Assembly: GCF_051401765.1 (NCBI RefSeq)
Contig: NC_135073.1
Location: 9,734,001 to 9,798,000 of the forward strand
Origin: Calliopsis andreniformis
Taxonomy: Eukaryota > Arthropoda > Insecta > Hymenoptera > Andrenidae
DNA length: 64,000 nucleotides
Direction: 5' to 3'
Each line of letters opens with the position of its first letter. Within the stretch, counting starts at the first letter, position 1. The notes under the pieces were generated by a model, which was given only the letters and a program-made list of their open reading frames with translations, was not told the DNA's origin and ran no database searches. The translations under genes were made by a program, and so were the position numbers. This document shows, in pieces, positions 1 through 64,000 of the stretch.

Positions 1-24
1 TCGAATAAAAAGAAGTATCTTTAC

Positions 25-225
25 CCCTTCAGACCATTCAGTGTACAACCACTGTGGACTCTGTAGCCTCGTAGAGACAGTGTTTATTAAGGGTGGTTTA
101 GTAGAGCAGGGTCCTAGATCGCAGACTTCTTGGGTAATAGGTCTCTCTTCGAGATCACAAGGAGGTCCTTCTGTGATACAATTAACCACTCTCGTTCTTC
201 TTCCAGGGCCACAAGACGTTGAGCA
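25..225 (-). CDS. ADAMTSL exon: next TSP1 repeat, gene continues off left edge
   Basis: 201 bp, acceptor TATTACAG, donor GTAAAG at the window edge. It encodes CSTSCGPGRRTRVVNC, then CDLEERPITQEVCDLGPC, a linker, and WLYTEWSEG opening a further repeat. More TSP1 repeats, and a possible PLAC domain, are expected to the left of the window. Confidence 0.88.
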
Positions 226-3200
226 CTGTAATACAGAAAACATTTACATAGGACACTGTTTTAGTAACAATTGTTGCACCTATTATCAGAATCTTAGTAG
301 TTGTACTATTAATTTATTATTATCAGAATATTAGTAGTTGTACTATTCATTTATTATTATCAGAGTATTAGCAGTTCCACTACTAATTTATAAAATTATT
401 CAGACAAGATGCGCAGAATATAACAAAGAGAAGAAAATTACCGAAGACCATGTGCCCACGTTCCATTGCGGGGGCGGTATTGTGGTTGGCGTTATTTTCG
501 CGTCGTATTCACACTCTGGCATTTCGCAAACCTCAGATGTGGGAAGAATTTTCGGTTCCATGCAGGCGCCGTCGGCTATTCTCATTACCAATGACGGTTT
601 TATTTCTTGCACGCATTCTAATTCCCTGACGCGAGTCCCACTGCCGCATGTGACAGAGCACTCGCTCCAAGGACCAGCTCTCCATCTTTACAAAATTCAG
701 TATCAGATAAATTCTTAACTAATTAAAAATTACGAAGTAATTAGTACTGTTCTTTAATATTTTACGAAGATACAGTTACAAAGAAGTTCAAGTTTTTTAA
801 ATTCCGTATTTTTAAATTTCTACGAAAAATACAGTCTTTCGTAATACTATTTCGAGTTAAGTAGTCATGGACTTACTTGGGTGGACAAGGCATGGTGTTG
901 CAACGCACTTGAACTTCTCGCGGCTTCTCCATCGCATGGCATCTCTTATCGGGCACTTGTGCCAGCGTGTGCTCTCTTATGCAAGTGTACTTCAGCATCT
1001 GGAAACCTTTTTTTTAAAGAAGACGAGTAACAGTAAGAAGGTGATATCTTATCTTCTGGGTAAACTTCTGGAAACCTCATTTTGCTTGTAAAATAGATAT
1101 ATCGTGTTTTCAAGTAGATATTGTTATACCTCCGCCACAGGATCTGCTGCATTCGGTGTAGCCACTCGGCTTCCAAATAAATTTTCTCTTTTTATAGCGC
1201 CTTGGTAGATATGTTTGGCTTCCATCGTTGATCGTCGATCCAGTTTCTGTTCTAAAAAGCAAGTACATTTTAATTGATAACATCTTCTTCAAAATAGTCA
1301 AGAAGAAGACTAAATATTGAATTATCCTTACTTCCTGTGGGGAACATTAGGCGAAATAGGTTCGCTAGCTTTACTGGAACCTGCAATTAAAATATATTTA
1401 TATAAAATAGTAGGTAAATAATAACAAATTACTAGGAGTATATTTCAGATAACTTAAAGAATCTGTTACGTATCACAATATTCAAATAATTACTAGTACC
1501 TAGTTTATGCCCAAAATGAGGATTCGCAGGAGCATTTGTATTGCCAGGGATGATGTAACGATACACGATACCTGGATTAGGTTCTTGGTACAAAACCTGA
1601 TTCAGAAATATGAATACCTCATCATACATGATTTTCAAGATTCACTTTGTAAAGCGTTTTCACTCGAGCAATGCAAATGATGCATTGAAAGATGCAACAT
1701 TGAATTTTTCTCTGAAACAATGGACTATTTACCATAACATCGACAGGTTCCTGTAATGGACCAGCAGCAGAGAAGCTTTCCAAGTTTTGAGGGCCCTGTC
1801 GAATGTAAATGAAAGTCGTCCCAGCCGCTGGATATTTACCAGACAAGTTAATACTGTAATTCCCATTGAACAAGTAGCTACCATCTTGCAATTTGATCGC
1901 TGAAAGGATTTACATACACCTAAAGTAATTTATAAAGTTGGTATTTACATATGAATGACCCACCATATGAGATTTCACTTAACTTTCCACTTAATCAAAA
2001 TTTTGTAAGTTGACAGAGCAATTCAATTATTCCATTGAATTTATAATGTACTTCTATTCGACTTTCTTTGTGATTAAATTACTGAAATTGTAGATGCATA
2101 TGCAGATAGTAGACGACGTCTTGCAGACGTCTATTTTGTTTCCATTTTATATCTGAACGTCTTACGACATAATTGATTCATCTTAAAGACTTTCGAAATT
2201 TATTTTCATAAAACGTCTTAAAAATGCACTTCATGGAAGTCTTAAAAACCTACGTTTTTCGACGTCTTAAAGTCGTCTATTTTTTGTCTGAACGTCTTAC
2301 AAGCGTAATCTGAACGATATTAAGATGTCTCATGAATGGGTTTTAAAACATTGTGAAAATTTACTGATTTGTAACTTAGCATGTTTTAAAGATATTTTTT
2401 GGACATTTTTAGGACTTTACTGGATATCTTTAAGACGTTTTTAAGACGTCTCTGGAATGTACGGGTAACAATGACGTTCAGTACCTCTAGGGAAATGATT
2501 CATTTTTGAATAGAAGTTTGTTTTAGAAATTAGAACAAGACATCTGTGGAGGTGAAGAGTTACGAAATATTATGATCGATAAACTCGGTCATTCGCTTCG
2601 CTAATTATTTCGCACACGTGTCGTGCGCTGAGAAACGAATCGCGTAATGAAACGGAGAGTCATTCAGAACGTTCGCATGCGAAAATTGCTGATTCCTGGT
2701 GCAGTGTACTCGATACGATCCATTAGAAATATAGACGAGTCATTTAGCGAATGACGTGTGCCCGAATCACCCGCTGTGTGTCTTTCAGACTTCGTTAAAC
2801 GAAACGTTAGATCGATATTATCAATCATTCTACTTCTAATTCAGTTTCAATGTTTCATTCTTCATTGATCTTTTTATATCAGAACACTTCTCCATTTCTA
2901 ATTTTCTGTCTAAATTTTTCTTTACTTCCTTCAGAAGGTATTCAAACTTCTACGTATCCTAATTATATGAAAGTTATATTTTAATATCTCAAAAATGAAT
3001 ATCCATAAGTAAAACAGTAATAGATAATATTACAAATCGACAAAAAAGAAATTGAAGGAATCATTCTATTTATTCTTCAGTTCATTTGCATGAAGAGTGC
3101 AACACTACCATTAATTTCAATTCAATCCCTGTCGTCACATTTAATATCAAACATCAGACGATATCGACTAATCCCAGGAACCAGGCGTTGATACTGTAAG

Positions 3201-3809
3201 ACAGGGCATTATGCGCCTATCAATACTTGCACTTCATTTATAAGAGACAGTTTGATACGTTCCACTTAGATCAACGTAACAAGAGATTAGATTATACAAG
3301 AGTGCAAGCTAGGAGCAAAGACGATAGGCAGATTCTGACGATAGCAAATCATGTGTCAATAATCCAGACGAATTGGCGAACAGCCTCAGCCAGTTGCTCA
3401 CAATCGCGGCGACGATTTACTTGCTGACACAGTTCGTTAAAATCAGTTTGATCAGAGTCAGGATTCATTTGCCACGCGTTCAGTTTCACTGTTCTCCATC
3501 TGCTTTCGCGCCTTTGCTTCATAAATCCTGATTAGTCACTCTTTGAGCCTTTTCTGTTTCCCTGACTTCGTTACAGGAATATCTCATTTTTTTTCGAAGA
3601 TGCACTCAAGTATTTTGGTCAGCATGATCTGCGCGTTAAATATACATTGTTACACTCTTACCTAAATAGTTCTCCGTGTGTCGTAACTGTGTCACGTTCA
3701 CAGCCAGAGCTCCTCTTGGAACTGTAGCTACCAAGTTGTAACCCCGCTCCAAGGTCGGTTCCGTGAAAATCCCATCGATGAGGTGTCCATTACAGCGGCT
3801 TTGGAGACA
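25..3809 (-). CDS. ADAMTS-like / papilin-type extracellular matrix protein, C-terminal part (8 exons, incomplete at both ends)
   Basis: Secreted, non-catalytic matrix protein of the ADAMTS-like/papilin/lonely-heart/THSD4 group. Eight minus-strand exons join in phase through GT-AG introns: 3809-3662, 1899-1733, 1596-1500, 1380-1332, 1251-1130, 1006-877, 685-442, 225-25. In order they encode the ADAMTS spacer (GYNLVATVPRGA, NYLAIKLQDGSYLFNGNYS, GKYPAAGTTFIYIRQ, GPLQEPVDVMVLYQEPNPGI), a basic linker, then thrombospondin type-1 repeats (WKPSGYTECSRSCGGG; WRAGPWSECSVTCGSG; CSTSCGPG) with the usual six-cysteine spacing. No protease domain is seen, which fits ADAMTSL rather than ADAMTS. The gene continues off the left edge after a phase-0 donor at 24. 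The N-terminal TSP1 and cysteine-rich exons upstream of 3809 were not found. Assignment between papilin, lonely heart and THSD4-like orthologues is open; the spacer end (LYQEPNPGI) favours an ADAMTSL/THSD4-like protein. Family call is firm, orthologue is not. Confidence 0.9.
281..391. repeat. Three tandem copies of a 37-bp repeat in an ADAMTSL intron
   Basis: Copies start at 281, 318 and 355, each beginning TATTATCAGA and containing TTAGTAGTTGTACTATT or close variants. They fill most of the 216-bp intron between the exons ending at 225 and 442. The third copy is the most diverged. Confidence 0.85.
442..685 (-). CDS. ADAMTSL exon: complete TSP1 repeat and start of the next
   Basis: 244 bp, acceptor TTGTAAAG, donor GTAATT (phase 0). 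It encodes WRAGPWSECSVTCGSGTRVR, a cysteine-spaced body ending CEMPECE, a Pro/Thr linker (ITPTTIPPP), then WNVGTWSS starting another repeat. The linker suggests O-glycosylation between repeats (inference). Confidence 0.9.
877..1006 (-). CDS. ADAMTSL exon: remainder of TSP1 repeat
   Basis: 130 bp. The acceptor that keeps frame is the AG after the A-run (AAAAAAAAG, exon starts GTTTCC), giving GGG-FQMLKYTCIREHT, then VPDKRCHAMEKP and VRCNTMPCPP. The closer AG four codons downstream would shift the frame. Ends phase 2 before GTAAGT. Confidence 0.9.
1130..1251 (-). CDS. ADAMTSL exon: basic linker and start of TSP1 repeat
   Basis: 122 bp, acceptor TTTTTTAG, donor GTATAA. It encodes a basic stretch (YLPRRYKKRKFIWKPSG), then YTECSRSCGGG, the tryptophan/CSxSCG core of a thrombospondin type-1 repeat. 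The run RRYKKRK could be a proprotein-convertase site or a heparin/matrix-binding patch; that is inference. Confidence 0.9.
1332..1380 (-). CDS. ADAMTSL mini-exon: linker after spacer
   Basis: 49-bp exon with acceptor TTGCAG and donor GTAAGG. It encodes about 16 residues (SSKASEPISPNVPHR) with no known domain and keeps frame between the spacer and the first following TSP1 exon. The call rests on matching phases (1 in, 2 out) and clean splice sites. Confidence 0.78.
1500..1596 (-). CDS. ADAMTSL exon: spacer end
   Basis: 97 bp after acceptor TGAATCAG, ends phase 1 before GTACTA. It encodes VLYQEPNPGIVYRYIIPG followed by NTNAPANPHFGHKL. The LYQEPNPGI motif joins directly to PVDVM of the previous exon, giving the family's usual strand sequence. 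Confidence 0.92.
1733..1899 (-). CDS. ADAMTSL exon: second half of spacer domain
   Basis: 167 bp after acceptor CTTTCAG, ends phase 0 before GTAAAT. It encodes LQDGSYLFNGNYSINLSGKY, then PAAGTTFIYIRQ and AAGPLQEPVDVM, the most diagnostic stretch of the ADAMTS/ADAMTSL spacer. NYS is a potential N-glycosylation site. An intron of about 1.76 kb separates it from the first spacer exon. Confidence 0.93.
2100..2455. repeat. Cluster of degenerate GACGTCTTAAA / TTTAAGACGT repeats
   Basis: About ten copies of GACGTCTT(A/G) or its reverse complement AAGACGTC occur in 350 bp inside the large ADAMTSL intron, near 2112, 2122, 2158, 2213, 2266, 2281, 2296, 2330 and 2430-2450. They are irregularly spaced and alternate in orientation. 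They could be remnants of a palindromic mobile element or a cluster of protein-binding sites; no gene is involved. Confidence 0.55.
3349..3522 (-). other. Small 57-codon ORF inside the ADAMTSL intron, unknown
   Basis: An ATG-to-TGA frame on the same strand as ADAMTSL, 140 bp after the donor of the spacer exon. It reads MKQRRESRWRTV at the start and ends with a helix-like FNELCQQVNRRRDCEQL, then AEAVRQFVWIIDT. The composition looks more protein-like than neighbouring frames, with two cysteines and a charged amphipathic stretch. No family recognised, and no splice site or promoter seen. It could be a nested small gene, a relic of a transposon ORF or chance. Confidence 0.25.
3662..3809 (-). CDS. 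ADAMTSL exon: first half of spacer domain
   Basis: 148 bp, phase 0 start after acceptor ..GGCAG, ends phase 1 before GTAAGA. It begins CLQSRCNG and contains GIFTEPTLERGYNLVATVPR and NVTQLRHTENYL, the start of the ADAMTS spacer; NVT is a potential N-glycosylation site. The next exon completes the split Ala codon to give NYLAIK, as expected for the family (NYLAL). Confidence 0.88.
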
Positions 3810-4102
3810 CTGCCAGCGTAATTAACGTGAAATTAATGTTTGTGTAATGGAAACAGGTTTAGTGGATTTTGGACTGATTTCAATTATGTCTAGTCTTCAC
3901 TTTGAAATCTTCTTTAATTGAAATAATTGGAGCATTAACTAATCAGATCAGATAATCTTATTACTTAATAGAATATTGAAATTAAGTGAAATATTCTTTC
4001 ACTAGTGATCTACATTTTTTCTCCTTCCATTTCTTTTATTTTGATAAAGCTCCAATTGTTTTTAGTACCACAAATATTTAGGTAAAACTTTTTCTGTTCA
4101 TT

Positions 4103-4453
4103 TTGTGCAGAGTATGGCACCCATGGGCACAGTATCGGACAAACAGCATAAAAAAGAGATATTGTAAGGGAAACGAGACTGACACCAATGTAACAGAACG
4201 TTTACACGCTCTCAACGACGAAGCAATCAGAACGAACCAAACAGAAATAATGGAAAGCGTTACGCTCGTTTTGTCAGACACATTGCTTGCTTGTTACATT
4301 GCATTGGTATCCGCGATAAGTATCTTTGATTTTTTTCAACCGGACAGGGCATGTTCCATGGTGCTGAATATGGCAAGCTGTTATGTGGCCATGTGGTGCA
4401 AAACATATCTACTACGCCAAAGAATTTTAACTTTGCAGAACCAATTGATATAA
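4103..4453 (+). other. Open frame of unknown meaning with a hydrophobic segment
   Basis: A 117-codon open frame preceded by an acceptor-like TTTTGTGCAG. It has an N-glycosylation-rich first half (NET, NVT, NQT) and a hydrophobic stretch near LLACYIALVSAISIFDFF. It has no in-frame ATG at its 5' end (first ATG is at MES), and no partner exons were found. No family recognised. Reported because it is longer than most frames in this AT-rich DNA. Confidence 0.15.
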
Positions 4454-4919
4454 AATTAGAGACAAGACTATAAGCTACTGAGTTGGAAGGTGTGAAATGA
4501 AATTCAAACTCAACAGCGTGTTACTATCGCGGAACCACTGAAAAACTTTCTTGGACATTTTCATTCAACTCGTAACAGAAGGAAGTTAATAACTTCCATT
4601 GCACAATTTTATGGCGTATGAAAGACTATTACTGGATCTCCATAGACCCAGGTCACGATCTAGTGTACTCTGAAGGTTACAAGATATTTCCACCTAGAAG
4701 AAGCAGAAAAAAAGGAAATTGCTCAGTACTTCTCTTGAATCCCTTCACAAATCCACAAAGTTCCAAAAAAGTGAAAATCTTCAGGATACCAAACTCTCAG
4801 ATACTCTCTATCCCATTAACGAACACTCACCAGAAGTGGCTGCAAACTTTCCACCCACTACCTCCCATAGCTCTCCCCTTCATCCCTCAGCTTAGAACCC
4901 CTTAAAGCATCGCGTTTCG

Positions 4920-5840
4920 CAAATCTCCATCCAAGTTTCGCTTGTCCCATCATTCAGAAGTGGCGGCCATTCGCTGGCGGTAATTAGTCAAAACAGTGGC
5001 AGTGTTTGCGCACGTGGTTACTTAGCCAGCGCCAGGCAAACAAGCCACGGGGCATTATTGAATCAAGCAGATCTGAACCCTGAGCGAGGGAGCATCGCGA
5101 ATCAGTAAGTCACAACACGCGTGTCGAGAGCACGCGTCAGGGCGCGTAACACAGACGTAAAATCGCAGACGTCACGACGCAAATTTAGCCTGGACCCGCG
5201 GTTTCGGGCGTCCCCGGGTGCACGCTGTCGCCGAGTCTTCGAGCCTCGACAGCTCCAGTGCGCCGGAAGCGCACGGAAGACGTCGATGCAGCGATCGAGG
5301 ACCACTCATGGGAAGCACTTTAACCGAGCATTTCTTGCGTGCCTCCATCAACGATCAAGCTGCATCGTGTCCACGGCGCCTTGCACTGCGCTGCGAAAAC
5401 GCGATTGGCATTCGCGCCTCGTAAGTGCGCGACCATTTGCGATTTTAATCGAGCACAGAAGAGGGAGATGCCGAGAGATTCTTGGAAGCCAAGTTTCTGG
5501 GACGATCGTAACAATGCAAAGGGGACGCGATTCGTATTCAGGAGGAGCTGTTAATATGAAAGTCAGGTTGCGAAAGGGGATCCTGAAGGATAGTGTGGTG
5601 TACCCATCGAGTGATTACTATTGGCGTGTGCGACGAAGTTGAGGAAGATGAAGGCGATAAGAGATTGCGCGATGAATCGCGTGGGTTAGCGTTACATGGG
5701 CGCGGAATCGGTATATGGGACGCGAAAGACGGTTATAAATTACAGGGGAAGACCACATGGCCACGTAGTAGCGAGTGCTTTAATGGTGATTCAGGTCGGA
5801 TCTGGAACTTCGTATCTATTACTACCGTTTGATTGAGCGA
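4920..5840. other. GC- and CpG-rich block, possible promoter or 5' exon
   Basis: Markedly richer in CG dinucleotides than its surroundings, with open frames on both strands (for example 5121-5642 +) that look like by-products of the base composition. AATCA|GTAAGT at 5102-5112 is a good plus-strand donor, so an untranslated first exon ending there is possible. No protein family recognised. Confidence 0.3.
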
Positions 5841-7149
5841 TCAATCCATGACGGGTTTCTTGAATATTCTGCTCTATTTCGGTACCACTGTTTCGCAATT
5901 TGGAATAACGTCACGGGTCGTTGCACTGTAAAAAGTGCTGCTTTGTCCTCGCAGGACCTGGAGAGTCGATTAGTTAACTCATGGTTGAAATTATTCAGTC
6001 TATCGAGCTAGGAATTTATACTATGTTCAGAGACTAGAATCTTCAAAAGCTGGTTTGACTACTTTGTGACGAATAGGTATAGTAATTGCCTAATAAAATG
6101 AAGCCTTCGTAAGAGACTTCTTCTTCTCTTCGTCTTCTTGAAAAATGGGTCCTATCGTTTCAACTAAAATTGGATATTCCTTTCGAGCCACTTACAGGAA
6201 TTTCATTCCAGCAATTTCTGTAGATATTTATAGACCTATCATCGAAGTATCTAATGGTCCATTAGCATTCAGGGGACCACCCACTTTCTCTATCAAATTC
6301 AATTGATCCCGACCTCTGATTTGAATACGCCAAATAGTGTTTGGCAAATACCAAACTTTGCAACATTTTGTCTGTTGTATACGTATGTGCTAAATAAAAA
6401 AAAAAATTGTTTTCCACCAGGTGAGCAGCCTCGTCCTTGATAGTCGGTAGAGCTGAACGCAACATGCTGTGCCGTCGAACGACACCTTCTTTTTTCAGTA
6501 AAAGCTAATCAGTGGCGTGCATATAAAAGCCGCGCCCAAAGTGACACTCCTCACTCTGATTGGATTAACCCGGGATGAATGTCAAGTTGCTTGTTGCTCG
6601 TGTCAGGGGAGGAGGGGATCGTTTGATGTTTAATTGTATGAATATCGCATGAGCGAATTTATAAATCGAACGAAGGGGGAAAGGGAACAATTGAGAGCTC
6701 TGCCACGGGGTCTCGATTACCTTTCGATAATGTCAAATGGCGTGAAACAGGTCCCTGATTTACTCGATATCAACGACTGGATCGAGTGTAACGCGCCAGC
6801 CGTGCTGGACGTTAAACGTTATCTCGAGTCGATGATTATCTAGGATGTATATTTATGATCCTGACCGTAATTTATAACCGTCTAGTTGGTATTATAATTA
6901 TGAAGAAATTTATGGATTCCCTTAATTACATAACTATCCATGTTAAACCGAGGACAATAATTTACATAAAGGGCATGATCGATTGGATGCAGAATCTTTC
7001 TGGGACGAATGCTAGAAGGTTTTGAATACTTTATTTAAATTTCTGAGGAAGAATAATAGACATGGGAGTGCTTGAATGAAATGTTTAGGTGTTTTTAAAA
7101 TTCAAGCTTTCAGGAGAGTAGATGTTTAGTTAATCGGACACCCAAATGT

Positions 7150-7400
7150 TCACCTATAGATCTCAGGATTTCAGTCTATAATTATTCAAATATCTAGGTA
7201 TTCAATTATCTACTCAAGCGTGCAAATATTTAATTACCTACTTTGCCTAAATATCCAAATTCTTAAATGTCCAATTGCTTAATGACCTAGGTAAGTAGAT
7301 ATTCAAGCTCCTACTTATCTAAATATTCAAGTGTCTAAATGTCTAAATATGCAACTACTGAACTATCCAGACCTTTTTGTATCTAAATGTTCAAGAACAC
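7150..7400. repeat. Degenerate short tandem repeat (TAAATATTCAAG-like)
   Basis: Many imperfect copies of 8-12 bp words such as TCTAAATATTCAAG, TCTAAATGTC and TACCTAC succeed one another. It looks like an old decayed microsatellite, loosely similar in words to the fresh 8-bp array at 55429. Confidence 0.5.
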
Positions 7401-8792
7401 AGGAGACCAATTAGTTTAAGAAACTTAAATTAGTTTAAGTATCAAATACTCATGTATCCAATAACATAAGTTCCAACCTGCGTTTCATATATTGGTCTCC
7501 CAAAGAATCCTGCATCCTAGATCATTGTCAATCATAAATGTACCTCTGAGAATGAGAATGGTATATGTCAAGAAGGTTGGACAATAGAGTGACCCCGATA
7601 TTCCTGTTTCTTATCGTCAAATCTACATAGAACAACATAGACAGTGGTGTGTCAATAGTTACTTATCAAGCCTTGACGAACCTTTAAGAAATATACTTAT
7701 TATTTCGAGCAAAATTAATAGGTGTCAAGTTTTCAGTACATTAATAATGAGCTATTGAAGAACACCACTTCTTGCAACTTTCTTCAATCCGTAAAAGATC
7801 TACTTATCAATCACATTTCCATGAGTTTTCAGGTACTACAAATAGACATAGATTTGTATCAAAATCTCATGATGCAATTATTAGTCTTTTTAGATTTATA
7901 TCAAATGACTAGTTTTTTGTTAATATTGCATTACCCTTTGGTAAAGTTTTCAGCTTCAATACTGTCTTATAGACTTATGTCTTCTTGAGCCCTTATTTTT
8001 AGATGACAAAGTTCCTTTAATTCCCTTTCTTCTTTCCAAAAATATAAATTCTATATTCCAAATATCAGTCAACGCCTGAACTCGAAATTTTTGAAAATCT
8101 CACATAGGTCGTTTTGCCTTATAGCCACAGATTTATTTCCCCAAGGATCCCTCATACTGGTAGCGCTTACACAAGTACATAGTCCGCGTAATCTGCATGC
8201 ATGTCGCAGGGTTTCGCGAGTTTTCACAAAACTACGTTTTTAATCGTTGCTCGACTGGGCATAAATCTATGGGAGGCGTTAAAGTGCATTAAATTACGTC
8301 GCGCGCGTTAACTTGTAATAACCGAGCCATAATTCTTCCTCGCTACATTTGTAAGTGGGTCCGCGCGCGAACGCGCGTCAGGTGTTTACACTGTGATAAA
8401 ACAACCTGCGTTCACGCGTACCCCGCGTACGTTTCTTGGACCACGTGTATATTCCGAGGGAAAACCGCCTTCCGGATGGCCTAGATAATACGCCGAGGGC
8501 TTTGATATCAGACGTTTCGCGCGGCGCCTCGTGACTGTGAGAAATATCGTAAACGTACAGAGATGAATGCAACGTGTTCCATATTTCACGGTGCAGTCGA
8601 AAGGGATGCAGGCGAAGTGACGTCAAGCTTTGAATACCCACTTTCCTTGGAATTCGAGATTTCTTGCTATGCTTTCTGTTCAGTTTCTGAGGAGAGACTG
8701 TTTGGAGAATTAGGACTTGTTTTTCTAGTCGTAAGTTAAAGCAATCACGACGTACGTGAGTGTGAGTTATATCATATCAGGCTGTTCGCGTC

Positions 8793-8840
8793 TATCATGT
8801 TTGATGATGTTAATTATATCATATTTGATGATGTTAATTT
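8793..8840. repeat. Two tandem copies of a 24-bp unit
   Basis: TATCATRTTTGATGATGTTAATT occurs twice head to tail with one substitution in the overlap. A short local duplication. A second small one, AGCCACCCAGGAA(C/T)ATAA, is found twice near 9893-9928. Confidence 0.6.
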
Positions 8841-11800
8841 AGGCTGTTTTAAAGGACATTATGAAAGAACTTTCGAAGCAGAATTATTATCTTATTACAA
8901 GATAAGTATTACAGAGGAATGAATTAACATAAACATGCTTCAAGTTTATGGTTAATTTTTCCTTCAATTTTCCTAAACAATTTTGCAGTAATTTTGCTAC
9001 TTAAAATTTGAATTTATTGGAAACATAATGTCCAAGATGCTGTTCTGTCTATCTCCCTCATTATCTCGATAAAAGGTCTGCTCTTGCACGATCTGCCCAC
9101 ATTACAGGGACATTAAAGACCAAAAAAAGGGAAGGGAAGTCGCGTGAAGTCATTAAGATAAGCGGCTAATTAATAATCGGCTTCGGGAGGACCGAATGAA
9201 TCATCCTGGCCCACGAGTCCAGCATTATGCTCCGAATTCACGGCGATGGGGATTAAATGGCTCTAGTGACCACAAAAATAACGCAGCAAGAATGAACGTC
9301 GAAGTCGATTCAGACGATATCGGGACGATCTTTGCGATGACTGTGACAGGGTTGTGGCTTTGGCGATAGGGCAGTCTGATTCATTTATCCAAATTCGACG
9401 AGAAATGTTTATGGAGTGAGTGGTTCGAAGGATCTTGTAATATCGATTGACATTTCTAAAGATGATTCACTGAGAATGGAGGAACTTTTTTATTGAAGCC
9501 CAAGAGCTGTAGGAAGATAAGTTGTGTTCATGAATCATGCATCTTACTAATGTATTGAACTGTGCAACAGATTTATATGTTTTAATTGAGAAAATGAAGT
9601 TAGCGTTAAATGATGAAGCCCATCGACTAATTTACAAATTATATATTCACAAATTGATTAAATAGATGTATTTCTTGCTATAAAAGAATACTGTAATATG
9701 CTATAATAAAACGACTTCAATTTGATCTATTACTTTAAATTATATGTATACAGTAGATATCTTATGGAAGTTATGAATAATTATCCAAAGCGTTCATTAA
9801 CTCATTAAATGAACAGAAATATATAAATCTAGTAACAGACATAAAATTAATAAGACATGAGTTACCACTATCCTGTTACTACATAATCATTAGCCACCCA
9901 GGAACATAATCAGCCACCCAGGAATATAACAAAAGCTACTTACATTGAGGAGCTCAGAAATCCTGAGACTACTTATGAATCCATTTTAACGTGTACTCCT
10001 TCCCAAAGTAAGTACCTACATGAACCATTGCGTATTTCACGCATGAGACGCTCTTGAGAAAGTTATTTCGCGCGTTAAAATCACGTGCTGTGCGTTCGCC
10101 CGAACTATTTCACGGAATTCCATCCTTCTTTTCACGCCTCTCAACCTGTTTCCACGTGATGGATATAATTGACTTTCCTAGATAAAACCAGATTCCGCGG
10201 TGAATTCAAGATGCTTTTTCACGGTGGTCCGACGAACTGACACGCGCGTCTAACTCGCATCCACGATCTGTCTGCTCCTTGGGAGCAACCAGAGCTCGAG
10301 CTGGCGATCTGCTAGTAACCTTAGTAAGTTGTTCAATTACATGGCGCCAGTTGTAAAAGGATTAGACGTAAATCTTAGGAAAACTGTCAGTAACAATTTT
10401 GTTTAACAGAGATAGGTAAATTGCAATTATAAACTATGGACATTTTAGAAATTTTCAAAAAGCTTGATCGTTCTTGAAATTAATTTCTTTATAATGAGTA
10501 AGAAGTGAATATAATACAGTGGAATGTATGGTTGAAATTTGGCTATCTATTTTTGGAATGGCCATGTCATGGAGTCCCTTTCTTCAATCTACCTTCCACT
10601 TCCGCCCTGTGGAACAAGAGCTGACGAATTGCCCACCTTCAGACGATAACTCACCGCAATGAAACTGCCTTCGCTGACACGCGTATAAGAGCTTCGTAAT
10701 GCGCGGGATGAGAAAGGGATGAGACGGGAAAGCAGAACCGATCGCCTGTGAACAAGCACGGTCACGTGCACCGTCATCGCGAAGTTAAGTGTCGAGCGAA
10801 GTCGAAATTGCATTCACTTTTATTCAAAAGAAATTTTGATTCTCTACTTTAGTAGCTTATCGAAAATATGATACATTTCCTGACACTGCTTCTTCACAAG
10901 TATTTTCAAATTATATCAAGATTCGATATTAACAGAATTATTCGTGTAATTGCTCACAGAGGTTCTTAATAAGAAAATTAATTAGAAATTAATATTCACT
11001 CTAGATACAGAGCTCTAAATATTCATTGAAAATGAAGAAGCATAGAATTATGAATGAAATACCATGGAAAAACCTGTTTCTATAGGTGATAACACAAGGA
11101 GGTGATATATGTGGAGTATTTGATATTTATTGGAACGATTAAGTGTAAAATGATCACGTGCAAATGAGAAGCAAAGAAAGTATGTGGTCGAGCTGCCAAG
11201 GGAGATTTGAACAGCGTGCGACGCGTGCTCGACGAGCAATGAAAGTCGAATGATTGCAACCTGCGCGATCATGACCCTGCACTAACCGCGTGTCAAAACG
11301 CTGGAAAAGAAACGAGACACGAAACTGATGGTCCATGAATAAATATCTTCCTACTGTCTGTCGGGGAGTCGTGAAAGCAAATTGATTGCGAAAAAAGGAG
11401 GAAGATTTCCTTGAAAATTTAGACATATTACCGAGGAATTCACAAATCAAAACTTAAGTCCCAATAACACAGAATGATTAATGAGAAAAAAGGATTGTGA
11501 CAAAATGGAAAGAATTAATGAAGTGTGAAGAACGTGATTACAATCAGCTTAACACTATTAGTAAAAAGTCCTTGATCCCCTCTGCGCTTTGCAAGCAGAA
11601 GTCGTTTGTCACACTTGCTTGTAGCTGTTATTACAAAGTCCAATTATAGCACTATACAATGTTCTCTAGCAATTACAATTTACAATGCACACGTTTACCT
11701 CGTTAACAAGATATAAAGACGTTTCTCGTAAGACTTATTTATAAAAACGAGTAGGAGCTCGCAAGCAAAGCGTTTACAGGAGGCTGCAAACTGCTTGTAA

Positions 11801-14800
11801 TTTATTACAATGCCTTAGCTTGAGAATGCATGTCCAGTCTGTGACTTGAAAACGAGGAAACGCTTCGAGATGCACAACTTCCTGGATGAATCGTATCTAA
11901 CTTACTAGCAGTGGTGGATACTTCTGGATTTTTAATCCGATCTATCAAACTATCACTTCGGGACATTGTACGCCTCCTATCTTCGCGGTTAAATCCTTAT
12001 GGCTTATCAGCCTTGAATGTACTGCGGATTGTCCTTTTTTCGCAGCCACTAATGGGTTTCACTCTTTGGAATTTTTTAATATCAAATGCTAGGTGAAATA
12101 CTAATTATTTGAGTGTGAGGAAGAAAGTGTTAAAAGGTCTTAGTCTTGAAGTTTAAATAAGAAAAAATACTTTCAGTAGTCTGGAACGCATAGTGGATTT
12201 GTTAAAAGAGTATTATGCTTCAAATAGTGTCGATTTTGAGATGCCTGTAAATATGAACTCTGATGGTGAGTTATTTTTATCTGAGAAGACTTGTGCATTA
12301 TTATTATTTCAATATTATAAGTTAATTATTCTTTTAATAGTAAGCAGAGTGTTAGAAAGGGGATTCTCATAATAGAAAATAATACTACACTGGTTATTAT
12401 TAAAAAATATTTTATGATTATAAATGGAGGAATTAATACTACTAAAGCTCTTATAAACCTTCAGAGTGTAATAGTACGCTTGCTATTATTTAGCATCTCT
12501 TGTCTGTCCTGAACAGGCACATTCTACTAAAACGATCGACGAAACAGCATAGTTACTTTTCATATAACAAAACCGGTAACGCAATAATATTTCTAACCAT
12601 CTGGTCACTGAGATTCTCTTTCTAACATTATCCACAAAAAATTGTTACCAAAGAAAAATTCCTGGTAATCCTAACAAACACCTTCAAATCCTCAACTTAC
12701 ATAACAGAAACCACTAAATACTCTCTAAGTCCTCGATTCCCTCATCCAACACACATGTATCTACTTACATATGGTAGAACAGTTTCTATGGAACAGCGAC
12801 AATCTCAAGAGGCAAGGTGGACACTTACAATAGATTTCAATTCGCGTGATTAATGAGCCTCGCTCCGCAGACCAAGAAGAAAGACACCAACGAGACTCGA
12901 TCGTTGTATATGGATCAAGGATAAAGTTGGACCATGTCCACTTCCTGCGACGCTTAAAAGCGTTTGCCCAACGCTTTCGGATCTGTCCTCAAACGCATTA
13001 TCTGGCCAGCATAAGAATACGCGTTACTCGGAACATTTAACCACAGGAATGCGTTCCACGCAATATGGAACTTCCTAGATGGACCTTGGACGTCAGGGAC
13101 GGGCTCTGTTCATCAGTGGAAACGGCGAAAAAATCGACGCCGCGCGTTCGCCACAATTAAACGGCGTAATTTACGAGCGACATTTGAAACGCGCTAATAA
13201 AACGACATCTTGCTCGCTTGTCGAAGGGTGGCTCGCGTGCCTCTTCTATCCACGGGCTGCAACGATAATTACCGTGATGTACGTTATTACGGGGGCAATC
13301 GCGAGGCAAAAGTTATGTAAATGTGGTTTATTACGCGTCGAGCACTGGTAGCGGCTGACGTCTAGCCTTTCTTGGGAGATTGAGATTCAAGGCGCCGTGA
13401 AATAAATTGGTGGATGAATACAGTTACGTATCGACGGTCGGCTGAATAGAGTTATATTTACTCAGAAGTGGAAACCTGGAAATAGAAAAGCAATCCCTTG
13501 CGTCTTTTAAATGGGCACTCTAATACTGCGTTTCGATATTTACTACTGTCTCCTCTCATTCGTTTCCTACATCGTTTGGTTATTATTATTATTCCATTAT
13601 GGAATATTTATTGGAATATTCTCGACTTATACGCTCACCTGTCTCATTCATGGGACATTTGAACAGCAGATTGAACGGTGGCGAAAATCTAGATTGACAT
13701 GATACAAGCTCGCTTGCATATCTCTTATGTTAATTAATTAGGGAGTGGTGGATATGAGAGCAACGAATAGCCTCGACGAGCTGCTCTCGACTTTCCATCG
13801 AGCTGCCTCGAATTTTGCATTTCCTCTCCCCTTATAGTTTCGCGGTGTATGGGTTTCTGCAACAGCGGAGAGTATTCTTTGTAAGAAGAACAGTTTAAAG
13901 CCGTTCAGTGTTTAATTTATGGCAGGAATTCCTTTTACGCGCGAGAACCGCGACAGTCGGACCATTTCTGGCCCAGACTACTTTGTTATTTAGGATTTAT
14001 CTGAGTTTTATGCGAAAGGAAGATTCGTCGGCGATCCACGTTCCACGATCGTCATTTTGTACGTCATAGTTCCTAATGGACGCGAAAAAACCGGTTTAAA
14101 GGGGACCCGATCGTGTAGCAAGATATATAAGTCGTAATTTTAATATATAAGCGTTCATTAAGAAATACGCGAGGACTATTTACCTTTTCGCGACGCTGGG
14201 CCCTCGTTAGGTCCCAGTAGAAACGGTAATAATAAGGCTGATTAAACTAATGACGAATACCAGCGACGATTCATTAGCCACTCGGCGCGAAAGCGTCGCT
14301 GAATTTGCTGAACGCCTTCCATGGCGCTACCAGCTGCTTGGAAACGCGTGCTATTCATTCCGCTGTCGTTTTGAATATAGAAATGATTCTTTCTTGAAAC
14401 AAGCAGTAATAGAAGATTCAAATATGTATGACTCGGGACGATGAAAGTGTTCGAATACTTACATTGAGGAAGAGTTAGATATTTCTCTTATTCTTTGTAA
14501 TTGAAACAATTTTTTATGCGAGTAGTAAAATTGAAGAAACACAAAAAATATACAGAGCTAAAGAATTACTCTATTATGAAGATGAAGATGGATAAAACAT
14601 TTCATTAAAATTTGCTGTATGAAAAATGCAGGGTTTAACAAGCAGTACTTGGCAAAAAGTTTTCGATCAAAAGCAACAATACGAAGTTAGTTCAAAATAT
14701 CGTAGTTCTTGAAAATATAAAATACTACTCTACCAAACTCATCTAATATTGCCATATGTTATATTCATGACAGCATTTCTCATTTAAAAAATCACAATAT

Positions 14801-16074
14801 TTTTAAATAACTTCATACTGTAGGGTTTGATCAATAACTTCTTATCAACTCTGTAACATTTTCTTCAGTTCTCTAAAATATACATTTCTTGTTGGACATA
14901 TATTTTCCCTACAATGATGATACGACACACCTTTCTCGACATTCCTCCGCTTCCTGGATCAAGCATAAACTCCCCAACAAATAAAGAGCGCAATTTGTAT
15001 TCCCCAGGAAATCACGTTACAAGCGAAAACAAGCTTCAAGAATCTGCTTCCATATCGACTACAACTCGGGCAACACTGAAAAAAGGCATCAGGCCACGAG
15101 AGGGACTCCTACACCCGAGCCAATTCGAGTGTCAGTAAAAAATACAGCGACACAGATTCGACGAATTTTAGTGACACATACGCGGAGACGTTCCGCCGAA
15201 AAGGCTCTCTCTTATCATCGTGACACGAAAGAGACACGACCGTGTAATACTTTTTATTGCCCCCGTGATGGTGGTTAGCTGGCATCACCGGGAAGACGCT
15301 TCTTCTCGGGTCTCCCGGTTTTCTCGAACGACTCGAGGCGCAGGGAAAAAAAAAGACACGAGAGGATCGAGAGAATCGAGGGAGGAGAAAAAAGGAGCGC
15401 TCTCCGCGTGGTTCGTGGCTTTTCAGCATGTGCTGAGAACGGACGGGCTTGAAGCACGGGGCGCCAGATATCCTGTAATTTGTCTTTCAACGAATCACTT
15501 TGGGTGACGTCGCGGGACAAGGATTTTTGTGGAGCGTATAAATTATAATGTCCGCGTTGGACGATGCTATCGCCTAGACTTGGCTTTGGGAATCTCGTTG
15601 CTTAGGAATTGGGTTAAACCTCGATCAACTAATTGGTCGATTGGAATCGCTCTAAATTCTGTAGGGATCACTGAATAGCAACAGTGATTGATATTTAAAG
15701 AATCTAACTAAGAGTTTAAGTACAATACGTAAGAATATGATAGGCCTGAAAATTAAAACAAAGAATCAAATAGAAACTAATTTGGGAAAAAACTTGGTCG
15801 ATTTTGAGATACAGAAGTATTATAATAAATCTTTGAAAATTTGGAACACCTGCTTAACAAATTTTCTAATATCTCAATTATAGAATATTTGGCACACAAA
15901 ACTATTAAAACTTGCTTATTAGATATTAGTTTGCTTTATACCTTCAATTGAACTATCCCAAGTGAATAATTTGAAGCTAGTTCTTTAGTTTCAAAACATA
16001 TGCCTATACAGGTTCTTTAGAAAGTGATATTCTAAAGAAGTCTTTTGAATTTAGCTTCAAAGGGACCGACTTAC

Positions 16075-16110
16075 AGTTACTCCCTTTTTTCGTACGCCTA
16101 CTTCATACTG
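16075..16110 (-). CDS. Candidate mini-exon following the signal-peptide exon
   Basis: A 36-bp phase-0 segment between an AG (TTTCGAG) and a strong donor (ACT|GTAAGT). It encodes QYEVGVRKKGVT, which would fall just after the signal peptide, with RKK as a possible cleavage site. The better-looking upstream acceptor (AATGTGCAG at 16121) would run into an in-frame TGA after phase 0. Rests on splice sites and frame only. Confidence 0.25.
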
Positions 16111-16246
16111 CTCGAAATGGCTGCACATTAATTAAATCTATGAGTTTGGCATTGATGCTAGAATCAAATTGGAGCCAGCCCAAATGTATCTTAATAGCGC
16201 GTTAAATCGTGAGTAAACGTTTTATTGCTTAATGCTCGATTCTTAC

Positions 16247-16300
16247 CGTCAAAGATATCAATAGAGCGAAGAAGACGGCTAGATCCATTTTGGAGAACAT
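16247..16300 (-). CDS. Candidate first coding exon with signal peptide
   Basis: ATG at 16300 gives MFSKMDLAVFFALLISLT (a second ATG is at 16288), a short basic/polar N-terminus plus hydrophobic core typical of a signal peptide, directly followed by a good donor (ACG|GTAAGA, phase 0). The upstream sequence on this strand is open but low in coding character, as a 5' UTR would be. It is on the same strand as, and 12.4 kb upstream of, the truncated ADAMTSL exons, which lack a signal peptide. It may start that gene or a separate small secreted protein. Linkage is inference. Confidence 0.45.
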
Positions 16301-19300
16301 CCTGGCCCGTTTCAGAGTCGAGGCATCTTCGATAATTTCGTTAGTTTCCTTCTTCTTGATGTGCTTCGCGGTGTGCTCGTGAAAATTTCCCCATCCTTTT
16401 ATTAGACCAAGTTTAATCAATCGTTTTGCATACCACAATCTTTGATTCAATTTTAGTTCCCTTGAATGTCATCGAGTATCACGATCTCACATGTCACTCA
16501 CACTTTCTTCAGCGTTGTCTCTTGCATTGAATTTCTTCTTTCACGAATTTGGAGCACGTCTTCTTGTGTTTTTCTTTCGTATGTTCGTATAAAATTAGTA
16601 CTAAGAAAAAGAATTATCTATACAGTAAAAGATGTATCTGCTTATTTTTTCTGATTTCAGGAATCAGGAATTATATTGGATGCTACTATAAAGATTGCAT
16701 TATTTAATAATATCAATGTTACTGGTTTCAATCTCACATGAGCAGCAATTGCTTTCATGTTGGACATTAAATGATTTACCTTCTTAAGTCAAAGGTATGA
16801 GCTGTAAAATAACTTAATCTAGATACCGCGTTTATATTGTATTTAATTATTCAACAAAATTGTATTTTTAAGAAGTGATGCAATCTTGTTATTCCCTGCT
16901 GTGTAGAATAATAATAACTACAATAGAAGATTCAATTATAAACTCAACAATTATTTAATACAAACCAAGAAAATCAGGCAAAGTAAAAGAACATGAAGTA
17001 AAACATTAAAACATCCATTCTAAAAAATCAAGGAAAGCATCATTTACAAAATACCGCCACTAGTCGTAAGCGAATCATTTATTGTTCTGCTTCCCACTGC
17101 ACTAGACTTCTGCATTCCTCCGCGAGTCTGAGTTTCCTCGAGTCTCCCACACCGAGAACCCCCCATTTAATATAATTTTTCCTCCGTGCTTCGTGGTATT
17201 ATTTATTGTTCCTCGGGTTACCATGCGCGGGAATTCGAGAGACACAGAGGAATTTCCCGCGTGATATCTAAATTGTGATCAACGATCGCGCTAGACTCGA
17301 ATAGAAGGTTACTTGAGATAACGAAATTATTTACACGGATTGTGGTAACGGCGTCGTGAGGCCAGATAAAAAGAGAAGGCGCGTAGCAGAGGTGTGTGGC
17401 AGAGTTTGTGTAATTACAGGGGGCTGCCAGATAAATCGGCGACCTTTCCCAAGTTTTCGTCGCTCCTGTTTCATATGCGGTTCAGGGAGCACGCTTTCCT
17501 TCGGCCGCGAGCTGGTTCGTTTCTCACTAAGTAAATTGGTTAATGAAACAGGGTGTCGACAAGAATGATCGATACGTTTACCGCAAATTACAGGCTAGTT
17601 TCGAGAAAATAAGCACGTGGAAGCTGCGGCTAGTTTCATAAGAGATTTACCATTTTCTCTCGACGGGGGAAAAGAAAAAGTGTTTCACAGTTGAGAAAAT
17701 TGTGACATATTATTCGCCGATTAAAATACTTATCGGGGTAATTTATGAGCACAGGCTTGATTATAATTTTTCTGGCGAGATGTGTGCGTACGTAGATTGT
17801 GAGGCTATCGGGGCGTTCACCAACGAGAATGACAAACTGTTTCTTGGGAAATCGAGGGATATTTTTAGGACCGTTTTAAAAATCCACTGTTCCTCGCTCC
17901 CAGAACGTATGCACTTTGACGTGAAAATATATTCGGCGTTTGGATAATATTTTAATGCCCCTCGAGATAGGCGTCGGATCGCCTACTATTTTTAAGTCGT
18001 GTCCCCGTTTTTCTGAAGCTGCAGCCTGCACTATCAGCGAATCGTTTCCACTGTCTTCCCAGCTGATCCAAATTTTTCTTTAAAATCCCCCAGTTTATGC
18101 TTCTGTCATGCTTTTTTAGCATCACATGGAAAATCGAGATGGATCGTCCAGAGACTCAGACAAGTCAAAGAATCAAACTCTGCTAAAATTATCAAAGAAT
18201 AACTTCTTACTTCTTATGTAAAAAAATTCTACAATGAACAAAGTGGTACTAAAACATGGTGTATCTTTTTCCATCGTGTAAGAACAGAGAAATGAACTGG
18301 AAACTTAATTCTAAAAGGAAACATGCAACAATTTATTACTAAAATAAACAAAACATCTTCAAGTAATTCCCATGCTTGCATAAGGATCTTCTCTATTAAT
18401 TTACTAGAAAAAGTATTCAAAGACCTACCTATACCACTATCTCGCCTCATTTTGCATTCCTTCCAATAAATATCAACCTTAGTAACAAGCAACAACAAAA
18501 TACAAAAGGCTAGTCCTAACACTCATTATATGATCTCATGGAATCTTAGCACCTCGTGCAGGAGGAAAACTCGAGTCCCAAGGTTGCCCAGCGTCGAATC
18601 GACGCCCGATCAAGATATTTTGCGTAGTGAGAAACGGCTCATAATGTGACACGAAGGAAATTGGATATTAGAGAAGCTATCAGCCCGTGTGCACGTACAT
18701 GCACGCACATAATGCTTTCATGCTCCAGTTGTTAGTGAGCGTTAGGCGGGAATCGATGTTGGTCGACTTGTCGAACGTAATCACTCCCATGTAGAATTAT
18801 TTGCTGAAAGCCCGTGCTTTTTCTTCGTGTCACGATACATTTCACAACGACTCGTAATTCTGAGTGATTCGTAATCGAAAGTGCCGATGGAATTCCTAGT
18901 CCTGATTTTCCATGGCGCCACGTCGCGATCGATCTCAATTAGGAATGCTGTCAGTATCTCCCTTTCGATCTTTTGTTTAGCCGACGATTATAAATTACGA
19001 GATTAGTTCTGAGGGAAAGATCAAAGCTTGCGTTTATTCTGCAGACATGCGATTGTGCATTCGTAATCGACATGGTGGAGTCATGAAGCAACAGGTAGTT
19101 ACCAGAAGGAGGTTACTGCAGGCCTAATTGAATATTGAGTGGTATCCCTGCATTCTTATTATTCATCTATTAATGGAACTTTAGAGGAAAATTAAGTTGG
19201 ATGTAGAAGGCATTGAAAGCTTGTCGAGGATTGCAGATGAGGGTTGGTTATGGTACAGGATGTTTCAGAGTTGGGGTGCAAGCCTAAGTGGATGACAGAA

Positions 19301-22300
19301 TCTAAGGAGATAAAAAGATCTTTGTAAACAGATGTTTAAAGATTTCTTATTTAAAAAAATTCCTCAAGATTGTATGTTCGTCAAATAACCCATATTAAAA
19401 TGATTTTGTCTTACTGAAAACATTTTGTACTCAACTCTGAAACAGACTGTACGGTCTGAGAACACGATTCGTCGAAGTTGTTCAGCGGCCCCGCTCGTAA
19501 TTAAATTATTCCCCGATTATTTATTAGTCTAAGTACCGTCGCGCGTGCATATTAATTACAGGCTGTTCCCCGTTAAATATTACACGCTAAGTGCACAGCG
19601 AGAGCGTGATAAGTAGCCGCGTATAGACGTGTATGAATTATACGATACCCATTCGGTTTGCGCGTCGTTCGAATGCAAAACGCTACAGGATCCATTAACA
19701 GCGTAATATTTCAAAGCTGGCCGCGCGTACCAATTAGTCATTGTCGCAGAGCAGCGACAAGGTATTACATATTTTTGAGCCTTTTGTCAGCGGGCTCTTT
19801 GAAGCCTTTGCCAACAAGCTGTCTCCTTCGTCTCAGATTTTATGATTTCTCTATATTTTGTCATGATCTACGAATTTCTAAAACATGGATCCCGATTGTG
19901 TAAGATCGATAACGAGTCCACTGATCAATAGAAGGAACTTCCCCATCGAGATCTCGTACGTTTTCCTCTGCTCGTCATGTCGTCTATTTTTCCACAAACC
20001 AGATTTACGAAACCGAGTTACTTTATTGCAAAGAAAACACAGAGAAAAGAATGAAACCATCCCTAAGGATCTACTTACGCAAGCAGCGGGGGAAAACGCG
20101 AGATACTGTTTGTTTTTACGATTATCGACCCACTGGCATCGCGGACTATTAATACGCGTTCGCGAAAAGAGCAACTGGAGAAAAAGCGAGCCAAGCCCGC
20201 CAATTGAATGGTTTAGATACCTGTCAACGAGACGTAAGCCTCGCGCGATGTTTATTGCTACTGGTCTTTCGGGATAACTTCTATCGGGGCAACATTGTGG
20301 GTATTGATTGTGTAACAAATTGAAGTTAAAAGCTACGATTGTTTAGAATGTTTGATAGTGGTTTCAGGTTTTTGGGGCCAAGATGAACTTTCTTGCTTTG
20401 CGCTGAGATTCTACTCTCTTACGATATTGGTGTTACAATTTTGAAAAAATATTAAACTCTGAAGGATAATGACGCATATGAGTAGATTTAAGTATTTATA
20501 TTATAGCACAAAATTGTTCGATAAAAAAGTGAGTTACTATATTGAATGAGTAAGAGTTAAGAATGTTGCCTACATAAATCTTCTAATTTCAATAAATTCA
20601 TCTCTGAAGAGCATGATCTTTTCCTAAATACCTTGAGTTTTGTTTCTATTCGGGGCCAAATTATTGATTCAAAAATAAGCATAGAGAAATGAATATGAGG
20701 TCAGAATCTTAATCGAGTGAAAGAATTATTTTCAATGCATAATTTTCTGCAACCAAAGTCTGTAGAAGAATTTAATTGATCACAGCTTGTTGGTCCAGTG
20801 CACCGTTTTCTGGGCCGCAAGAATGTAAGCGCAAGTGTGAAGAAGGGCACAAAGTCAAGGCCAGGGGCATTCGACCACGAAAATAGAAGTGGTAACCCAT
20901 CAAAGGGAATGTAAATTTAGATTTATGCGATACAGAGTGCTTTAAGCTGTTCCGCGTGTACCATGATACAGAAAAAAAGAAGAGTTCCTCTAGTGCGTCG
21001 GCGGCGAAAAATGTTATAGCTGTCTGGCAAAGCAGAGGTTCACGTCATACTTTAGCGGTCGTAGAAACCTGGCACGATTTTCACGAGCGTTTTGACTCTT
21101 GAATGGCTGTTACAACATGTACATTCCTTACCTATCTTAATTTCGTGTTCGACGTGTTAGCATACTTTCATCCTACTTAAGGAGGCAGCAGACGCTGCAC
21201 GATGAAAAAAGATGCGGGTAAGACGTAATCTATTACGAAATTTTAATCATTAGTGATTTATAGAGGATCCTGTGCAGTTTTTCTGAGATTCTGAAGAACC
21301 GCTGCTGTATTTATCAAGAATTAAGGAAAAATTCAATGTCCAACCATTAGATTAAAAAAAGCAGAGTTAAGCATTCCTCAATGTGGAATTCGACACTATT
21401 GAAGAAAAATAAAAAGTTAATTAACCTAGACACTTTGCTTAATTGACTTCAAAAATAAATTCAAAGTGCCTCATCAGATTAATGACAACTTTATTTTGAA
21501 ATTAGTAGTCACAAAAGTCAAAGTGCATGAAGATGCACATATTTGAATAAAATTCCAGAGGAAACACCTCTGCAATCAATCGAACTTCCTCAATTTTCCA
21601 AATCAATAACGAACAATCTTTTATTATCCAATACCAAATCACACCTTTATACGCAAACTGAGATATCTGACAACCATGGAAAAAAAAATTCGCAAACATT
21701 CACTCGATCACGTATCATCGTATTATCACCTGTTATATACGATTTCGCAGTTTGATTAACTTTTCAGTGAACCTTGTTACGAAATCTCGAAGTTGCCGAT
21801 CACATAACTGTCCATTTCATACGACACTCGTGAGACCCTCTTCATCGATAATTCAACCTCGACCGTGGTTTTGGTTCGACAGTTCACCATGTACACTGAC
21901 GACTTAGTTTTCTTTGAAGACAAGGTGGCAGAGCTACGGTAGCATGCTGCGTGTTACAGTTACACCGCGAGACGAGTTCCTCTGTCGTGCTTTACAGAGG
22001 TGTCGTGCCGAACTGACGGCTCCCGTCGGTGGAGGATCGACTTTATACAGCGGTGTGTCCCGTACCACTCTATGAACGAAGCTTTAGGCACCTCCACCTT
22101 CGAGTGTCACCTGACAGTAGGACGCTTCCTATTGCATTTTCTCTAGAAACTCCATCTTTCTGTGTTCTATTTATCGTTCTTTAAGGTATTTTGTGGAAAG
22201 GAATTCTGTGAAATAATTCAGAGTAGTAGAGGAATAGAAATTATTAAGCAGGATGGAATTCTTAGAGGTTGAGTCATACAGTTTTTTTGTAGAATCATAA

Positions 22301-25300
22301 GTTCGACATGTGGAGTAAAATTCAATGTACCAAAAGTTTAATTAGAGAATACTGTATAGTGGAGAAATTGTGACTTCTAGCTTCCATAAGAGTTTCTGTA
22401 TATAGAATGTTTATTTCGTTTCTCAAAATTAGAGATACTTTGTTTTGGAGTCCATTCCTTTTTTCAGTCTTTTCTCCCAGAAGATTGTATCTTTTTATTA
22501 ATCCAAGACTCATCTTTCACAATAAATTTCCAGTGGGACCAAACATACAAGGGAGAAATTGAAGACACAAACTCTGACTGGCAAAAATTCCTTGCCCCGT
22601 GTACAAAACTCTCGCGAGTGGCATCGTTCATGTTCTAAAAACGGACTTGACGATTAACCACGGCTGAATCGTCCCTTTCGAAAACAAAACGCGCTGATCC
22701 AGCAGGGAAACGGCACTGTTTTCTGCATATGTATATTTTTCTTCGATAATGGATTCCTAACAGCGGCGACAATTTAATGCTCGGTTCGAATATAAAAGTA
22801 GCAAAGAATCAAGTGGTCCTCATAATGGTTCTTTATCGCGAAAGGAGCTTACGTGGAGGTACAGTCACTCTAACAGGCTTGTTTATACCGCCTTGTCGCG
22901 GACGTTTTTTTGGAAACTCCTAGTTAGGTGGCAGCCGGAGGGTTAACTAATTTTAGTATCATAATCCAGTACCCGCTAAAACGCGTGCATCCCTGAAACC
23001 GAATACTGAACCTGCCACCTCGTTGAAAGGGAATTTCGGTGGCCTGAACTTTATCGGCTTATTTGCATGATATAAAAAAAAATGGATCGTGTAAAGTGAA
23101 AGTATGCGATACTACGGTGACATGAAATCAGGTTGTCTTGCCTTGACAAATTTTAGGACAGTTTCGCATTTGCAGGGTATTTAGTATTGTATTTTTTCTG
23201 AGAAATATAATAGGACGAAAATGTGAAGCAGATCTTTTTATTAGGGAGATTTATTTTGAGGAAGTGAAAAATAGGGGAATGATTGTGTACGCCTCGAACA
23301 ACGTGTCTGACTGTTACTTCCTGTTTCTACTTAATGTCTAGAATTCAACATTTTTAGCTGTGCTAAGGTTTGGTTTGTATTTTTGTTTAATTCTTGTATA
23401 CTGTTTGTATCTAGTATATGCAAAATATTGATAAAACTTATTATAGTTATGTAAAACGAGGCATTCTTGGATTGAGTTCGTAACTGAATACAGCAGAGCA
23501 TATCTCATGTATATACATTTTTTCTTTTACTTTTCCTTTTTTGTGTATGCTTATAACACTGTATATTTTACTTAATCCAATAAAGATATACTATAACTGT
23601 TATCATGGCTTAACTGATCGAGGATACACAAAACTGAAAATAATAAGTACCTTATCTAATACACTTTTACCTTTTCCAGGTTGCAAACTCTTAGACACAT
23701 TATTTTAATATCTATACTTGAAAGGCACCTCACAGTTTAAACAAATTTGAGATAGTACATTAATTAAATTCCACAATATACAATTCACATTTTTAACAAA
23801 ACGAAATCCAATCAAAGAAACCTTTCTTTAAAACGGCAACGATATAAAGAAACGCAAGTCTATTATACAGAATTAAGATTCAGAAATTAACCAAACATAG
23901 GAACACAATAACATAAAAAAGTAAAAAACGACGTGTGTCTAAAAATTTCGAAAATACTTTCCATCAAAGTTAATTGTGTTCAAATCCTACGTCCTCGTTC
24001 ATACAAATTTGCACTAACAAGGTAACATAATTACATGCTAGAATATTTCATATTCTAATACCCCACGTAACATTCGATGTTCCAGTGAGAAACTGAGACG
24101 AGCATAGAAGAATAGAAAGGTCTCTGGCGAGAGAAGCGAAGGACGGACTATCGAAGGACAGGTAGGCCATAAGCGAGATCGCGGAACACCGGTTCAAGGG
24201 ATGATATCCGATCCGGTCGATGGTTTAATGCAAATATTTAACGTTATTCAGGATGCGTCTATAACTACGATTACGCGTTACATCCACGTTTCGTATCGTC
24301 GTGATCTTTTCTTACGACCGGTTACTCAGTCTGTTCACTTTTCCCACTGCGAGACGATGAGACGAACCACGTTGGATCTTTGAATCGTCACTCTTGTGTT
24401 TCGTTCGATGGCTACCGGGTATTGGGACCAGACAGTGATATTAATTTCGATATTATTCAAGGACATCGACCCTATCGAATTTCAGCAGTGTCAGGAGATG
24501 TTTCGTCTGAAGATAAAATGCATAATAATATGAAGACGCGTATCGAGTCGATGGAAATAATTATCGTGTTTCGACACCTTCTGCTTGTTCTTTTGTCAGG
24601 GAACGAGAAATTAGCATGAATCAACGGAGCGGTATTTTATTTTTAAAATCGATGCGTCATTTTGATGGCACAGCAGGAATTCGGGTGGATTTTAAGAAGG
24701 AAGATCCTACGAAAGGTAAACACTTTTTAATTTCAAGTAGTAACATAAATTAGAGCTTGATTATATAGAGAATTGTTATCCAGGAGGAATTTGTTCTTGA
24801 TAAAAGTGTCGTAATTTTATTAGTAGTGGAATCTTGTTGAAAAGATAATTGAAATGATGTAATATAAATTCAAGCAAAAATGGATTTTCTTCGACTTCGC
24901 AGACGTAGACAGTCATCGAAGCGCCAACAATGTTTCCCTCCAGCAATGATATTTTTCGCGGACACAGTGTCATGTACGTAACACGATATTAATCTAAGGT
25001 AAGACGATACTAATATTTCACACTACTTAAGCTCACGTACGCATATTAGAAACGCATCTTTACCTTCTTGGGCTATGATACTCTGCATCTAATACGTGCA
25101 ATCAGCCAGCGTGAAAGAGCCATGAGAAACAGAAGGCTTTCTTCTACCTTTTTTCTGCTTTGATGTACTATTTGAAGCTCTTTGAGAGTTTATCTCTCAT
25201 ATGGTGCCATATCAATATTTTCCACAACAGAAGGATCCAGACCTCCAGTGTTCTGCTTCTCTTGAATTACATATTAGCTAATCGAGCTTCACTGTGCTGA

Positions 25301-28300
25301 AATACATCATCACGAGTGTTTGCACTATATTTCGAGTGGCTGCAATGGATTTATAATCCCCGTACAATGTTACCGTTGAACGTTTTACGCTGAACATTTC
25401 CGCGGCGAGCCATTCTGAGACGTCAACAGCGGAGTATCGCAAATTAGAGATGAAGTCAAACGTGTAATATGAGTTATATAATTGGTAAAAATATAAATAT
25501 TAACATTTCTAGATAATGCATCACAATTTACTAAAGCAAATACTAGTTTGGTACAATTGGTAATATTCTTAGTATTAGTAGTAGTAGTATTAACGTCCGT
25601 ATATTACTTGATTAATTGAATAGTGAAGTATAGGTAAGTGAAATTTTAATAAGACTACAAACAGTAAAAAGAATCTTCGTATGGTATGATTAGTACAAGA
25701 TTGAATTATAATTAAATCCTGCTATTAAGTCATACTTTAATTAAGTAGAATGAGTTGATGCACATAAAGTTGCCACTTCAAATAGACAGAGTTCAAATGA
25801 TAAAATGTCTGATCTTATTTAATGCAAGGACTTGTTGCTTTCTTCACATATTTCTTAATCAAAAATTGACAATACCAATACTCTATCAAACGTATCTTTC
25901 AATAAGAATTACACAATACAACCTTACTCACAATTTCCATAAACATTAGTGCAATAGAAACTGGTTGGGAATTAATGATTGTAAAATCCTATTGCAAACG
26001 TACAAACTGCAACCATCGCTAAATAAAAAAAATCAATTATACTCAGAAACTTGAACTATTCTTAACGATTCCTGGAATCATTCCACTGAAACCTTCAACT
26101 GCAAAAAGCCTCGACGAACAATCTCAATTCAGTACTCTCCATGCGACTAATAAAAACGACCAACAATCACCACTTTCCTTGTCGGTGGCATTGCTCTAAT
26201 TGCTCTCTAATTTGCAACAAAATTACGAACCACGCATCAGTAGGCCACGTTATTATACGTTTGCTCCAGTTCACCGCTGCCCAAGCACGTCGATCAGCAC
26301 CCTCGATCGCGTTATCGATTTAATTCGATAAGACTCGAAAACACAGGCAACTCGTAGCTGGATATTGGCCAGGGACCAGTTTCGTTCCGCGCACGGGATG
26401 CCGCCGCGTTGGGGGATCGGTAATTAGCGATTTCTCAGTGGTACCGATCTAATTTTCTGCCGGGGCAAATTATCGAGTGGCGCGTAGATAGAATTAGCCG
26501 CGTCGGCCTGGCAGATATCGCTAAATTGCTGCATTCCTACGAGACGTCCGGAGTGCATCTCCCTCGTTATATCATCATCGTTCATCAGCCTCTGGTCTAC
26601 GCGGCGCGCCGTATAAATATATCGCGTTTGGATCATCCTCTTGATCGCGCTCGCACGTCCGTAAATGATTGGGCTAATTTTCCCCCGCCGAAATGATAGT
26701 TGTAATAGTACGTCTTTATTGTAGAAAAGCACGACGCGATAGTAGTCGAGATTAAGGAGGCGAGAAGATACTGAAGTGGGTCTAATTGTAAGATTTTAAT
26801 TATGGGGAAAGTGTGGGTGGATTGTCTATGAAAGATTTTGGGAAAAAGATTCCTAAAGTATTCTGGAGGCATCAGTGTTTCTTTATCTGAGAATGAATGT
26901 AACCAAAGTACTTCTTTCCTTCACATATAATGTATCTTAACTAAAGTCCTGTTATTCTAATAAAATGAAGAGAAAGCTGTAAAATCCTGTGAGAATCTTA
27001 ATTTTGAAAAAGTGGTCTTGGGACAGTATGGCTCTCAACATGTAGTTTTTCTATAAATAACAATTTTATTTAATTTTTGTCTGATAAATGAATGGAAGAT
27101 GTGCATGGGGAAAAGTAGCTGAAGTGTTAATGTCGAAGAAAATAATTCTATCCTATTCCATTTACGTCTGGTTATTGAAAAATTTCACAGTGAATAATTA
27201 TTCATCACCCTGTACGATATATCTTTATGGAGACTACTTGAATTGAAAATTATGAAATATGCACATTCGTTTCAGTATCTATGAACAAGTCGAAGTGGAT
27301 TCATAATAGAATAAACTTGTTGGAAAACGTTAATTGCTTAAGAGGATCTTAACAACTAAGCAGGGAATATGAAGTATGCATCTCTCATAATTCAGAATAT
27401 ACACTAAGTGTATGAACTAATAAAGTTCATTGTAAGATACGAGTGAGAAAATACACGCGAGCTGTTTATGAAAATGACGTGTGGAGATTTCTACTGGATC
27501 AATTCCACGCCTCGCTGCGAATTATGTTACTGTACCCTGGCGCTCGTAAAATTTATATATTATGTATTTTACACGTTTCTCTCAATTGATTGCACATGGC
27601 AAATGAATGAAACGTGATTTCACGATCTAATTCCCCCGTTACTTACGAGCAATATATATTTCAAATTATATACAATGTTGCTCGAAAACTTCTGAGAATT
27701 TGTCACTGCTTCTTATGGTAGAGTATTAAACGGAACGCGATGGATCAACTAGCCTTAATTTTCATACTTATTTACGTAATTTTCTAATTCTACTTAGTCG
27801 TTCTGTGGAATGCTGCACCAGTGGTGGATGTTATTATTGCTTCTACTAGCGGGCATTAAAATTTTATGGGACTTCATAACTACCGTCATATTTCGATCTT
27901 TCCTTAATGAAAGCTTTCATGTCAAACAACAATTTTTTCACATCGTCTAAAGAGCTATTATTAATTACAAATAGAAGTAAAAATTTGTCTTTATGCCTTC
28001 ATTATACTACTACAGTACTTAATTGATATTCTGTATATTCTAGCGATAGAATTTTATGAAGTAATTGAAGGAAAATGTTGATGTCCTCAGAAACAGCGCA
28101 CATACCAATACTCAACAGAATATACATAGAGCTTCAGATATCGTTCAACTTTTTAATACCAAAACTTAGAGATGAAGAATATAAGAGATGCACTCCTAAG
28201 AGAATTATAAATATTTCAGGATTTCCTTTCTGCTCTTAAAACAGTGCTTCGAAATAGATCCAGCAGTGGTGCACTCGTTGCAATTGGATGCAATTATACA

Positions 28301-31300
28301 AACTCACAGCTACCTGCTTTTTTGTTACTTCCACTAGCAGTGTCGTTGACTCGATGACACGATTCATTAGGATCATTAACGTTGCGTAATAATTGTTCCC
28401 TCGAAACGGCGAGGATCGATGGATTTACACATTGAATAACGAAACTAGAGCGAATCCGCTCGATCCCATCGTAACGAAACAGTGGTTCAATTTCTCCCAA
28501 ATGGATCACGATATAGAACGTTCGCATTGATGGACACATTAACAGGCTGCGGCTGGATCGAATTAATAGAAACTTCATAAGTCCGTTAAATGAGTTCCGT
28601 ATCGGTAATTGCGTCTCGACGGCAGGATGTCGGATTCCTCTCAACAGGCTGGCGCTAAGCATGCAAATTAATAGCCAGGCCTCCTTTCGCTAATAAATTT
28701 TTAATTAATAAGCGTCGCGACTCGCCTATAAAATCACAGGTTATTACTGCATCTCCTAGAGTCGCTGGATTTTCCTTCGTCCTCAGCGTTGCTCCACGAA
28801 TACGGTGAAATATTTATTAATCAGACATTTGAAACGTATCATTCGAGGTACCCAGATAGAGAAATTCCCGGTGTTGCCTCGGCGACCATTGCCCAGAAGC
28901 TGCTCATTACCGTGCATCTGCTATTTATTAAACTGTAAATTAGTCCACTGACAGTTTCGCTAATGCTCGCTATCGCCCTTCGACATAGAACAAGACAGAA
29001 CCATTGATTTCCTAGAAACTTTTATTACGCAATTTATTTTCGCTTTTTACTGCCGCGTAATCGTGGCCACGTTTTACTACTCCTTCATTGATAATTAGCT
29101 CGCGCAGAACGCGACGCAGGAATCTTGTCTCGAACATTGGATTCTTTTTAATCGTTGATACCTCTCAGATGTATCTAGGCTCGCGATGGGATCGTTTTGT
29201 TTTCAACCTTTCCAGATTCAGCTTCAGCGATGTCTCTTAACTGCACATTGCAAGCGTATCGTCCAGAGCCAGAAACGCGCGTTAATTGCGGCAATTCACC
29301 TTAGGAATCGCATAAATAGTTCCTTTGTAAAGGCCAGCTGGGCGACCTTTATCTACGAACGCGTTGCAACGAGGCTTCGCTGCTCCAATTTTTCCAAGAT
29401 CCATCGGTCGTTATTTATTAACGCATGGAAATAAACGCGTAATTCATGCGCGTGTTAATAACATCGTGGAGCATAATTCATCGCTAAAATCCGACCCAGT
29501 CGGCGGTGCTCAATCGACATTGCGCTGGTTTAATATTAGGCGATGACCTAAACATCTAAGGTATTTTCAATACGACACGTGAAGAACGTGGTCTCCTGTT
29601 TCGAGCTTAATAAACTTGAAACAGTTGCAATGTGAAGTACGGAGAATGAAGTATGGCATTGAGGATTTTTTTTTTCGTTGGATGAAGGAAGAAATGGGGG
29701 AGTGATTGTAGAAGCGTGATGGAAAATGATGTCATAATTAATATTGTATTACTGGTACTGAAGGTTTTAGAAATTACGGATCAGAAGTGATAAAATGATT
29801 TGCTTATGATTAGATTATATCTCTTCCTGTATGGGAATTGAAATTTCAATACTTCAGTGGTAATAAAATTGTAAAGTCTGTAGTGATAACTTCATATACT
29901 TCATTTTTGTACATGGAAATTTTGTGTAAATTATAGCAGAACCACGATTAACTGGTTTACTGCAAGGCTTACACTTGAAGTACCCTTCTGACGATTCGAT
30001 TAAAATTATTCTAGGGGGAGACAGCGATTAAGTCATATTTCAATTTGAAGCAAAATTTTACTGTACTCTAACCATCATACTGTCCCTCATATTTGAGTTT
30101 TGTGTTAAGATCATTAATCGAAAATCCACTGTACTTGGTTCTGTAAATCTAGGAATACTTTACTATTATTTGGGTCAGTAAGATTTGAGGTAGAGTCAAA
30201 TACTAATTCTATCATTTTTTCTAAGATGAAAATAATATTAGAATCATATATTCTGTATTTTCACTTTCACATTTGATACAAGTATAAAACTAAATCACAT
30301 TCCAGAACATCGCAAAAATAATTAATCGTTTGAAAAAATTCTGCGCATTTTGGCTCAAGCAAAATACCTTAGGGAACTTCTACGCGTGCCACTTTCGTGA
30401 CGTCCAAGCCAAGAGCGCCGTTTAGCGTCATTAATAGAGTTGCATCAGCGTCGAGTGCACGGTGTATATACGTCGATACATCGATAGGAGTGGTTCGGCA
30501 AATAGATCGAGTCTGAAGATATATAGCTTCGTAAAGGAGAGAGAAAAATACACACCCATCTAAGCTTTGATGTCTTGTACTCACTCTACAGGGTGATCTA
30601 GTAGCATTTTTTTGTGAAAAATTTACTTCTCCTCGTGACTCTAAAATGATTGAACCTTTATAGAAACACCTAAGCAATGAAATAGTTACGAAATAATTCT
30701 AAGCATAAGTGCATTGACCAATCTATTCAACATTACCATTCATCGAACTCGCATTACTCCTTACGTTTGAGGAGTTTCAAAAGACTCGGAGCATTTGTTC
30801 ACGAATTCCACGATTTCGAAATCGGCTGTTCTGCAAATTGTCTGACAGCTTCTACATCAGTTCGTCTGATAGCAAAGCTAGGAAATCAAAGAACGATAGA
30901 CACATAAATCGTTTATCAGGCTCGTAGCGGGTAGGCCTCAGGACAGTACCAGGAAGAAAAAGGAACGTGGCTGGCGCATGAAGTAAAAACGAAAGCACGT
31001 GGTGAAAGCAACCACATAGAACTGCGTAAAGTGCACAGCTGATAATTACAGAGTTCAGTTGTAAAATGTTAATGGGGGGAAAAATTGGATATCGCGCCGC
31101 GTCGAGCGAAATAGAAGCAGAGGTCGCGCATTCGTCGACTAATTTTCCTGCGGGGATCTAGTCAGCGCTAGTGAAAGCGATTGTTTGTTTATTAACTGTT
31201 GAGTACGTGCTTCATTGTGCTGATATAATAATAGGATTAGACGTGGTAGTTGAGGGAAATTGAGACGATTGTTCCTTCGTTCCATCAAGCGATTGTGTTT

Positions 31301-32947
31301 GTGAGATGGCTACCGCATAATGCAATTGTGAATATGATTGCTAATAAAAACAATGGGTGGACGAAAATGGAGAAAAATGACGAAAGGTGGAGCATGTATG
31401 GACTTCAAGGTAATTTGTCGTATAATAGAAGAACAACGAGGGTCATATTATATTCATGAAATGTCTCACTCTTTAATTTTATACTAAATGGAGCAAGTGA
31501 AATTTGAGAGGCTTAACAAAACATTAAAATATTCTGTAATATGAACCAATCTCGATGCTAAATTTAAGTTTGTTTTAATAGAAACCTAGCTGCAATGTCG
31601 TGTCATGTTTTTGTTTGATTAATGTTAGTGTCACGCATTTTTGGCTAGCAATAGTTTATCTAGGAAATTGAAATTTAGATGCATGATCTATAAAATATCA
31701 ATCCTTGACTTTCGATCAACAGGCCCAGCTTCTGAGTTACGTTCAGAACCTTCAACCTCGATCCGTGACAACTATTTATCTTCGTTTATAGGACGCTGCT
31801 CATTGATCGTGGCAGAATAAGGTCTTCTTAGTATAAATTCCGCCATCTCTGGTACGAAAGTCCCAGCAAATGGTGCATTGATTAATCCTATTAGAGACCA
31901 TAGATCTTGTGAAACCCTTGCATGCAGAGTAATAGGAATCAAGAAAAATAAAATTAATTTCTCAAGAGAGGAGAATTCTTTTTAAACTAACCACATCATT
32001 ATTACTAACTATTACCACATTGCGTAATAAACATTGTCACATACAAACTTATAAATAAACTGATTCCAATAAATTACCAGCATCCAATTTTATACCAAAT
32101 TACTTTTTATCTACCCTCCTTTAACGAAGCTCGAAACTTTAAATAAATCAGTCTCGTCCACCCATAAAAATTAACATACCTCTTAATTCAATAGACACAC
32201 ACGGCGCTATGACTTCTTCATTATCAGAATTTGAACGATGAATTTATTGCGGCTCGTAGATAGCCAAGAAAAGTAATTCTTTTTTAATTGATCATAGAAA
32301 GAGACGTTAGAAGTCGTTTCAAGAATTACGCCGCGCGATAATTTTACGTGAACAAGCCGATAAAGCTGATGCGGTGCTGTGGCATCGTTAGCCATCGTGT
32401 CTTTCTCGCTTCAATCCTTTGAAACGCCTACTGCCGTAACCTGTTCTGGAATCGTTAGATTCAATCTAGACGCGCCGTGATTCCAGCTACAGAACGGAAG
32501 GTATCGATTCCCGATGGAAACTTAAGTACATCCTATGCGAAACGGCTGTGCATTCAATGCACCTTTCGATATTCGATCATTGTGCTTCTGGACTAATAGC
32601 GGCGATATCATGCTCTACATGTCAATGAATCCTATTATTTCGCTTGGAGCGATTTTACTTTTACCCTCCCCGCGCTTCCCGTTTCCGTTATTTGTGGCGT
32701 CCTGTCTTGAGTGCAACAGCCTTTGATAACTAATGTGACTTACGTAGTAGATCATAGGTACTTACCTGTACTTTTTATTAGATAATGCTATTACAAAATT
32801 ATTCAACGTAAAATTCCATAAGCTTGAAACTAACGTTACTTGTACTTTTATACGATATTATTTTTAGTCGTTTCGAAGCAATTTATTTTTTAATTCGTTT
32901 TAGGGCAACTTGAAAGCAGTTTAAAGAAGATTAATTTCTTTTGAGTA
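16301..32947. other. Gene-poor stretch
   Basis: No exon with a recognisable domain was found on either strand. CpG-rich blocks near 17050-17970, 18540-18940, 19480-20290, 22560-23060, 24060-24640, 26120-26690, 28280-29560 and 30360-31160 carry many short overlapping frames on both strands (for example 19885-20277 + against 19878-20318 -, 28294-28662 -), which argues for composition rather than coding. Several contain homeodomain-type TAATTA words, so conserved enhancers are the likeliest content. One MITE (19254-19451) is listed separately. Confidence 0.45.
19254..19451. mobile_element. MITE-like element, TA-flanked, about 198 bp
   Basis: The ends form an inverted repeat: left TACAGGATGTTTCAGAGTTG, right (reverse complement) TACAGTCTGTTTCAGAGTTG, with similarity continuing a few bases inward. 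Both ends carry TA, consistent with a Tc1/mariner-type TA target. The interior is AT-rich with no transposase frame, so it is non-autonomous. The superfamily is inferred from the TA only. Confidence 0.75.
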
Positions 32948-33158
32948 TACTGGGTGTTTCATAACACGTGGGACCTACCATCTTCAGATGCAAGGTGGTC
33001 ATTTTGAGTATCTTCTATAAAGGGGATTAAAACAGAAAATTCATTGGACCTCAGAAATGAAGACAGATAAGAACATGTGTTTGTATGACTTTTTTCATTG
33101 TTTTTAAGTATACAATCAACTCTCCAGGTAGGTCCCACATGTTATGAAACACCCTGTA
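32948..33158. mobile_element. MITE-like element, TA-flanked, about 211 bp
   Basis: The left end TACTGGGTGTTTCATAACA and the right end, read as reverse complement TACAGGGTGTTTCATAACA, continue as inverted repeats through GTGGGACCTACC, about 32 bp in all with two or three mismatches. TATA/TA flanks both ends. There is no coding capacity. The end design TACAGnnTGTTTCA is shared with the element at 19254, so the two may be related families mobilised by the same transposase (inference). Confidence 0.85.
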
Positions 33159-36100
33159 TAATACAGGCAACTTAAATCCATAATAATATTCACATGAATT
33201 TCCTTCAAAGTAAACTTTCAAAATATTTCATACCTTTTAACAAATCATTATCAGTTCTACTACCATAAACCTTCAATTCCAACAAGTCACTAATCACGTC
33301 AGTAGAAAGTGTTCACATGATTTCACAGGAAAAAGGCCATAAAGCAACTATCTCTGCACACTCGATTTATTTCATTCTTAATTTCGCTTAATCATGCTGC
33401 CAGAGTCTCATGGAAACTCCCGCGTTTCTATCCAGTTCTGACTTCAAACATCTGTTAACCTGCATCCTAATGACACACGTATTTTTCCCTCAGTCATCAT
33501 CGGTCGACCGTATCCATTTTCCATGATTGTCCTAATTTATTGCTCGATTCGATGTTATCAGGCCGCGAGTTATGGAACCAGACGCACAGTAAGCGCCGCG
33601 ACGCTAATGAACTTAATCCGCTCGAAGGAAAATCAATTCGCGTTCACTCGTGACCCCCTGCTCCTTGGCCAATTGCTTACGTACGATTTCCTCTTCGTGA
33701 AGTATGGAGAGCCTTCGAGAACGAAAGGAACGCTTTATCGAAGTCCCCAGCGTCCCTTTGCGAGGTCAGTTTTGCAAGAATTCGCAATCTCCATTGGGTA
33801 TTGTATCGCGGGAAACATAGCAGTCGTGTATAATCGAAAGTTTATTGTGTTCGATGTGGTAACAGATGGAATATATGAGGAACTCGAGACCACTGGCCCG
33901 GAATGCTGTGAATTTGTTAAATTATGTGAGCTGATACGAAGTTTAGTGATATGGCGCGAACTGGTTCTGTTTAAAGTTTGCGTCTTGAGGAGATTAAACT
34001 TGTCGTTAGTTTGTCGATATGTGTTGCATTGTAGATACATATTTGATTCGTGGTGCTCCGTAGGAGTTCGTGGTAGGTAAAAATTGGTAACTATATGTTC
34101 CTGGTTCCATATATTTGGTAATCTTATAGTCAAAATTCAGAGCAGTGTTGCATATTTTACTTACAATTACGTAGGATACTATGTAATAGAAAAGACAGAC
34201 TTTCTACCTTGATAAAATTAAGTTTTCATCGAATCTTGTGTGAATATATAATTAGAATAATATAACTATTTAGTATGTGACAAGATTGCATAATTCACAT
34301 TGTATATTTTGAAATACTAACTATAATATAGTCCCAGGAATATGTTTAATATCGAAGAGATATTAAATTTGTATTTCATATAAGGAAACTGAAGAAGAGT
34401 TAAACTCTTTGAAGTTTATAAATTTGGAACTTTGGATTAGATAAAACAAAATACAGCATAAGTAATCACAGAATCTGTCAATTGTTATGCCTCTACTAAA
34501 AAATACAGTACCTTCATGAAGACTAAGAGTTACAGAATTAGTGTCATTATTATAATATCACCTTTATCCCATAAATTATGCTTCACAAAGTTGTTCTTCA
34601 TAGTTAAGCGCTTTCGTTAAATTTCAATAATACTTGTACTAGTAGACCATCAAAATTCGACCCAAGAAACAGGCTTTGCTCTTTAAAGACATCTTCGAGA
34701 CAATTGCGCAATAATTCTCCCCATAAAACTGGCCCTGAGTTCCAAAAGTGTTCGAGGGTTTATGAGAAAATCGTGATCCCCTGAATACGATGGTAAATTA
34801 TCGCGTAACCACACGATTATTCTTTACCGTCGACACATAAATCAATTTCAGAGCGCGAAACTTGGCGTTCTGTATCGCAGATACACACAGTCGGTTTATT
34901 ACGCGACAATAATTTAGTCGGACCGTGAAACGCTAAATTCGCGAGCAAACCACTGTGCAAGCGGTTACATACGCCAACGTTATCGTCGAAGTATGCAACT
35001 TTTATGTAAGCCTGTGTCCCACTAGTGGACAACACCTTGAACACAGCCTTGGGCATTTGATCGCTTTACTTTGAGCCAGGCGTGTGTTCATTCGCTTGCC
35101 TGTACTACTTGCTGTTTTATAGTCGTGTTTGTCGTCAGCTGCAATACACAGATGATTTAGATTCACGACAGACGTGGATTTTATGGAAAATTCTGCGAAT
35201 AGAGTGGAGCTGTCGAACTCTTGTCTGTCGACGCGAGGATGCAAGTTTGGAATAACATTTTTATTTGAACTTCTCAAAATGTTATCTTCCCTCTGTCTGT
35301 TTAGGAAACAGATGTTTGTTAAACTTAAAGCATGAGCTTAGGAATTTTCAAAAAATTTGAGGATACTTCACAATTTAAGCTCAAGGATTCAAAGCATTCG
35401 TCATGGTATAATCTTAGAACTTGATTTCTAATCCTTTTATAACTCACAGACGTCGAACGTATCGAGTATCAGGAACGGTATCATTTACACTGTCCTACAT
35501 ATCAAATCGGATAAGGATTGTTTCTAATCCGCGAATTCTTTTTGAAACATGTTATACCTGGAGGCCACGAGTTGTACTTCGTTCTGTAAGGGATTCGAAC
35601 GTAGAAATTTTGTAGCAAAAGAAAGCAATAATTTAATGCTTCTCGATAGTTAGGCAAAGGTTGAGTAGTTCTGAAGTTCGATATAGTTAAACTGTGATTT
35701 ACTCGTAAGTGTATAAATTTCAACATTTTTGTTATGATCATTCCTTTCCCTCACGTTTGACTTATAACAAGTTATATTAGTAGATAGGAGAAAGTTCAAT
35801 CTGGCTTTCGAAAATAGAGATATAGCGGTGTTTCTAGAATGACCACCCACGATGAGAACGTGGCTTTTGATGAGATTACTACCGTAGTGTTGCACTGTAA
35901 CAAAATTGATTATTTATTATTGTGAATTAGTTTTGTCGTTTGTCTACTATTGAAGAAATGATAAGCATTTTGTTTATACCTGAATTTAATAGCAATCTAA
36001 GGATATCATCGTTTAATAGGATCTCTAGACATTATTATACAATTATGTTCATTAATAAGATTTGTTTATTTACTGAAAAAAATATCCATCCAAAAATAAT

Positions 36101-36395
36101 ATCGCCAACACCATCTCGTACTTACGCCCCTGAACTTAAGGACATTATTGCTGGTTTATTGACTATTGATATAAAGTAATTCTCTATTGTTGGGGGTGGC
36201 GTCATCTAGCGGCTATCTCCAATCATCTGTCAAAGGTCTAACATGTTCAACCCTTATTTAGCAAACACACTATGGAATTAATTCAAAAGAAAAACAAATT
36301 TATAGTTACTTTTTAAACAAGTGATTGAGAGCATTTTTAGCAATAACCAACTTTGGTGCCTGATATCTTACATAATAAATTTTAGAGACTTTTTT
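33159..36395. other. Gene-poor stretch
   Basis: Besides the 185-codon frame at 33523 nothing coding is recognisable. Overlapping small frames at 34817-35277 (-), 35421-35615 (+), 35502-35895 (-) and 35940-36179 (+) have no domain or splice support. Confidence 0.45.
33523..34080 (+). other. 185-codon open frame, no family recognised
   Basis: The longest plus-strand frame in the gene-poor region, from an ATG to a TAA, with hydrophobic parts (MIVLIYCSIRCYQ; GYCIAGNIAVVYN). A 132-codon frame on the opposite strand (33735-34133) overlaps it, so openness is partly compositional. No promoter, splice site, domain or repeat support. Most probably chance or part of a conserved non-coding block. Confidence 0.15.
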
Positions 36396-36399
36396 ACCT

Positions 36400-36453
36400 G
36401 GACCACTCTAGCCAGTGAACAACTTGACTGTTGATCAGATGTATTTGGGTTAC
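36400..36453. repeat. Left copy of an array-flanking repeat
   Basis: ACCACTCTAGCCAGTGAAC, then AACTTGACTGTTGATCAGAT and GTATTTGGGTTAC, match 44236-44287 in the same orientation with scattered differences. The pair brackets the structured array and its promoter. Confidence 0.7.
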
Positions 36454-36614
36454 TACTGCGGGTTATTACTATGCTTTATCGATTTCTTATTAACTTATCA
36501 GGACTGCTTTTATTTAATTTCGAGTCACTATTATAATTTGAATTCTTATCACTTATAGCACCCACTAGATAATAATAGACCTAACATCCTATGTACTTTT
36601 CTGTCCCTGATATT

Positions 36615-36632
36615 TGGGGTGCTAGCACCCCA
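36615..36632. other. Perfect 18-bp palindrome
   Basis: TGGGGTGCTAGCACCCCA reads the same on both strands. It lies just outside the left edge of the array. It could be a protein-binding site or hairpin; no function is evident. Confidence 0.8.
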
Positions 36633-36959
36633 TTATCATTTTACTGTATTACCCACGAAGTCTCACAGCAGATTCCAACGCGACGAGTTTTCGGAATTAT
36701 AATTAAAATGGAGTAGGCAGATTATATTAAGCCCGTAATTTTTGAATATTTATATGTAAAAAGAAAACCATCGAAGAAACCCAAGAGTATCAAGACAAAC
36801 ACACCAATAATTGAGGGAGCTTCCCAAAAACTAACAAGAAATGATAGAACACCAACAAAAGAAACAAGTTACAACATTATCATATCTTTAGATCTAGTTT
36901 AGCCTATCTTTAAATCTAGTACAAAATACACAGCCATTAGCACGGACAGAGCCGCCCCA

Positions 36960-36995
36960 GGTCTCACCACGAGGAGGTTGCTGTGCTGGAGACCC
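36960..36995 (-). repeat. Module C1: conserved GGTCTC...GAGACC element
   Basis: GGTCTCACCACGAGGAGG followed by TTGCTGTGCTGGAGACCC: the best conserved 36 bp of the array. An outer stem CACAGC (36932) pairs with GCTGTG (36980), and GGTCTC pairs with GAGACC, so two mutually exclusive or nested stems are possible. Confidence 0.75.
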
Positions 36996-37058
36996 ACAGG
37001 GAGATAGATGGAAACAAAGTTCCATCGATCTCCCTTCACAAAAATCTTAAACTAACAA

Positions 37059-37565
37059 GCCAAAGACATGAATGGAAGCCAAGTTCCATGCATGCCTTTA
37101 GCATGGACCTTAGAGTAGGAAATTGTCGAGTTATCATTAGGAATGGTTTGATTAAATTAGACTCTACAGCTAATGCAACCATGAAATAGACGAGCGATAG
37201 TGCGAGCACTACCACCTTGAAGGCCGGTAGGTCGGAGAGGCGTACGGCACTACACGATTCAGTCAATTGTCCATTGCTCCCTGCTGCCACATAGGAGCTA
37301 CCGAAGTAGACCTAATTCCGACAGGCTGGTAAAGAGAATGTGCAAAAGGCGGAATCGTGTAGTTTCCACAGTCGAGTGTGTCTTTCCACACACCCTACTG
37401 TGTCCGTGGCGTCACTCCTAGTACAGACCCCCAAGGGGAGAACACGCTCTACCGACCGACGATTCCACGGTTGGTCACATGCTTCTACCAAGAGAAGCAG
37501 CGGTGACTTCCTCACCAAAGATGAGGAACAAGTATCAAAAAAAAAAGTTAAGAAATGACAACTCG
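37059..37565 (-). repeat. Module B1
   Basis: Begins with hexaloop hairpin 37059-37102, then CTACCACCTTGAAGGCCGG, CCACAGTCGAGTGTGTC-TTTCCACACACC and TTCCTCAC-CAAAG-ATGAGGAA (37508-37527). It is a diverged, longer relative of module A. Confidence 0.75.
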
Positions 37566-37589
37566 ACAATTGTACAGTGAATTTAAACT

Positions 37590-38285
37590 AGAGAGGCAAA
37601 GACATGGATGGAAGCGATGTTCCATCCACGCCTTTTCCTTGGACCTCAAAGTAGAGAAGTGCCAAGTAATCATTGAGGAGAGATTGGGAATATTTAGAAT
37701 CTACCGCGCAAGGCAACCATGAAATAGACAATCGGTGGTGCGAGTCCTTCCACCTTGAAGACGGGTACTAGGAGAAGGCGACTGGCACCTCACAGCCCAA
37801 TCAGTTGCCTGATTGAACTGTGGGGTTTCCACCTTCAAGTGTGTCATACCACACACCATCGAGTGTCCACATCGTCTCTCGCTAGTACAAATCCCCAAGG
37901 GAAGAAGAGCAAGCTCCATCGACCGCCGATTCCACAGTTGGATATTTGCTTCTACTGAGAGAAGCAGATGACCTCCTCACAGAAGGTGAGGAGGTAGTGA
38001 CCGAGCAAGGAAAGCTAAGAAGTGACAACTTGGCAGTGTTACAATACTTTACAATGAAAACTTAGAAATAGGGCCTTAAAAATATTCTAAGATACTGTGA
38101 CTTATATACTAGAAGCGGTGAATCCCTCGGCGGATGCGACGTCTTCATTCACACGAACAATAAAGAGTAAAGACAGAGCTTTACGAACCATAAGTGATGA
38201 ATCCCTCGGCGGATGAGATGTCTTCCGTAGGCTTAACGATACGATCTTAAGTTAAAATCTTAAAGTCTATAGTTTGAACTAGTAA
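37590..38285 (-). repeat. Module A1
   Basis: Hexaloop hairpin core 37598-37635, CAATCAG/CTGATTG hairpin 37798-37815, CCTCCTCAC/GTGAGGAGG hairpin 37972-37994, then two CCCTCGGCGGATG(C)GA motifs near 38120 and 38197. The 3' half is part of a duplicated block identical to A3. Confidence 0.8.
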
Positions 38286-38890
38286 ACCAAAGATATGGAT
38301 GAAAATCAAGTTCCATCCATATCTTTAGCTTAGACCTTAAAGTAGAGAAGTGCCAAGTAATCATTGAGAAAAGATTGAGAATATTTAAAGTCTACCGCGT
38401 AAGGCAACCATGAAATAGACAATCGGTGGTGCGAGTCCTTCCACCTTGAAGACGGGTACTAGGAGAAGGCGACTGGCACCTCACAGCACAATCAGTTGCC
38501 TGATTGAACTGTGGGGTTTCCACCTGCAAGTGTGTCATACCACACACCATTCGGTGTCCACATCGTCTCTCGCTAGTACAAACCCCCAAGGGAAGAAGAA
38601 CAAGCTCCATCGACCGCCGATTCCACAGTTGGACATTTGCTTCTACTAAGAGAAGCAGATGACCTCCTCACAGAAGGTGAGGAGGATGTAACCGAGCAAA
38701 GAGAGCTAAGAAGTGACAACTTGGCAGTGTTACAATGACTTTACAATAGAATCTTAAAAGTAGGGTCTTAAAAATATTCTAAGCGATTGCGACTTATATA
38801 CTAGAAGCGGCGAATCCCTCGGCGGATGCGACGTCTTCGCTCTTCAGTCTTCAAGTAAAAAGTGAAGAGAGAACAAGCATCAAGAGTATT
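38286..38890 (-). repeat. Module A2
   Basis: Hexaloop hairpin 38287-38328, followed by the same internal order as A1; CCTCCTCAC hairpin at 38663-38685 and CCCTCGGCGGATGCGACGTC near 38815. Confidence 0.8.
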
Positions 38891-38965
38891 ATATCAATAA
38901 TTGGGGGAGCCTCCCCAAGAATACCCCAACGATGGCACAGCCATTGGCCCGGACAGAACCGGCCC

Positions 38966-39002
38966 GGGTCTCACCACGAGGAGGTTGCTGTGCTGGAGAC
39001 CC
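38966..39002 (-). repeat. Module C2
   Basis: Same 36-bp core as C1, preceded by TGGGGGAGCCTCCCCA-type inverted repeat (38902-38917), GCACAGCC (38936-38943) and GGCCCGG...CCGGCCCGGG. GGGTCTC/GAGACCC gives a 7-bp stem. Confidence 0.75.
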
Positions 39003-39089
39003 ATATGGATATCATAGAAATGAGAAAGGATCGACAGAGCAATCCAAACCCAGAGTCAAGAGACAACATATTTAAACAGAATACAGAAT

Positions 39090-39290
39090 TGAACGACGTT
39101 GACATTGATGGAATTCTTCTTTTCATACTTTAATTCCATGTTCACCTAAACCCTGAAATGCTACAAATTAGAAATGCAAATAAAATCCCTCGGGGGATAC
39201 AGTGTCTTCGTTCGACGAATGATCTTCAAGTGATGATGAGTGTTATTAGTGATGAAATCAACAGGAGGGAAATTATTGCAGCAGGCTTTC
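39090..39290 (-). repeat. Module D1
   Basis: Contains TTCACCTAAACCCTGAAATG and ATCCC-TCGG-GGGAT, a perfect 5-bp stem tetraloop, followed by GTGTCTTCG. Related copies are at 41040-41225, 42765-42905 and 43150-43330. Confidence 0.65.
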
Positions 39291-39471
39291 CAAAATGAAG
39301 AGCAGAATCAGAGGTCAAAAGAAATACATAAATCATTAAGGGAGTCTTCCCAAGAATAATAAGGGAACCATTGACGTTCAAGAGAACGAAAAAATTGATA
39401 TAGACCCCTACCTAACGACCCTTACATCTAATACAAGATGCACAGCCATTAGCACGGACAGAGCCGCCCCA

Positions 39472-39507
39472 GGTCTCACCACGAGGAGGTTGCTGTGCTG
39501 GAGACCC
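39472..39507 (-). repeat. Module C3
   Basis: Core identical to C1, and again followed by ACAGGGAGATAGA and the hexaloop hairpin at 39510-39547. Confidence 0.75.
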
Positions 39508-39569
39508 ACAGGGAGATAGACGGAAACAAAGTTCCATCGATCTCCCTTTACAAAAATCTTAAACTAACA

Positions 39570-40262
39570 AGCCAAAGGCATAAATGGAAGTGAAGTTCCA
39601 TCCACACCTTTAGCTTGGTTCTTATAGTAGAGATGTGCCAAGTAATAATTGAGTAGAGATTGTGAATATTTAGAATCTACCGCGCAAGGCAACCATGAAA
39701 TAGACAATCGGTGGTGCGAGTACTTCCACCTTGAGGACGGGTACTAAGAGAAGGCGACTGGCACCTCACAGCCCAATCAGTTGCCTGATTGAACTGTGGG
39801 GTTTCCACCTGCAAGTGTGTCTTACCACACACCATTCGGTGTCCACATCGTCTCTCGCTAGTACAAACCCCCAAGGGAAGAAGAACAAGCTCCATCGACC
39901 GCCGATTCCACAGTTGGACATTTGCTTCTACTAAGAGAAGCAGATGACCTCCTCACAGAAGGTGAGGAGGTAGTGACCGAGCAAGGAAAGCTAAGAAGTG
40001 ACAACTTGGCAGTGTTACAATACTTTACAATGAAAACTTAGAAATAGGGCCTTAAAAATATTCTAAGATACTGTGACTTATATACTAGAAGCGGTGAATC
40101 CCTCGGCGGATGCGACGTCTTCATTCACACGAACAATAAAGAGTAAAGACAGAGCTTTACGAACCATAAGTGATGAATCCCTCGGCGGATGAGATGTCTT
40201 CCGTAGGCTTAACGATACGATCTTAAGTTAAAATCTTAAAGTCTATAGTTTGAACTAGTAAA
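39570..40262 (-). repeat. Module A3
   Basis: Hexaloop hairpin 39571-39614 (the one with most A.C pairs), CCTCCTCAC hairpin 39948-39970, CCCTCGGCGG motifs near 40096 and 40174. From 39933 it is identical to A1/A2 at an offset of 1976 bp. Confidence 0.8.
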
Positions 40263-40840
40263 CCAAAGATATGGATGAAAATCAAGTTCCATCCATATCT
40301 TTAGCTTAGACCTTAAAGTAGAGAAGTGCCAAGTAATCATTGAGAAAAGATTGAGAATATTTAAAGTCTACCGCGTAAGGCAACCATGAAATAGACAATC
40401 GGTGGTGCGAGTCCTTCCACCTTGAAGACGGGTACTAGGAGAAGGCGACTGGCACCTCACAGCCCAATCAGTTGCCTGATTGAACTGTGGGGTTTCCACC
40501 TTCAAGTGTGTCATACCACACACCATCGAGTGTCCACATCGTCTCTCGCTAGTACAAACCCCCAAGGGAAGAAGAACAAGCTCCATCGACCGCCGATTCC
40601 ACAGTTGGACATTTGCTTCTACTAAGGGAAGCAGATGACCTCCTCACAGAAGGTGAGGAGGAAGTAACCGAGCAAAGATAACTGAGAAATGACAACTTGG
40701 CTGTGTTACAATGAGTTTACAATGGAGACTTACAAATAGGGTCTTAAGAATAGTCTAAGTGATTGCGACTTATATACTAGGTGCGGTGAATCCCTCGGCG
40801 GATGCGACGTCTTCGTTCTTCGATCTTCAAGTTAATATGA
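40263..40840 (-). repeat. Module A4
   Basis: Hexaloop hairpin 40263-40304 identical to A2; CCTCCTCAC hairpin 40639-40661; CCCTCGGCGG motif near 40791. Confidence 0.8.
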
Positions 40841-40910
40841 ATGACTGGGGGAGCCTCCCCAAAAATACCCCAACGATGGCACAGCCATTGGCCCGGACAG
40901 AACCGGCCCG

Positions 40911-40946
40911 GGTCTCACCACGAGGAGGTTGCTGTGCGGGAGACCC
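40911..40946 (-). repeat. Module C4
   Basis: C2-like copy with a TGCTGG to TGCGGG change just before GAGACCC-type end; stem GGTCTC/GAGACC intact. Confidence 0.75.
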
Positions 40947-41039
40947 ATATGGAGATCACAGAAATGAGAAAGGATTGACAGAACAATTCGTACTCAGAAT
41001 TAAGACAGAACATACTTAAACAGAAAACAGAATGGAACG

Positions 41040-41225
41040 ACGTTGGCTTTTGATTGAATACTTCTTCTATGTTCATTTAAACCCTGAAATGTGAAAAATT
41101 AGAAATACAAATGTAGTCTCTCGGGGGTACGATGTTTTCGTTCGATGAGTGATCTTGGTGTAATTGAAATGGGAATGATAATTATAACCAGTGATAAAAT
41201 TTACAAGAGAATAGAGAGACATGCA
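41040..41225 (-). repeat. Module D2
   Basis: TTCATTTAAACCCTGAAATG and a decayed CTCTCGGGGGTACGATG motif. Confidence 0.6.
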
Positions 41226-41354
41226 GCAAAGAGAGAAGGGACGAATAATAGAAGCATATCAATGAACGTACAAAATGAAAGAAACCAGCCCTACCTAGCT
41301 ACCCTTATATCTAATACAAGATGCACAGCCATTAGCACGGACAGAGCCGCCCCA

Positions 41355-41390
41355 GGTCTCACCACGAGGAGGTTGCTGTGCTGGAGACCC
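41355..41390 (-). repeat. Module C5
   Basis: Core identical to C1/C3, followed by the hairpin at 41393-41430. Confidence 0.75.
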
Positions 41391-41449
41391 ACAGAAAGAT
41401 AGATGGAATCCAAGTTCCATCGACCTTCCTTTACAAAAATCTTAAACTA

Positions 41450-41965
41450 ACAAGTCAAAGACATGAATGGAAGCCAAGTTCCATGCATGCCTTTAGCTTC
41501 GACCTTAGAGTATGAAATTGTCGAGTTATCATAAGGAAGGGTGTGGTTAAGTTAGACTCTACCGCTAATGCAACCGTGAAATAGACGAGCGATGGTGTGA
41601 GCTCTACCACCTTGAAGGCCGGTAGGTCGGAGAGGCGCACGGCACTACATGATTCAGTCAATTGTCCATTGCTCCCTGCTGCCACATAGGAGCTACCGAA
41701 GTAGACCTAATTCCGACAGGCTGGTAAAGAGAATGTGCAAAAGGCGGAAACGTGTAGTTTCCACAGTCGAGTGTGTCTTTCCACACACCCTACTGTGTCC
41801 GTCGCGTCACTCCTAGTACAGACCCCCAAGAGGAGAACACACTCCACCGACCGACGATTCCACGGTTGGTCACATGCTTCTACCAAGAGAAGCAGCGGTG
41901 ACTTCCTCACCAAAGATGAGGAACACATTTCAAGAAAAGAAGTTAAGAAATGACAACTCGACAAT
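41450..41965 (-). repeat. Module B2
   Basis: Close copy of B1: hexaloop hairpin 41454-41497, TTCCTCAC-CAAAG-ATGAGGAA at 41903-41922. Differences from B1 are scattered single bases. Confidence 0.75.
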
Positions 41966-41984
41966 TGCACAGTGATTTTACGCT

Positions 41985-42560
41985 AGAGAGGCAAAGACAT
42001 GGATGGAAGACAAGTTCCATCCACGCCTTTGCCTTGGATCTTAAAGTAGAGAAGTGCCAAGTAATCATCGAGTGGAGATTGGGAATGTTTAGAGTCTACC
42101 GCGTAAGGCAACCATGAAATAGACGATCGGTGGTGCGAGTCCTTCCACCTTGAAGGCGGGTACTAGGAGAAGGCGACTGGCACCTCACAGCACAATCAGT
42201 TGCCTGATTGAACTGTGGGGTTTCCACCTTCAAGTGTGTCATACCACACACCATTCGGTGTCCACATCGTCTCTGGCTAGTACAAACCCCCAAGGGAAGA
42301 AGAACAAGCTCCATCGACCGCCGATTCCACAGTTGCGAGTTGCTTCTACTAAGAGAAGCAGAGATCACCTCCTCACAGAAGGTGAGGAGCAAATGATCGA
42401 GCAAAGATGACTAAGATGTGACTACTCGGCAGTGTTACAAAGATTTTACAATAGAATCTTAAAAGTAGGGTCTTAAAAATATTTTCAGCGATTCAGACTT
42501 ATATACTAAAAGTGGTGAATCCCTCGGCGGTTGCGACGTCTTCGTTCTTCAGTCTTCAAG
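41985..42560 (-). repeat. Module A5
   Basis: Hexaloop hairpin 41990-42033 with the longest stem (GGCAAAG...CTTTGCC), CTCCTCAC/GTGAGGAG at 42368-42390 and a decayed CCCTCGGCGG motif near 42521. Confidence 0.75.
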
Positions 42561-42764
42561 CAAAAAGTAAGAAGTGAGATGTATAAAAGACTCGGGCAGC
42601 CGCCCCAGCAACAGGAGCAAAACGAGAGATAGGGAAAAATATATGAATAAATGGAGAAGCCTCCTCAATAGCAAGAGGAAAACCATAGACGTTCGAGAGA
42701 ATGAAGTTCAAGATAAATATTAGAAAATGTTATAATTAAACAAAGGAGGAAACTGAGCGAGATT

Positions 42765-42905
42765 GACATATGATTGAATTCTTCTTTAAATACTTTCATT
42801 CGATGGTTACCTAAACCCTTAAAGCGTAAAAATAAAAAATGTTAATAACATCCCTCGAGAGATTGACGTCTTCATTAAATGAGTGATCTTCGTACAAAGA
42901 GTAAA
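42765..42905 (-). repeat. Module D3 (shortened)
   Basis: TTACCTAAACCCTTAAAG and ATCCCTCGAGAGAT; the most diverged D copy. Confidence 0.5.
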
Positions 42906-43017
42906 GAGAAAACCAGCGAAGGAAGAATATGAAGAGAATTATTTCAATAATTGGGGGAGCCTCCCCAAGAATACCCCAACGTTGGCACAGCCATTGGCAC
43001 CGGACAGAATCGGCCCG

Positions 43018-43053
43018 GGTCTCACCACGAGGAGGTTGCTGTGCAGGAGACCC
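43018..43053 (-). repeat. Module C6
   Basis: C2-like copy nearest the promoter; differs at TGTGCAGG, GGGTCTC/GAGACCC stem intact. Confidence 0.75.
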
Positions 43054-43149
43054 ATGTAGAAATCACAAAAATGAGAAAGGATTGGGAGAACAATCCGTAC
43101 TCTGAATCAAGACAGAACACATTTAGACAGGAAACAAAATGGAACAACG

Positions 43150-43330
43150 TTGATTGAATTCTTCTTCGATGTTCACCTAAACCCTGAAATGTTAAAAATT
43201 AGAAATGGTACTGAAATCCCTCGGGGGATACGATGTCTTCATTCGGTGAATGTTCTTCATGTGAATGAAATAGGAATGATAATTATAACCACTGATGAAA
43301 TCAGGAAGAGAATAAAGAGTCATGCAGCAG
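43150..43330 (-). repeat. Module D4, nearest the promoter
   Basis: TTCACCTAAACCCTGAAATG and ATCCC-TCGG-GGGAT identical to D1. Confidence 0.65.
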
Positions 43331-43521
43331 GGAAGAAAGGGAGGAATAACAAAAGTATATCAATGATTGCAAAAGCAAGAGATGAACCAGAGATCACGAG
43401 AAATATATAAATGATTAAGGGAGCCTCCTCAAGAACAAGAAGGCGGGGTACTTAAAAAAAGAAGGAACCAGAAAAGAGAGACAACAGTAGAAATAAATTC
43501 AAAATTTGAGCAAAAACTTAC

Positions 43522-43680
43522 CGGTTGCCCAAGATGACCACTGGTCATCGGTCAGCTGACCACTGGTCAGGGGTGTCCACGAGTCCATGGTGGTCCAAGG
43601 TCCAGGCAGGTCCAAGACCCAGGAGTCCCTCCAGGATCCCCAGGGAGGTCCTCACCCACCGGAGGACCCGCGACGAGTGA
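43522..43680 (-). other. Putative first exon of a minus-strand transcript entering the array
   Basis: It lies directly downstream of a TATA box and ends with a textbook donor (ACCG|GTAAGT). It is GC-rich, with palindromes GATGACCACTGGTCATC (43533-43549) and GTCAGCTGAC (43551-43560). An ATG at 43588 has an optimal Kozak context (ACCACCATGG) and opens MDSWTPLTSGQLTDDQWSSW, then AT, to the donor in phase 1, so a short coding first exon is possible. No acceptor or next exon was identified. The start is placed about 25-30 bp after the TATA box by convention, not by data. Confidence 0.45.
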
Positions 43681-43702
43681 CACACTCGTGCTTCTGCGGG
43701 GG

Positions 43703-43737
43703 TATTTATACTGTCTCGCAGAAGATGAGAAACCAAT
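43703..43737 (-). promoter_or_regulatory. TATA plus inverted CCAAT promoter pointing into the array
   Basis: On the minus strand TATAAATA (43710-43703) lies 22 bp after an ATTGG (inverted CCAAT, 43737-43733). The sequence between and beyond is GC-richer than the neighbourhood. Spacing to the putative exon and its GTAAGT donor supports minus-strand initiation near 43680. Confidence 0.5.
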
Positions 43738-44030
43738 CAGAGAAGTTCTTCGGTTGATTAGAATTTCGAGAGCGATCTAACGAACAATATTTGGCGAGAA
43801 ATTGATATTTTTCATAAAATACTCACCCGAGCAACAATTTCTGGCACATATGTTGTTAATAACAATCACACACAGTGTGTATTTGTATGTTCTTAGTTAA
43901 CAAACGTGGAAATTATTAACTTTTCGTATATTATTTATCGTTCGATTAATCTCGCAACTCTTGAAAACTTCTTAATATTTCTTTTACTAACGACTATAAA
44001 TGTTAATAACTTGCATCAGTCACTGCTTGC

Positions 44031-44135
44031 GATTGTTATTAACCCTCGGACTACAAATTCTGGGTCAAAAGTGACCCTGAGACCGCTGGCTCTTATATGA
44101 ATGTAAAATAATCTACTGTCCGAGGGATAACAATC
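44031..44135. mobile_element. piggyBac-like MITE remnant, about 105 bp
   Basis: Ends are inverted: left GATTGTTATTAACCCTCGGAC, right as reverse complement GATTGTTATCCCTCGGAC. TTAA (44039-44042) flanks the left CCCTCGGAC; the right counterpart is ATAA, so one TTAA has decayed. The interior holds a GGGTCA-AAAG-TGACCC hairpin. TTAA targeting and a CCC-start are typical of piggyBac elements; family assignment is inference. Confidence 0.6.
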
Positions 44136-44235
44136 CTCTGGTCAGTCACTTCGGAGTTTCCAGCGGGTGTGAATCGTCCTGTCGATCCTCTGGACGAACT
44201 TCCTGGTTTATCATGGACTACCTTGGGTTACTCTC

Positions 44236-44287
44236 AACCACTCTGTCCACTAACAGCTTGACCATTGATCAGATGTCTTTGGCTTAC
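44236..44287. repeat. Right copy of the array-flanking repeat
   Basis: ACCACTCTGTCCACTAACAG, then CTTGACCATTGATCAGATGT and CTTTGGCTTAC, match 36400-36453. It sits just upstream of the minus-strand promoter, suggesting that the whole locus, promoter side included, was once duplicated. Confidence 0.7.
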
Positions 44288-45599
44288 CAGTTTAGATTTC
44301 AGACTTCAACATTTTTGCGAATAAAGATCGATGGGCCCTCAATTTCGTCTGTCTCCCCATGAGCCTCCGTGGTTCTTGTACTATCTACCTTTAAAGTTTT
44401 CAATCATTTTTCTGTACCACTTTTACTAAGCCATTCGTATTCTTTGCTGGAGTTTCATATTTCTTGGGTGTACCATGTAATCCGAAGCATATCTTGATGA
44501 ATATAACAGAGATACAACTATTTCGGAATAAGTGAATGCTTCTTAGTACTTTTACATAAAATTCCTTATTCCACTGAATTTAGCCATACAAAAATAAGTA
44601 TCTTATTTAGAATAAATATCATCACTCTGGTATATATTTTCTGCAACTACATATTTTTTGTAAATAGCATTTTCACTTATTGTTGAAATTATAGGGATAA
44701 ATAAGCAGCATAGTTTAATGGGACACCTTATATATTGGGTGGTATGGTAGGAATATTTTCTCGTTTGCCTGCACTATCAGCGTGAAACATCCCACATCCA
44801 TCGCTGAAAATCGCAGAGGACGCTCGAAAACCAGTGGTTTCTCGAGTCGTCGATATTTCAGAACGTGAGACACGGAGTCCAATGAATTTTTTAGTCTATC
44901 ATGTATCCTCGGCTGTGCTTATAGCGCTACACTGTTATTTCACCCACAGCTGCTAACGTTGAGCGTGACACAGAAATGATATTGGAGCTTTAGAGCTCCA
45001 AAAGCGCACGACAGAAAGAAGACTGTTTGTCCAGTCTATCTCGTATACTCGTTTGTGTCAAGAAGATTAATTCATACGTCTCGTCTGTAGTTACCTGTGA
45101 ATTTACCTTCACTGAATAATTATGAAAGTTCTAAAGAAATCTATCGATAATCGGTGAAGTAGGAAGCTGCCTGCAAGAGCCACTTTTTATACAGTATAAC
45201 AAAATTCAAATACGTAACAAGTCTTACTTTAAAAATGAAATTCTGTATTAATGTTTTCGTATATGTTAGAATAATCGACGCAGTCAATTTTGTGGTACAA
45301 ATTTACAAATTTAATTATGAAAACTATAAGCCTAGTGAAGTACTCTTTACGAATTAACACGATTACTATTATGTTTTTATTTCATTAGACAGTTTTCATG
45401 CAATTATAAAATGATAACACTATCAGTCATAATGGTTTTCTACGAAGATTCTAAAGTGACATATCGATATCTTCGTTTTACATTTCCATCGATTGAGATC
45501 AAACTTCATGTCATGAACACCATGCGGTTTTAAGAAATAGATAATTAGGGATATATACGAATTTGTAATGATGTAACAGGGAACGACAGAAATACCTAA
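44288..45599. other. Intergenic, nothing recognisable
   Basis: AT-rich sequence without a supported frame, repeat or RNA gene; it may hold an untranslated first exon and promoter of the adenylate kinase gene. Confidence 0.4.
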
Positions 45600-45674
45600 A
45601 TGTGTGTGTTGTTTCTAGCGATAAACGAAAAGAGGGGTTCTAAAACTGAAAGAGTACACGAACCTATCAGTCCG

Positions 45675-45807
45675 ATGGGCAATTGTATAAAGCCTGTCGA
45701 TCCCTTGATTGCTTCTCTTCCGAAAACCATTGGTGTCGACGCTTCGCCAATCGTGGAGTCCCAACTGCCGATTATCTTCATAATTGGAGGACCAGGCGCT
45801 GGGAAAA
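45675..45807 (+). CDS. Adenylate kinase coding exon 1
   Basis: 133 bp encoding MGNCIKPVDP through GGPGAGK. The donor is AAAA|GTTACT, a weak site (no purine-AGT match after GT), but the only GT that lets the P-loop continue into exon 2. The exon probably begins at 45619 after TTGTTTCTAG, with 56 bp of 5' UTR. Reading through the donor gives a stop after four codons. Confidence 0.82.
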
Positions 45808-46674
45808 GTTACTCAGTTTATTAACTCTTCGTTTCAATCGATGTTCAAAAAACCTTATAACCTCGTAACACTATTAGTTTCTAATTTTTATCCTCAAAAC
45901 GATGTAATCACAACTCCTTCAATTTCTCCTCCTTCTTTACATTACTATTAAATAATTTCTATAAAAAAGTTCTATTAAGAATAAAGCCTATCATTTACCA
46001 ACATAAAGAACGAAATCCTTATTTAATAATCAAGAAATTCTTTCTTCGTTTTGAATGCTACATCTGCCTCTTAATTTGTTTTTTCAGGAACATTATGCAA
46101 TATCGTGGCAGAAAAGTACGGTTTCCTCGGCATAATAAGCGCCGATATCATTCGACACGAGGTGTCGACACGCACAGACAGAGCCGTCGTGCTTGCGCGA
46201 CTGATGTCACAAGGGCGATTGGTACCATCAGATGTCCTGATCGAATTGATTACTGTGAAGATGCTCGACCATCTGAAGAACACAAAAGGATTCATCATCG
46301 CTGGATTCCCAAGGCACGTGGACCAATCCAAATTATTCGATGCCGAAATACGACCACCCGATCTAGTTTTATTTCTGAACGTTCGAAACTCTGTTTTGAG
46401 CGACCGTATAATGGCCAGAATGATCACGACCACTGAAAGAATGCCATATGATTTCGATAGCATTAAGAAACGCATCAAGATGTTTCGTAAAAAGAATGGA
46501 CCGATACTTAAATACTACAAAAAGAAATACTACGAGGACCAGATTTTAGTGGTCATCGATGGTGAGCCAGAACTGACAACCGTTTTTGATAGCGTGTGCA
46601 CAGCTATTGATAACATTTTACCGAAATTCCCATCCACGTCCGCGACATCTACGAACAACGATAAGCAACCTTAG
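45675..46674 (+). CDS. Adenylate kinase, short-LID (AK1/AK5-like), 239 aa, two exons
   Basis: Nucleoside monophosphate kinase (ATP + AMP = 2 ADP). Exons 45675-45807 and 46088-46674 join in phase 1. Residues 33-46 give the P-loop (IIFIIGGPGAGK, then RT), about 57-65 SADIIRHEV (AMP site Arg), 86-88 LVP, 109-117 GFIIAGFPR, then a short LID with the four catalytic arginines kept (SDR, MAR, TER, KKR), and IVRK-like C-terminus replaced by YYEDQILVV. Start chosen at MGNCIKP because an acceptor (TTGTTTCTAG, 45618) precedes it; an upstream in-frame ATG (45600) would cross that site. MGNC suggests N-myristoylation plus palmitoylation, so membrane association (inference). Oddities: the family's Asp in (D)GxPR is Ala, the LID RxDD acids are Pro-Tyr, and P-loop KGT is KRT. 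Activity may be altered. No paralogue nearby. Confidence 0.88.
46088..46674 (+). CDS. Adenylate kinase coding exon 2
   Basis: 587 bp after acceptor TTGTTTTTTCAG. It starts with the split Arg codon and TLCNIVAEKYGF and ends at TAG after a polar tail (SATSTNNDKQP). It contains the AMP-binding, LID and C-terminal core segments. The intron is 280 bp. Confidence 0.9.
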
Positions 46675-48559
46675 ACCTCGATATTTTTGTATTTCTGTAA
46701 AGAACCCGGATAAGTGTATTTTGATGTATATTTATTGTATTGCAACAGGTATAAAATATCAGTTGCTCAGTTCATGGACGAGGTATACGTAAGATTCTCT
46801 GACAGAGACTCATGGTTACTCTGAATGCAGTGAATAATTTCTTTCTGCATGGCTTAAGTTATGTTAGTGTATCAAGTATTGTAATTAGTATTTAATAGAG
46901 CAGAATATTTAAATAAGATTAGGTATTTGTTTAATATTGCTGTGGAACTATTTTGTACACGTCATAGATCTATGGATTAATCAATTAATCAGGTCTATAA
47001 ATTTACATTCCTTTCAGAATGGACCTAATGGAAAAAAGTTATATAACATTACATAGATACCCAATTTTGTTAGCTACCAAGTTGTATTCCACGAAAGAAT
47101 TTTAAAAAATGTTTCGACAGTGTATAATAAATACGAAATTTCGTTTCTCCATAACTCTGCCAATGGGCAGGCAATAACCACGAAACTAATTGTTCGAAAT
47201 AATTGGCAAACTAACTGTCGTCTACACATTTTTCCCGTGTACATACGAAAACTGTTTTTGATGGATGCGCATTCACTGTGTGTCTGTGTCCGTGTACCTC
47301 CATTTATACTCCGATGTACGTCTGTATTTATTCATCCCCTATACGTGTTTCCGCTCGTTTTAATCAGTAGATGGATGGTTGCTTCTATTTATGAACCCAC
47401 GTACACAGACTGAGCCAGTGTGTCCGTGTCTGTGTATAAACGTAACTCATCCCCTACCACTCGTTCGTGTATAAGTGCACGCGATTCGCTTGGCGAATAT
47501 ATTCATAAGCGTGCACGCACTTTCCATGACGTTCATCTGCACTCGTATCCTTGGATGACTGATAGAATGTGCTCAGGTGTGGTGATGCCACGGATGGATG
47601 TTGAACTACCGAAACCTGGGGTTAAACTTACCCCACAAAGCGGGAAGGGGTTGGTTCGTAATTATGGATATTGACAATGCTTTAAATATTCTTGGATGGC
47701 TAGACTAGATTTGAATAACTAGACCAGACTTCGATGACTAGAAATTTTATTTGATTCTCGCCAAAATAAGGATGGGGATGAAATTTGAAGACTTCGGTCC
47801 TAATTTCTTAGTAATGGATGAAAATTATAGATATTTTTTATATCAGATTTAAACTCATGTAAGCATTTTTCTATACTCCAATAATACCTCAACGTATAAA
47901 TAATCTGCTTAATAATTAAATTCTTTTCATCATTAACCTGTCATAACCAGGTAATAGGAAAATCGAAATAATTGGTCAATTAAGTATAGTGGAGGGTAAG
48001 AGAAGGTGCAAAAGGTAAACGAATCATTTAAAAAAATATAAAAAGGAATTATGGAGCATCTATATTGCTCAGAGGAAGAAAATATTCTCGAATAAATGAG
48101 TAGTATACTGTGATTAAAACATTCTTATAAGTATAAAAGTTACTACATATACACATATTACTCATATGTATCATATGCAATCTTATAGTACGATAATTCA
48201 GCTACTTGTGATAATTTAACAAAAGTGTACAAAAAGCTTTCAAATACAATAAAACCCTCCTCCATTACAAAAATAGAAGTTACTTTATGTTTTTCAAATA
48301 TCACATACACATATTTATTTTCACATTCAACTAAATAAAAAAGACGAATTCAATATCATAATACCTACGTATTCCAATTATCTGACTAAAATAATTGCAT
48401 CCAAATTACAAGTCACCAATATATATCCAAATACCAATTTTAAATATTCTTAACTCATTCCTGTACGTCATAATCCAACAGTAACGTCCACCTCATTTCC
48501 TACTTCATGTCCCATCGTATCACCCACAACTTCTTTTTAATCACCCTCTCTCCATCCGT
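46675..48559. other. 3' UTR and intergenic DNA, nothing else seen
   Basis: AT-rich except for a GC-richer block at 47230-47650 with GTGTCTGTGTCCGTGT-like simple sequence. No supported frame. Confidence 0.4.
47126..47131 (+). terminator. Possible polyadenylation signal of adenylate kinase
   Basis: First AATAAA found downstream of the stop codon, 452 bp away. Position is plausible for a 3' UTR; no other support. Confidence 0.3.
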
Positions 48560-48779
48560 CCCTGGCACCGTCCATCGCACGTATCCGACGCTTCACTGTG
48601 TACGTCGCCGTCTATCGAAGCCCACCGACGGTGTTCGCTGTGTGCGTGGGTGGATGGTTGAGCGGTTGGCTGCGTTTATGAGGGTGCGGGGCCCCGAAAT
48701 TGAAAAGCACCCCAGCGAGAGCTAGGCGAGGGTGGTCGTGCAGCAGTCATTGACAAGCGAAAGACCGTATCAGAGGGTA

Positions 48780-48855
48780 ATCCTATTGGTGGACGGCAGC
48801 GTCGCGACGTCGAGACGTCATTGGTCCGCTTTCGAGTCCCTGGGCGTGGCCTCGT
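48780..48855 (+). promoter_or_regulatory. Cluster of CCAAT, CRE-like and GC-box motifs
   Basis: Two inverted CCAAT boxes (ATTGG at 48784 and 48830), GACGTCA at 48824-48830, and GGGCGTGGC (Sp/KLF-type GC box) at 48842-48850 within 75 bp. This is the densest set of promoter motifs in the window. Confidence 0.45.
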
Positions 48856-50036
48856 ACTCCGCCGAGGGTTGGTGGGGGTAAGGTGGCCTGGTTGCACCCC
48901 TGGCAACGATTACTGGAAAACCACAGGGTCGTTCGGCGGTAGGAAACCAGCATGGCGGACCTGGCAACCCCTCCGACTGGAATTTACCACTACCATCGCA
49001 GCTATTACCGCTACGACTGTTCACCGTTAAACCCAGCAGCAGCCAGTGGATTTCGCCCGATTTGTCCGGGGGAACACTTCAGGAATCGGAAGTTCGATCG
49101 AACGATTAATTGCTCCGGTAACTGGTCTTTTCAAATCCTGACTGTTTGGACGACGACGTCGCGGGAATGCTAGACGCTGCTCGCTACAGTGGCAGACACC
49201 GTGCGCTAACGAAATTTGTCGTCTGTGGAAACGAAATTAAATTGGCTTGGAATCAAGGGATTCGCCCTGTAGTTCACGAAGGGAGATTGAACGGTTTGGT
49301 TACCGACCTGCATTGACGAGAGGTTGGTTTCAGAAGAGGAAGTTGAGATATATAGGAATTGTTTTTCTTAAGTAATTTGAGCTCGATGTATGGAAATTAC
49401 TGAATAATGGTTTTGGAATATTAATTATCGATTAAAATTTTAATTGTGGATCGTATGTGGCACGTAATGAGAGGTTTTACACACTTAAATTATACTTCTT
49501 AACGAACGAATTCTGCCACAATGCATTAGAAAATTTGGAAAGTAAACATTTGAAGCAATATTTTGCAGACATGAATAACTATTAACAAATAATAATGTTA
49601 AACACTGCTGAATGTTACGTTTATGTATTAATTCATCCAGAAATTGCCCCCCTAATTTAAAATCATCCCGATCGCAAATGAAACAAGCTCAGCAAGTAGT
49701 ACAAATAAACCATTCTGGATTTAAACGTAATCCAGTAGTACAAGTAAACCATTTCTCAGTCAAAAGTCAAATCAGGCACATCAAATATAATTAAAACGCC
49801 TCTAACCCTCTCCAAAACACCCAAACACTGAAATCTATTCTACACAGCCCATTACAGGCTGTCCGCCAACCCAGGAACACCAATGACCCCTAATCCCCGA
49901 TTCATCAACTGCCAAGAGAAAAGTTCATCCAGCAATCTAACAATAAGCCATACAGAATTCTGCCTCGAACCATGTTTCAAAGAGCGTTTTTTCAGTGGCT
50001 GCATTCCGCATTGCATAGTGCATCTGATTCCAGGCA

Positions 50037-50054
50037 ACGGGGTTTCAACCCCGT
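50037..50054. other. Near-perfect 18-bp inverted repeat
   Basis: ACGGGGTT-TC-AACCCCGT, two 8-bp arms with a 2-bp spacer, in the CpG-rich region upstream of Hr51. Possible dimeric protein site. Confidence 0.75.
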
Positions 50055-51202
50055 GAAGAGGAGCCAGAGAGGGTGGAACGGGGAGAAAGAAAGGACGACG
50101 AAAGAGGAAGAGCGAAAGAGAACGAGTTTCACTACCACCACGTAGCCAACGATCAACAATTGCACGACGTTCACGGGGGTGAAGGTAGGCGTCGTCTGGT
50201 GACGGTGTCGAGCGGGTGGGGGCTCGGAGCGTCGTCGACCAGGCGTCAACCGGCTCGTAGGGGTGCGCGCAGGCGCCGCGACGCTCGTCGTCGGCGAAGC
50301 GCCGCGTCAAACGTGCCGGCTATAGGTTAAATCCTCCCGCTTCTCGTTTTTGTTGTTTTTCCGCCGTTGCCTCCTGATCCCGCCTTCAAAAGTGCCAACG
50401 GACCAATCGGTGGCGCCGTTGCCCGCGGGACGCTCGGCGCTGGGACGCGACCCTACAGCCGTCGACGACGCCGACCTCCGCGACACGGGACGATCGCGGT
50501 CGAGCCAACCTCGATCTCTCGCCGAGACGCCGACTTCGAGACGTCATCCGTCGTCGTTGGCCACCCTGACGCGGTCGCAGCTTTGTCGAGGCTGGAGCTC
50601 CGAGCCGACTCCTGAGAGGAGCCTTAGTTTGCCTTACACCAGTCGTCGCGATCCGTCGGGGGTGAATCAGTGGAAGTTGGATGGGGTTGTAAGGTGCTTT
50701 ATTTGACGAAGTTTGTGAGACTTTCGGGACCGCGGTGATTTTGGACAGTTTTGGACTGGTGCGTGCGCGGGTGATCCAGGAGATAGCTTCCTTGGGCTTT
50801 GTGGCTTGAGGTGAGGATCGTTGGAGGGTAGTTATGGGTGTTCAATGTGGTGACTTGTTGAGAGGGTGGAAATGCATGATGAGGACGTTGGAGATGAGTT
50901 ACATGGAAATTTTTAGAGTAATGGTTCATTTGGTTGAGTTTGAGTTACAAGATTGTTACTGTATTGGTAATAGTGACATAGTGAATGGATAGTGAAAAAT
51001 AGTAGTTATTCTGTAAAGCATCTTACAATGCTTTATTTGATTGAGAATTGTTGTAGTTTCAAAGAGCAACAGTTTGTTAATACTTATAATGGTGGTAGAT
51101 ATGGATTCTTGAAAATTGGTACTTGATATTTCAACAATGCAATTTATGAGACAGTAATATTTGTGGATTAACACATGTTACAGTACTCTTTCGTCGATTC
51201 AG

Positions 51203-51346
51203 CGAGGAATGCTTATTGATACACCATGAACGGAGCAACATCGATTTCTACATCAGAAGAACACCAACATCAACATCAGCAGCCGCAGAATGATGCACCG
51301 CCAGAGCATCCAAGAAGCCCTACCAGTCCACTGAGTATTCGACATG
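51203..51346 (+). CDS. Hr51: Hr51 exon with start codon
   Basis: Acceptor GATTCAG at 51202, ATG at 51226 (context ACACCATGA), 40 codons plus one base to donor ATG|GTAAGT. It encodes [20 protein letters not shown], then Pro/Ser-rich [10 protein letters not shown]. The acceptor implies at least one upstream untranslated exon. Confidence 0.8.
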
Positions 51347-54300
51347 GTAAGTTGATATCCAATAAGTGTTACTATTTATCTCGACAACAATCGAAACTAT
51401 TTTATACAATTGAACCTTACTATATAAAACTAGTCCCTTCACGTTAAGAGTAAAAAATACTATTTTTCAAGATTCAATATACACAGCTTCCCCTTTATAA
51501 TATTCAATTTCAATACACATGTATTCAAGACAATTAAAATATACGTAAATCTGCGGTCATTGCAGTTCTCGTTTCAGAAAATTATAAGGAGAAAAAGAAA
51601 GAAAACGTGAAATGAAAATAATAAATATATACTATTATAAAAATCAGAAGCTGAGTGATCTAAAGGATTCATCAGTACAATTTTAGAAAACATTAATTCG
51701 ATAAAAACCACCCCTGTTAACTTCAATCTACTCGTCTTCGTTTATACAGTTTCCACAGCGGGGCACAGACATTATTTCTATTTCTTCACAAATTTTCTTA
51801 ACTAACAATTCTTGCTAAAATTATTTCACTCTATCACTTCCGTCTCTTACTTCTCATCGATAAACAATACTACTTTGCTACAAACTATCATATTCCTTCT
51901 CTCTGTGAAGAATCAATTTTTTCAATTTTTTTATTCTCTCAACCTTCTTAACTATCACTAAAAGAAGAATAAAGAAGTATAAACCAAGGCAGACGTTAAA
52001 AGCCAAGACAACAGATGTTTAAGAACGCGAATCAGCACGCTGCGAGTCTCAATCCCACGACAGAATCAACGTGCCTCCCTAATGCAGTAACAATTAGTCG
52101 ACAGGGGTGAGAGGAAGAGGGTGACCGAAGTGGTTGCCGGTAGTTACAAAATCCCTTTTTTTTCGAGCTTTCTGTCTCGTGTCCCCTTCGCTGGTACGTC
52201 ATTCCACGCAGCTCCCACCATAGGTTCTACTCGATGATCCCATAATACAGGGGCGCAGGTGGCGCCTCGCCATCCGCCAGCATTGATATGCTAATGAAAT
52301 TTGACGCCCCTGCTTTCATAGTCTCGCGTTATATACACGCGCATACACGCGCGATTCGCGTTTGAACCCGCCGACCGGTCACCATACGGGCACATAATTT
52401 TTCTCTTCTCGTTTAACCCCTGGCAGTCGTGGCATTTCGCGAGTTTCCAGCGCAGAGATTTGATTACCCTAATGGCGTAATGTTATTGCGTACGTGGACC
52501 AGCGGCTGCGACTATTCGGCAGCTTTATGGCCGACGATGTTGAGGGGGCGGATCATGGTTATTCCATTTACGACCTCAGCTGAGAATCTGCAAACTGTTA
52601 TTTTGACTCTGATAGTGTTTGCAGTGCTGTCTTTCATAGACTAAACTTTCTTTTAAGTTCAAGTATGTAGGATGTATATAATGGTATAGAGGGTGGTCGA
52701 TACAATTTTTAATTTCTTGCATAGTCACTTATCTGCTATAGCTGTGTGTAAGTAAAAAATCTAGTTGAATTTTCTCCAAAATTAATCCAAGTTCTCAGCG
52801 TTTGGTCGAGACGATAATGGGTTCTGTGACAAAATTTCCTCGGTTGCAGGTGAACTCACAATTCCGTTTAACGTCCAAGTAATTTCTCTCTGTGACCACA
52901 CAGCTCGTCGCCATCTTCAGAATAGATTTCACATGTCGCAATTTGTATCTCTCTGTGCACGTTCGACAGGATTAGGGTGTTAACGAGATCGAAAAGCCGA
53001 CACACTTAGGACGTTACGTGAGCTGCATTAATAAGATTGTCTCGGGTTCATCCCTCGTAACTCTAACGACGAAACGATACGATTGAATTCTTCCTGCCGA
53101 TAGCTGGATCATGCATATCAGTCGTTTGGAACGTGCTCCAGGGACTCGATCATTGATTACAATCAGAGGTAAATGTCTTTCAGGTTTGGCGCGTTGTAGC
53201 CATTTTATAGCAGGTAATTTGCATAGTCGGTTTAAGAAGATTATACGTGTGAAATTTTCGTTCACGCTATATATACTATACACGAGTGTGTGATAATGGA
53301 TAGAATTCATTCTTCTCTGAAGCAACTGTGAATCTTTATTTAAAAGACCTTTCACAATTTTGTATACACTCTGAATGGAATGTGGGTAGAATTATAAAAA
53401 ATTAATTTTTTGACATAAATGTAATAACGCCTGTTTTTGTGATTAAATTAATCTATACAAATTCAAGTCATTGACATTTGAAAATTCAAAACTAAATTTT
53501 AAATCTAAGTGAACACAGACCAATATTCTTCAGAATCTAAGTATTCAGCGAGAAGAAAATAACAATTCTATCGATTTGGCGATGTCGATTGACTCGAAGT
53601 GGCAGTTCAATTTCTCAGAGGGGGTGAAAGTTCGAGTTGGATTGGTATTAAATAATCTCCGCGAATCGGGGCATGGCTAAATGATTTTGCAGTGGGTTAG
53701 GAGCGGGACCCTAAAACCCGATATCGACCTGTTGTCGATTCGCATGGTAATTCGAACAGATCCTATCTGACCCCGGCGGCATTAACGAGACCGGAACGAG
53801 TTTTCGATCGTGGAACGAGCCAGTCGACAAATACGATTCCAGGGAGAGAGATCTCGCGCCTCGTCGTCGGGGTTGCCGGCGTGACTAATAAACCCGAGTG
53901 GAGAAGCGAAATCACATTTCGTTGATCACGCAGATGTTCACCACTCCTACGGTGATCTCTTTGCATTACCATCTTCCAATTAATAGCGTCAACGCGACCG
54001 ACTGTATCAATGAAATTTATTTTGCAATTAATTGAAATGGGTTCGATTGATCAGTGTTTTAGCTAATATCCAGTATCTATGTATGTATTGCCTATATCTG
54101 AATGTTATCTAGCACTACTGATTCGTTTAATATAGTGGGCACAGTGGCGAGGAGATTAATAGTAGGTAGTAAAGTACCATATGTTGCTCAGCTCTAAGCT
54201 ATTTACTATTAGGTAACTCTGTATTTGAAAATGTGAACGATTTGCTAGGGTAATTTATTCGTTTTGTTAAAAATAGAAAGAAGTGAACTCTTTGGTGACT

Positions 54301-57300
54301 TAATTAAGATGTCTAATAGCTTCAAGATGAAGTATCAAAAAGTAAATCCTACAATTACGATGGCAGGGGGAAGAAATGAGAAGGCTTTAAAGAATCAGAG
54401 AAGGACTCGTTTAGGAATCCCCCATGGCTGAATCTTCTCACCTTTTTCCTCTATGCTCTGTTTTACTTATAAATATTAATGTCGGATATTCTTTACCGTC
54501 TGTGGTTTTTGCGAACTCATTTCTCGATGTAAATACTGTTTGCTCACACTATTCAGTGGGTAAGCCTTAAGGGATGCGGGAAGAAATGGCTGTGGTCTCT
54601 TGGGGACAAAAACCGCAGTCAATGGAGCAGCGATTCCTTCGAAAAGTCCAACACTCGTACAAAATTCCTTCCTCGTTTTATTCTGAATGCAAATTTTCTT
54701 AAAGCTTGTCTGAGACTGTTTCCTTGGATTTTAATGAGACAATGAAAAGCCAGCATACATAAAAATCTACATAATCCTATTAATTTCTCAAATCCTCTTT
54801 ACAGATAGAAAAAGTAAATTCTATATACCATTTCTACTATAATAACTTTAATCAACTTTCTCCCCAGTAACCTCCGCTTACGATCATAAATTTCTTCACT
54901 TCATTAACATTATCGATTACCTCGACCCCGTTGTAGCTGCCACTTTTATAGCCAAGCAGTCACTTTTCGACACCTTTCATCAATAATCGCGAAAGATATC
55001 GGTACCTTACTCAATTCAATTTAATCGTCCACAAATCTTACGAATACCAACTGGCTCGTAAATCCTTCGTGGCGATCCATAACGTTTGCGCGTTAGCCGT
55101 AAGCGTGCAATTATTTTATGCGCGTCCTCTGTGTCCATCGGCCCCGCCTCGTGAGAATCAATCAAGGGTGGAAAGTGGCGTGTACCGTTTGGGGTTGGTC
55201 GCTCCAGCGCGCTGAAGAGATTTCTAGGATTAGCTGGACGCAACTGCCAGCTGATCGAATAGGATGAATCAAGTCTGATCGTAGAAAAATTGTATTCTGA
55301 TTGTGAATCGATTACTTCATTGATAAAGCGTAGGAGAAGGAAATAGAAGTTTCAGGCAGAATTATGTTTTGTCTTTTTGACGTGAATTATCTTTTTGAAT
55401 TTTTGAATCTTTAAATCTTTGAATGTTTGAATATTTGAATATTTGAATATTTGAATATTTGAATATTTGAATATTTGAATATTTGAATATTTGAATATTT
55501 GAATATTTGAATATTTGAATATTTGAATATTTGAATATTTGAATATTTGAATATTTGAATATTTGAATATTTGAATATTTGAATATTTGAATATTTGAAT
55601 ATTTGAATATTTGAATATTTGAATATTTGAATATTTGAATATTTGAATATTTGAATATTTGAATATTTGAATATTTGAATATTTGAATATTTGAATATTT
55701 GAATATTTGAATATTTGAATATCTGTAACATAAATCACAATCTCACAAGCTTTGTATGTATTTAAGGACTTCTCCTCATTAGTATCATAAGACTATTCCG
55801 AATACTTTAGCGAAGTAAATATAACAGAACAAAGCCACGAAGAAATTTAAATATTAATTTTCAGACTCGGGGGAGAGCAGCGTAATCTCCCCAGGACTAC
55901 CAGAGCGCTACAGTCCATTAGGAGCGACAGGATCGACCTCGAGTCACGATCCTTACGCTTCGAGGTCGGTCCAGGAGTGTCCTGTTCCTCTTTGCAGAGG
56001 AATACCAACGGATTTCCCTTTGGCGAGGTCACCCTATCTGACCGCCTTGGGAAATGGCCATCCCCATCTGCTGGGACAAGTGCAACAGCAGCAACACCAG
56101 CAACAGCAGCAACAACAACAGCAACAGCAGCAACAACAACCGCAGCACGGCAGCAAGCCACCGCGCAGCCTGGGATTAATATGCGTGGTCTGTGGTGACA
56201 CTAGCTCTGGGAAACATTACGGGATTCTGGCCTGCAACGGTTGCAGCGGTTTCTTCAAGAGAAGCGTCAGACGGAAGCTAATATACAGGTGAGTTTATTG
56301 AAAATTATAAATGAAGATGCAATTACTTGGTGTGGAAGGGAAACTTGACTCAACTCAAAGATTTAAATTAATTTATTTGCAAAAACTCAAATTCTTCTTC
56401 GAGGAATTGTCTACTATTTTTATATGAAAAAGATTAAGCTGACTTATTATTATTTAACTTTTATTGTAAAGAGCTACTGAAGGTTGCGAATAATGCATAA
56501 GAATGTAAAAAATAAAATAAGTTTGGTAATAGATGTAGATGATTTTTTATTTAAGAATATGACAGTATTTTCTAGTAATTTCTAATATCCATGTTCTGTG
56601 CTTGATACACACATTCAATAATTATTACTGAAAGTATTTCCCATTTGTATGCAAAAAGTTGCAGATCTATTCAGCAACTCGTATGAAATCCGCCAAACGC
56701 ATTTACACCACTGGAAGCTATTAAAAAACCCATTTTGAATAGCAATAAAGAAGTAGTTTTCAATATCTTCTCAAGAATATTCATCTTAATGATTAACTAT
56801 TTCCTAGTTAAATTACTATTTCATTATTAATTCCTACAATTTGCGATAGTCATGGAAGTTGTCACTTTGCGACATTCATCATTTAATGTTAAAATCAGCC
56901 TAGCTCAAAGAGACCTCAAACCCATCTTATATCAAATCGAAATTAGCGAGTGAATCCTCTGGTGGCGTTTAATGTCAAACTGACCAGCCAATGGCGCCAT
57001 GTGGTCCAAGTCGAGTGGGCTCATCGTAATACCAGGCAACAATGCGGAACGGCATAATGTTGAATCCTGGAGGACCTATCCACCTAAACCGGCGCACTCT
57101 GTATAGGGCATACTATTACCATCCCCTGGGATCGACCATCCATCTCCATCGGATCCCTCTCAACTCAGAATCGCTGTCTGATACGCTCGACCCGTTTTAC
57201 ACCAGAGCCACATACGAAAGCCAGCGGGCTCACTGTATGCGTGTGCATCCCTTTGCCCCCGTACGTGACTATCGATACAACCCAGGTCATATAGGTGTGC

Positions 57301-60300
57301 GCGTTAAGCTTGTCGAGAAGATACACGATGCCAGGATACTCGATATACAAACTATTAACCCCAGCGAGCGGCCTTTGAAAAATAAGAGGCGACGCGGATA
57401 CTCTGAACGCGTGACTGGGATGCAAACCGCGTTCAAAGATAGCTGGAACACTCTTTGGACTCTGCTGAGACTTTTGGACATCCTGAAAGGGGACGAATGT
57501 AGACTACTTTGAGAAGGATATATAATGGGAAAGATTCATAATGGGAAAGATGGCCGTGGAGTTTTCTTTGGAGACGATTTTGTTGTGTGGACTTAGTAAA
57601 GTGAATTGCTAGGAATTAAAATTGCTCGATTCAGGAGTATGGTTAAATAGTGATTCATAACTTTTGAATTTTGAATTTTTATGTGTTAACAAATTTTCGC
57701 GACTTTATTGCCGAAGTATCTAGTTTATATTTTACGTAATTCCTTTCCCAGAATAGAGATTGAGAAATCGCTGCCTACGACGTCCAGACCTACTGCGTAT
57801 ACCGTAATAACGCGACATCAGAATTATGTAACACAGTTAGGGTGATGACAACTGGTTACTGTTTGTGGGCACAAACGTAAACGGAAGATATGTATGCTTC
57901 AATCAACTGATCCAAGGATAAAGCTACACCTACGCAATGAATAATTTTGTTGGAAACGAAACATCTTCAAGAGACTTTGTATTACACAATTAGCATTTCA
58001 GATACATTTATATAGTTTTCTTCTTCACTAAATCAAAACTATATTCTCAATATCTTTTCTATTAATTGTGAATGGATTACATAAAAGTGTCTCATTTGAA
58101 GGCACCCTTCGATTTCGATATCTATCTTGTTGCAGTGCATTTCTATTCTTCTGTATCTTTTTTTCTTCCGCATTGATTCTCGTCGAATAGACCGTAATGC
58201 GGTAAAGAGTGAAGAGCCTCCGCACAGATAACCAATTATTCGTAGAGGGGAACGAACCGCGACAGATGCGTCCCGACGTGATGCTCCACGGCGGCGTATC
58301 GACCATAATCGTCGGATTAAAGTCCAACTTCACGGATCGGTTAGATGCAATTAAGTACATCGTGCACGACCCAGATTGCATCGAGAGTTCTCACCAACTT
58401 CCACTGGGACACACTTGAATTTCGCGCGCAATCACTCCTCTTTTCGATCTTAAATGAATGATAGACATCTGGATTGATTCTATTTCAAATAGTTATCATT
58501 TGCTTAAAAGCATTGAAACTTTGAATATATAATTTTTTTTTAATTTCTCGTAATTGAAAAGTTGCAAGTACACAGTTGAAATTTACACTGCAATTGTGCA
58601 TAATGGTATTAGCTGGAGCTTAGTGATTTCAATGCTCCCTTCGTTCAAATACTAAAATCGAATGATTCTATAGATGGATTTTACGTTACCTTTCAAAGCT
58701 CTACAAATTTATCAATTTCAGGAATTTCAAAACTTTATTCATTTTTAGCTATGTATTTCTGTACTTTTCTTGGGTCTTAGATAATATTACCAACAAGTAG
58801 AATAAATGCTTCAATCAATGCTACAAACTTCCCAGTAAAACAGCAGGGTACTTGTCCTTTACGCTTTTAACAATTACCGTTGCGGTGGTCAATCAGGGAC
58901 CCAGGTACGAACTAATGTATTTAACCCTAATTCTATCCAACCCAAAGCTCCAGGAGTGACAGAAGGGTAACTATCATCAATCCAGCATTGTCAATTAATT
59001 ACACAATATCCAATTATGTAAAAATTGCTAAAAACTCCCCATTTAACATCTACTTCACTGAAACGTCCAATTTTGTCTGCATTAGTATCTCCACTATTTA
59101 TAATATTTAATTAATGGATAATGCTGTACTGATGCTAAGAAATTGTTGAATAATGAATCTTATAACATTAAGACTTGTGTACTCCTTTTAATACCCCTGA
59201 AGCCCCAAATTGACAGAAATCAGAAAAAAATACATTGGTTCGTACCTGGATCCCCAGTTAGCCACCTTAATGCGAATTGTTAAAAGTCTTAAAATGTAAG
59301 GCTGATGCCCTGTTGCTTTACTAGAACCACTATGTCCCCTCGTCGACTATACAGCACCTCCTGCTTGAACCTCCACCTCTCATCCTTCAGAAGAATTCCA
59401 AAGGCAACCTGTGCCCACTTCACTCTGCAGAATCTACGCTCTCGTCCAGCGGGGCTAAGTCATTGAATCATCCAGCAGGCCGATCGGCGGGCGCGATAAC
59501 AGGCAGCACATGTTTCCGGTAACTCGATGAGGCAAACAATGCCGAAGAATAGAGAGATGCGTAAATAAATGTATGATGTGGTTCTGAAGGGTGAATGCCG
59601 AGGAGGCCGAGGGTGATGTATCTCCCGTGTTGCACGGGGCGAGCCCAGCCAGGCGGGGGCCTGGCAGCCAACGCACGGAGGCTCGCTGGGGTGTGAACGC
59701 AAATCAATTTGCGAGAGGAACCCCGCTGGCACGACAGCACGCAGCCACCCTTCGGTGCCGCTCGTACGCCACCGCCTCGGGACAAGATAGTTCCAGGATG
59801 GTGGCGTCCTTTCGTCGCACGGCTGGATCCAGGCAGCCTCCTTGTGACTGACGTTAGTTAAAATCGCGCTAACGGAGCCCTGGGAATCGATCGACCGCCC
59901 CGTCCGCCGATCGAGCCCCGGGCTATTGCCCCGGAATTACGACTCCGCCGATCTTTCTCTTTTTTTCCCCTTTTCTCGCGCTCCACCTCCACTGGGAACT
60001 ACTATTAACCCTTTGCTTTATCCCGCCGGGGGTGGCTTCTTTGCAGCGTTTGTGAGGAGGCTTAGGGAATCTGATTGCGGGTTTTAGTCTTTGATAGCTT
60101 GATTTGTGGAGAGGTTTAATGGGGGTGTTAGAACATTTTGGAATGTTAGTTTTGGTACTTGAAGAATTAGTGAAGAAGCGAAGGCCTTGCTTTCTGTGGA
60201 GGGTGGTAACTATGTAACTATAAAATTTTGATCCTCAGAGACAACGTTATCAAAGTCCTTTTCTGTTATTTTTCAGGAAGGCCTAAGTACAAATGTGATT

Positions 60301-61437
60301 ACCCATTTTTCCAATATAGTAGTTTATATTATTAAATTTCCTTTACTTATATTTTGAAAAGAAGGAAATGGATTTGGGTTAGTCTACCTCTGAGGTACAG
60401 AATTGTAGCCTACTTTTAAGGCTAGAAGGATAAATCATACTTTCAGTGACTAATATCGTTATAATATTTCTTATTATCAGATTCTGTTCACTGTACTATA
60501 TCACCAAATTTTACATATTGAAACATTACGACCTTAGAATCGTAAATACTCTGTAGAATCACGTTCCTTCAACGAGATCCTCTACTTCTCTTTCTCAATT
60601 ATTTTTTTATTAAGTCAAAGAATGAGAAAACGTAGTCCACAATTGCAATGTAGTAGATGCAACAAAGTCCAGTCGTTAATTTCTGTACTGAATGACTGTT
60701 CGTGAAGCAGGATGAAAACGAAAGGAAGAAGCGGCTTTAAGCCCCGAGGAACGAAGTAGCGTGGGGCTGTCGCGGGATTGGATGAAATTAAGAGGGATAA
60801 GAAGATGGTACGTGACCTCGAGCAGTCGCCTCTTTACGTTCGTCAGTTCTGAAGGGATAACCGGGTTAGCCGAACAATGAAAGTAATCGAATTTAACGCC
60901 AACTCCTGAGTGCGCAGCCAGGATTTCCGGCAAGTGCGTTCGAAATTCATCGTCTTTCCGAAAGGGACAACAGCCGCCAAGTTGCCACCGTCGGTGAAAC
61001 GTCATCGTCAACAATCGATCGGTTTCAATAGAGACTTTCTTCCTCGATTTTGTACGTTCTGCAGATCGAACTATGTATCTATGTGACGATCATTAGCCAA
61101 CCTTATTAGATACAAAATATTACTGAATTTAAGAGACATAGAAAATTTATAATATCACAACACTTTAATAGTTCTATCGTGAATCCATCTATTTCAGTTA
61201 TTTTACATCTCCAATTGCTCAGTAATATGTGGAAATTAGCAGAATGCTAATGTTGCAATGGACAAAGTATGCGCCACAAAAGTACGTTCTTCATTTTTGG
61301 AACCCTACATGTTTCGCCCAATTTTATGTTCAGATGTCAAGCTGGTACCGGAAGATGTGTTGTGGACAAAGCTCACCGAAATCAATGTCAAGCGTGTCGT
61401 CTGAAGAAATGTATGCAGATGGGAATGAATAAAGATG
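51203..61437 (+). CDS. Hr51: Nuclear receptor Hr51 (unfulfilled; NR2E3/PNR class), 5' part with complete DNA-binding domain
   Basis: Transcription factor of nuclear-receptor subfamily NR2E; the fly orthologue acts in neurons and the vertebrate one in photoreceptors. Exons 51203-51346 (ATG at 51226), 55865-56288 and 61334-61437 join in phases 1 and 2 through good GT-AG sites. About 216 residues are encoded here: a His/Gln/Pro/Ser-rich N-terminus, residues 42-146 Ser/Pro/Gln-rich with a 14-Gln run, then zinc finger 1 ([21 protein letters not shown]-box [19 protein letters not shown]) and zinc finger 2 ([34 protein letters not shown]). Eight finger cysteines are intact. CNGCSG and the second-finger loop separate it from tailless and dissatisfaction. 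The hinge and ligand-binding domain are beyond 64000. Confidence 0.93.
51347..55428. other. Hr51 intron 1 (5' part)
   Basis: AT-rich with GC-richer blocks near 52010-52640 and 52800-53310, and 53560-53990; no exon recognised. Frames there overlap on both strands and lack domains. Confidence 0.5.
55429..55716. repeat. Perfect 8-bp microsatellite (GAATATTT)36
   Basis: 36 uninterrupted copies over 288 bp, with decayed versions on the left (TGAATTTTTGAATCTTTAAATC) and a break (GAATATCT) on the right. It ends 148 bp before the acceptor of Hr51 exon 2. On the minus strand it yields long artificial frames with an eight-residue repeat, which are not genes. Confidence 0.97.
55865..56288 (+). CDS. Hr51: Hr51 exon: Gln-rich region and first zinc finger
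   Basis: 424 bp after TTAATTTTCAG; donor ACAG|GTGAGT. It encodes [20 protein letters not shown], a Ser/Pro linker, the poly-Gln tract and zinc finger 1 through LIYR (split Arg codon). The intron just after the first finger is a usual position in NR2E genes. Confidence 0.93.
56083..56139 (+). repeat. Hr51: CAG/CAA repeat encoding poly-glutamine in Hr51
   Basis: 19 codons: four Gln, one His, fourteen Gln, mixed CAG and CAA. The mixture suggests selection for the amino-acid run rather than a pure expanding CAG tract. It ends 12 codons before the first zinc-finger cysteine region. Confidence 0.9.
57042..57512 (+). other. 156-codon open frame inside Hr51 intron 2, unknown
   Basis: ATG to TGA, rich in Arg, His and Tyr ([29 protein letters not shown]), in a locally GC-richer segment. 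No domain, splice or promoter support, and no similar frame elsewhere in the window. Could be chance, a relic of a retroposed or mobile ORF, or a nested gene. Confidence 0.2.
58209..58418 (+). other. 69-codon open frame inside Hr51 intron 2, unknown
   Basis: Reads [20 protein letters not shown], then [18 protein letters not shown] and [14 protein letters not shown]. It looks protein-like in residue mix, but a 117-codon minus frame (58028-58381) overlaps it. Not recognised; a conserved non-coding block or exon relic are alternatives. Confidence 0.2.
58864..59286. mobile_element. 423-bp element with roughly 55-bp terminal inverted repeats
   Basis: Left arm CTTTTAACAATTACCGTTGC, later CAGGTACGAACTAATGTATTT; right arm read in reverse CTTTTAACAATTCGCATTAA, later CAGGTACGAACCAATGTATTT. 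The arms match over about 55 bp with a few differences. The interior is AT-rich and non-coding. A non-autonomous DNA transposon of unassigned superfamily, in Hr51 intron 2. Confidence 0.8.
59440..60050. other. GC/CpG-rich block in Hr51 intron 2
   Basis: Dense CpG and overlapping frames on both strands (59455-59785 -, 59591-59851 +), which suggests base composition, not coding. May be an internal promoter or enhancer. Confidence 0.35.
61334..61437 (+). CDS. Hr51: Hr51 exon: second zinc finger
   Basis: 104 bp between TATGTTCAG and GAT|G|GTGAGT. It encodes the second finger up to MGMNKD and ends in phase 1; the family continues with an Ala/Val-Gln-Asn-Glu segment in the next exon, not in this window. 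KKCMQMG has Met where the family mostly has Leu. Confidence 0.93.
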
Positions 61438-64000
61438 GTGAGTAATTTAATTGACTATTATGGGGAGGGTTTGTTTTAGAACGAAACTCGACTTATCCTA
61501 TCATCTCCCTTTACCCGTTTAATATTCCTAGTTTGGGAAGAATGTTCTGTTTATTGGCCACGCGATGACGAAAAGATTGCGATGAAGCTTGAATCATTCA
61601 ATGTATCATGTCTATTGACAAATACTTGTAAAATTTACCCCCATAATAATGAAGCTGTTTGAAACATTGAAATGCATTTAGTACGAAAGATGTAAAAGCG
61701 AAAATTCTGAATTCAGTACGTACATTGAATATAAGATAGCTTATCGTTCAAGGAAGATCGTTCTAAATGAAGACTATTTTTTGTTTTGTTACAATTTAAA
61801 GAACATGTCTTTTCCACTTCATGGACGTCATACGGTGAGCATAAAACAATTTCTTTCTTAATCAATTACTATAAACTAATCATAGCTTTCGTTTTTAACA
61901 ATTCAAATATGATCTAGAAATTTTCTATGTCTTTCTAAATGTTGAGTAAATTAAAAATTAATGGAATTGAAGAAAATTTGAAGATAAGGATTAAAATATA
62001 TTTCAAAATATACATTTCATTAAAAATTTAGTTTTTTGGAAAAACAGTTAACACTAGAAATACCATCAATCATTGCATAATTGAAAATATTTTGTTACAC
62101 CACGAATCCTTATTCACCATACTCCATATCAAACGTTCGCAAAATTTATAACTAAAAATTTAGTACAGTCTTACCATATATTTTCTACGAAACATCAATT
62201 TCAGCTCTAATTCCGTATAAAAAAGAACTCAATGATGTCTATCCCATAAAGTGGAAAAAAGATTCAAATACGAAGGGTTAACACCCTCAACCCTGACGTT
62301 GACATAGACTGACTACTCGTTACTGCTACTCCAATTACTCTATGTCACAAAGTAGATACTATTTTAACAAACCATCCCCAAATGCATCACTCAGAACCTC
62401 ACAGAAACCAACAAAATTTTATTTTCAAAGAATTACCAACCATGAAATCGGTTGCATCCCTCGCCAGGGCGTTTGCTCTATCGAGAGGGAAGCTTTCCAT
62501 CGCGTGTGAAGGAGAAAAATATCCGTTTCAACGTTCACGAGGGTGGCGTTGTTCGATCGGCTATCGATACATTAGATTACCCGTTCTCGCAGGTGAACCT
62601 GTATTGTGGGAATCAATCAGCGCTCGCGACCTCCGTGGCGGGGAAAAGAACGGGATTCGAGCGAGGGTGTCCTTTATGTTCGCGACATAAATAACTGGAT
62701 AAAGGCGGGGCGCGATTGGCGCGGGTGCAGGTCTCCTTTGGTGGCAGCCTCCGATTCAACTCTTAATGCCTCTCGCTGAGCCCCGTGCGCACCTGCCACG
62801 GCGAAAGAGCACTTCCCCCTTTCCTTCCGTCTCCACCCCTCTCGTCCATCGGTCCCGCCATCCTCTAGCCTCGCGGAAACTCCTCTCGGGAGCGAAGCAA
62901 CTTTCTTATTGCCGAACTTGACGTCGTCAGAAGAAATACTTCCAATTGGATCTCGGTTCCCTTGGCGACCCGGTGCGCGACGACGTTTCTATGGAACGTC
63001 GCCCGTTTTCTCGGGGAAAATTAGATTCCCGAGCGTCGGGAGTTACGTTCGAGGGCGACGAGGAAGTGCCGCGAACTTCTTTGGCCCCGTGATTCGATTG
63101 CTCGCAAGGCGGCCTTCTGTGAAAGGGATCGGGTCTAAATCGCACCTCGAACTGTCGCGAAAGTTTTGGGGAGAACCATTGTCTGTCTTGGGCCCTTGTG
63201 AGGTTATTTTGGGAAATTGGTGGACCGATTTGCAGGAAATTTATGAGAGCGTTTATGTCCTAGAGAGATTGATTGCTTGGGTACGTGATCATTAAGAAGA
63301 TTGTAATTTTGAGAATCTGTTAAAATATTGAGTTGGGGTTCATAAACCTAAAGACATTAACTTTTAGCAGATGATATTACTATTTCTTTCATAATGATTC
63401 GTTTGGTAGTAGGTACTAAAATGTGTATAATTCTGTTATTTTTCACTGCTTCCTGCAATATATTTTTACTTTTGATGGCAGCTATAGTTTTCTAAATTCT
63501 CAATTCAATCAGGCGATCTAAATATCTCCCTTTGTTTTTAATAACACGAAAATCTAATAAAAGGAATCCCATACAAATGATTGTTCTTCCATGATACTTC
63601 TTCGATACCATTCAAATTATGTCATAGACGATTTTCATGTCAATGAAAACAGAGGCGACATTTAGGTGACCTGCTTTGGCTTGAACACCTTATACAGCAA
63701 AATGAAATCTAAGACACACTTCCCTTTCAGAATTTTCTAAAATCGAAATGATGTTAAAATTACCCATTACGATACACAATATTCCCTCATTATATCCTCT
63801 TTGCTATATTCATTACAGCTTAAAATTACTTCAAGCAAAGGTCTTATGCTTCTATGCACCATTAGGTACCCACATTTTTAATACAATTCAAATGATCTAC
63901 TGAGTACCTTAGTTGTCCTCAAAACTCGTCAACAACCCACGAGTCTATAACAAATAAATGTTATCTATTATATAATACTATAATCACTGTCTAGACGAAT
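61438..64000. other. Hr51 intron 3, open to the right edge
   Basis: No further Hr51 exon (hinge or ligand-binding domain) is recognisable. A GC/CpG-rich block at 62700-63290 carries a 128-codon frame (62909-63295 +) overlapped by an antisense one; neither has a domain. Confidence 0.55.

Follow-up and report, generated by a model that had tools for sequence, protein, structure and literature searches.

A tandem array in a bee genome that seems to carry six HDV-like self-cleaving ribozymes between folded RNA domains

Introduction

What kind of locus is an array of structured tandem modules of ca. 7 kb in a bee genome, and could its RNA process itself? In animal genomes, self-cleaving ribozymes mostly belong to mobile elements, and lone cases such as CPEB3 are few. 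The array described here is of interest because six putative ribozymes keep their core while their surroundings diverge, and because they alternate with large covarying RNA structure. If our reading is correct, this chromosomal locus would be organized around ribozyme processing, with a transcript able to cut itself into folded segments, and would offer a concrete place for testing the use of ribozymes by animals in making structured or circular RNAs.

Results

Composition of the array

The array spans ca. 36,780 to 43,500 of the window, i.e., the whole 64-kb stretch of DNA analyzed, and thus reaches slightly beyond the tandem repeats that a preliminary description had placed at 36,900 to 43,340. 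That description had counted four module types in 5, 2, 6, and 4 copies under letters that it left undefined, and these counts fit five copies of a ca. 440-nt domain (C), two of its longer relative (B), six of a ca. 68-nt core, and four linkers (repeat families D1, D2, D3, and D12). The core is the best-conserved stretch of the array and contains a 26-mer with six exact occurrences (0.00 expected by chance). It comes in two classes, A and A', and the order of units is fixed as A' core, structured block, A core, and linker (Table 1).

The array is richer in hairpins than its background because 200-nt windows with a fold z below -3 are more frequent inside than outside (plus strand, 9/36 vs 2/141; minus strand, 6/36 vs 5/141). 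The earlier statement that nearly all conserved stretches are inverted repeats needs qualifying, as the best-conserved one fits a pseudoknot and the linker windows have z values around 0. A search of the whole window against Rfam, proposed as a check in the preliminary description, gave zero family matches at gathering score.

Table 1. Features of the array and its flanks in window coordinates, listed from 5' to 3' on the minus strand, with the box cores last.
Feature	Position	Strand	Basis or remark
TATA box of candidate promoter (TATAAAT)	43704..43710	-	TCACT Inr-like site 32 nt downstream
Candidate first exon	43522..43678	-	Predicted from sequence and motif scan; ends at consensus-like 5' splice site CCG/GTAAGT (43521)
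Linker copy 1	43054..43520	-	Repeat families D12, D15
Predicted ribozyme A' copy 1	42985..43053	-	Predicted cut 43054/43053; RF00094 26.9 bits, descriptor, pair counts
Linker-like copy with degenerate box, inside first long unit	42600..42900	-	Family D12
Domain C copy 1 with 3' hairpin	41987..42431	-	Alignment, structure, covariation
Domain B copy 1 with 3' hairpin	41451..41963	-	Alignment, structure, covariation
Hairpin directly 5' of class A cleavage site, copy 1	41394..41431	-	Hairpin-family alignment
Predicted ribozyme A copy 1	41323..41390	-	Predicted cut 41391/41390; Rfam, descriptor, pair counts
Linker copy 2	40947..41300	-	Repeat families
Predicted ribozyme A' copy 2	40879..40946	-	Predicted cut 40947/40946; Rfam, descriptor, pair counts
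Domain C copy 2	40259..40702	-	Alignment, structure, covariation
Domain C copy 3	39568..40011	-	Alignment, structure, covariation
Hairpin 5' of class A cleavage site, copy 2	39510..39547	-	Hairpin-family alignment
Predicted ribozyme A copy 2	39440..39507	-	Predicted cut 39508/39507; Rfam, descriptor, pair counts
Linker copy 3	39003..39400	-	Repeat families
Predicted ribozyme A' copy 3	38935..39002	-	Predicted cut 39003/39002; best Rfam scores (RF00094 30.5, RF02682 26.8 bits)
Domain C copy 4	38283..38726	-	Alignment, structure, covariation
Domain C copy 5	37592..38035	-	Alignment, structure, covariation
Domain B copy 2	37056..37568	-	Alignment, structure, covariation
Hairpin 5' of class A cleavage site, copy 3	36998..37035	-	Hairpin-family alignment
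Predicted ribozyme A copy 3	36928..36995	-	Predicted cut 36996/36995; Rfam, descriptor, pair counts
First AATAAA downstream of array	36509..36514	-	Motif scan
Box of ca. 27 nt, one copy	38121..38146	-	GAAGACRTCGYATCC.CCGAGGGATT
Other box cores	43224, 42527, 41124, 40798, 40185, 40106, 39193, 38822, 38209
Eleventh box, degenerate	near 42860

The six cores fit an HDV-like ribozyme fold

The array seems to carry six HDV-like self-cleaving ribozymes on the minus strand that the preliminary description had overlooked, and it is this fit of the core that gives the array a mechanism. All six cores accommodate the nested double pseudoknot of helices P1, P2, P3, P1.1, and P4, in which P1 comprises seven base pairs without mismatch and opens with a G at the predicted cleavage site (its first pair being G-C in three copies and G.U in three). 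In HDV-like ribozymes, the catalytic C of J4/2 is followed by N-R-A, and P4 is common though dispensable. J4/2 reads CUAA or CCAA in all six copies and L3 invariably reads UCCUCGU, the U and G of which would form the reverse wobble pair described for HDV-like ribozymes in section 12 of PMC3774820. Over the 23 pairs of the five helices, 99.3% of positions are paired across the six copies, compared to 29-41% when the structure is slid along the sequence. The 7-bp P2 is additional evidence because the Rfam model leaves it unpaired.

A descriptor of the double pseudoknot, run over both strands of the 64 kb, matched the six cores on the minus strand and nothing else; a strict descriptor found at least one match in 13 of 1500 shuffled arrays, a test for which the six repeat copies count as about one event. 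When all 4227 Rfam families were searched permissively, the top six matches by bit score were the HDV ribozyme at the six cores on the minus strand. Their RF00094 scores are 26.9-30.5 bits against a curated gathering cut-off of 50, and RF02682 matches five of the six at 22.4-26.8 bits against a cut-off of 44, so we do not file the cores as members of either family. The E-values of these matches across the library range from 0.08 to 1.2, and the model of an unrelated miRNA, mir-2566, equals them by this measure (0.13-0.15).

Covariation within the ribozyme is thin, with one pair changed on both sides and a score reached by 24 of 500 shuffles. Nested-only folding, in which pseudoknots go unscored, recovers P1 in all three A' copies, whereas the three A copies lack it and favor another fold there (-22.2 kcal/mol, z 0.27). 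The J1/2 spacer between P1 and P2 measures 2 nt with a 7-bp P2, or 3 nt if the outer P2 pair is open; for a mosquito ribozyme, part of PMC4908430 describes a 0-nt spacer as inactive and a 1-nt spacer as conferring little activity.

The similarity between the two classes begins within one nucleotide of the predicted cleavage site. Ungapped identity between A and A' is 17-47% over the 60 nt preceding the predicted cut and reaches 90-94% over the 52 nt that directly follow it, and gapped identity is 59-66% in the 100 nt before the cut, 88-91% in the core, and 52-61% after it. Within classes, invariant columns likewise concentrate in the core (A', 66/70 vs 201/355 upstream and 84/252 downstream; A, 68/69 vs 150/202 and 65/247). 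The few variable core sites fall into J1/2, the outer pairs of P1 (G-C/G.U) and P2, P4 with its loop, and the second position of J4/2.

Structured domains covary, and the minus strand is probably the transcribed one

The five C and two B domains have one long structure of 119 to 149 predicted pairs in common that covaries in held-out copies. A structure derived from the five C copies keeps pairing at 12/15 and 12/16 double changes in the two B copies (null expectation, 3.8 and 3.2), while the opposite direction, with the B structure tested on the C copies, gives a weak result (8-9 of 16; p = 0.0235-0.054). Pairs changed on both sides number 16 of 119, compared to 0-2 when the structure is slid and 6.7 when shuffled; further pair types showed no excess over shuffles (366/500). 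At gathering score the large domain is without an Rfam match, and it may represent a new RNA family of its own. A family of ten aligned hairpins with stems of ca. 19-22 bp and 6-nt loops also shows strong covariation, better than in slid controls. The earlier proposal of a structured non-coding RNA locus is thus supported.

Most tests agree on the minus strand as the one that is probably transcribed. For the B and C domains it is favored because one-sided substitutions stay paired there above expectation (p = 0.09 and 0.16 for the B copies, p ≤ 0.016 for the five C copies), with no such excess on the plus strand (p = 0.64-0.99). The hairpin family adds to this with 19 G.U cells versus 7 non-standard ones. 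However, folds restricted to Watson-Crick pairs give only a slight G.U excess, and the mean fold z of the array is lower on the plus strand (-1.92 vs -1.22), which counts against this assignment.

On the minus strand, a candidate promoter and first exon lie directly ahead of the array (Table 1). TATA+Inr pairs are a weak signal, as the nine in the window (both strands) do not differ significantly from the 3.9 per shuffled window. This strand lacks AATAAA between 36,520 and 43,700, but 113 of 500 shuffles lacked it as well, so the absence is not significant.

Discussion

A possible self-processing RNA

The repeats, the agreement of all six cores with the ribozyme fold, and the covariation of the domain structure were computed directly, and we consider it likely (probability about two in three) that the array specifies a long non-coding RNA from the minus strand in which six self-cleaving ribozymes of HDV-like type make the cuts. 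Its transcription would begin around 43,680 and continue beyond 36,780. The A' ribozymes would form the 5' ends of three long units holding the folded domains (C+B, C+C, and C+C+B), each terminating directly after a hairpin, and the A ribozymes would form those of the linker units. Cuts at the six sites of Table 1 would yield RNAs of 1663, 444, 1439, 505, and 2007 nt. Every one of them would begin with a folded ribozyme carrying a 5'-OH and would end in a 2',3'-cyclic phosphate. RtcB-type ligases can join such ends into circles, which might also happen here, and the folded domains could act as repeated protein-binding or scaffold modules. More tentatively, the locus may be a bee lncRNA gene with serial HDV-like ribozymes as punctuation, in which six self-cuts of two alternating classes would release multi-copy folded RNAs, possibly circles, from one promoter without a protein processing enzyme.

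Known HDV-like ribozymes (HDV, CPEB3, drz-Agam, and those of R2 and other LINEs) have in common with the array cores the nested double pseudoknot, cleavage (here predicted) 5' of the G opening a 7-bp P1, the U and G of L3, and the C of J4/2. The array cores differ in being very compact, at ca. 68 nt with a 2-nt J1/2, in scoring below the RF00094 and RF02682 cut-offs, and in forming a series of six in two alternating classes between folded RNA domains.

Alternative explanations

A rather unlikely alternative is that the array represents clustered tandem copies of a non-autonomous mobile element, an HDV-ribozyme counterpart of hammerhead retrozymes or of internally deleted R2-type elements. Its ribozymes would then release the element RNA from read-through transcripts, and a reverse transcriptase would recognize the folded domains. 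R2 and other LINE retroelements are reported, in parts of PMC3774820 and PMC7761336, to contain HDV-like ribozymes, and the array consists of head-to-tail multimers without coding, like retrozymes. These circular-RNA retroelements of plants and animals are likewise non-coding tandem units bounded by self-cleaving ribozymes (predicted in our case), but those of the array are of HDV type with two classes per composite unit, and Rfam gave no hammerhead match, either at gathering across the window or at E ≤ 10 within 36,500-43,700. Its units measure 0.44-2.0 kb, compared to ca. 150-300 bp in animal and ca. 700 bp in plant retrozymes according to part of PMC7761336. R2-type LINEs and their internally deleted non-autonomous forms also have an RNA that contains folded regions and starts with an HDV-like ribozyme, whereas the array seems to have several ribozymes per unit. 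A reverse transcriptase domain was absent from the 17 ORFs scanned with Pfam among the 51 of the window (stop-to-stop, at least 100 aa), and, unlike in the R2 setting, the gathering search found no rRNA in the window. In addition, no module has a second copy elsewhere in the 64 kb (blastn E ≤ 1e-4), and the fixed unit order resembles local duplication of one composite unit.

That the array is ordinary satellite or repetitive DNA with an accidental HDV resemblance and accidental base pairing appears improbable. Tandem repeats of 2 kb arise readily, and the subthreshold Rfam scores and the rate of strict descriptor matches in shuffled arrays would suit this view, but neither the held-out covariation with its slid controls nor a core invariance that begins at the predicted cut is expected of neutral satellite DNA.

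About equally improbable is the preliminary description's suggestion of a small-RNA precursor cluster, in which the hairpins would be diced into miRNA- or siRNA-like products. The ten related hairpins covary strongly, but pre-miRNAs usually have longer loops and stems than theirs, Rfam miRNA models stay far below cut-off (best 26.5 bits vs 86), and the best-conserved stretch lies elsewhere than in the hairpins.

Scarcely credible, finally, is a repeated micropeptide from a 72-codon frame that is open in all five C copies, as only one of its 12 single-change codons is synonymous and 11 are nonsynonymous (one multi-change codon excluded), whereas 4.4 synonymous ones would be expected had the 15 changes fallen at random, which makes the frame not protein-like. 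Random placement also leaves it open in 55% of simulations, and in the B copies, which carry indels relative to C, the translation diverges. The earlier claim that no reading frame is preserved in a protein-like way holds between B and C, and the C copies share a frame that is intact but, as stated, not protein-like. No protein signal was found in the array, and three of its ORFs have no Pfam match.

Relation to circular RNA agents and insect lncRNAs

The self-processing RNA proposed here resembles HDV and HDV-like circular RNA agents in combining a ribozyme with long rod-like pairing. It differs from them as a chromosomal tandem of several diverged copies, three ORFs of which lack Pfam matches. 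Regarding ribozymes in both polarities, the HDV-type descriptor has no match on the plus strand and six on the minus strand, and no Rfam ribozyme reaches gathering on either.

As a long non-coding locus, the array is comparable to repeat-bearing insect lncRNAs such as hsr-omega and, in bees, kakusei, Ks-1, and AncR-1. In hsr-omega, tandem repeats follow the 5' part of the gene. This 5' part comprises two exons and one intron according to part of the review PMC8069800, whose main text does not contain the word 'ribozyme' and thus mentions no self-cleaving one. None of eight kakusei oligonucleotides from PMC1847703 closely matches the window, the best agreement being 17-19 of 24-30 letters.

Besides these modules, the array contains a conserved box of ca. 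27 nt in 11 copies, picked by eye and aligned, that was absent from the preliminary description's list. Five of these boxes sit immediately upstream of a TAGTATATAAGTC that precedes a C domain.

Repeat composition of the array

The array extends from about 36,780 to 43,500, and the repeat families seen in the preliminary description were all recovered by direct-repeat search. They comprise the large C domain (five copies), the longer B domain related to it (two copies), a short core (six copies), and a linker (four copies). A linker is followed by a core, a C-rich block, another core, and then the next linker, and this succession continues along the array; the modules have no second copy in the rest of the 64 kb (blastn, E ≤ 1e-4). 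Pairwise identity is 89-97% among C copies, 95% between the two B copies, and 60-63% (gaps counted) between B and C. The minus strand of the array contains more T (0.338) than A (0.227), and the flanks are without such T excess.

A conserved box of ca. 27 nt is found in eleven places and several contexts (one at 38121-38146), with TAGTATATAAGTC following five copies; a hairpin is not obvious in it, and it is perhaps a site acting at the protein or DNA level. Three linkers keep the minus-strand motif CATTTCAGGGTTTA(G/A)(G/A)TGAACAT near 43180, 41080, and 39150, and a diverged relative lies near 42812 on the same strand.

The short core as a candidate HDV-like ribozyme

We treat the short core, which fits the HDV-like ribozymes, as a candidate whose cleavage is predicted from sequence. 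When Rfam was searched permissively, its model of the hepatitis delta virus ribozyme matched six places, namely the six cores, each on the minus strand and at 26.9-30.5 bits; five of these were also matched by a second HDV-like family. Both sets of scores fall short of the curated cut-offs, which are 50 (HDV ribozyme) and 44 (second family), and at gathering score Rfam had no match anywhere in the window. Library-wide E-values of the HDV models (0.08-1.2) were no better than those of an unrelated miRNA model, mir-2566 (0.13-0.15). Rfam alone is therefore not decisive for the cores, and the equally good E-values of mir-2566 slightly lower our confidence.

We also described the complete double pseudoknot, with helices absent from the Rfam model, as a search pattern; over the whole window this descriptor found exactly the six cores and nothing on the plus strand. 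Its false-positive rate is low but above zero, at 10 hits per 100 shuffled windows and 6 per 500 shuffled arrays. A second descriptor, requiring the U and G of L3 and leaving P4 unchecked, hit 300 shuffled windows 11 times and had at least one match in 13 of 1500 shuffled arrays. Because the copies are related, the six cores count as roughly one draw in such shuffle tests. Searching the window with a model trained on the six cores returns these and no others, as it must by construction.

Across the six cores, the five helices keep all of their 23 pairs except in one cell (99.3% vs 29-41% with slid partners). Covariation is thin because few changes exist among the copies, with one pair (in P4) changed on both sides and a score reached by 24 of 500 shuffles. 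Variation in the six-core alignment is confined to the outer pair of P1 (G-C or G.U) and that of P2, the J1/2 spacer, P4 and the P4 loop, and position 2 of J4/2.

The cores fall into two classes of three, A ahead of linkers and A' ahead of the long domain blocks, whose surroundings are unlike and whose resemblance starts no more than 1 nt from the predicted cleavage site. Between the classes, ungapped identity rises from 17-47% over the 60 nt preceding the predicted cut to 90-94% over the 52 nt that follow it; with gaps allowed, it is 59-66% before the cut, 88-91% within the core, and 52-61% beyond the core. Invariant columns number 66/70 in A' cores and 68/69 in A cores; in the less conserved flanks they number 201/355 upstream and 84/252 downstream for A' as well as 150/202 and 65/247 for A. 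Columns in these counts are not independent. The conserved pairing, the few variable places, and a likeness between classes that begins at the cut together raise the odds of a ribozyme. Two observations count against this reading: under nested-only folding, in which pseudoknots are unscored, P1 forms in the three A' copies and the three A copies take another fold, and the spacer between P1 and P2 is merely 2 nt.

Structure of the large domains and choice of strand

RNAalifold folds the seven domain copies, C and B together, into a structure with a closing helix, hairpins, a ca. 300-nt rod, and a 3' hairpin. To avoid circularity, a structure predicted from C alone was scored on B, where 12/15 and 12/16 doubly changed pairs stay paired (permutation: 3.8 and 3.2). 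The reverse test from B to C was weaker, with 8-9/16 against a null of 4.1-4.7 (p 0.0235-0.054 over five non-independent copies). The final structure, leaving aside its 3' hairpin, has 119 pairs, of which 16 are changed on both sides; slid partners give 0-2 such pairs and shuffles 6.7. The number of further pair types among the 119 did not exceed that in shuffles. A hairpin family comprising the seven C/B 3' hairpins and three hairpins ahead of class A ribozymes showed 13 double-change cells against 4.4 when shuffled (0/500).

Watson-Crick covariation is present on both strands, with plus-strand folds reaching 14/19 and 14/18 in the C-to-B held-out test, so that one-sided changes have to decide the strand. 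On the minus strand these stay paired above permutation expectation (p 0.09 and 0.16 for B; ≤0.016 for the five non-independent C copies), whereas on the plus strand they do not (p 0.64-0.99). Read on the minus strand, the hairpin family has 19 G.U and 7 non-standard cells, as counted from its table. Folds restricted to Watson-Crick pairs contain G.U and A.C pairs at 9 v 7, 16 v 10, 16 v 7, 17 v 16, and 20 v 15, a slight G.U excess and so no more than a lean towards minus; the fold z-scores, being lower on the plus strand, point the other way. Based on the one-sided changes and the location of the candidate ribozymes, we take the minus strand as the RNA strand.

Proposed processing and alternative readings

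Cleavage before each core would produce units of 1663, 444, 1439, 505, and 2007 nt. Each long unit would begin with a class A' ribozyme, contain two or three folded domains, and end just past a hairpin, and each linker would be released on its own, as a short unit carrying a class A ribozyme. Ends left by such cleavage can be ligated into circles, and this chemistry suggests that the unit ends may be joined likewise. A candidate promoter, first exon, and splice donor are listed in the table; as evidence, neither the candidate TATA and Inr pair by itself nor the missing poly(A) signal was significant.

Such an array may be a host gene or a silent cluster of a mobile element, and both are allowed by these data. 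It would work like a retrozyme, yet retrozymes bear hammerheads and no Rfam hammerhead matched in the array, so that it does not fit that family. HDV-like agents do not fit as a family either, since the array's candidate ribozymes are of one polarity only. No reverse transcriptase was present among the 17 of 51 long ORFs scanned with Pfam, nor was an R2-type gene encountered. We dropped the idea of Pol III transcription from the boxes and TATATAAG because T runs occur within the domains. Coding is unlikely for the array, and a micropeptide reading of the C domain was rejected; identity with honeybee kakusei found no support.

Exact patterns of the ribozyme and C domain had no matches in viral contigs, nor did the exact ribozyme pattern in GTDB genome contigs, though these virus and prokaryote collections say little. 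In open-licence PMC, we found no paper linking HDV-like ribozymes with Hymenoptera or honey bee, and the titles and abstract openings seen there name no HDV ribozyme array in Hymenoptera.

Genomic setting

No tRNAs were found in the window. Among the 17 of 51 long ORFs scanned, only adenylate kinase (with an overlapping AAA_17 match) and a nuclear-receptor zinc finger exceeded the curated Pfam cut-offs; one Ig-like match fell under its own. The adenylate kinase ORF has 18 protein matches, of which the 15 named ones are all bee (Osmia 64%, Andrena 63%, Habropoda 62%) and the best (73%) is among those bearing no name, identifying the window as bee DNA.

Coordinates of candidate transcription signals, coding features, and repeats around the array
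Feature	Position	Strand	Remarks
Candidate promoter	43,710	minus	predicted from motifs and sequence
Putative first exon	43,678-43,522	minus	predicted from motifs and sequence
Putative splice donor	43,521	minus	predicted from motifs and sequence
Direct repeat, 52 bp, 83%	36402-36453 and 44237-44287		just outside both ends of the candidate transcription unit, flanking all of it
Short element bounded by 16-bp inverted termini, CCCTCGGAC, 88% complementary	44036-44133		adjoins TTAA; ~330 bp upstream of the candidate promoter; resembles a piggyBac-type MITE
Adenylate kinase ORF	46,075-46,674		
Nuclear-receptor zinc-finger exon	55,858-56,292		Pfam
Tandem repeat (TTTGAATA)41, 98% matches	55394-55722		~140 bp ahead of the nuclear-receptor zinc-finger ORF
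Inverted repeat, 34 bp, 94%	32946-33160		elsewhere in the window
Inverted repeat, 59 bp, 80%	58864-59286		elsewhere in the window
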